Shown piece by piece: positions 1-43,136 of a stretch of DNA of 43,136 nt. Positions within the stretch are counted from its first letter, which is position 1, and each line of letters opens with the position of its first letter. The notes under the pieces are model-generated. The model saw only the letters and a list, made by a program, of their open reading frames with translations, searched no databases and was not told the origin of the DNA. A program made the position numbers and the translations under genes. The DNA is from Alphaproteobacteria bacterium (lineage in GTDB: Bacteria; Pseudomonadota; Alphaproteobacteria; UBA9219; RFNS01): the NCBI GenBank assembly GCA_009927055.1, contig RFNS01000247.1, positions 1 to 43,136 of the forward strand, read 5' to 3'.

Positions 1-2954
1 GTTTGCAACCCTGTTGCCCCTGATATGGCGGGTGGCGCGATGCCATTGGTGGTTGCATCGCCCAGGGGTTTTAATGTGCCCGGCTGCAAGGGCAAACCCA
101 CGCAGCTGGAGGATGACCCACCGTTGACGCCCATACATTCCCACTGCCATGGGCCATTGCCTGTAACCGATGTGGCCTCGCCTGAAAAACATAAATCGGC
201 CGTTGGGGCAACCTCGGCAGGGCGACCATTGGCAAGGCCGCACGCACCATCAATCACAAGGCTGGCCGATGATGTGGGCGGTGATGTGGGTGACACAGCC
301 AGCGCACGTGGGGCTGTGCAGGCCACGGCCCTGCCCCCCTCGGTGCCCGCGCATGACCACACAAACGGGCCTTCGCCGTTCATACTGGTGTTGACGCTGC
401 TGGGCGTGCCCGATGTGCAAAGATCGGCCTCCGGGGCCACCGCTGTCGCCACACCTGCCGCTTTACCACACAAACCCTGCGCCGGAACAATCAGGCCCGA
501 AGCAGAAGCTGCCGCAGGGCGCGCTGTTGTTTCTGCGGGCTGATCAGCGACGGCAGCGGGGGCCGATTGCCCTCCCTCACCCGCCTGAACAGGGGCCTGA
601 ATCCGTGTCGTTTCAGGAACAGAAGTTGTCGCATTCATCACCGCACGGCGGGGCATGGCGATGGTTTCTGTGGCCAGATTAGGCACGCCCGATTTTGTTG
701 TGCGCGAATAATCAGGCACGGGGGTTGGGGCGGGCGCGCTGACCGTGGGCGGAACCGCGGCCGCAGACGCCACGGTCGAGGCTGATGGCGCCTGAGCACT
801 GCCCACAACAGGGGCCAGAGTTTTCCCCTGCTCCAGTTGCTGGAGCATGCGTGCGTTCAAATCGGCCGTTGACAGGCCTTTTGTGGCGGTCCACGCCTCA
901 GGCTGTGAGGCAGGCACAGCAGGCGCGGGGGCGGCCTGTGTTACCGCCGGCGCCAGCGACGTTGATGGTGCCGCAACAACCGGTGCTTTGGGGAGAGGGA
1001 GAGAAGGTGGCAGAGGCGGTTGGATGGTTGCCTTGGCCACCGTATCTGTCGGTGCGGCGTCGGGCGCTTTCATATCATCGGCTTTGGCTGATTGGGGTGC
1101 GGTGGCGCTGCGATCCATCTGCGCCATGCAGGCAACTGTGGTGCCCCCTTCCCCGCCATCGCAATGCCATGTCCACGGGCCGCTACCTGAAATATCTTTG
1201 GCGCTGCCTGTGCGGCATAAATCTGATGCGGCAGCGGGAAGCGTGACATAAGCTTTGCCATTGGCGCCGCCACATTCGGCCAGCGTGGGCAGCTGGGCCG
1301 TGCAATCAATCTTTTTGTCGGTGCCAGGTTCGCGGCACGACCACGACCACGGACCATCGCCCGTCACCTGCGATGCTTCGGCGTTCACGCACAAATCTTT
1401 CGAGGGTTTGACAATCTGCGGTGCAGAGGCTGAGGGGCCACAGGCAGGTCCATCCACCGCGGGGGCACTTTCTCCCTCGGCCGAGCCTTGATCGGCATAG
1501 GAGATGGGCACAAGATCATCCAGCGGCACTACATCGGGCAAGCGATCGGGCGCTGAGGTTAAAATCATATCCTCGGTTTCGTTGGAAGGATCAATAGGCT
1601 GATCCTGCGGAATAATATCGGCAAGTGCGACGGCGGCATCCAGCATGGTATCGCTGCGCTCAGGCGGTGGGGCGATTTGGCTGATGCCGGGCATGGTTTC
1701 GGGCACATACGACGCAACGCACGACACCGAAGCGCCGCCCGCCATGCCAAGACACTGCCACACCCATGGTCCCTGCCCTGAAACCGCGGTGGGGCTTCCG
1801 CGCGCGCACAGACCCTCCCGTGGGGCGATCGCAATGCCTGTGCCGTTTGCAGGGCCACAGGCTGCATCCATTTTCACGGCGCTGGTGCAGCTGGCAGGCA
1901 TGCCACCATTGATGCCCGAGCAAGCCCAATACCACGGGCCTTTGCCATGAACATCGCTGGGCATGCCGCTGTTGCACAGGCCGCTGGTGGGGGCCGATGT
2001 TCCACCAGATTGCTGGGCACTGCCGCAGGTGCCATCAACCTTACCTTCTTTGCTGGTCGAGAAAACAGGATTGTTAGGAATGCTGACCTGATCTGTTGTG
2101 ATCATGGGCGCCCCTGGTGCGCGCAACACATTGGCGCCAAGATCGCTCTGACGCACAGGGGCCGATGAAAGCTGCTGAACAGGCTGCGCAGGTTGAACAG
2201 GTGGCGCGATGATGGTTTCTTGTTTGTCAACTTGTCTTTCAGCACCCGCCACATCAACCGTGGGCACGACCTGATCAAGCGTGATCAACCCATCATCTTC
2301 AGGGATGGCCACACCCTTTGGCCCGCATGAATTTTCAAGCCACACATCTTCTAATTTGCCTTCGGGGCATACCACACGTGTTTCGCCCACAATGCGGCCG
2401 TTGAAATTTGGGGGATATCCCGCTTCAACACATTCGCGCGTCCATGAAACTTTTTGCGGCTGGCATTGCCCGGTCGAGGGGCTGACAGGCTGCAAAGGCA
2501 CCTGGCCCGAAGGCGGACTGACAAGTTGCAAATTCGCGGTGCCATAAGATGCCGCATTCTCCAGCGGCTGAATGGGCGGTAAGGTATCGTTGCGCCCCTT
2601 CAGGCTGTCTTTCAGGCCTTCCATCAAATCTTTTTGACCCACAGGGTTGACCGATCGGAATTGACCCGCCAGCGCAGGCGGCAGATTGGGGGCTTTGATT
2701 TGCGGCGCTTCATCAGCCACACGCGGCGCGGGCCAGCGATAGCGCGGCGCCGATTGTTCAAATTTTTCACGCGCCTTGGCCCCAATGCCCCAATCATCAT
2801 TTGCAATGGGCACGTTCCACGGCCACTTATCGCTGCGCGGCTCTGCGGCCGGAATAACAGGCACTGGCCCTTCGTTGGCGGCACCTGCAATGGCCGGAAA
2901 CAAAAAGAGGGCGGCGCACATAAGCGCCATACGCGCAGTTAAGGTATGAATCAT
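1..2954 (-). CDS. Large secreted repeat protein (C-terminus truncated by window edge); signal peptide, Pro/Ala-rich linkers and six ~50-aa 'CG.ANG...P...LC..G..S.V.G.GPW.W.C.G..GG....C.A' repeats
   Basis: Minus-strand reading from ATG at 2954 (MIHTLTARMALMCAALFLFPAIAGAANEGPVPV...) was translated by hand and stays open to base 1. It is absent from the ORF track, probably because it has no stop in the window. Repeats start near 2027, 1859, 1442, ~1281, ~485 and ~255. Confidence 0.85.
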   Translation of the reverse strand, partial: MIHTLTARMALMCAALFLFPAIAGAANEGPVPVIPAAEPRSDKWPWNVPIANDDWGIGAKAREKFEQSAPRYRWPAPRVADEAPQIKAPNLPPALAGQFRSVNPVGQKDLMEGLKDSLKGRNDTLPPIQPLENAASYGTANLQLVSPPSGQVPLQPVSPSTGQCQPQKVSWTRECVEAGYPPNFNGRIVGETRVVCPEGKLEDVWLENSCGPKGVAIPEDDGLITLDQVVPTVDVAGAERQVDKQETIIAPPVQPAQPVQQLSSAPVRQSDLGANVLRAPGAPMITTDQVSIPNNPVFSTSKEGKVDGTCGSAQQSGGTSAPTSGLCNSGMPSDVHGKGPWYWACSGINGGMPASCTSAVKMDAACGPANGTGIAIAPREGLCARGSPTAVSGQGPWVWQCLGMAGGASVSCVASYVPETMPGISQIAPPPERSDTMLDAAVALADIIPQDQPIDPSNETEDMILTSAPDRLPDVVPLDDLVPISYADQGSAEGESAPAVDGPACGPSASAPQIVKPSKDLCVNAEASQVTGDGPWSWSCREPGTDKKIDCTAQLPTLAECGGANGKAYVTLPAAASDLCRTGSAKDISGSGPWTWHCDGGEGGTTVACMAQMDRSATAPQSAKADDMKAPDAAPTDTVAKATIQPPLPPSLPLPKAPVVAAPSTSLAPAVTQAAPAPAVPASQPEAWTATKGLSTADLNARMLQQLEQGKTLAPVVGSAQAPSASTVASAAAVPPTVSAPAPTPVPDYSRTTKSGVPNLATETIAMPRRAVMNATTSVPETTRIQAPVQAGEGGQSAPAAVADQPAETTARPAAASASGLIVPAQGLCGKAAGVATAVAPEADLCTSGTPSSVNTSMNGEGPFVWSCAGTEGGRAVACTAPRALAVSPTSPPTSSASLVIDGACGLANGRPAEVAPTADLCFSGEATSVTGNGPWQWECMGVNGGSSSSCVGLPLQPGTLKPLGDATTNGIAPPAISGATGLQ

Positions 2955-3114
2955 GGTGGTTTTCCTTGGGAAGATTTGTATAACCTTATGGGAAAATTGG
3001 CAAAATGAGGTAAAAATGACCCCAGCCCATTCAAAATACCCTATTTTTTCATTGATTTGATTAACGAATGATCCTCCACTAAGACTGCCCCCTATCGACT
3101 GAGGGGAGGGCGGC

Positions 3115-4161
3115 GTGTTGCATCTGGTCACGGGCGGATCGGGCTTTGTTGGATCAACCATTGCACGACTTTTGACGGCAAGAGGGGAACAGGTTCGTGT
3201 GCTGGATATATGGAAAGCTGAAGATTTTCCTACAGCGGTTGATTTTATACAGGGCGATATCAACGACAGCGCGATGGTGGCCAAAGCCATGCAGGGGGTT
3301 GATTATGTGCACCATAACGTCGCTCTGGTGCCACTGGCCAAGGCTGGGCGCGATTATTGGAAAGTGAATGTGGAAGGGACGCGCATCGCGCTGGACGAGG
3401 CCAAAAAAGCGGGCGTTAAAATGTTTTCTCACATGTCGTCCAGTGCGGTGTTTGGCTCGCCCGATGTGATGCCCATTACGAATGACACGCCAAGAAAACC
3501 TGTTGAGATATATGGCGAAGCCAAAAAAGCCGGTGAAGATTTGGTGATGGAAGCCCAACAAAACGGGTTTCCCGCCGCCATTATTCGCCCTCGAACTATT
3601 ATTGGCACCGGACGCCTTGGCATCTTCAACATTCTTTTTGAGTGGATTAAGGATGGTGCCAACATTTATACCATCGGCGATGGTTCTGGGCTTTTTCAAT
3701 TCATTCATGTTGAGGATATTGCCGAAGCCAGCATCCAAGCCTGTATGAAAAAATGCGTGGGTGTTTTTAATGTGGGAACAGATCAGTTTGGCACATTGCG
3801 CGAGGATTTAGAGTTTTTGTGTGCCCATGCTGGCACTGGCTCTCAGGTTAAAAGTTTGCCTGTTGCGCTTGCCATGGGGGTGCTGCAGTGTCTCGACAGG
3901 TTGCAACTATCACCCCTCAGCCCCTGGCATTATCTTACCTATCATAAGCCGTTTTATTTTGATTCAGCGCCAGCCTTTAAGACACTGGGGTTTGCGCCCA
4001 CATACAGCAATCGGCAAATGCTTTGCAGCAGCTATGATTGGTTTGTGAAAAGTTTTGATTCAAAAAATGTCATGCAAGGTTCATCGCTTCACAAAAAACC
4101 AGTGAAGCAGGGATTGCTGAAACTGCTTAAGGCGTTCTCATCGCTCAATGGGCTAAAATAA
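3115..4161 (+). CDS. NAD-dependent epimerase/dehydratase (extended SDR family)
   Basis: N-terminal Rossmann motif VTGGSGFVG, SSSAVFG, and catalytic YGEAKK (YxxxK). Start codon appears to be GTG/TTG near 3115. Confidence 0.85.
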   Translation: MLHLVTGGSGFVGSTIARLLTARGEQVRVLDIWKAEDFPTAVDFIQGDINDSAMVAKAMQGVDYVHHNVALVPLAKAGRDYWKVNVEGTRIALDEAKKAGVKMFSHMSSSAVFGSPDVMPITNDTPRKPVEIYGEAKKAGEDLVMEAQQNGFPAAIIRPRTIIGTGRLGIFNILFEWIKDGANIYTIGDGSGLFQFIHVEDIAEASIQACMKKCVGVFNVGTDQFGTLREDLEFLCAHAGTGSQVKSLPVALAMGVLQCLDRLQLSPLSPWHYLTYHKPFYFDSAPAFKTLGFAPTYSNRQMLCSSYDWFVKSFDSKNVMQGSSLHKKPVKQGLLKLLKAFSSLNGLK

Positions 4162-5029
4162 AGCCAGTCAAAGTCAACACGCCCAATGCCAAGCTGGCAA
4201 GGTCGGTCAATGCAAATTTTACGGGGTCATCGTCCAGCCGTCCATGATGGGCCAGCGGCCAGATGCGCGAAAACCACATCAACACCGCCACGGGCGCCAT
4301 CAGCAGCCACAAGGGGTGCTGATAATAGGCGCTGCCTGAAAAAAATTCGGCCACATAAAGCATCAACACAATGGTTGAGGCAATGCCCAAAGCCACACCA
4401 AACACCAAGGTTAATGGCCAATCATTGGGGATGTAGTGCCGGCCATGAACAATCACCTCGCCAGCTTTTTTTGTTTTCATCAGTTCAGAATGTCTTTTGA
4501 CAAGCGCCAGCGAAAAGAAAAATAAAATGGAAAATGATATCAACCATACCGAAAAACTAACATCAGCCGCCAAAGTTCCGGCAATTAAACGCAGCGTGAA
4601 CAACAGGCCAATGACCGCACAATCGAGCAACGGAATTTTTTTCAGCGATAAACTATAGGCCAAAGTCAATGAAACATATGCCACAATAATAAGTAAAACA
4701 TCAGGAAAATAAACATAAACCACAAAGCCAGAGGCGCCAAGCAACAGCGCGCTTGCCCAACATGCGGCTTTTTCTCCTATGCGCCCCGAAGCAATGGCGC
4801 GAAATTTTTTTGTGGGGTGGTTTTGATCATGAGCTTTATCCATCAAATCGTTGAGAATATATGTGGCAGAAGCGATGGCGCAAAAAATAATAAAAACGAA
4901 CGCCACATTTTGTAGCGCATTGATGCGCCCCCATTCATGGGCCAGCACAAAGGGGATAAACAGAAGAAAATTTTTTGACCATTGATGCGCGCGCAGGGCA
5001 TCCAACCAGAGGGCGATGGCAGAGATCAT
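4145..5029 (-). CDS. UbiA-family prenyltransferase (polyprenyl-phosphate phosphoribosyltransferase-like)
   Basis: MISAIALWLDALRAHQWSKNFLLFIPF..., NDLMDKAHDQNHPTKKFRAIASG (UbiA Asp-rich motif), multiple hydrophobic helices. Start ATG at 5029 overlaps the upstream stop as ATGA. Confidence 0.85.
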   Translation of the reverse strand: MISAIALWLDALRAHQWSKNFLLFIPFVLAHEWGRINALQNVAFVFIIFCAIASATYILNDLMDKAHDQNHPTKKFRAIASGRIGEKAACWASALLLGASGFVVYVYFPDVLLIIVAYVSLTLAYSLSLKKIPLLDCAVIGLLFTLRLIAGTLAADVSFSVWLISFSILFFFSLALVKRHSELMKTKKAGEVIVHGRHYIPNDWPLTLVFGVALGIASTIVLMLYVAEFFSGSAYYQHPLWLLMAPVAVLMWFSRIWPLAHHGRLDDDPVKFALTDLASLALGVLTLTGFILAH

Positions 5030-6060
5030 AGGGTGTGTCCGTTCTGCAGGCACCATTCAATCGCACGGCGCATGCCTTCTCTCAACTGAATGGCGGGCTG
5101 ATAACCTAAAATGCGTTTGGCTTTTGATATGTCGCAGGCAATGTTTTTATTTAATTCCGATAAGACATGAATTTTTTGATGATAGAGGCCAAGCCATTGC
5201 AAGCCGCCATCGACCCATGTGGCGGCATTGCCCAATAACCCAGGCAAGCGAACAGCGCCATGGCGGGAGGGGATGTTCAAATCTTCTCGAAAGACGCGCT
5301 GAATTGTGTCGATAATCTCATTCATGCTATAGGGCTGCTCATCGGCCAGCCAAAAAATCTCACCGGCTGCATCGGTATGCTGGGCGCACAAATAAATTCC
5401 CTTGGCCAAATTATCAACATATCCCATCGAACGCCTGTTCATGCCGTTGCCAACAATAGGAAATTTCCCACTTTTTACCATACTGAGAAAAAATGTTTGC
5501 CTGCTGGGTTGTCCCGGCCCATAAAACCAAGGGGCGCGCACAATCACCATTTCCGGCGCTTGCCGGCTGGCGATGTGATCGCGCAGCATCAATTCCATTT
5601 GCCACTTAGAGTGACCGTACCCCATATAGGGATGATAAGGACTTTCTTCTGTAAAGGTATGGTTGTTTGAGGGATTACAACCGATGGGCGAGTTTGATGA
5701 CATGGCCACCATGCGGCGCACGCCAGAAATTTTGGCGGCTGCAAGAAGGTGCGCGGTGCCAGAAAAATTAACATCGATAAATTCAGAAACTTTGCGGGGA
5801 TGAATAACGCCAGCGAGGTGGATGAGAATTGATCCCTCAGCCCCACGACAAAGTTTTTTGCAAGCGTCATCGTCGCGGATATCACCCACCACAAGCTCGC
5901 ACCCAAGTTTTTTTAAGAAGTCATGATTTTCTTTTTCATTCACCAGAACGCGAATTTTTTTTGCGGCGTGATTGCCCAAATCATTGTCTAAAGTTCCTGC
6001 AAAAGCTTGCGCAACCCTTTGCCCAAGCCAGCCATTGCCCCCTGTGATGATGATCATCGC
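5026..6060 (-). CDS. NAD-dependent epimerase/dehydratase (extended SDR, 3-beta-HSD-like)
   Basis: MIIITGGNGWLGQRV Rossmann motif; MSSNSPIG; YGHSK motif; RAPWFYGPGQP. Confidence 0.85.
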   Translation of the reverse strand, partial: AMIIITGGNGWLGQRVAQAFAGTLDNDLGNHAAKKIRVLVNEKENHDFLKKLGCELVVGDIRDDDACKKLCRGAEGSILIHLAGVIHPRKVSEFIDVNFSGTAHLLAAAKISGVRRMVAMSSNSPIGCNPSNNHTFTEESPYHPYMGYGHSKWQMELMLRDHIASRQAPEMVIVRAPWFYGPGQPSRQTFFLSMVKSGKFPIVGNGMNRRSMGYVDNLAKGIYLCAQHTDAAGEIFWLADEQPYSMNEIIDTIQRVFREDLNIPSRHGAVRLPGLLGNAATWVDGGLQWLGLYHQKIHVLSELNKNIACDISKAKRILGYQPAIQLREGMRRAIEWCLQNGHTL

Positions 6061-6067
6061 CGCCTCG

Positions 6068-7540
6068 TCAGAACGTTTTTGCATGGTGCCCGTTTAGCAT
6101 AGACTCGGCATTTCTATAGGCCAGTGCCATAATGGTGGCCTGCGGGTTAACGCCAGGAGCCCCAGGAATCTGGCTGGCATCCGCAACCCACAGGTTATCA
6201 ACATCCCACACTTTTCCAAAACTGTCGGTGGCTGTTTGCGCTTTGTTTTGGCCAGGCTTGCATGAACTGAACATATGCACAGACATGAGGTTGACATGTT
6301 TTTTTGGCAATGATGCGTCTAAAAATGCGCGCGCGGTGTGCGCATCATCAAACCCGCCATGGTCATGGATGCTGGGCAGAACAGTGTGCGCCTCGGCCGC
6401 AAATAAAAGTTGGCATAAACGCGCTGTGATCTGTCGTAAATTTTCCCAATCTTGGGCGGTGAGATGATAAGTGACCAACGGGCGCGCCACGCCGGGCAAA
6501 ACAACAACACGCCCACAGCCTTCGGGTTTAATCATGCCATAATAAGACCCTGCATGCCCCCATTCAGGCAAAAAATGCTTGCGATGTGACCAGCTTTCAG
6601 ACATTGCAAGACCATAAGTAGCCGGCGAAAACACAGAGCCACCGATGCGTTGTTCAGGCATAAAATGCGTGATAGCCGCCAAGGGCAGACGATGTTGATC
6701 GGCATGAATGGCTTGATGAAATAATCCTGTCACTTTAAGGGTGGGGTGCAGTTGCAGACCGCGCCCAATGTTATGTCTGATGCCAGATTTCAGCAGCAAG
6801 GAGGGGGTGTGTACCGCGCCCGCACAGGCAAAAAAAAATTTTCCTTTCACAATAAAATTATTCACGCCATTCGTGGCAATGACCGATGAAATTTTTTGGC
6901 CTGTGCGCATTAATTTTAAGGCTTTCAACCCGCTGTGCAGACGCAACCCGCGCTGTTGCGATTGTGGCAGCAGTGTCACCGACATCGATTGTTTGCCGCC
7001 TGTGGGGCATGAAAACGCACAAAAATTTGTTCCCATGCAATCGCGTTGGGCGCGTTTTAATCGGACATATTCCCAGCCCATTGTTTCGGCCCCTTGAATA
7101 AGGCGATGCGTAGGCGGCCCCGCATCGGCCAGTGTGTCACTGGCGTTCACAGCCCGCTCGGCGCGTTCGTAATAAGTGCTTAAATGGCTTGGGGAGAAAT
7201 GATCGAGTTGATATTTTTTTGACCAATCTTCAATTATTTTATCATCACATCTTTGAAAAATGCCGCTGTTAATTTCTGTGCCGCCACCCACGCATCGGCC
7301 TTCAGCATAATTGATGGGATTTTTCCCCAACGCCACGGTCAACCCCGCATCGCGCCAGTAGCGGCGCATATTTTCTGCGGCATCGGTGCTGATGATTTTT
7401 TTGTCGATGGCGGGGCCTTCTTCCAGCATCAGCACATCTTTGCCGGCGCGAGTCAGCACATCGGCCACGGCGCTGCCGCCCGCGCCCGAACCAATAATAA
7501 CATACTCAGCCTCTAATGTTTCTGGCGAGACATTATTCAT
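6068..7540 (-). CDS. GMC-family FAD oxidoreductase
   Basis: AEYVIIGSGAGGSAVADVLTRAGKDVLMLEEGP (FAD-binding); CVGGGTEINSG; C-terminal NLWVADASQIPGAPGVNPQATIMALAYR. Likely start MNNVSPE at 7540, overlapping the upstream ORF stop. Confidence 0.9.
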   Translation of the reverse strand: MNNVSPETLEAEYVIIGSGAGGSAVADVLTRAGKDVLMLEEGPAIDKKIISTDAAENMRRYWRDAGLTVALGKNPINYAEGRCVGGGTEINSGIFQRCDDKIIEDWSKKYQLDHFSPSHLSTYYERAERAVNASDTLADAGPPTHRLIQGAETMGWEYVRLKRAQRDCMGTNFCAFSCPTGGKQSMSVTLLPQSQQRGLRLHSGLKALKLMRTGQKISSVIATNGVNNFIVKGKFFFACAGAVHTPSLLLKSGIRHNIGRGLQLHPTLKVTGLFHQAIHADQHRLPLAAITHFMPEQRIGGSVFSPATYGLAMSESWSHRKHFLPEWGHAGSYYGMIKPEGCGRVVVLPGVARPLVTYHLTAQDWENLRQITARLCQLLFAAEAHTVLPSIHDHGGFDDAHTARAFLDASLPKKHVNLMSVHMFSSCKPGQNKAQTATDSFGKVWDVDNLWVADASQIPGAPGVNPQATIMALAYRNAESMLNGHHAKTF

Positions 7541-7988
7541 GGCTGGCAGACCGTTCTTTTCTGTGTGCTGATAATATTTCGGCACGCGTTTGCATATCAT
7601 CGGCTCCCATGGCCTGACGCACTGTGGGGTGGCTAAAAAACGCAACCATCGTCAATGACCGCAGCAGATGAATGAGTTTAGAAAACAGCGCACAAACATT
7701 TGCCAATTCTTCAATCCCTCTTGCCGCAGTGGCGGATGGAGAAGAACTTTTCCACCACCACGGATGGCGCAGCAACACCCATAATGTCAGCACAACAACC
7801 ATGCCATGGGCTGTGAAGCGCACCCACGGCGCTGATAATGTCAGTGAGGCCATCACATGTTGTGTGCAATGTTGCACAAGGCTCAAGCGATCGGCACCCG
7901 AAAGCGGTGGCCAAAGCGGAAGCAGTGCCGAGACAATTGACGGAGAGTGAGTGAAAAAAGAGTGGTGTTTGATCACGCGTGCTGCCAA
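7533..7988 (-). CDS. Small hydrophobic-segment protein coupled to the GMC oxidoreductase (hypothetical)
   Basis: ORF with a Trp-rich hydrophobic segment (ARGMVVVLTLWVLLRHPWWW region) whose stop overlaps the GMC start (ATGAATAA). No family recognised; start codon uncertain. Confidence 0.5.
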   Translation of the reverse strand: MAARVIKHHSFFTHSPSIVSALLPLWPPLSGADRLSLVQHCTQHVMASLTLSAPWVRFTAHGMVVVLTLWVLLRHPWWWKSSSPSATAARGIEELANVCALFSKLIHLLRSLTMVAFFSHPTVRQAMGADDMQTRAEILSAHRKERSASHE

Positions 7989-7989
7989 C

Positions 7990-8064
7990 TGGTAGCAGCG
8001 GAGGGATTTGAACCCCCGACCAAGGGATTATGATTCCCCTGCTCTACCCCTGAGCTACGCTGCC
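7990..8064 (-). tRNA. tRNA-Met (anticodon CAT, elongator type)
   Basis: Minus: GGCAGCG-TA-GCTC AGGGGTA GAGC-A-GGGGA ATCATAA TCCCT-TGGTC-GGGGG TTCAAAT CCCTC-CGCTGCT-ACCA. Acceptor, D, anticodon and T stems all pair, and CCA is encoded. Confidence 0.93.
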
Positions 8065-8150
8065 ACCTTAGGAAGGTCTATTAAGGGCCTGAAAAGGCTT
8101 AAGTCAAGCCCTATGGCTGCACTTTTCGTCTCAAAGCTTTGGACCAAACC

Positions 8151-8939
8151 TTACCGTGGCGTGGCAATGCCGCGCAGCTCAATTTTATCATGTTTGGGGG
8201 CTTTTGCCCGGCGCGGACGCATTAATTCATCATTTGTGGCACAGATATCGGCCAGTGTGAGATAACCCTGCGGCACACTCACACCCGTTTCAATGTACAC
8301 GATATTGCCCAGAACATGAGGCCCATCTTTACGGAAGGTATATCTCACATCGCTGTGACCTACAAAAATTCTCTCAATACCCTCGACGCGCGCATTAATG
8401 TTGTTCTGGGCGCGTTCTCGCCCGTACGTTAAGCTTAAAATTGTCTCTTGATCGCGCGCCAGAATTTTTCTTTTGCACTCTTGCCAGCTTTGCCCCAAGG
8501 GAACTTCGGCATGAACAATGCCACAGGCTTTGTGGTCTTTTTGTTCTATCTCAATCATATAGGGAAGTTTGGAAATTTCTTCGGCAATTTTGGATAGTTC
8601 ATCATCTTGAATGTCGTCTGTCCAGTCGTGCAGGCCAACACTCAACAAATCATTCTTATTCTTTTGACCATTCAAAATATTGCTGATGTAAGCCAATGCC
8701 ATGTCGTCATGGTTTCCTCTGACCGAAAAAAACCATTTTTCTCTCAGCAGCGACAGAAGAAGGTCATGATCTGGCCCCCGATTAACCATATCTCCCGCGC
8801 TGAAAACACGATCGCGTGATGGATCAAAATCAGCCCGCTGCAGGGCGTGGTACAAACGGCGAATGTGCCCGTGAATGTCGGTGGTTATAAGGTCTCTGCC
8901 GCGCGTGTTGGGTGGGAAGGTTTGTACAAAACAATCCAT
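8151..8939 (-). CDS. Metallophosphoesterase / serine-threonine protein phosphatase family
   Basis: Motifs DIHGH, GDMVNRGPDHD, RGNHDD, VHAEVPL, GHSDVRY. Confidence 0.85.
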   Translation of the reverse strand: MDCFVQTFPPNTRGRDLITTDIHGHIRRLYHALQRADFDPSRDRVFSAGDMVNRGPDHDLLLSLLREKWFFSVRGNHDDMALAYISNILNGQKNKNDLLSVGLHDWTDDIQDDELSKIAEEISKLPYMIEIEQKDHKACGIVHAEVPLGQSWQECKRKILARDQETILSLTYGRERAQNNINARVEGIERIFVGHSDVRYTFRKDGPHVLGNIVYIETGVSVPQGYLTLADICATNDELMRPRRAKAPKHDKIELRGIATPR

Positions 8940-8975
8940 GGTGTTTTTTGTACCCGTCAAACGTCACAAGGTGTT

Positions 8976-10106
8976 TTATGAAAGGGTGCGGCTGCTTTTG
9001 TCAATCCACCCGCCGCCCAAAAGCTGGGTTCCGGCATAGATCACGCCGGCTTGCCCAGGGGCCACACCGCGCGCAGGTTCGGCCATGGTTAGGGTGGCTG
9101 TGGTGGGGCTGGTGACCAACAACCTGGCGGATGCCGCCGGCATGGCCGAGCGCAATTTCACCTGCACCGCAAAACCTTCGGGCGCCGCATATTCTGGCCG
9201 CAAGCCGCTGACCCAATTCATATCGCGCAGATGAACAACCGTTTGGCCCAGCGCATGGGCCGGCCCCACCACCACATGTTTTTTTTCGGCATCCAGCCGC
9301 AGAACATAAAGCGGCTCGTTCTCCTCGCCCACGCGGTTGTTGATGTTCAGCCCACGGCGCTGCCCCACGGTAAAATGAATCAACCCGGCATGATGCCCCA
9401 GCACATGCCCCTGCTCATCCACAATCTCGCCTGCTTCGTGCGCTTCGGGGCGCAACTTGGCCACAATGCCCGCATAATCGCCCGATGGCACAAAACAAAT
9501 ATCTTGGCTGTCGGGTTTTTGGGCAATGGTCAGGCCCAGATCGGCCGCGATGGCGCGTGTTTCTTGCTTGGTATATTCGGCCAGCGGAAAATGCACAAAG
9601 TTCAGTTGGTCTGGCGTGGTGGTGAATAGAAAATAGCTTTGATCGCGCGCCGCATCGGCCGCCACGTGCAATTCGGGCCCCTGTGGGCCCACGGTGCGTT
9701 TGATGTAATGCCCTGTGGTCATGGCCGCGGCGCCCAGATCGCGCGCAAAATCCAGCATGTCGGCGAATTTTATTTTCTGGTTGCACAACACGCACGGAAT
9801 GGGCGTTTCGGCCCGCACATAACTATCGGCGAAACTATCGATCACTTTTTTTCTGAAACGTTCTTCATAATTCAGCACATAGTGTGGAATATTTAATTTC
9901 TGCGCCACCTGTTGCGCGTCATAAATATCAATGCCCGCGCAGCACGCCCCTTTTTTGCCCACCGCGGCGCCATGATCGTACAATTGCAGGGTGATGCCCA
10001 CGACATCATAGCCGGCACGCGCCAGCAAGCCGGCCGTGACCGAACTATCGACCCCGCCCGACATGGCCACCACAACCCTTGCGCCCTGTTGCACGCCTTG
10101 AAGCAT
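8976..10106 (-). CDS. mnmA: tRNA-specific 2-thiouridylase MnmA
   Basis: VVVAMSGGVDSSVTAGLLARAGYDVVGITLQLYD; PCVLCNQKIKFADML; DSQDICF. The ORF is open to 10151, so the start could be further upstream. Confidence 0.95.
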   Translation of the reverse strand: MLQGVQQGARVVVAMSGGVDSSVTAGLLARAGYDVVGITLQLYDHGAAVGKKGACCAGIDIYDAQQVAQKLNIPHYVLNYEERFRKKVIDSFADSYVRAETPIPCVLCNQKIKFADMLDFARDLGAAAMTTGHYIKRTVGPQGPELHVAADAARDQSYFLFTTTPDQLNFVHFPLAEYTKQETRAIAADLGLTIAQKPDSQDICFVPSGDYAGIVAKLRPEAHEAGEIVDEQGHVLGHHAGLIHFTVGQRRGLNINNRVGEENEPLYVLRLDAEKKHVVVGPAHALGQTVVHLRDMNWVSGLRPEYAAPEGFAVQVKLRSAMPAASARLLVTSPTTATLTMAEPARGVAPGQAGVIYAGTQLLGGGWIDKSSRTLS

Positions 10107-10189
10107 AGGGTTTTTATGCCTTTTTTTCAGGAAAAAAGCCAATAGTTGCATGAGAGGATAGAAGAATACGCCTTAACAAAAGCGCGGCA

Positions 10190-10290
10190 TCCCTGTCCCC
10201 GCCTTCGCGAGGACAGGCTCTGGCGGGGATCCATTCATCCACCATACTTCTGGCCGAGAAATGGATTCCCGCCTTCGCGGGAATGACGAT
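10190..10290. repeat. Intergenic palindromic repeat ('CCCGCCTTCGCGGG' / 'FPRRRESI' type)
   Basis: ccctgtccccgccttcgcgaggacagg ... aatggattcccgccttcgcgggaatgacg: two inverted CCGCCTTCGCG(G/A)G hairpins around ggatcc/aatggatt. The minus translation gives the well-known spurious peptide SFPRRRESI. Confidence 0.7.
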
Positions 10291-10430
10291 CGTGTGTGTG
10301 GCATGGGTGTTCTATACCATTGATTTGCCAGCAAAGCCCCTACTCCTCCCCCAAGGGGAGTGGAATATTGTGAAGCAGCCATATCACCCATGAATACGAA
10401 GTCTTAAGAAGCCTGGGGGCAGTGTGGGGC

Positions 10431-11228
10431 ATGACAAAAATCATCCCCGCCGTTCAATCGCTGATCGATCAGAACCCCGACCCAGATCAGGCCCATGTCG
10501 ACCTGCTGATGTATGGGCTGGAAAAGCGGCTGAACAGGCTCGCCGCCGTTTTTGTCGATCCGTTTGTCGAGGCTGGCTTTTTAACCGTTCAGTTTGGCCC
10601 GTTTCAGGGCATCAAAATTTCCAGAAAGTTTATGGGCGCCAATATCATTCCCCTTTTTCTGGGTATTTATGAGGCCGAATTGCACGAACCTTTTCTACGG
10701 CTCGCCTCAAAAAATATTTATCAAACCATTGTGAATGTGGGTTGCGCGAACGGGTATTATTTGGCGGGGTTGGCAAAAATTTTTCAGAACGCCAAACTGC
10801 TCGGCTATGATTTGGATACCACGTGCCTCAGCATCAGCCAGAGTGTGATTGGGGCCAACGGCCTTTTACAGCGCGCGCAACTGGCCACTCTTTTTTTGGG
10901 TGATGACTTTGCGGCGCACGACCCGCAAACAACCCTGTATGTGATTGATATTGATGGCGGCGAGGATGAATTGCTGCAGCCGCAACAGTTTCCTGCGCTT
11001 GAAAAAGCCTGCATTATTGTTGAAACGCACGATGTGTTTAAGCCCGGCATTACACAAGACATTAGAAAAAGGTTTGAGCGCACGCACCACATTCAATACA
11101 TTCATCAGCAGGTTAAATCGCTGCCCGATGCGCCGCCGTGGCAGGGCCTGAGCGATCTTGATCGTTATCTGATCACGTTTGAATCGCGCGGTGGGTATAA
11201 CCCCTGGCTTGTGATGCTGCCGAAATAA
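10431..11228 (+). CDS. Putative SAM-dependent methyltransferase
   Basis: IVNVGCANGYYLAGLAKIFQNAKLLGYDLD resembles class I MTase motif I/II; YVIDIDGGED. Start MTKIIPAVQ at 10431. Confidence 0.6.
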   Translation: MTKIIPAVQSLIDQNPDPDQAHVDLLMYGLEKRLNRLAAVFVDPFVEAGFLTVQFGPFQGIKISRKFMGANIIPLFLGIYEAELHEPFLRLASKNIYQTIVNVGCANGYYLAGLAKIFQNAKLLGYDLDTTCLSISQSVIGANGLLQRAQLATLFLGDDFAAHDPQTTLYVIDIDGGEDELLQPQQFPALEKACIIVETHDVFKPGITQDIRKRFERTHHIQYIHQQVKSLPDAPPWQGLSDLDRYLITFESRGGYNPWLVMLPK

Positions 11229-11684
11229 TTATTTCAACAAACTCTTCAGCATCCACAAAGTTTTTGAGTGAACGGCATGACGCCCAATCATCAGATCTTC
11301 TGTCACGTCGTCCTCGGCCGCATCGGCCACTTCGCGGCAGGCCACAATGCGATCAGAGATCGTTTCATGCGCCTTGATCAGATCAGCCACCATTTTTTGC
11401 CATGTCTGGGGTTTTTCGGGGTTATCTTTAATCGAGGATTCTTTCAGCAGCGCCGCCATGCCGGCCGGGGCATAGGTGCCAAGACTGCGCAGGCGTTCGG
11501 CCAGTTCATCGGCCGCGGTGAATAATTCGTTGTACTGTGTGCCAAATATGTCATGCAGGGCGACAAACTGTTCGCCTTCCACGTTCCAGTGACAGCTGTG
11601 TGTTTTGACCATCAGCACATAGGTATCGGCCAACACAAGCTGCAAGGCCCCAACGACATTGGCATTCGATTTTTTTGACGACAT
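11229..11684 (-). CDS. dps: Dps/ferritin-like DNA-protection protein
   Basis: LADTYVLMVKTHSCHWNVEGEQFVALHDIFGTQYNELFTAADELAERLRSLG is the classic Dps ferroxidase region. Confidence 0.92.
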   Translation of the reverse strand: MSSKKSNANVVGALQLVLADTYVLMVKTHSCHWNVEGEQFVALHDIFGTQYNELFTAADELAERLRSLGTYAPAGMAALLKESSIKDNPEKPQTWQKMVADLIKAHETISDRIVACREVADAAEDDVTEDLMIGRHAVHSKTLWMLKSLLK

Positions 11685-11763
11685 GATGGCCCCCGCATGG
11701 TTACATCAGAGATAGGCTGTTTTTTGCGCTTTTCAATAGATGCACAAGATATACAAAAGATAT

Positions 11764-11804
11764 AAAAAAACCCCCGCTGTTCTGGGCAGCGAGGGTTTTT
11801 CAAG
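11764..11804 (-). terminator. Rho-independent terminator
   Basis: Minus: AAAAACCCTCGCTGCCCAGAACAGCGGGGGTTTTTTT, GC stem followed by T-run, downstream of the 11816-12130 gene. Confidence 0.85.
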
Positions 11805-11815
11805 AGTTTTTCAGC

Positions 11816-12130
11816 TTAGTGCTGATGACCATCCGCGGGACGTGCGGGATTTTGGCCAGCCGTAGCCGCATTTTCCTGCATCATCATGCTGTATTTGGCA
11901 TGGGTCGAAACGCATTCTTTGGAAAGATTGCTGGCATTGGGTGTCAAGCAGTTAAAAATATCGGCTTCGGCGGTTTTATCGGCGCAATATTTTTGAATGG
12001 CCGACTGGCAAGGTGTCCAGTCAACGCCCGACTGCGCTGTTTGTGCGGCAGGCATGGGGGCTTTTTCAGCAGCCGAAACGGGCGAGATCATCATGACCAG
12101 AGCCAAAGCGGTAAGAGCAAAAATTTTCAT
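11816..12130 (-). CDS. Small secreted Cys-containing protein (hypothetical)
   Basis: Signal peptide MKIFALTALALVMMISPVSAAE; C(Q)SAIQKYCADK...IFNCLTPNASNLSKEC spacing. Confidence 0.75.
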   Translation of the reverse strand: MKIFALTALALVMMISPVSAAEKAPMPAAQTAQSGVDWTPCQSAIQKYCADKTAEADIFNCLTPNASNLSKECVSTHAKYSMMMQENAATAGQNPARPADGHQH

Positions 12131-12264
12131 AGGAGTTCCTTAATGACGTTAGGAGACCTCGGGATTGAGGTCATCGCTTTTTAGTAAAGCAGGTGTTAAA
12201 ACATCATTAAGATCAGATTGACGTTTAGGCTCAGGGCTGAAAGAAAATAGAAACAGAAAAAACT

Positions 12265-12320
12265 GAATCCCCTGCCCCCGCCTTCGCGAGGGTAAACTCC
12301 AGCAGGGCCCATCACACATG
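12265..12320. repeat. Partial copy of the intergenic CCGCCTTCGCGAGG repeat
   Basis: cccctgcccccgccttcgcgagggtaaactccagcagggccc shares ccccgccttcgcgagg with the 10190-10290 repeat. Confidence 0.5.
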
Positions 12321-12396
12321 CCCTGTTTCTTATATCATCATGCGGGTGATGGGTGCTTGCTTTCGCAGGCACATCAGTGTTGTTTTGAGATAAGGC

Positions 12397-13641
<1,245 letters not shown>

Positions 13642-13729
13642 TTAGCACGTTAGGAAAAATTAACCAATTTTTTAATTAGGGGATATAAAAAGATACCAAG
13701 TCCCTCCTGTTAACCATCCCGGAGCTTTC

Positions 13730-15856
13730 ATGTTCAACTGGCTTTCAAACATCAGCATACGCTATAAGCTTGTGGCTGCCTTATTTCTTGCGGGTTTTAT
13801 TCCTGGCCTCGCCCTGCTTGGGCTATTTCAGATGAAAAAAGAGAGTTTTACTCAGGTAAAACTGGATGAAATGAGGGAAATCGCCAGAACAACTAACGAT
13901 ATTATCGAACGCAATTTGTTTGAACGTTATGGCGATGTGCAGGCGTTTGGCTATAACACCGCCGCCCACAACCCTGAGAACTGGAAAATTCAGGATGGCG
14001 CACTGGTTGATACCATGAACCAGTATATGACCGCCTATGGCCTGTATAAGCTGATGATTTTGGTCGATCCCAAGGGCGATGTGCTGGCCGTCAACAGCAA
14101 AGATCTGAAAGGCAATAAACTTGATACCTCTTATCTTTATTCTGTGAACTTTGCCAATGCAAAATGGTTCAAAGATGCCATGGCCGATAATTTTCTTGTC
14201 GGTAAAAATGGTTTGACAGGAACAGCCGTGCAGGAAGTTTCGGTGAATGAGGATGTGTCTAGGCTGTATAATGATGATGGCTTTACCATCGCCTATTCAG
14301 CCAAGGTTTTTGATAAAGATGGAACCTTGATTGGTGTGTGGGTCAACTTTGCCGATTTTGGCCTGGTGGAAGATATTGTACGCAGCAACATCAGCCGCAT
14401 GATTTCTCGCGGCATGACCGATGCTCACGGCAAGCTGATTGACCGCAATGGCGCCCTGTTGATCGATTTTGAAGAAGACGCCATTGATACCTATAAACGC
14501 GATCTGGCTGAAATGGCCAAGGTGAATTATATCGCCGATGGTTTTACCCCCGCCATAAACGCTGTGAAGGGCCAGGCCGGAACGGTGATTGAATATGACC
14601 CCGCCGATAATGCGACCGATTTTGTGGGGTATGCCAAATCTGAAGGCGCCAACGGCTATCCTGGCCTAGGGTGGAGCGCCTTAGTGATGGTGCCAAAAGA
14701 ACAGATGCTGGCCGATCTTATTGAAGTTGAGCGGGAGTTTATTATCACCACTCTTATACTGATGGCGCTGAATTTGTTGGGTGGATTCTGGATCGGCGGC
14801 ACCTTCTCATCGCCCATCCGTGCGGCCACCGATACGATGCTGAAACTGGCCAATGGCGATATGAAGGTGGATGTTAAACAGGTGAAAGGCAAGGATGAAA
14901 TCAGCAGCATCTGGCGCGCCCTGAATGTGTTCAAAGAAAATGGCCTGCAGATGGAAAATATGAAGGCCGAGCAAGCAAGGCGCGACCAGCAGGCCACGGA
15001 AGACAGGAAACGCGCCATGATTGAAATGGCCGATAATTTCCAGGCGAGTGTGGGGAATATTGTCAGCGTTGTGGCCTCGGCCGCGACCGAGCTTCAATCG
15101 AGCGCCGAAAGTTTAACAACCTTGGCCGAACAAACCAGCAAGCAAACCAGCACTGTCGCTTCGGCGGCTGAGGAAACAACGGTGAGCATTCAAACCGTCG
15201 CCGCCTCGTCTGATCAGCTGAATAATGCCATTACACAAATCAGTCGACAGGTGAACGACAGCACGCGCATGACACAAGATGCGGTGGCTGAAATCAACAC
15301 AACAAACCAGACCGTTCAAACTCTGGCCGATTCATCGAACCAGATTGGGGATGTTGTCAGGCTTATTCGTGATATTGCCGAGCAGACAAACCTTCTGGCT
15401 CTCAACGCCACCATTGAAGCGGCGCGCGCCGGCGAAGCCGGAAAAGGATTTGCCGTTGTCGCCAGCGAGGTGAAAAATCTGGCCAACCAAACCGCCAAAG
15501 CAACCGAAGATATTTCGGTGCGCATCAACCAAATGCAGGAAGTATCGGGGCAGGCTGTCTCGGCCATCAAGAAAATTGGCAACGTGGTACAAGAAATTAA
15601 TGCGATTGCTGGTAATATCGCCTCGGCGGTTGAGCAACAATCATCCAGCACGCGTGAAATTGCGGCCAGTGTTTCTCAGGTCTCTGAAGGGACGGCCGAG
15701 GTGACGCGCAACATCGTGGTGGTTGCCCAAGGATCAGATGAATCGCGCAGTGCGTCCGATCAGGTGCTGATGGCCTCGCGCGAGCTTTCGGTGCAGGCCG
15801 AAAAACTTCAGCGCGAGATGGATAATTTCCTGAACCGCATTCGCACCGGCGGATAA
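13730..15856 (+). CDS. Methyl-accepting chemotaxis protein (N-terminal TM, Cache-like sensor, HAMP, MCP signalling domain)
   Basis: Signalling hairpin [50 protein letters not shown]; two TM segments flank a ~300-aa sensor. Confidence 0.95.
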
Positions 15857-15857
15857 T

Positions 15858-17276
15858 TTATCGCAGCAATACGGTCAGGCGCTGGTTGTTTCGCCGTAAG
15901 GTGATTTGCCAGCCCTGCGTTTTTTGTCGCAAAACTTTTTTAACGTCATCTACTGTTTTAATTTGCTGCCTATTGATGGCCAGCAGCACATCGCCCACCG
16001 CCAATGAAAAGCCACCCAACGCGCTATTTTCTGAAGCCTGAATAATCACCACCCCTTCGCCATCGATGCCCAGCTGCAATTCATCAGCCAGGGCGGGCGA
16101 AAGATTGGCGATGGTGATACCATCCAGCGGATGTTGGCCCCGCAGTTGCGTTTCTTGTCTTGGTGTTGTTTCGGGCGGGCCGCCCAGCACCATGTTCACC
16201 ACACGTTCCTGTCCGCTTTGAGGATTCAAAAGCGAAAGGCGCGCCGTGGCCCCCACGGCCATGGTGGCAATTCTAAAACGCAGTTCCTCCAAATCGGCCA
16301 CCATTTTTCCGTCCAGCGATCGTATCACATCACCCACCGCTACCCCCGCTTTTTGCGCGGGCGAATGGGGGCGTATTTTTGTGACCAAAACCCCTTGCGG
16401 CTTCCCCAACCCCAGCGATTGCGCAATATCGGCCGTCACGTCTTGGCCATCCAGGCCCAGCCAAGGCCGCACCAGCCGCTTTTGACCCGTCTCAACCGCA
16501 TTAATGGTGGCGCGCACAAGGTTGGAGGGAATGGCAAAGCCAATGCCAATGCTGCCGCCTGACTCGGTAAAAATGGCGGTGTTTACGCCCACCAGTTTGC
16601 CATCCATGCTGACCAGCGCGCCGCCCGAATTGCCGGGGTTAATGGCCGCATCGGTCTGCAGATAATAATTCAAATCATTATTGCCAATATCGGTGCGGGC
16701 GATGGCCGAAATTACCCCGCTTGTCACCGTCTGGCCAATGCCAAACGGGTTGCCGATGGCCAGCACCAAATCGCCCACCTCGATTGTATCGCTGTCGCGC
16801 AACTCCAGCGCCTGAAAACGCTGGCCCTGCGTCTCCTGAATGCGCAAAACAGCCAGATCGGTTTTGGGGTCGCTCACCTCGATTGTGGCTGAAAATTCGC
16901 GCCTGTCAGACATAACAATTTTTATTTCATCCGCATTGGCAATGACATGATGATTGGTCACAACCAACCCTTCGGGCCGCACAATAACCCCCGAACCCAA
17001 AGAATTTTCGGCGCGCTCTCGGCTCAGGCCAGGCGGAAGGCTGCGGCCAAAAAATTCACGAAAAAAAGGATCATTCATAAAGGGGTTGACCATGCGCTGC
17101 CGCACAATTTTGTGGGCATAAATGTTCACAACTGCGGGCGATGCCTGTTTCACCAGCGGCGCGAATGAATAGGTCAACTGATCGCGTGCATGGGGGATTT
17201 CTTGGGCCAGCGCCGTGGTCGTGGTGGTGCAACCCATCATTAGCGCAAGCGCCAGCGCAACGATTCTGATATTCAT
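15858..17276 (-). CDS. htrA: DegP/HtrA-family periplasmic serine protease with two PDZ domains
   Basis: GSGVIVRPEGLVVTNHHVI (catalytic His), D in DPKTDLAVLRI, NPGNSGGALVSMDGKLVG (catalytic Ser), PDZ motifs GVLVTKIRPHSPAQKAGVAVGDVI. Confidence 0.95.
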   Translation of the reverse strand: MNIRIVALALALMMGCTTTTTALAQEIPHARDQLTYSFAPLVKQASPAVVNIYAHKIVRQRMVNPFMNDPFFREFFGRSLPPGLSRERAENSLGSGVIVRPEGLVVTNHHVIANADEIKIVMSDRREFSATIEVSDPKTDLAVLRIQETQGQRFQALELRDSDTIEVGDLVLAIGNPFGIGQTVTSGVISAIARTDIGNNDLNYYLQTDAAINPGNSGGALVSMDGKLVGVNTAIFTESGGSIGIGFAIPSNLVRATINAVETGQKRLVRPWLGLDGQDVTADIAQSLGLGKPQGVLVTKIRPHSPAQKAGVAVGDVIRSLDGKMVADLEELRFRIATMAVGATARLSLLNPQSGQERVVNMVLGGPPETTPRQETQLRGQHPLDGITIANLSPALADELQLGIDGEGVVIIQASENSALGGFSLAVGDVLLAINRQQIKTVDDVKKVLRQKTQGWQITLRRNNQRLTVLLR

Positions 17277-17295
17277 AAGAAAGAATTAGGTGGCA

Positions 17296-17574
17296 CTAGC
17301 GCGATTTGCAACCACGCAGGCACGATTGCAGGCTGGTTTCGCACACGGCCTTGTTGCCAATCATGGGGGCGTTTTCAAAATTGTCGCGTCTGAAGGAGTC
17401 GGTATCGGCACAGCTGGTAAAGCTGCGCTCGCACGACTCGCGGCAGGTGGCAATGGATGAAACATTTTGTGTATTTTCAGCGGCCGGCGCATAGGTGGGG
17501 CGCACATACTTATAATCAGCACACCCCGAAAGACCTGCCAGCAGGAGAAAAACCAAAGGAGAAAACCCGCGCAT
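17296..17574 (-). CDS. Small Cys-rich lipoprotein (hypothetical)
   Basis: [24 protein letters not shown] (lipobox LSGC) followed by C-E-S-C and C..SLQSC..GC Cys pattern. Start overlaps the rplQ stop (TGATG). Confidence 0.7.
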   Translation of the reverse strand: MRGFSPLVFLLLAGLSGCADYKYVRPTYAPAAENTQNVSSIATCRESCERSFTSCADTDSFRRDNFENAPMIGNKAVCETSLQSCLRGCKSR

Positions 17575-18014
17575 CAAACGCGAGCCTTTTCCATGTCGTC
17601 GTCCGTCTGCTCATCGGCCATCTCAACAGGGCCGCTGTCTTTCCCCTTCGCTTCGGGGTCGCGATCAATCAGCTCAATAAAGGCCATGGGGGCCGCATCG
17701 CCCGTGCGGAAACCGGCCTTCATCACGCGGGTATAGCCGCCTTTGCGGGCTTTATACCGATCAGCCAGCGGGCCAAATAATTTTTGCACCATCTCGTTGT
17801 CACGCAGCTTGGCAATGGCCATGCGACGGTTAGCCAGGCCACCTTTTTTGCCCAGCGTGATCAGCTGCTCAACATAGCTGCGCAGTTCCTTGGCCTTGGG
17901 AAGTGTTGTTTTAATTTGCTCATGCTTGATCAGCGCGTTGGCCATGTTGGCAAACATCGCGCGGCGATGGCTGGTGGTCACACCCAGTTTGCGACCTTTC
18001 ATAGCGTGTCTCAT
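17574..18014 (-). CDS. rplQ: 50S ribosomal protein L17
   Basis: [45 protein letters not shown]. Confidence 0.98.
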
Positions 18015-18107
18015 TCTACTCTCCCTCTTCCAAGGCTGCCCTTAGACAACCGATGATGAACAGCACCCACCCGCGCGCGGCATGAGCACCTGCAGCACCA
18101 CGCTGCG

Positions 18108-19154
18108 TTAAAAATTATCCTCAATCCTCTTGGCCATATCCTCGATATTCTCAGGCGGCCAGCCGGTTACCTGCATGCCAAGGCCCAGCCCCATCTGCGC
18201 CAGAACTTCTTTAATCTCGTTCAGCGATTTGCGGCCAAAGTTGGGGGTGCGCAGCATTTCATTTTCGGTTTTCTGAACCAAATCGCCAATATAAACGATG
18301 TTATCGTTTTTCAGGCAGTTGGCCGAACGCACCGAAAGCTCCAGCTCGTCCACTTTGCGAAGCAGGTGGCGGTTGAAGGGCAGCATGCTGCTGGCTTCTT
18401 CGGCGGCCTGCGCCGTAACGGCGGCATGGTGCGTTTGCGGCATATCGAAGTTGACCAGAATTTGCAGCTGATCTTGCAGAATGCGCGCGGCCACGCCCAC
18501 GGCATCTTCGGGCGACATGGCGCCGTTTGTTTCAACCACCAGCACCAGTTTGTCATAGTCTGTGACCTGGCCCACGCGGCTGTTTTCAACGCGATAGGCA
18601 ACTTTTTTCACAGGGCTGTGAATGGCATCGACATAAATCAAGCCAATGGGGCTGTCTTCCTTGCGCATGGCGGCGGCGGGCACATAGCCTTTGCCCATTT
18701 CAACCGTCATTTCAATGTTCAGGCGCGCGCCGTTATCCAAATGGCATAGCACCAAATCTTTGTTCATCACTTCCACATCGCCTGGGCATTCAATCTGCTT
18801 CGCGGTCACGGCCCCACCCGTTTCAGCGCGCAGGCGGATTTTGCGCGGCATATCAGAGTGCGTGCGAATGGCCAGATTTTTGATGTTCAAAATCAGATCG
18901 GTCACATCTTCGCGGACGCCGGGGATCGATGAAAACTCATGCAGCACGCCATCAATTTGCACAGATGTGACGGCCCCACCCTGCAACGATGACAGCAGAA
19001 CACGGCGCAGCGCATTGCCCAAGGTCATGCCAAAGCCACGTTCCAGCGGCTCAACCACCAGGGTGGCCACGCGGCGCGATGGATCGGCATATTGCACGTT
19101 TTTGGTGCTTTGGATCAGCGATTGCCAGTTCTTTTCAAGGTGGGCTGTGGACAT
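18108..19154 (-). CDS. rpoA: DNA-directed RNA polymerase subunit alpha
   Basis: [51 protein letters not shown]; alpha-[18 protein letters not shown]. Confidence 0.99.
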
Positions 19155-19181
19155 CAGAAGGCTCCGTGCAGAGGGGTGAGA

Positions 19182-19595
19182 TTAAACGCGACGTTTTTTG
19201 GGTGGACGCACGCCGTTGTGTGGAATGGGCGTCACATCACGAATGACCGAAACCTGAAAGCCAAGCGATTGCAACGCGCGCAAGGCGGACTCGCGGCCAG
19301 AGCCAGGCCCCTTCACCTCCACTTCAAGGTGTTGTAGGCCATGTTCCATCGCTTTGCGGCCCGCATCCTCGGCGGCGATTTGCGCGGCATAGGGGGTTGA
19401 TTTGCGCGAACCCTTGAAACCCATGGTGCCTGATGATGACCAGGCAATGGTGTTGCCCGCCGCATCGGTCATGGTGATGATGGTGTTGTTAAAGGAAGCA
19501 TTGATGTGGCACACGCCAGAGACAATGTTTTTCTTCTCTTTTTTGCGGGTTTTACCGCCAGATTTTGATTTTGTTTCCTGTTTTTCTTTGGCCAT
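19182..19595 (-). CDS. rpsK: 30S ribosomal protein S11
   Basis: [63 protein letters not shown]. Confidence 0.99.
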
Positions 19596-19607
19596 TGTTA
19601 TCTCGGA

Positions 19608-19988
19608 TTATTTCTTGGTTGCCAGTTTTTTGCCTGCGATGGGTTTTGCAGGCCCTTTGCGCGTGCGCGCATTGGTGTGGGTGCGTTGTCCGCGCACGGG
19701 CAAACCTTTGCGATGGCGCAGGCCACGATAGCAGGCCAAATCCATCAGGCGCTTGATGTTCATGGAAACTTCACGGCGAAGATCGCCCTCTACCTGATAG
19801 TTTTTGTCGATATACTCACGAATTTGCAGCACTTCATGATCGGTCAGCTGATTGACGCGCTTAGGGGCCGGGATTTTCAAAGCATCGCAAATCTCGTTCG
19901 CGAACTTTGGCCCAATGCCATAAATGTACTGCAGGGCGATAATCACCCGCTTACCCGTTGGAATGTTTACACCAGCGATACGTGCCAC
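19608..19988 (-). CDS. rpsM: 30S ribosomal protein S13 (GTG start)
   Basis: [26 protein letters not shown]...[24 protein letters not shown]. Codon 34 of the listed ORF is GTG and fits the canonical N-terminus. Confidence 0.97.
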
Positions 19989-20105
19989 AAGACCCTCTAT
20001 TGCAATGACAACGCCGAAACAGGCCACTGGCCCCTGGATTCCTTCCCAGTGCCTGACCTGATTTGTGCGTATTTTTTCCCAGCCCAAAAGGCAGGGTTAA
20101 CGGGC

Positions 20106-20133
20106 AATATAGGGCCCTGAAAAACCCTGTCAA
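20106..20133 (-). promoter_or_regulatory. Candidate sigma70-type promoter driving rpsM-rpsK-rpoA-rplQ
   Basis: Minus strand TTGACA (20133-20128) - 16 nt - TATATT (20111-20106), just downstream of the kinase stop and ~118 nt upstream of the rpsM GTG. Confidence 0.6.
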
Positions 20134-20150
20134 GGCAAATAAAAGGGTTT

Positions 20151-21878
20151 CTAGGCCACCTTCGAGGATAACTGATAATCTTTCATGTGGGGCAGCGGAA
20201 TAATCATCTCAAAGGTGGTTCCCACATAGATTTCTGAGGTCACTTTGATACTTCCCCCCAGTTTCTTAACTTCTTCCTTAACGGCCTCCAGCCCAACCCC
20301 GCGACCTGAAAGCTGGCTGGCCCCATCGCGGGTCGAGACGCCCCAATCGAAAATACGCTGGATCAGCTGCCGATCATCATCAAAGCGCCAGTTGCCTTCA
20401 GGATCGATGTTGGCCAGCTTCTGACGAATGCGGTTGGGGTCGATGCCGTTGCCATCATCAGAAATATCGATTTTCAGGCGGTCAAAATTTTCGCCCTTCA
20501 GAACAGCGGCATTGATGGTGATTTGCCCTGCAGGGTCTTTTCCGCGGGCCATGCGCGTGACGGGTGCCTCGACCCCATGATCAACAATGTTGCGGCACAT
20601 GTGGGTGAGTGAAAAAAAGAACGGCGCCAGGGGGCGCACCAGAATGCGCGGACTATCTCCGGTAAATAAAAGGGGGTGCAGTTGTTTTTCGTGCTGCTGG
20701 GCCAGCTCACGCAATTCACGCGCGAAGCTGCCAAAACATTCGCGCAGCGGCACGGCGGCAATCTGATCGCAGTAGGCTGTCACCACCTCATGAGAGGCGA
20801 GATGGTTGTGCAGCACTTCTATAAAATCATAAATGCGCTGCTCGCTGATTTGATAAACGCTGCCCTGCTCATGTTCTTCTTCATTAATCAGGCCTTTCAG
20901 CTCAATCAGCACTGAATTAAGCTGCGCTTCAATTTTATCAGCGGCCTTGTGTAACTCGGCCCTGAACAGCATATCGGTGGTAATGGCGGGCTTGCGCAGG
21001 TCATCTTCTAATTCATGGATCAAGTTCCCAAACTCCAGCAAATTAAAGTGCTTCACAGCGCCCTTAATGGTGTGCAGCTGGCGCAGAAGGTTGGCATTTT
21101 CTGAAAGTTTGTTGTCGTTGCTTTTCGCAAGCTGAATAAATTCACGAAGATAGCGGATGGTGGTCACAAACTGGTTCCGTTCTTGAAAAATGCGCACAAT
21201 CATGGCGGCGTAATCTTGCTGGCGCTGGGCAGCGGCCACGGCGGTCAGTTCTTCTGTTTTATCGGTGGCGATGACAACAATGCTCACCAACCGCTCGTTC
21301 CGATCACGCACGGGGCGGTAACTCAGGTGCACATGACGCACCCCCGCATCGCTCAGGTTGTCGGGTAAAAATTTTACAGCATCATCAAAACCCAGGGCGT
21401 GGGTGGGGTCGAACAAAACCTCCAGCCAGTTGTAAAAATCCTCCCTCTTTGCTTCGGGGATGCCCAGAACCTGATCAATAGGCTTGCCGGATGGATCAAT
21501 CTCCAAAAGATCAATACACGCCTGCGAATAAACCGTGCTGCACACTCCTTGCTTATCAAAACTCAAGAACCCCTGCCCCAAACTGTTGACCAAAACTTCG
21601 GTCAGTCGTGCCTGCTCGGTGACACTTTTATGAACTTTGATGTTCAGCCAGTACAGATATGAAATGCCGCCCGCTGCGGTGGCCACCATAATCAGCAGTG
21701 CAACGTGCGAACGTATCGGCTCAAGATTAAAGACAGGCAATGCCGCGGCCACAAAAAGCATCACCACAATGCCCACCAGCCCCAGTAATGTTACGTGCAC
21801 CAGATCGAATTGTTTGATGGCGTTGGTCAGCACAGCCTTGCTTTCGGCGGCGCGAGACAGGGCTTTGTCGTCCATCAC
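20151..21878 (-). CDS. Membrane-anchored CheA-like histidine kinase (2 TM + PAS-like + Hpt + HATPase_c)
   Basis: Two hydrophobic helices near the N-terminus; PAS-like VLVNSLGQGFLSFDKQGVC; Hpt LLRQLHTIKGAVKHF; CheA-type N-box HMCRNIVDHGVE; DDGNGID; SGRGVGLEAVKEEVKKLGG. No CheW-like domain after the HATPase. Confidence 0.88.
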   Translation of the reverse strand: MMDDKALSRAAESKAVLTNAIKQFDLVHVTLLGLVGIVVMLFVAAALPVFNLEPIRSHVALLIMVATAAGGISYLYWLNIKVHKSVTEQARLTEVLVNSLGQGFLSFDKQGVCSTVYSQACIDLLEIDPSGKPIDQVLGIPEAKREDFYNWLEVLFDPTHALGFDDAVKFLPDNLSDAGVRHVHLSYRPVRDRNERLVSIVVIATDKTEELTAVAAAQRQQDYAAMIVRIFQERNQFVTTIRYLREFIQLAKSNDNKLSENANLLRQLHTIKGAVKHFNLLEFGNLIHELEDDLRKPAITTDMLFRAELHKAADKIEAQLNSVLIELKGLINEEEHEQGSVYQISEQRIYDFIEVLHNHLASHEVVTAYCDQIAAVPLRECFGSFARELRELAQQHEKQLHPLLFTGDSPRILVRPLAPFFFSLTHMCRNIVDHGVEAPVTRMARGKDPAGQITINAAVLKGENFDRLKIDISDDGNGIDPNRIRQKLANIDPEGNWRFDDDRQLIQRIFDWGVSTRDGASQLSGRGVGLEAVKEEVKKLGGSIKVTSEIYVGTTFEMIIPLPHMKDYQLSSKVA

Positions 21879-21886
21879 CGCACCCT

Positions 21887-22393
21887 TCAGTGCTGCTGGA
21901 GTTGATGAACAGCGATGTGAACCTGAAATTGCCTATCGGCAATGTTAAAGGGCATGACCAGATATCGCCCACGATGAAAGTGGTTGATAAATTGCCCGCG
22001 ACCCGACAGCACGCTGGGAATGGCCAGTTTTAATTGGAAGCCACGGCTGTTCAGCGCATTTTTCACATGCCCATAAATCATGTTCGTAATTTCAGAGACG
22101 GCATCCATCGCCATGTCGTGTGTCACCTGAACATCCTTGCCCAGAACCTTTGGCAGAATGTTTTTCATTGTTTCTTCGTGGAAGCAGATGGTCAGCGTCC
22201 CTTCCAAATCATTCTGCACCATCCCAATCACCCCGCTCACATCGCCCGATAAGACAACGGGTCCCTCCCCCACTTCATATGTGCCGGGCTTTACATCTTC
22301 AGAAAAAGTGTTTTTCATCGCGTCAATGACAGCGCGACCAATTTCAGCCGAAAGCTCCTCGTTCAGGGCGGCATCAAGCGCAGGTTGATCCAT
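21887..22393 (-). CDS. CheX/CheC-like chemotaxis phosphatase domain protein
   Basis: AMDAVSEITNMIYGHVKNALNSRGFQLKLAIPSVLSG resembles the E...N CheX/CheC signature. Confidence 0.8.
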   Translation of the reverse strand: MDQPALDAALNEELSAEIGRAVIDAMKNTFSEDVKPGTYEVGEGPVVLSGDVSGVIGMVQNDLEGTLTICFHEETMKNILPKVLGKDVQVTHDMAMDAVSEITNMIYGHVKNALNSRGFQLKLAIPSVLSGRGQFINHFHRGRYLVMPFNIADRQFQVHIAVHQLQQH

Positions 22394-22403
22394 AAGGCGT
22401 CTC

Positions 22404-22859
22404 CTATCGCGCGGCTGAGGGTTGAAGGGTGCTGCGTTTGCGCTTCAACCACTCGTTAATCTCGAACAATTTTTTGCTCAGGTCGGCGGGCGAAACAGGC
22501 TTGATAATATAAGAAGTGGCCCCCGCCTTGATCGCCTTCATAATGTTCTGCTGCTCTGATTCCGCTGTCAGCATGACAAAGGCCGTGTCGGCATATTCGG
22601 GTTTCGATCTGAAAAAACTCAAAACCTCCAGCCCCGAAATGGTGGGCATGTTCCAATCTAAAAAAACCACATCATACGGTTGGCTGATATCACGGGCTTT
22701 CTGCACCTGCTCAATCGCTTCATTGCCATCAGAGGCTGTTTGAACATTAGTGATCTTGGCTTCGTTCAGCGTGTTACGCACGAATTGCCGAACAAGGAAG
22801 TGGTCATCGGCCACAAGGACTTTCAGGTTAGATAGTGCGCTCACGACACAGCCTCGCAA
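22404..22859 (-). CDS. CheY-like single-domain response regulator
   Basis: LKVLVADDHFLVRQFVRNTL...YDVVFLDWNMPTISGLEVL...FVMLTAESEQQNIMKAIKAGATSYIIKPVSPADL: DD, phospho-Asp, T and K conserved. The exact start is uncertain; the ORF extends to 22916. Confidence 0.92.
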   Translation of the reverse strand: MRGCVVSALSNLKVLVADDHFLVRQFVRNTLNEAKITNVQTASDGNEAIEQVQKARDISQPYDVVFLDWNMPTISGLEVLSFFRSKPEYADTAFVMLTAESEQQNIMKAIKAGATSYIIKPVSPADLSKKLFEINEWLKRKRSTLQPSAAR

Positions 22860-22954
22860 ACCCATGATGGAAAGGGATGAAGATGCAATAAAACTCTCAC
22901 ACTTTGGTTGATGCACTGTTAAGAATTGATGAAATACTGCCTAAAAACAGCGCG

Positions 22955-23608
22955 TTAGGCCCTATTGGCAAGAACATCTCTGATTTGTTTTGACACACTC
23001 TCAGCCGCCGCCATGCCATCGACGCTGCAATACAGGCCTTTTTCCATATAATAGGGCAGAACGGGGGCCGATTGATCGCGGTAGGCGGCCAGGCGGGTTT
23101 TCATGCTTTCGGGGTTATCATCGGCACGGCAGGCAAATTCGGTATGGCCGCACTTATCGCACACACCCTCAACCTTGGGTTGGCGGAATTTTTTATGGTA
23201 ACCCGTGCCACAATGGGCGCAGCTAAAGCGGCCACTGACCCGCTCAATCAGCAGGTTTTCATCAACTTTCAGTTCAATCACAGCGCATAAGGGCTTGTTT
23301 TCCATGGTTAACATCTGTGTCAGCGCCTCAGCCTGAGGAATGGTGCGCGGAAAACCATCCAGAATAAAGCCGCGCGCGCAATCAGGCTCACGAATTCTGT
23401 TGGCGATCAGGTCGATCATCAAACCATCGGGCACCAATTTTCCATCGGCCATCATTTGTTTTGCTTGGAGGCCCAGCGGCGTGCCGGCCTTCACGGCCGC
23501 CCGCAGCATATCGCCCGTGGCGATTTGAACCATTCCCATTTCTTCTTCCAGCGCCTTGGCCTGAGTGCCTTTGCCTGCGCCTGGTGGCCCGAAAAGGATA
23601 ATGTTCAC
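22955..23608 (-). CDS. adk: Adenylate kinase (zinc-type lid)
   Basis: MNIILFGPPGAGKGTQAKAL; DGFPRTIPQAE; CAHCGTGYHKKF...CDKCG lid. Confidence 0.98.
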   Translation of the reverse strand: MNIILFGPPGAGKGTQAKALEEEMGMVQIATGDMLRAAVKAGTPLGLQAKQMMADGKLVPDGLMIDLIANRIREPDCARGFILDGFPRTIPQAEALTQMLTMENKPLCAVIELKVDENLLIERVSGRFSCAHCGTGYHKKFRQPKVEGVCDKCGHTEFACRADDNPESMKTRLAAYRDQSAPVLPYYMEKGLYCSVDGMAAAESVSKQIRDVLANRA

Positions 23609-24945
23609 CGCTTACCCCGCTGCATCGATTTTTTGAACAGCCCTTCGTATTGATAAGCCATCATGTGGGCCTGAATGCGGGTGATTGTATCAATGGTCAC
23701 CGACACAACAATCAGCAGTGAGGTGCCGCCCAGGTAAAACGGAATAGCGTGCTTCGACATTAAAAATTCGGGCAGCAAGCAAATCACGGTCAAATAGCCC
23801 GCACCCAAAACAGTCAGCCGCGTCAGGATGGTATCAAAATAATCGGCCGTATTTTTGCCAGGGCGAATGCCAGGAACAAAGCCGCTGTTTTTGCGCAAAT
23901 TTTCGGCTGTTTCTTCGGGGTTAAACACCACCGCCGTATAAAAGAAGCAGAAAAAGATGATCATAAACGCATACAAGGCCATAAAGATGGGTTGGCCATG
24001 GCCCAGCATCGCCACCACATCGGCCAGCCATGGGGTTTTGCTGACATCAATAAAGCTGGCCACGGTCAAGGGGAAAAGCAGCAGCGAGCTGGCAAAAATG
24101 GGAGGAATAACGCCAGAGGTGTTGATTTTAAGGGGTAAATGCGATGCCTCGCCCCCATACATTTTATTCCCCACCTGACGTTTGGGATATTGCACAATAA
24201 TGCGACGCTGCGCGCGTTCGCAGTAAACCGAAAATGCCAGCACCACCACAAGGCCAATAAGGATGGCGAAAATCATCCACGTGGCCAATGCACCCGTGCG
24301 CCCCATTTCAAACATCTGGCCAATGGCGGCGGGCATGCCTGCGGCAATACCGGCGTAAATAATCATCGATGTGCCGTTGCCAATGCCGCGACTGGTAATC
24401 TGCTCGCCCAGCCACATTAAAAACACCGTGCCGCCTGTCAGCGTGACAACGGTTGTGAGGCGGAAGAACAACCCCGGATCAATCACCGCCGAGCCACCCG
24501 GCCCCGACATGCTTTCAAGGCCCACCGCCAACGCGAACGATTGCATGACCGCAAAAAATACCGTGAGATAGCGCGAATACTGGTTAAGCCTCATGCGCCC
24601 CTGCTCGCCCTCTTTCTTCAGGGCCTCCATGGAAGGAACCACCGCCGTGAGTAGCTGAACGATGATGGAGGCTGTGATATAGGGCATGACGGCCAAGGCA
24701 AAAATGGTCATGCGCGAGAGGGCGCCGCCAGCAAACATATCAAACATACTCAAAATGCCGCCCTGATGGTGCTTAAAAATCTCGGCCAGCATGACAGGAT
24801 CAATGCCCGGCAACGGAATGTGCGTGCCGAGGCGATAAATAATCAGCGCACCCAGCGTGAACAGCAGCCGCGCCTTCAGGTCACTGGCTTTGCCCAGTGA
24901 GCGCCAATCGAGGTTGGAGGCAAGTTTTTCAGCTGTCGAGGCCAT
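23605..24945 (-). CDS. secY: Preprotein translocase subunit SecY
   Basis: LGALIIYRLGTHIPLPGID; MPYITASIIVQLLT; NKMYGGEASHLPLKINTSGVIPPIFASSLLL; GFVPGIRPGKNTADYFD. Confidence 0.99.
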   Translation of the reverse strand: MASTAEKLASNLDWRSLGKASDLKARLLFTLGALIIYRLGTHIPLPGIDPVMLAEIFKHHQGGILSMFDMFAGGALSRMTIFALAVMPYITASIIVQLLTAVVPSMEALKKEGEQGRMRLNQYSRYLTVFFAVMQSFALAVGLESMSGPGGSAVIDPGLFFRLTTVVTLTGGTVFLMWLGEQITSRGIGNGTSMIIYAGIAAGMPAAIGQMFEMGRTGALATWMIFAILIGLVVVLAFSVYCERAQRRIIVQYPKRQVGNKMYGGEASHLPLKINTSGVIPPIFASSLLLFPLTVASFIDVSKTPWLADVVAMLGHGQPIFMALYAFMIIFFCFFYTAVVFNPEETAENLRKNSGFVPGIRPGKNTADYFDTILTRLTVLGAGYLTVICLLPEFLMSKHAIPFYLGGTSLLIVVSVTIDTITRIQAHMMAYQYEGLFKKSMQRGKR

Positions 24946-25015
24946 AGGATTACCTTAAGAAGATAGGAAACACTTCACCCCACAGCAAGAGCCGCACTGT
25001 GCAGTTGCGAGGCTA

Positions 25016-25498
25016 TTAAGCAGCGGATTTTTTTGATTCAGGCAACTGAATTGTGACGTGCCCGCCCAGTTTTTCAATGGCAGCCTTGGCCGATGCCGAA
25101 GCGCCCGCCACGGTGATGTCGATTTTTGTTTTCAACTCGCCCGTGCCCAGCAAGCGCACGCCACTGCCGACGCGTTTCACAAGGCCGGCTTTCACAATCA
25201 CCTCGGCATTGATGGGTTGTTTGGCATCCAGCCTGCCATCATCCAGCGCGGCCTGAAGGCGCGCCAGGTTAAGCACCGCATATTCCTTGGCGAAAACATT
25301 TTTGAAACCGCGTTTGGGAATGCGGCGATAAAGCGGCATCTGCCCGCCTTCAAAACCGTGCAGCGATACGCCGGTGCGGGCTTTTTGTCCCTTCACGCCG
25401 CGACCGCAGGTTTTGCCCTTGCCGCTGCCAATGCCCCGCCCCACGATGATGGGTTTTTTGCGAGCGCCTGGGTTATCTTTCAGTTGGTTCAGTTTCAT
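25016..25498 (-). CDS. rplO: 50S ribosomal protein L15
   Basis: [41 protein letters not shown]. Confidence 0.98.
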
Positions 25499-25506
25499 GA
25501 CGTTGC

Positions 25507-25710
25507 CTATTTTTTCTTCTCATCCGTCACAACGCGGACGAGATATTTCACTTTTTCAATCATGCCACGCACGGCGGGCGTATCTTCCAGCTCGCGACGT
25601 GAATGGCGCTTGCCAAGGCCAAGGCCCAGCAATGTTGCCTTGTGGCCGGGCTTGCGGTTAAAGGCGCTGCCCGTCTGTTCAACCACGATTGTTTTTTTTG
25701 CGGCCGTCAT
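25507..25710 (-). CDS. rpmD: 50S ribosomal protein L30
   Basis: [57 protein letters not shown]. Start chosen at an internal Met (ORF to 25716). Confidence 0.96.
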
Positions 25711-25722
25711 CATCATACCCTC

Positions 25723-26367
25723 TTACGCTGCTTCGGCTTTTTGGTTGTCACCAGGTTTTTTGCCCAGAATATCGCCCACTTTTTTGCCACGGCGGCTGGC
25801 CACATGGCGCGGACTTGTCATGCTTTCAAGCGCTGCGAACGTTGCCTTCACCATGTTGTGCGGGTTAGAACTGCCCACCGATTTGGCGACGACATCTTGG
25901 ATGCCCAGCGCTTCAAACACCGCGCGCATGGGGCCGCCCGCAATCACACCCGTACCGGCTGGCGCCGTGCGCAGCACCACACGGCCAGCGCCAAAAACAC
26001 CCTTCACATCATGGTGAATGGTGCGGCCTTCGCGCAGCGGAATGCGCTTCATGCGGCGTTTGGCCGATTCTGTAGCTTTTTTAATGGCATCGGGCACTTC
26101 GCGCGCCTTGCCGCTGCCATAACCCACGCGACCTTTGCGATCGCCCACCACAACCAGCGTGGCAAAACCCATGCGCTTACCGCCCTTCACAACTTTGGTC
26201 ACGCGGTTCACGGCCACCAGTTTTTCAATCAGTTCATTTTCGCCGTCATCGCCACCTTGCTGCGATTGATCGTTCTGCTCGCGGCGCTTGCGACGGCGAC
26301 GATTGGTCAGACTTTCTTTCGAATTGTCGTCTTCTGGTTTTGTGTTCTGGGTTTCTTTGTCGCTCAT
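25723..26367 (-). CDS. rpsE: 30S ribosomal protein S5 with ~44-aa charged N-terminal extension
   Basis: [50 protein letters not shown]; preceded by [41 protein letters not shown]. Confidence 0.97.
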
Positions 26368-26376
26368 CGTGTCCCC

Positions 26377-26745
26377 TTAAAATTTTAAGCCCGCTTCACG
26401 CGCACCATCGGCCAAAGCCTTGATACGTCCGTGAAAGCGAAATTGTCCGCGGTCAAAAACCACTTCGCTGATGCCGGCAGCCTTGGCGCGTTCGGCCAGT
26501 GTTTTGCCCACATTGGCGGCCGCATCTTTGTTGGCGCCCGTTTTCAGTTTGCTGCGCACGTCTTTTTCCATGGTGCTGGCCGCCACCAAGGTGATGCCCT
26601 TGGTGTCGTCAATGATTTGGGCATAAATATTTTGGCCCGAACGATAGACCGAAAGGCGCATTCTGTCGCTGACGCGGCGCAGTTTGGCGCGCAGGCGCGT
26701 TTTGCGGCGATCGGCGGTGGCGCGGAGTTTTACATTCGCTGTCAT
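26377..26745 (-). CDS. rplR: 50S ribosomal protein L18
   Basis: [57 protein letters not shown]. Confidence 0.98.
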
Positions 26746-26751
26746 GATACC

Positions 26752-27285
26752 CTACTTTTTCTTCCCTTCTTTGCGCTGGATCCATTCACCCTCGTACTTA
26801 ATGCCTTTGCCTTTGTACGGTTCGGGTTTTTTGTACCCACGAATTTCTGAGGCGACTTGTCCCACGCGCTGCTTATCGGCCCCGCTGATGAGAAGTGTTG
26901 TGGGCTTTTCAGCCTTGATGGTAATCCCCTCTGGCACAGGATAGCGGATTTCGTGGCTAAACCCAAGGTTCAGCACCAAATCTTTCCCCTGAACAGCGGC
27001 CTTGAAACCAACGCCTTCAATTTCCAAACGCTTGCTAAAGCCAACCGAGACACCCGTAACCATGCTTTGAATATTCCGCTTGGTGGTGCCCCACAGCATA
27101 ATGTGGCGCTGGGTTTTTGCCTTGGGGGCCAGCACGATGCTGCTGCCCTCAACCTTCACATCAATTTCATCAGGCAAGGTGATGTTCAAGCTGCCTGTTT
27201 TCCCTTTAACCGAGAAAGACTGCCCCTTGATTTCAGCCGTCACACCCGAAGGAAGCGCGACAGGATTTTTGCCAACACGCGACAT
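26752..27285 (-). CDS. rplF: 50S ribosomal protein L6
   Basis: MSRVGKNPVALPSGVTAEIKGQSFSVKGKTGSL; GADKQRVGQVASEIRGYKKPEPYKGKGIKYEGE. Confidence 0.99.
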   Translation of the reverse strand: MSRVGKNPVALPSGVTAEIKGQSFSVKGKTGSLNITLPDEIDVKVEGSSIVLAPKAKTQRHIMLWGTTKRNIQSMVTGVSVGFSKRLEIEGVGFKAAVQGKDLVLNLGFSHEIRYPVPEGITIKAEKPTTLLISGADKQRVGQVASEIRGYKKPEPYKGKGIKYEGEWIQRKEGKKK

Positions 27286-27300
27286 GGCCCATCTCCTCGC

Positions 27301-27699
27301 TTAAAACATCCGGCAAAGCACTTCGCCGCCAACATTGGCCGCGCGCGCTTCGTTATCGGACATGACGCCCTTCGGCGTCGATAAAATAGACACGCCAAGA
27401 CCGTTGAAGAAGCGATCCATCTTCTTCACGCGCGAATAAACGCGGCGGCCTGGTTTTGAAATACGCTCAAGCTTCTGAATGCCGGGCTGGCCTTCGTGGT
27501 ATTTCAGCTCGATCGTCAGGAATTTTTGCCCTTTGCCGGGTTCAAACTCGCTAAAGCCACGAATAAAGCCTTCACGCAGCATCACGTCCAGCACATCGCG
27601 ACAATGGCGGCTAAAAGGTGCTTCCACCACCGCCTGACGAGCGTGCAGACCGTTGCGGATACGCGTCAGCATATCACCCAAGGTATCTGTCACAGACAT
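27301..27699 (-). CDS. rpsH: 30S ribosomal protein S8
   Basis: MSVTDTLGDMLTRIRNGLHARQAVVEAPFSR; GLGVSILSTPKGVMSDNEARAANVGGEVLCRMF. Confidence 0.98.
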   Translation of the reverse strand: MSVTDTLGDMLTRIRNGLHARQAVVEAPFSRHCRDVLDVMLREGFIRGFSEFEPGKGQKFLTIELKYHEGQPGIQKLERISKPGRRVYSRVKKMDRFFNGLGVSILSTPKGVMSDNEARAANVGGEVLCRMF

Positions 27700-27714
27700 T
27701 TCTTTCCCCTTCCG

Positions 27715-28026
27715 TTACCAGCTGGCCTTGATCATGCCAGGAATTTGGCCTGAATTGGCCAGCTCCCGCAGCTTGATGCGGCACATTTTAAGTTTACGAT
27801 AGTTTCCGCGCGGACGGCCCGTCAGCTCACAACGCAGGCGGAAGCGATTTTTCGCCCCGTTGCGCGGCATTTTGGCCAGCTTTTGCGAAATGTCCATCAT
27901 TTGTTCCAGCGAAGCCTCGCCACGCAGCTCACGCTGCTGAGCCTTCAGGCTGGCGCGTTTGGCGCGCTGCCCCTGCGCCATTTTGACGCGGCGGTTGTTT
28001 TGGTTGATTTTTCCGAGTTTGGCCAT
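27715..28026 (-). CDS. rpsN: 30S ribosomal protein S14 (zinc-independent type)
   Basis: [16 protein letters not shown]...[43 protein letters not shown]. Start at 28026 within the longer ORF. Confidence 0.98.
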
Positions 28027-28033
28027 CGTTCCT

Positions 28034-28588
28034 CTAGCTGCTGAAGGGCATGTTGAAACCACGAAGCAGCTCGCGCGCTTCGTTATCGGTTTTGGCGGTG
28101 GTGCAGATGATAATATCCATGCCGCGGATTTTATCGATTTTATCAAAGTCGATTTCGGGAAACACAATCTGCTCTTTCAGGCCAATGGCATAGTTGCCAC
28201 GGCCATCAAAACTTTTGGGCGATACGCCACGAAAATCGCGCACGCGCGGCAGAGCGATGTTGATCAGCCTATCCAGAAATTCATACATGCGGCTCGCGCG
28301 CAGCGTCACCTTGCACCCAAGGGGCAAACCATCGCGGATTTTATAGGTGGCGATCGCCTTGCGGGCTTTGGTGGTGACAGGTTTTTGGCCTGCAATCAAC
28401 GCCAACTGCTCGGCCGTCGATTTCAGAACCTTGCTGTCGTTCACAATATCGCGGCCAGGCGACATGTTAATCACAATTTTTTCAAGCTTCGGAACCTGAA
28501 AACGGTTTTTATAGCCAAACTTCTCAGTCATGGCCGAAACCAGCTTGCTGTCGTAATAATCTTTCAAACGTGCGTTTGTTTTTGCCAT
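28034..28588 (-). CDS. rplE: 50S ribosomal protein L5
   Basis: [76 protein letters not shown]. Confidence 0.99.
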
Positions 28589-28596
28589 GGTGCACC

Positions 28597-28914
28597 TTAC
28601 TTATCAATCTGCTCGCCCGAGCGTTTGGCCACGCGTACCTTGCGGCCATCGCCCAGCACCTTAAACCCAACGCGGGTTGGTTTTTTTTCCTTGGGGTCAA
28701 GCAGCGCCACGTTCGAAGCGTGAATGGGCATTTCTTTGCGCACCAATCCACCCTTGCTTTGCGCTGTCTGACGCTGATGCTTCACCACCATATTCACGCC
28801 CGACACAAGCACGCGCCCTTCGGTGGGGAAAACTTTCAACACTTCGCCTTGCTTGCCTTTGTCTTTGCCGGCCAGCACAACGACCTGATCTTTTTTACGA
28901 ATACGGGCGGCCAT
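28597..28914 (-). CDS. rplX: 50S ribosomal protein L24
   Basis: [46 protein letters not shown]. Confidence 0.98.
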
Positions 28915-29282
28915 TAGATGACCTCCTCTGCCAGTGAAATGATTTTCATAAACCCGAGGTTGCGCAACTCGCGCAGCACGGGGCCAAAAATGCGGGTGCC
29001 AATCGGCTCTTGCTGCGCGTTGATCAGCACGGCGGCATTGCGATCAAACCGCACGGTGGTGCCGTCATCGCGCTTCAATTCTTTGCGTGTGCGCACAATA
29101 ACCGCCTTGTGCACATCGCCTTTTTTCACACGGCCTTTCGGAATGGCATCTCTGATCGAGACGACAATCACATCGCCCACGCTGGCATATTTGCGCTTGC
29201 TGCCGCCCAAAACCTTGACGCACAAGACCTGCTTGGCGCCACTGTTATCGGCCACATCGAGGGTGGATTCCATTTGGATCAT
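28914..29282 (-). CDS. rplN: 50S ribosomal protein L14
   Basis: [57 protein letters not shown]. Confidence 0.99.
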
Positions 29283-29593
29283 GGGGTGAGGCCTTTCTCT
29301 AGTAATATGGTAAGCACGTTGTTTCTAAATGCTTCAGCGTCTCGGCGCATACCACCACGAACTTCAATCGAGACAGAAACAGAGTGTGCTTCTTGAGAAG
29401 AAATTGTCATAAGACTTGCCCTATCTCCAAGGAATTCTCCCTTAAAAATTTTGGCACCTGCCCTTTTTATTGCATCTAAAACAGATGTAGTTTTTAGAGG
29501 TGTGACATCGTCTTTAACTGACACAACAAAACGTGACGCATCATCTTTAATGGGGGTAACTGTAAGTTCGATGCTGGTAATTGCAGTATCCAT
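29279..29593 (-). CDS. orf104: unrecognised 104-aa protein inserted between rpsQ and rplN
   Basis: [62 protein letters not shown]...[11 protein letters not shown] lies 1 nt after the rpsQ TGA; the stop overlaps the rplN start (ATGA). AT-richer codons (CTA, TTA, ATA, AGG, AGA) than neighbours. Confidence 0.75.
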
Positions 29594-29594
29594 C

Positions 29595-29825
29595 TCACAC
29601 CCCCACCACTTTCCATTTTTTGCTTTTGCTGATGGGGCGGCATTCTTCGATACTCACCACATCGCCTTCCTGACATTTGTTCGCCTCGTCATGCGCGGCA
29701 TATTTTTTTGATGTCAGAACATATTTTTTATAAACAGGATGGCGCACCTTGCGCGTGACCAGCACCGTGACGGTCTTATCCGCCTTGTTGCTCACAACCG
29801 TTCCTTCTAAAACTCTGCGTGGCAT
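29595..29825 (-). CDS. rpsQ: 30S ribosomal protein S17
   Basis: [74 protein letters not shown]. Confidence 0.98.
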
Positions 29826-30091
29826 TATGCGACCCCTCTATTCGGGTTAGCTTTTTCGACAATTCTTAGAGCTTTGTACGGAAAAGTAAGGCCAGGGGAG
29901 CGACAAATAGCCTCAAGCTCAACAATGTCGCCTAACCAGAATTGGGCAGCATCGTTACGATAAGTTACAGCAGCTGCAGATGTGACCTCATCACAATATC
30001 CACCAGCACATAGTGTAACTTTAACCACTCCAAAGGTTCCATCATAAAACGGTCCCCTTGTAACGCGTGCGAGCCAAGTTCTTTGTGTCAT
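29825..30091 (-). CDS. orf89: unrecognised ~88-aa protein inserted between rpmC and rpsQ
   Basis: [91 protein letters not shown] at 30091 lies 1 nt after the rpmC TGA; stop TAA overlaps the rpsQ ATG (TAATG). Confidence 0.75.
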
Positions 30092-30092
30092 C

Positions 30093-30308
30093 TCACACTC
30101 CCTGCTTTTCTGTGCGGGTGCGCTCACCCTGCAGTGTTAAAATCATCGCAATCTCCTTGCGCACGGCGCCAAAGCGGGCGGTGTTTTGCAGCTGCCCGGT
30201 GGTGCGCTGAAAGCGCAGGTTAAACTGCTCCTTGCGCAGCTGGGCCAGCCTGTCATCCAGCTCTTTTTCTGTTTTTTGCCGCAAATCGGCGATTTTTACC
30301 TGTGCCAT
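30093..30308 (-). CDS. rpmC: 50S ribosomal protein L29
   Basis: MAQVKIADLRQKTEKELDDRLAQLRKEQFNLRFQRTTGQLQNTARFGAVRKEIA. Confidence 0.97.
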   Translation of the reverse strand: MAQVKIADLRQKTEKELDDRLAQLRKEQFNLRFQRTTGQLQNTARFGAVRKEIAMILTLQGERTRTEKQGV

Positions 30309-30317
30309 TGTCAACTC

Positions 30318-30731
30318 CTACGCCACCTGACGCTCAACAAACTTTGTTTTGATGGGCAGTTTGGCGGCCGCCAGCTCAAACGCCTCACGCGCAATGGCCG
30401 CCGAAACACCATCCAACTCAAACAAAATGCGGCCCGGCTTCACGCGCGCGGCCCAAAACTCTAGCCCGCCTTTGCCCGAACCCATCCGCACCTCGGCTGG
30501 TTTTTTGGTCACCGGCACATCGGGAAAAATCTTGATCCACAAACGGCCCTGACGTTTCATGGCGCGGGCAATGGCGCGACGGGCCGATTCAATCTGCCGT
30601 GCGGTGATGCGTTCTGGTTCAAGCGCCTTCAGGCCATAGGCGCCAAAGCTCAACTCGGTTCCGCCCTTGGCATTGCCCTTAATGCGGCCCTTAAACTGCT
30701 TGCGGTGTTTTGGTTTTTTTGGTTCTAACAT
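30318..30731 (-). CDS. rplP: 50S ribosomal protein L16
   Basis: [78 protein letters not shown]. Confidence 0.99.
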
Positions 30732-30737
30732 GGCACC

Positions 30738-31433
30738 CTACTCTTTCCTTCCGGGCTGACCGGCGGCCGATACCTCGGCGCGTTTATCTTGCGCCATGGG
30801 GTCGTGATCCAGAATTTCGCCCTTATAAATCCACACTTTCACGCCGCATGTTCCCATGGTGGTCATGGCTGTGGCTGTGCCAAAATCAATATCAGCGCGC
30901 AGCGTGTGCAACGGCACGCGGCCTTCGCGATACCATTCCATGCGGGCGATTTCGGCGCCGTTCAAACGACCGCCGCAATTAATACGAATTCCCCCCGCCC
31001 CCAAACGCTGGGCCGATTGTACCGCACGCTTCATGGCGCGGCGGAAGGCAATGCGGCGCTCTAGCTGCTGCGCGATATTTTCGGCAACCAGCTTGGCATC
31101 AATTTCAGGCTTGCGGATTTCAACAATATTCAGGGTCACTTCGCCCTTCAACATTTTGCCCATGCGCGCGCGCAGCTTTTCAATATCGGCGCCTTTTTTA
31201 CCAATCAGAATGCCGGGACGCGCCGAATGCAGCGTAATTTTCACGCGGCCTTGGGGGCGTTCAATCACAATTTTGGCAATGCCGGCGGCGGCCATTTCCT
31301 TGAACAGCATCTGACGGATTTTGAAATCCTCGTGCAGCATGGTGGCATAGTTGCCCGACTTGGCGAACCACCGACTATCCCACGTGCGGTTGATTCCCAG
31401 ACGCAGGCCGATTGGATTAACCTTCTGACCCAT
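30738..31433 (-). CDS. rpsC: 30S ribosomal protein S3
   Basis: [27 protein letters not shown] domain; [31 protein letters not shown]. Confidence 0.99.
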
Positions 31434-31879
31434 TATGCACCCCCTGCGGCAGCTTGTGCCGCAGCTTCAGTTGATTTTTTCCCGCCCTTTTTGGCAGCTT
31501 TCTTAGATGTATCGACCTGACGCACCACAATGCGCAGGTTGCTGAACGGTTTTTCAATAGCCGAGCTTTTGCCGCGACCGCGCGCATGAAAACGCCCCAT
31601 GACCAAAGCCTTGCCCACGCTGGCTTCGCTGACCACCAGCTGATCAATATCCAGACCATGATTGTTTTCGGCGTTGGCAATGGCCGATTGCAAAACTTTT
31701 TTCACTTCCTTGGCGATGCGGCGCTGATTAAATTCCAGCACAGTCAGCGCATTGGCTGCTTTGCGACCGCGAATGGTTTCGGCCACCAAATTAAGTTTTT
31801 GCGGCGACACGCGAATGGTTTTGCCAAGGGCCAGCGCCTCGTTCTCGGCAACTTTCCGCGGTGATTTTGGCTTGCTCAT
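31433..31879 (-). CDS. rplV: 50S ribosomal protein L22
   Basis: [55 protein letters not shown]-terminal Lys/Ala-rich tail. Confidence 0.98.
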
Positions 31880-32155
31880 TTACCCCTCCGCCTTTTTGTT
31901 GCCGCTGTGTCCCTTGAACGTGCGCGTGGGCGCAAATTCGCCAAACTTGTGGCCAATCATGTTTTCAGTCACCGACACGGGCACAAACTGCTTGCCGTTG
32001 TGCACGCCAAATGTCAGGCCCACAAACTGCGGCATGATGGTGGAACGGCGTGACCATGTTTTAATAATCTCGTTCTTCTTGCTGGCGCGCGCCTTATCGG
32101 CCTTGCCCATCAAGTAGCTGTCAACAAAAGGACCTTTCCATACGGCGCGTGTCAT
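31880..32155 (-). CDS. rpsS: 30S ribosomal protein S19
   Basis: [22 protein letters not shown]...[53 protein letters not shown]. Confidence 0.99.
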
Positions 32156-32164
32156 GTTTTCCCC

Positions 32165-33007
32165 CTATGCCCTTGCCCCTTGGGCATCTTTGCGCGTCAC
32201 CGCGCGGCGAATAATAAATTTGTTGGTGCGTTTGTTGGTGCGGGTTTTATAACCCTTGGTGGGCATGCCCCACGGACTGCGCCAGTGCTTACCACCATTG
32301 GTACGCCCACCGTTGGGGTGATCAACAGGGTTACGCGCAATGCCGCGTGTAATGGGACGAACGCCACGCCAGCGGGTGCGACCTGCTTTGCCCGTTTGCG
32401 TGTTGATTAAATCTTGGTTTGAAACAGCGCCGATGGTGGCAAAACAATCTTCTGGCACCATGCGCAACTCGCCCGAATTCATACGAATTTGCACAAAGCC
32501 CGAGTCACGACCCACCAGCTGAACACTGGCTCCGGCAGCGCGGGCCAATTGTCCGCCTTTGCCTGGGCGCATTTCAACGTTATGAACAACGGTGCCCACC
32601 GGAATATTTTTCAGCGGCAGCGCGTTGCCGGCCTTAATGTCCACCTTCTCACCGCTTTGAACGGTATCGCCCTTTTGAAGTTTTTGGGGCGCCAGAATGT
32701 ATGACAACGTACCATCCTGATATTTGATCAAGGCGATAAATGCCGTGCGGTTGGGATCATACTCAATACGCTCCACCGTTGCGGGCATTTCTGTTTTTTG
32801 GCGTTTGAAATCGACCAGACGATAGCGGCGCGCATGACCACCCCCCATGCCACGGCTGGTGACACGGCCCATGTTGTTGCGACCGCCACTGCTTTTCAAA
32901 CCGTCGGTCAATGCTTTGATGGGTTTTCCCTTCCAAAGCTCGGCCCGATCGATGGCGATCAATCCACGTTGACCAGAAGTTGTGGGGTTATATTTTTTTA
33001 ATGGCAT
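32165..33007 (-). CDS. rplB: 50S ribosomal protein L2
   Basis: [63 protein letters not shown]. Exact start Met ambiguous. Confidence 0.99.
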
Positions 33008-33330
33008 CACACACCTGTCTGCATATCAATGGTTTGGCCTTCTTTAAGCGTCACGATTGCTTTTTTATAATCTTGACGCTGGCCAAGGCGGCCACGAAAA
33101 CGCTTGGTTTTTCCCTTCACGTTCATGGTGTTGACACTGTCAACTTCTACGTTAAAGAGACATTCAATGGCATTTTTTACTTCTGTTTTGTTGGCTCCGC
33201 GCGCGACACGAAAAACATATTGGTTGTACTGCGACACCGAGGTTGATTTCTCGGTGATGTGCGGCTTCACAATCGTGTTATAGGCGGCCGCCTGCTGTGC
33301 GGGCGTTGCTTGTGTTTTTGCTTTGGCCAT
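33007..33330 (-). CDS. rplW: 50S ribosomal protein L23
   Basis: [64 protein letters not shown]. Confidence 0.98.
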
Positions 33331-33971
33331 TATTGCCCCCTGCCCGTTTCTTTGGTCAGACGCTGCTGCAGCTGCTCCACCGCATTTTTTGTCAGCACCA
33401 AAACATCGTGGCTTAAAATGTCATAAACGTTGGCGCCCTGTTCAGGCAGAACCTGGAAGAACGGCAAATTGCGCGCTGCTTTTTCAAAATTGGCATCAAC
33501 GTTTGCGCCATCAATCAGCAGCGCGTTGCTTGCGCCAAGCTTATTCAGCTTTGCCTGCAATTCTTTGGTTTTGTGTGATGTGATGGCGGTGCTTTCCAGC
33601 ACAACCATTTTCCCCTCGGCCAGGCGGGCTGAAAGGGCCATGCACAAGGCCTTTTTGCGGAATTTTTTGTTCAGGTCATGCGCATGGTCACGCACAACGG
33701 GCCCAAAAATAATGCCGCCTTTGCGAAACTGCGCCGAACGCAAACTGCCCTGACGTGCGCGGCCTGTACCTTTTTGCTTCCATGGCTTGCGGGTTGTGCC
33801 CGACACTTCAGAAATAATTTTGGTCTTGTGGTTGCCGCCGCGTTTTTTCGCCTGCTGCCAGTAAACCATGCGGCTGATGATATCGGCGCGCGGTTTCAGA
33901 CCGAACACGTTTTCGTTCAGCTCAACTTCACCGGCAGTTTTGCCATCGAGTGTTAAAACGTTCGCTTTCAT
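33330..33971 (-). CDS. rplD: 50S ribosomal protein L4
   Basis: [53 protein letters not shown]. Confidence 0.99.
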
Positions 33972-34690
33972 GACACAGATTCCTCAGCTGCCTTTTCGGC
34001 TTTTTTACGCACACCCGCGGGCATGGGCGCGTCCTTGGGCAAAGCGCGTTTAGCGGCATCGCGCACCATCAGAACGGTTCCTTCGCTGCCGGGCAAACCG
34101 CCTTTCACAAAAATCAGCCCCTGGGCATCATCGACACCCACAACGGCCAGATTTTGCATGGTCACGCGCGTGGCGCCCATGTGACCGGCCATTTTTTTGT
34201 TCTTAAACACGCGGCCGGGGTCTTGGCGATTACCGGTTGAACCATGGCTGCGATGGCTGATCGACACACCGTGCGTGGCGCGCAAACCGCCGAAATTGTG
34301 ACGCTTCAAAACGCCCGCAAAACCTTTACCAATGGTCACGCCCGTCACATCGATAAACTGGCCTACCACAAAGTGTGAGGGAACAAGCTCGGCCCCCACG
34401 TCGGGTAGTGGGCTTCCCGCCGGCACACGGAATTCAACAACCTTGCGCGAGGGTTCCAACTTATGGGCGGCGAACTGACCACGCAGCGGCTTTGAGGTGT
34501 GTTTGGCCTTGCGACGACCAAAACCAACCTGCACCGCAGTATATTTGTCTTTTTCGGCTGTGCGCACGCCGGTGACCTGGCAATGATCAACGCGCAGCAC
34601 CGTGACAGGCACGTGCTCGCCCGCATCGCTGAAAAAGCGGGTCATCCCAATCTTTTCGGCCAGAAGGCCCGTGCGTGAACGTTCAGACAT
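33968..34690 (-). CDS. rplC: 50S ribosomal protein L3
   Basis: [88 protein letters not shown]. Confidence 0.99.
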
Positions 34691-34692
34691 GG

Positions 34693-35001
34693 CTACACCT
34701 TAATTTCCACTTCCACACCCGCCGGCAGATCGAGCTTCATCAAAGCATCAATCGTGGGGGCTGTGGGTTCATCAATATAGATCAGACGCTTATGCGTTCT
34801 GATTTCAAACTGCTCGCGCGATTTTTTATCGATGTGCGGCGAACGGTTGACCGTAAAACGCTCAATCCACGTGGGCATAGGAATGGGCCCACGCACCTGC
34901 GCGCCTGTGCGCTTGGCCGTGTGCACAATATCGCCCACCGATTGATCCAGAACCCTGTGATCAAACGCCCTGAGGCGGATTTGTATGGTCTGTGCGTTCA
35001 T
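34693..35001 (-). CDS. rpsJ: 30S ribosomal protein S10
   Basis: [73 protein letters not shown]. Confidence 0.99.
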
Positions 35002-35018
35002 CGTTCAATCTCCTGACA

Positions 35019-35040
35019 CCTCGGGGAAAAATCCCCGAGG
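35019..35040 (-). promoter_or_regulatory. Perfect hairpin in the tuf-rpsJ intergenic region
   Basis: cctcggggaaaaatccccgagg: 8-bp perfect inverted repeat without an adjacent T-run. Confidence 0.6.
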
Positions 35041-35055
35041 CATCAAACGTGTCCT

Positions 35056-36243
35056 CTACTCGATAATTTTTGCCACAACGCCGGCACCCACCGTGCGTCC
35101 ACCTTCGCGAATAGCGAAGCGCAAGCCTTCGTCCATCGCGATGGGGGCAATCAATTTCACTTCGACGCTGATGTTGTCACCAGGCATCACCATTTCTGTT
35201 CCTGCGGGCAGAGCCACTTCACCGGTCACGTCTGTCGTGCGGAAGTAGAACTGCGGACGATAGTTGCTGAAGAATGGTGTGTGGCGGCCGCCTTCGTCCT
35301 TGGTGAGAATATAGCACTCAGCCTTGAACTTGGTGTGCGGTGTAATGCTGCCGGGTTTCGCCAGCACCTGACCACGCTCAACATCCTCACGTTTTGTGCC
35401 ACGCAGCAGCGCGCCGATGTTATCGCCAGCCTGACCTTGATCAAGCAGTTTGCGGAACATTTCAACGCCCGTGATGGTGGTTTTTTGCGTTGGACGCAGA
35501 CCCACAATTTCAACTTCTTCGTTGACCTTGACAATGCCGCGCTCCACACGACCCGTCACCACAGTACCGCGGCCCGAGATGGTGAAGACGTCTTCAATCG
35601 GCATCAGGAAGGGTTTGTCGATGGGGCGATCGGGCTGAGGAATGTTGGCATCCACAGCGTCCATCAGTTTCAGAATGGCTTGCTCGCCCAATTCGGGGTT
35701 TTTGTCTTCCAAAGCGCACAGAGCCGAACCACGAACGATGGGGATCGTATCGCCAGGGAAGTTATATTTGGTAAGAAGATCACGCAATTCCATCTCAACC
35801 AGGTCAACCAGTTCAGGGTCGGCCATATCCATTTTGTTGAGCCAGACCACAATGGCAGGCACACCCACCTGACGGGCCAGCAGAATATGCTCACGCGTTT
35901 GTGGCATGGGGCCATCAGCCGCCGAGCAAACCAGAATAGCACCATCCATCTGCGCGGCGCCGGTGATCATGTTTTTCACATAATCGGCGTGTCCGGGGCA
36001 ATCGACGTGGGCATAGTGACGCTTGTCGGTTTCATATTCAACGTGCGCGGTTGAAATGGTAATGCCGCGGGCGCGTTCTTCGGGGGCTTTGTCGATTTGA
36101 TCGTACGCCGTGAAGCTGGCCTTGCCCGATTTTGCCAAAACTTTGGTAATGGCGGCGGTCAGTGATGTTTTGCCATGGTCAACGTGACCAATGGTGCCGA
36201 TATTGCAGTGCGGCTTGTTGCGTTCAAACTTCTCTTTGGCCAT
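35056..36243 (-). CDS. tuf: Elongation factor Tu
   Basis: [33 protein letters not shown]...[25 protein letters not shown]. Confidence 0.99.
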
Positions 36244-36313
36244 AGGTGTCTCCTTCGGTTAGCCTTGAGTGGAAAACGTAAAAACGGTGAAAAATGTAAA
36301 GACTGTAGCCATT

Positions 36314-38404
36314 TTACCCCGCCATCTTTGCTTTAACTTCGGCAGCCACGTTGGCGGGCACAGCTTCATAATGGTCAAACTCCATTGTAAAGCTGGCACG
36401 TCCTTGCGTTTTGCTGCGCAGGTTGTTGACGTAACCAAACATGTTGGCCAGCGGCACCATAGCGTTGACCGTGCGGGCATTGCCGCGCTGATCCATGCCT
36501 GTCACCTGACCACGACGACTGTTCAAATCGCCAATCACATCGCCCATAAAATCTTCGGGCGTCACCACCTCAACCCTCATAATGGGTTCAAGCAGTGTGG
36601 GGCCACATTTGGTAATGCCTTCGCGGAAGGCAGCCTTGGCGGCAATTTCAAACGCGAGGGCCGATGAGTCCACATCGTGGTACGCGCCATCGGTCAGCGT
36701 GGCTTTGAAATCGATGCAGGGGAAACCCGCAATCACGCCAGTTTCCTTGGCCGCTTCCAAACCTTTTTCAACGCCAGGAATAAATTCCTTGGGTACCGAT
36801 CCACCCACCACTTTGTTTTCAAACTCAAAACCCTTACCGGCTTCTTGGGGTTCGAAATCGATAATCACGCGCGCGAACTGACCCGAACCACCCGATTGCT
36901 TTTTGTGGGTATAGTCCATGGTATATTTTTTGGTGATGGTTTCGCGATACGCCACTTGTGGGGCGCCCACCGTCACATCCACATTATAGGGTGCGCGGCG
37001 CATAATATCGACCTTGATTTCAAGGTGAAGTTCGCCCATGCCCTTCAAAATTGTCTGCCCCGTTTCATGATCAACATGCACGCGGAACGATGGATCTTCC
37101 TGCACCAGGCGTTGCAGCACGGTGCCCATTTTTTCTTGGTCGGCTTTGCTTTTGGGTTCCACCGCCATTTCAATCACAGGGTCGGGGAATTCCATTTTCT
37201 CAAGAATAATTGGTTTTGCGCTGTCGCACAGTGTGTCGCCCGTGCGCGTATCTTTCAGCGATGCCAGCGCCACAATATCACCCGCGTGCGCTTCCTTAAT
37301 TTCTTCACGGCTGTTGGCGTGCATCAGCAGCATGCGGCCAATGCGTTCGCGCCCATCACGCGTCGAGTTCATCAGATAGCTTCCCGCCGAGAGCGTGCCC
37401 GAATAAATGCGGAAAAATGTAATTGATCCCACAAACGGATCGGTCATAATTTTGAAGGCAAGACCAGCCAGTGGCGCGTCATCTGAGGGTGGGCGCTCAT
37501 CCGCGTCGCCATTATCCTTGAAACCCTTCACCGCGCCGATATCCAGCGGGCTTGGCAGAAAATCGACCACCGAGTCCAACATCGGCTGCACGCCTTTGTT
37601 TTTGAACGATGCGCCGCACAGCACGGGGAAAAATTTACGCTGCAGCGTGCCTTTGCGAATGCATTTGCGCAGAACTTCCACGCTGGGTTCATTGCCGTTC
37701 AAATAATCTTCCATCGCGGCGTCATCCATTTCCACCGCGGTTTCAATCATGGCGTGGCGATATTCCTTGGCTTTTTCCAGCATGTCGGCCGGAATGTCTT
37801 CATCGTGGAATTTGGCGCCCAGTTCTTCACCGCCCCACACAACCGCTTTCATGCGTTGCAGATCGATGATGCCTTTGAAATTTTCTTCGCTGCCGATGGG
37901 CAGTTGCACCACGAGGGGGTGCGCGCCCAAACGATCTTTGATCATGTCCACGGTGCGATAAAAATTCGCGCCCATGCGATCCATCTTATTCACAAAACAT
38001 ACGCGCGGCACGTTATATTTATCGGCCTGACGCCACACGGTTTCCGATTGAGGCTCAACCCCCGCCACGCTGTCATACACGGCAATCGCGCCATCAAGCA
38101 CGCGCAGGCTGCGCTCCACCTCAATGGTAAAGTCAACGTGTCCGGGCGTATCGATGATGTTGAAGCGATATTGCTGGTCGTCGCGTGTCCAGAAGCAGGT
38201 TGTGGCGGCCGAGGTAATGGTAATCCCGCGCTCTTGTTCCTGTTCCATAAAATCCATGGTGGCGGTGCCATCGTGCACTTCGCCGATTTTGTATGACTTA
38301 CCGGTGTAATACAAAATGCGTTCGGTGGTCGTGGTTTTGCCCGCATCAATGTGGGCCATGATCCCGAAGTTGCGATAGTGTTTAATGTCGTGGGTGCGCG
38401 GCAT
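36314..38404 (-). CDS. fusA: Elongation factor G
   Basis: [55 protein letters not shown]. Confidence 0.99.
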
Positions 38405-38413
38405 TGTTCGGTC

Positions 38414-38884
38414 CTACCAGCGGAAGTGCGAAAAGGCGCGGTTGGCTTCGGCCATGCGCTCGGTGTCTTCTTTTTTCTTAATGGCGGTGCCGTTATCGTT
38501 GGCGGCGGCCATCAATTCGAACGCCAAGCGTTCGGCCATGGTGTTTTCATTGCGCGCACGTGCGGCATTGCGCAACCAGCGCAGCGAAAGGGCCTGACGA
38601 CGATCGGGGCGCACTTCGCAAGGAACCTGATAGGTGGCCCCACCCACGCGGCGGCTGCGCACTTCAACGTGCGGGCCAACTTTATCAACTGCGGTTTTGA
38701 AAACCTCAATCGGGTTGGTTTTCATTTTATCGCGAATGATATCAAGCGCGCCATAAACCGTGGCTTCGGCCACGCTGCGCTTGCCATGAACCATAACGCA
38801 ATTAATAAAGCGCGACAGAACCACTTCGCCGAACTTGGGATCGGGAAGAACTTCTCGTTTATCAGCGCGGTGACGACGTGACAT
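38414..38884 (-). CDS. rpsG: 30S ribosomal protein S7
   Basis: [50 protein letters not shown]. Confidence 0.99.
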
Positions 38885-38896
38885 GCATGATCCCCG

Positions 38897-39268
38897 TTAT
38901 TTTGGTCTCTTGGCGCCGTATTTACTGCGGCGTTGTTTTCTATCTTTCACACCCTGCGTATCCAGCGAGCCACGCACAATGTGATAGCGCACACCTGGCA
39001 AATCTTTCACACGGCCGCCGCGGATCAGCACAACGCTGTGCTCCTGCAGGTTGTGGCCTTCGCCAGGGATGTATGAAATAACTTCATAGCCGTTGGTCAG
39101 GCGCACGCGGGCAACCTTACGCAAAGCCGAGTTAGGTTTTTTGGGCGTTGTGGTGTACACGCGCGTACACACGCCGCGACGCTGCGGACACTTGGTCAGC
39201 GCGGGAGATTTTGTGCGGTTTTTCACCGCGGTGCGGCCTTTGCGGGCCAGTTGTGAAATCGTTGGCAT
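38897..39268 (-). CDS. rpsL: 30S ribosomal protein S12
   Basis: [100 protein letters not shown]. Confidence 0.99.
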
Positions 39269-39621
39269 TCCTGCGTCCAATAACAAACGTTAAACCCATC
39301 ATTCTGCAGGGGCGCAAACAGTTCGGGCCTCATGTCACCATCGCCCATGGTTTGGTTTATCGAGCGAGGGCGCGAGGCCGGTTTCACATCCACCCAGAAC
39401 GCCGAGGCAGCTAAGCCGCCAAGGCTCCAGTCCTTGGTATAATGTCGTTTTGCGCATCCACAGCTGCGTTTGGAAGAATTGGCAAACAAGGTCATTGGCA
39501 AGCCAACCCCCACCGCCAGCAGCGAAAGGCATGCACTTCCTATACGTTAGTAAATGAGACGTCAAGTAGGAAATAAAGGAATTATCCTTAACAGCAGAAA
39601 TATTCTGAAGCACATGGTGTC

Positions 39622-39653
39622 AAAAAAAACTCAGGACCCAAAGGGGCCCTGAG
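39622..39653 (-). terminator. Rho-independent terminator of the Arg/Asp-rich gene
   Basis: Minus: CTCAGGGCCCCTTTGGGTCCTGAGTTTTTTTT. Confidence 0.85.
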
Positions 39654-39682
39654 CAGCAAAAATATTTTCAGTTAGATAAGAT

Positions 39683-40357
39683 TTACCTGTCAGCACCTGG
39701 TCGTGCCGATGGCCGATTGGCCGTACGGTTTAACTGGTTACCGTCACGACGATTGTCACGCCTTGCTTCGCGTCTGTCCTCGCGGCGATCGCCCCTGTTT
39801 TCGGCCCGATCGCGCACATTTTCGCGTCTGTCGCGGCGATCTTCGGCATGGTCACGCCTGTCTTCACGGCGATCGACACGGTCTTCGGCCCGATCACGCC
39901 AGCCACCATCGTGGCGGGCATCGCGCCTGTCTTCGCGGCGGTCACGAACATCTTCACGATGATCGGCCCTGTTTTCGCGCCTGTCCATGCGGTTTTCAGC
40001 CTGATCCCGCCTATCTTCACGACGATCGCGGCGATCTTCCAGCCGGTCACGCATGGCGGCCCGCTGTTCGGGGCTGGCATTTTGCCATTTTTCCTTCATG
40101 GCGGCGCGACGTTCCTGCATTTTTTCCTTGCGGGCGGCGCGTTCTTCTTGGCTCATGCTCTGCCATTTGTCGCGCATGGCTTCACGGCGATCGCGTCGAT
40201 CGTGCTGCATGCCCTGCCGATCCTGCCCTTCTTCTTGAAAGGGGTTAACCAGATTCTGGGGAGGTGAATCGGGTGCTGTGGGCGTTTCTGCAACGGCGGG
40301 CACGGCCCCCACCATCAACCCCCACGCAGCTAATCCTGTTAAAAAGAGGTGTTTCAT
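39683..40357 (-). CDS. Secreted Arg/Asp-rich low-complexity repeat protein
   Basis: Signal peptide MKHLFLTGLAAWGLMVGAVPAVAETP; central W..(M/A)S.E(E/Q)RAA units, then ~130 aa of (D)RREDRRD-type repeats; terminator directly downstream. Confidence 0.75.
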   Translation of the reverse strand: MKHLFLTGLAAWGLMVGAVPAVAETPTAPDSPPQNLVNPFQEEGQDRQGMQHDRRDRREAMRDKWQSMSQEERAARKEKMQERRAAMKEKWQNASPEQRAAMRDRLEDRRDRREDRRDQAENRMDRRENRADHREDVRDRREDRRDARHDGGWRDRAEDRVDRREDRRDHAEDRRDRRENVRDRAENRGDRREDRREARRDNRRDGNQLNRTANRPSARPGADR

Positions 40358-40481
40358 AAGACATTTCCTTGGTTAAGGTTGGAAAGCGGGCCATTATGCC
40401 TCTGATGGGCGGGTCTTGGCAAGCTTGCCCGATTTTATGGGCAGGCCAGAAAAATAAGCTTTATAAAGTTAAGACTTTTGG

Positions 40482-40487
40482 TATAAT
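40482..40487 (+). promoter_or_regulatory. Extended -10 (TGGTATAAT) promoter element for tmRNA
   Basis: ttttgGTATAATacttgatt immediately upstream of the acceptor piece of the permuted tmRNA. Confidence 0.6.
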
Positions 40488-40494
40488 ACTTGAT

Positions 40495-40822
40495 TGCCGG
40501 GGCAACCCGGCTATGGCGATAAACGCTGTGTGGAATATACGAAGCGGACCCGGGGGCAGTACCCGGCGCCTCCACCAGCTGGTCTCTCACACCATGGGGC
40601 CAGCGCATGGGGGCGACCTAGCATCGACGCGCGTCGTAAAGACATGGTTTTTGCCCGGCATGGTACCGCCGTTATCGGACTAAAACATAAATGCGAACGA
40701 CAACGTTCCGCAAGTTGGAGCCATCGCTGCCTAACGCTCGCATTGCGAGTTACTAAGCAGTTAGCTTCAACGCGGCTGGGGGCGTGCCGGGCAACAGAAA
40801 CGCCCTGTAACATCAACACGGC
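40495..40822 (+). ncRNA. ssrA: tmRNA, circularly permuted two-piece (alphaproteobacterial type)
   Basis: Acceptor piece ends GGACCCGGGGGCAGTACCCGGCGCCTCCACCA (CCA at 40575-40577). After a 31-nt intervening segment the coding piece begins GGGGGCGACCTAGCATCGACGCG at 40609, and GGGGGCG pairs with CGCCTCC. Tag ORF 40693-40734 GCG AAC GAC AAC GTT CCG CAA GTT GGA GCC ATC GCT GCC TAA = ANDNVPQVGAIAA*. Outer ends approximate. Confidence 0.9.
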
Positions 40823-40860
40823 AAAATATCACGGGCCCCGCCACTGTAGCGTGATATTTT
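40823..40860 (+). terminator. Inverted repeat, likely tmRNA 3' terminator/processing hairpin
   Basis: AAAATATCACG-(16 nt)-CGTGATATTTT, perfect 11-bp arms ending in T-rich sequence. Confidence 0.55.
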
Positions 40861-40881
40861 ACATTCGTTCGATATATCATT

Positions 40882-41388
40882 ATGCCTAACACCATGGCCG
40901 ATGATCTTTTACAGTATGATGTGCTGGTCGAACGCGCGCTGCGCAGTGTTGTGCGCGATGCGTTGCAGCAGGTGGCTAAAAACAACCTGCCCGATAAACA
41001 TCATTTCTATATCTCGTTTCATACCAAATTTAATGGCGTCGATATCCCCGATTATTTGCACAAGCAATATCCCCAAGAAATGACCATTGTGCTTCAGCAT
41101 CAATTTTTTGGGTTGAAAGTGCATGATGATTATTTTGGCGTCACCCTGTCATTTAACGGTCGGCAAGAACGCCTGACCATTCCGTTTCAGGCCATCACAA
41201 GCTTTGCCGATCCGCACGCCAACTTTGCGCTTCAGTTTCAAACAGTGTTTGAACCTTCGGATACCCCCCCCGAAGGCAACGACGACGAAAATAACGAGAC
41301 TCCGCCAAGCAACGATGAACCCGACGCCCCCAAGCAGGAAAAACGCGGCGAAGTGATTAGTTTGGATAAATTCAGGAAGAAGAAGTAG
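40882..41388 (+). CDS. sspB: SspB-family ClpXP adaptor (alpha-type stringent starvation protein B)
   Basis: LQYDVLVERALRSVVRDALQQVAKNNLPDKHHFYISFHTKFNGVDIPDYLHKQYPQEMTIVLQHQFFGLKVHDDYFGVTLSFNGRQERLTIPFQAITSFADPHANFALQF; acidic/variable linker and short C-terminal VISLDKFRKKK module. Confidence 0.92.
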   Translation: MPNTMADDLLQYDVLVERALRSVVRDALQQVAKNNLPDKHHFYISFHTKFNGVDIPDYLHKQYPQEMTIVLQHQFFGLKVHDDYFGVTLSFNGRQERLTIPFQAITSFADPHANFALQFQTVFEPSDTPPEGNDDENNETPPSNDEPDAPKQEKRGEVISLDKFRKKK

Positions 41389-41466
41389 CCACTCACGCCC
41401 GCGTCACATCTCCTTCTCCATGCATTTGGGCGTGCGACCAAAGAGGATGTTTTTTTGAATCTACCC

Positions 41467-41946
41467 CTAAAAACTGTCAAGCTTTTCGGCTATCAGGCCC
41501 TGCACTTCCAGGCGCAGGCGTTTATCGCTGGGCACGGCCCCTTCCCTGCTGTAGCGGGCAAAAAGTTCGGCAATCATTTCGGCAATCAGATGATCGGGCA
41601 CTTTTTGCTTCCGCGCCTCGGCCAGCACCACTTCTGAAAGATGTTTAAGGTGATCACTGGCATGAATGTACTCGGCCATTTTTTTGGGTGATGATCCCTG
41701 CTGCTCCAGCGATGGTTCTAATTTCGTTTCAAGCTCGGCCACCAGTTCCCACGGGTGAACCTGCAAAGCGGTGGCGATTTTCTGCATCCATGCCACCGTC
41801 AGCCGATTCAGGCCGTTTTCCAGCTTAAAAATCTGCGATTGGGTGGTGCCCACCATGCTGGCCAGCTTCTCGCCCGTGATGTTTTTTTCAAGCCTAAGCG
41901 CTGCAATGCGGTTGGGGCGTTTCACGTCGGGGTTGATGGTGCGCAT
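41467..41946 (-). CDS. XRE-family HTH transcriptional regulator
   Basis: RIAALRLEKNITGEKLASMVGTTQSQIFKLENGLNRLTVAWMQKIATALQVHPWEL. Confidence 0.85.
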   Translation of the reverse strand: MRTINPDVKRPNRIAALRLEKNITGEKLASMVGTTQSQIFKLENGLNRLTVAWMQKIATALQVHPWELVAELETKLEPSLEQQGSSPKKMAEYIHASDHLKHLSEVVLAEARKQKVPDHLIAEMIAELFARYSREGAVPSDKRLRLEVQGLIAEKLDSF

Positions 41947-42136
41947 GGGCGTTTATAACAAAGCAAATGCAATATTAAAAATCGTGCACAGCGTTGGTTG
42001 TTGGTCAGGAAAAGCGAATGTATCTGTGCCACCCACGCCATTGCGCCCCTTCCACGCGGGCTGGAACTGATGAATAACGTATGCTGATGCGCAATAGTTC
42101 TGCAGGATATCAAAAAATCTGAAAAAGATTATTCTC

Positions 42137-42165
42137 TTGACATTTATTCCTGAATAGAATATTTT
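42137..42165 (+). promoter_or_regulatory. Candidate sigma70-type promoter
   Basis: TTGACA - 17 nt - TATTTT upstream of the 42203 ORF. Confidence 0.55.
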
Positions 42166-42202
42166 TTCTGCTATGACCGACCTGCAAGAGGAATCACCGA
42201 AC

Positions 42203-42376
42203 ATGAAAATCGCGCACCAAATGGCTGATTTTATTGTCGATCTTATCTCAAAAAAAGGCCACCTGAAGAAATCTGATCTGCTGAGGAATTTTTCAGAAGC
42301 GGACGTGAAAACCCATTTGCCGCTGGCCTGCGGCTTTGCGGCCGTTCAACTGGGCCACAGTGTGGATGTGGAATAA
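42203..42376 (+). CDS. Small hypothetical protein (57 aa)
   Basis: MKIAHQMADFIVDLISKKGHLKKSDLLRNFSEADVKTHLPLACGFAAVQLGHSVDVE; RBS-like AGAGGA upstream of ATG 42203; promoter-like elements further upstream. Confidence 0.5.
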   Translation: MKIAHQMADFIVDLISKKGHLKKSDLLRNFSEADVKTHLPLACGFAAVQLGHSVDVE

Positions 42377-42420
42377 CTTTATGCTTTAATGCGTTGTTTT
42401 ATCATATTTTTTATTAAACA

Positions 42421-43136
42421 TTACCCTTTCACCAGCGCCAGCAACCCAAGGGTTTTGATTATTTTTTTGGCGAGAGGGGCATAGTACTCGCCCGCCCTGC
42501 TATCTATCATATTTTGGGCATTTCCGGCATCGGCGCTTTCTCTGATCACGGGGAGCAGTGGAATATCGCCCAAAAATTCGCACCCCAGTTCTTCGGCCGC
42601 TTTTTTGGCCCCGCCGCATGAAAAAATATGGCTTTCTCCCCCGCAATGCGGGCAGACAAAATAGCTCATATTTTCAATCATCCCCAGAACAGGAACATGC
42701 ATTTGTTCAAACATTTTCAAGGCTTTGCGGGCATCTATTAATGCTAAATCTTGCGGGGTTGAGACAATAACCGCCCCCGATAAATTCGCCTGCTGCGCCA
42801 GGGTTAATTGCACATCGCCCGTGCCGGGTGGCAGGTCGATGATCAGCACATCTAACTCACCCCACGCCACATCGCGCAGCATCTGCTGCACGGCGCCCAT
42901 CACCATCGGCCCGCGCCAGATCATGGCTTTGTCCGGCGGAATCAGCAGTCCAATCGACATGGCCTTCATCCCTTGCGCCACGGCGGGGATAATTTTTTTA
43001 TTCTCATCCAGCGCCACAGGGCCAGAAATACCCATCAACGTGGGCAGCGATGGGCCATAAATATCGGCATCCAGCAAACCAATGTTCAGGCCCATGGCCT
43101 GCATCGCCAAGGCCAAGGCCCATGCGGTGGTTGATT
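42421..43136 (-). CDS. apbC: Mrp/NBP35-family Fe-S carrier ATPase (N-terminus beyond window)
   Basis: STTAWALALAMQAMGLNIGLLDADIYGPSLPTLMG...DVLIIDLPPGTGDVQLTL...NMSYFVCPHCG. Reads through the right edge just after the Walker A STT. Confidence 0.93.
   Translation of the reverse strand, partial: STTAWALALAMQAMGLNIGLLDADIYGPSLPTLMGISGPVALDENKKIIPAVAQGMKAMSIGLLIPPDKAMIWRGPMVMGAVQQMLRDVAWGELDVLIIDLPPGTGDVQLTLAQQANLSGAVIVSTPQDLALIDARKALKMFEQMHVPVLGMIENMSYFVCPHCGGESHIFSCGGAKKAAEELGCEFLGDIPLLPVIRESADAGNAQNMIDSRAGEYYAPLAKKIIKTLGLLALVKG

Follow-up and report, generated by a model that had tools for sequence, protein, structure and literature searches.

The window analysed here, a 43,136-nucleotide stretch of DNA from an alphaproteobacterium, raises the question of what three signalling genes are doing inside a ribosomal gene cluster, and whether the ribosomal genes drive their expression. 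Gene calls and Pfam domains confirmed that three co-directional signalling genes lie between adk and rpsM, as an earlier note on this DNA had proposed. The order is adk, a CheY-like receiver (RR), a CheX-type phosphatase, a histidine kinase (HK) and rpsM, all on the minus strand (Table 1). The adk-RR gap is 110 bp, the RR-CheX and CheX-kinase spacings are ~10 bp and ~8 bp, respectively, and the packing of the three genes (below, the trio) is operon-like. The genome that contains the window (G000) is 2.09 Mb in size and 97% complete. The premise that adk and rpsM are normally adjacent in alphaproteobacteria also held: in 25 of 29 class genomes from outside the order whose rpsM locus was fetched, adk was found 34-352 bp from rpsM. 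The gap was 0.8-1.1 kb in three others (L159 of G078, L181 of G044 and L185 of G036), where other single-gene insertions at the adk/rpsM boundary are likely, and in one genome adk was out of reach. Past rplQ, about 4 kb from the trio, the window also carries a gene for a methyl-accepting chemotaxis protein (MCP; 13730-15856, plus strand), whose end abuts a DegP/HtrA-like protease gene (15858-17276, minus strand); MCP and DegP/HtrA-like protease genes are located near rplQ in G003 (L197) too.

Table 1. Features of the adk-rpsM region, in positions of the window
Feature	Position	Strand	Basis
adk	22955-23608	minus	
Putative CtrA-like promoter element, conserved; window copy TTAACAGTGCATCAA...	22890-22922	minus	leave-family-out PWM
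CheY-like single-domain receiver	22404-22844	minus	Pfam PF00072; alignment A1, 27 orthologues
CheX-type phosphatase	21887-22393	minus	Pfam PF13690; PDB CheX relatives; alignment A2
Membrane-anchored CheA-like histidine kinase (two TM, PAS, Hpt/P1, P3-like helices, P4)	20151-21878	minus	Pfam; PDB match; AF2; Foldseek; hydropathy
Two TM helices, residues about 21-49 and 58-82, short loop between	21633-21818	minus	hydropathy; AF2 helices
PAS-like sensor region, residues 102-206	21261-21575	minus	AF2; weak Pfam PAS match
Hpt/P1 four-helix domain, residues 234-328	20895-21179	minus	Pfam Hpt; AF2
P4 CheA-type ATPase, residues 378-561	20196-20747	minus	Pfam HATPase_c; Foldseek
Sigma70-type promoter of rpsM-rpsK-rpoA-rplQ, TTGACA-16-TATATT	20106-20133	minus	11/12 matches
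rpsM	19608-19988	minus	

A synteny survey, which the earlier note had called for, revealed that the trio at adk-rpsM is a property of the order and is not peculiar to this genome. Out of 33 order genomes searched, every one that was at least 90% complete contained an orthologue (three families, 15 genera), and the arrangement adk-RR-CheX-HK-rpsM-rpsK-rpoA was observed in all loci that span the site, in all three families. Among 385 class genomes, kinase matches above 800 bits were confined to this order; G249, from a different family, yielded a relative at 389 bits, and the other class matches were at the level of CheA. In the kinase tree, all 28 trio kinases formed one clade (support 99/97) with the families as subclades, and we therefore conclude that a single insertion in the ancestor was followed by vertical descent. 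Judging from synteny and the tree, the insertion is ancient, order-wide and at a very unusual place, while the parts list is biochemically mostly ordinary.

Domain analysis of the kinase gave 62 bits for HATPase_c (cut-off 26) and 24.3 bits for Hpt, just below the 24.6 cut-off, in Pfam. The phospho-acceptor His269 (21072-21074) is invariant in all 28 trio kinases. Residues 373-563 match CheA in the PDB (E 2e-25), and Foldseek aligned the P4 domain with 1i58 (TM 0.79 of target); two helices are predicted at residues 346-374, and the P3P4 structure 4xiv was matched with a TM of 0.61 of target. A coiled coil follows the PAS-like region and precedes Hpt. The kinase has no P2 domain and no Pfam match to CheW/P5, and the protein stops about 14 residues past P4. 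A survey of CheA proteins lists the CheW domain as one of four core domains found in all of them (PMC10542144). Since the trio kinase lacks this domain, that definition places it outside the CheAs proper, as a CheA-like protein, and a true second CheA was ruled out. The claim of a chemotaxis-like kinase, phosphatase and receiver module at an odd site thus stood, with all catalytic residues conserved, but the term "Hpt phosphorelay" was imprecise: the Hpt domain is the P1 of a CheA-like kinase, and phosphate would therefore be transferred directly from His to Asp, as the domain order suggests. Two cysteines of the PAS-like region, Cys113 and Cys121, are conserved in 27 of 28 orthologues, and the counts are 12 and 15 among 19 more distant relatives; a redox or ligand-binding role for them is a guess.

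The phosphatase scored 66.4 bits with PF13690 (cut-off 27), and both E101 and N104 of its ExxN motif, the catalytic motif of CheX (PMC3510030), are invariant (28/28, alignment A2). The cut-off of the NCBIfam CheX equivalog was missed (52.6 of 280 bits). CheX is rare in Alphaproteobacteria: at E<=1e-8, it was found in seven of the 385 class genomes, five of which belong to this order. Elsewhere in the class, an alphaproteobacterial CheX (L155, G267:C5) adjoins a receiver that scored 110 bits with the trio model.

The receiver scored 96 bits with the Response_reg model (PF00072, cut-off 30), and D13, D14, D58, T93, Y112 and K115 are invariant in 27 of 27 sequences (alignment A1); Asp58 is the phospho-acceptor and Y112 the CheY-type aromatic switch. 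Its best solved relatives are CheYs, and the NCBIfam CheY equivalog NF007901 was missed with 93.8 bits (cut-off 189). The gene had previously been given a start at 22916, which had to be revised: orthologues begin with MSQL..LKVLIADDH at the residue encoded by GTG 22844, and the promoter element described below overlaps the longer open reading frame, so the shorter frame was adopted. The protein ends in a short WLKRKR-type tail. It is a stand-alone CheY-like domain with no output domain and must therefore act through binding of a partner. Across families f1 and f3, receivers are 72-82% identical, as high as S13, versus only about 43-60% for the kinase and CheX. In family f2, receiver identity drops to 52-57% while S13 stays near 80%, a divergence that suggests a change of partner.

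The adk-RR gaps share one element; position weight matrices (PWMs) for it were trained without the family tested, and loci were called at p of 0.001 or less. A 33-nt element with TTAACCAT was found ahead of the receiver gene in 25 of 27 loci, and no match was obtained in L030 and L035. The order consensus, TTAACCATRCGGCAAnnnnTTTRTG, is located 78-203 nt 5' of the receiver start. The copy in the window is diverged: its PWM score is 11.7 (p=0.001), with 10 of 15 consensus positions kept. The exact 15-mer consensus with <=3 mismatches was not met at the expected place in the window, where the site has five mismatches and is recognised by the PWM only. In seven of seven genomes, the 25-nt form (<=3 mismatches) occurred once, before the trio, and a large regulon with the exact 25-nt motif was ruled out. 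On reading, a sigma54 promoter was also ruled out (no GG-N10-GC). In the literature, TTAACCAT is the CtrA half-site and TTAA-N7-TTAA the full one, which sits close to -35 in promoters that are activated (PMC3692519, PMC6180460). The window element reads TTAA-N7-TCAA. CtrA is encoded in both G000 and G013 (NF045991, 422 bits, cut-off 350), and TTAACC-N5-GTTAA or GTAA is present upstream of fliF in G000 and G007; the fliF promoters of the order share the TTAA-N7-[TG]TAA frame with the trio element. GCAA predominates over TTAA in the second half of the element, and conservation extends beyond the length of a CtrA box; therefore, another regulator is possible. We regard the element as a putative promoter of the CtrA type, which serves flagellar and cell-cycle genes, and CtrA would bind to it.

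Taken together, these data lead us to favour, with moderate confidence, the view that the trio is an independent, CtrA-type membrane-to-CheY switch: a self-contained operon that entered once, in the ancestor of the order. The signalling operon would have been inserted at the adk/rpsM boundary and then stayed there. A cue would be read by the membrane-tethered kinase through its TM helices and/or the PAS region, possibly with the participation of the Cys113/Cys121 pair; His269 would be autophosphorylated by the CheA-type ATPase domain, the phosphate would be passed to receiver Asp58, and the ExxN motif of CheX would take it off. The protein bound by the receiver is most probably one of motility or the cell cycle, such as the flagellar switch. 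Most transcription of the trio would start at its own CtrA-type promoter, with a separate sigma70 promoter behind the kinase serving the ribosomal alpha operon. The switch probably acts on motility in an order that is uniformly flagellated, as judged from every genome with good data: FliM was found in 30 of 33 order genomes, and FlhA in both FliM-lacking genomes tested. The trio thus co-occurs with flagella in a sample that contains no non-flagellated genome to separate the two, and a motility output is suggested by this co-occurrence, by the CtrA-type promoter and by the likeness to CheY. In little-studied flagellated bacteria, the system is a concrete candidate, open to testing, for an input to motility or the cell cycle that needs no receptor.

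CheY-type receivers also work outside flagella, and the relatives of the trio point in that direction. RR-CheX-FIST-HK modules were found in G249 (L206) and G018 (L209/L212). In G001 (L074), FIST and a kinase are accompanied by the terminal part of a CheX, and in the Bdellovibrionota, RR-FIST-HK-STAS/CheX is present on a Bdellovibrionales contig (L076), where a STAS-CheX fusion protein (L076:6443-7357) adjoins the RR-FIST-kinase genes. Kinases of these modules are homologous to the trio kinase over PAS-Hpt-P4 (385-426 bits in alphaproteobacteria, 348 in L076), hydropathy revealed no TM helices near their N-termini, and their CheX proteins match the trio CheX. In NosP systems, FIST domains bind heme and sense NO, acting together with soluble kinases (PMC12570481). 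The receivers of the FIST modules scored 114-156 bits with the trio receiver, compared to <=99 bits for the flagellar and che CheYs tested. The receiver may then control a c-di-GMP enzyme, a cell-cycle kinase, pili or adhesion, as NosP-type and DivK-type systems do, and control of the cell cycle would fit the CtrA-type promoter as well. We consider such an output possible but somewhat unlikely, given that the receiver is a bare domain whose best solved relatives are CheYs and that the order is flagellated throughout. FIST as an obligatory sensor was ruled out, since it is absent from most order genomes (missing from G000 and from 27 of 33, present in six of 33). In G031, a second RR-CheX-kinase set (L210:8766-11525), with neither FIST nor TM helices, is present at a site away from the trio, which this genome has as well; its kinase has a Cys-rich N-terminus.

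A different answer to the question of location would be that transcription from spc/adk reads through into the trio, so that a behaviour is tied to growth rate, secretion or translation. The fixed position in the ribosomal cluster across the order and the short adk-RR gap of the window are consistent with this possibility, and a check of both intergenic gaps of the window turned up no terminator-like site on the minus strand. Against it, the trio has its own conserved element upstream, and rpsM has a separate conserved promoter: TTGACT-16-TATACT, with the same 16-nt spacer, is found ahead of rpsM in 14 of 19 loci. With a CtrA-type element before the trio and a sigma70-type promoter after it, the trio lies at the boundary of two transcription units, and a boundary between an adk unit and an rpsM unit is a natural safe site for insertion. 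Moreover, relatives of the trio kinase elsewhere are not near ribosomal genes. Read-through from adk may contribute, and growth-rate coupling is possible only by this route, but the co-transcription with ribosome, SecY and Adk genes that had been envisaged for the trio is not favoured, and we consider ribosomal coupling unlikely as the basis of its expression. In a combined arrangement, swimming cells would use the CtrA-type promoter and growing cells read-through from the ribosomal/secretion operon, and the growth-to-motility decision of the whole order would fall to a single membrane kinase/CheX/CheY switch. We consider this unlikely too; if true, selection for dual control would explain the unchanging position of the trio. 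In the HK-rpsM gaps, conserved leader-like stretches were observed, GACTGGGAGC...GAACCGGTCG in L016/L018/L037 and GCGCAACCGACTGGATGTGCCTGATTAAAGGGCGGATTTGGTGCGGCTTTTTTT in L032-L034, which are perhaps alpha-operon leader controls or attenuators.

It is very improbable that the kinase serves an ordinary chemosensory array as a second CheA driven by chemoreceptors: the CheA-type P4, the chemotaxis families of CheX and CheY and the nearby MCP gene agree with that idea, but the kinase lacks the CheW/P5 domain present in all surveyed CheAs (PMC10542144), has TM and PAS regions of its own, and a long CheA homologue is encoded separately in G000 (894-aa open frame). In the reading that we favour, a signalling operon that stands on its own has become fixed order-wide at a transcription-unit boundary within the gene cluster that bacteria conserve most. 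Its kinase represents a CheA-like, membrane-anchored type that would not depend on CheW and that is paired with a CheX and a CheY of its own.

Each component has counterparts in known systems. With CheA, the kinase shares P1 (Hpt) and a P4 with the CheA-type N-box HxxRNxxDHG, and its predicted P3-like helices may correspond to P3, but it is devoid of CheW and P2 domains and has TM and PAS regions. CheX of the Thermotoga/Borrelia type has PF13690 and ExxN in common with the trio phosphatase, whose partner kinase, in contrast, is not a CheA and which falls short of the NCBIfam CheX equivalog. Cle proteins of Caulobacter, like the trio receiver, are single-domain CheY-like regulators encoded outside che clusters in a flagellated alphaproteobacterium; they have an arginine-rich tail with tandem [Y/F]xGP[D/E][R/K]R (PMC5677366), whereas the trio receiver has no such tail, which ruled out its assignment to the Cle family, and keeps its phospho-site and its kinase. 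The NosP-NosK-NosR systems for NO combine a sensor input, a soluble-type kinase and a receiver in one operon and are linked to the trio, through its relatives, by FIST; the trio differs in having neither FIST (in G000) nor a c-di-GMP output domain, in its CheA-like, membrane-anchored kinase and in the presence of CheX. The FIST modules share with the trio a homologous kinase, receiver and CheX and the PAS cysteines, but their soluble kinases are accompanied by a separate FIST sensor, while the trio has two TM helices, lacks a gene for FIST and is fixed at its ribosomal site. Most simply, the trio can be read as descending from an RR-CheX-FIST-HK-type module that became tethered to the membrane and lost FIST, and we infer that the change ran in this direction.
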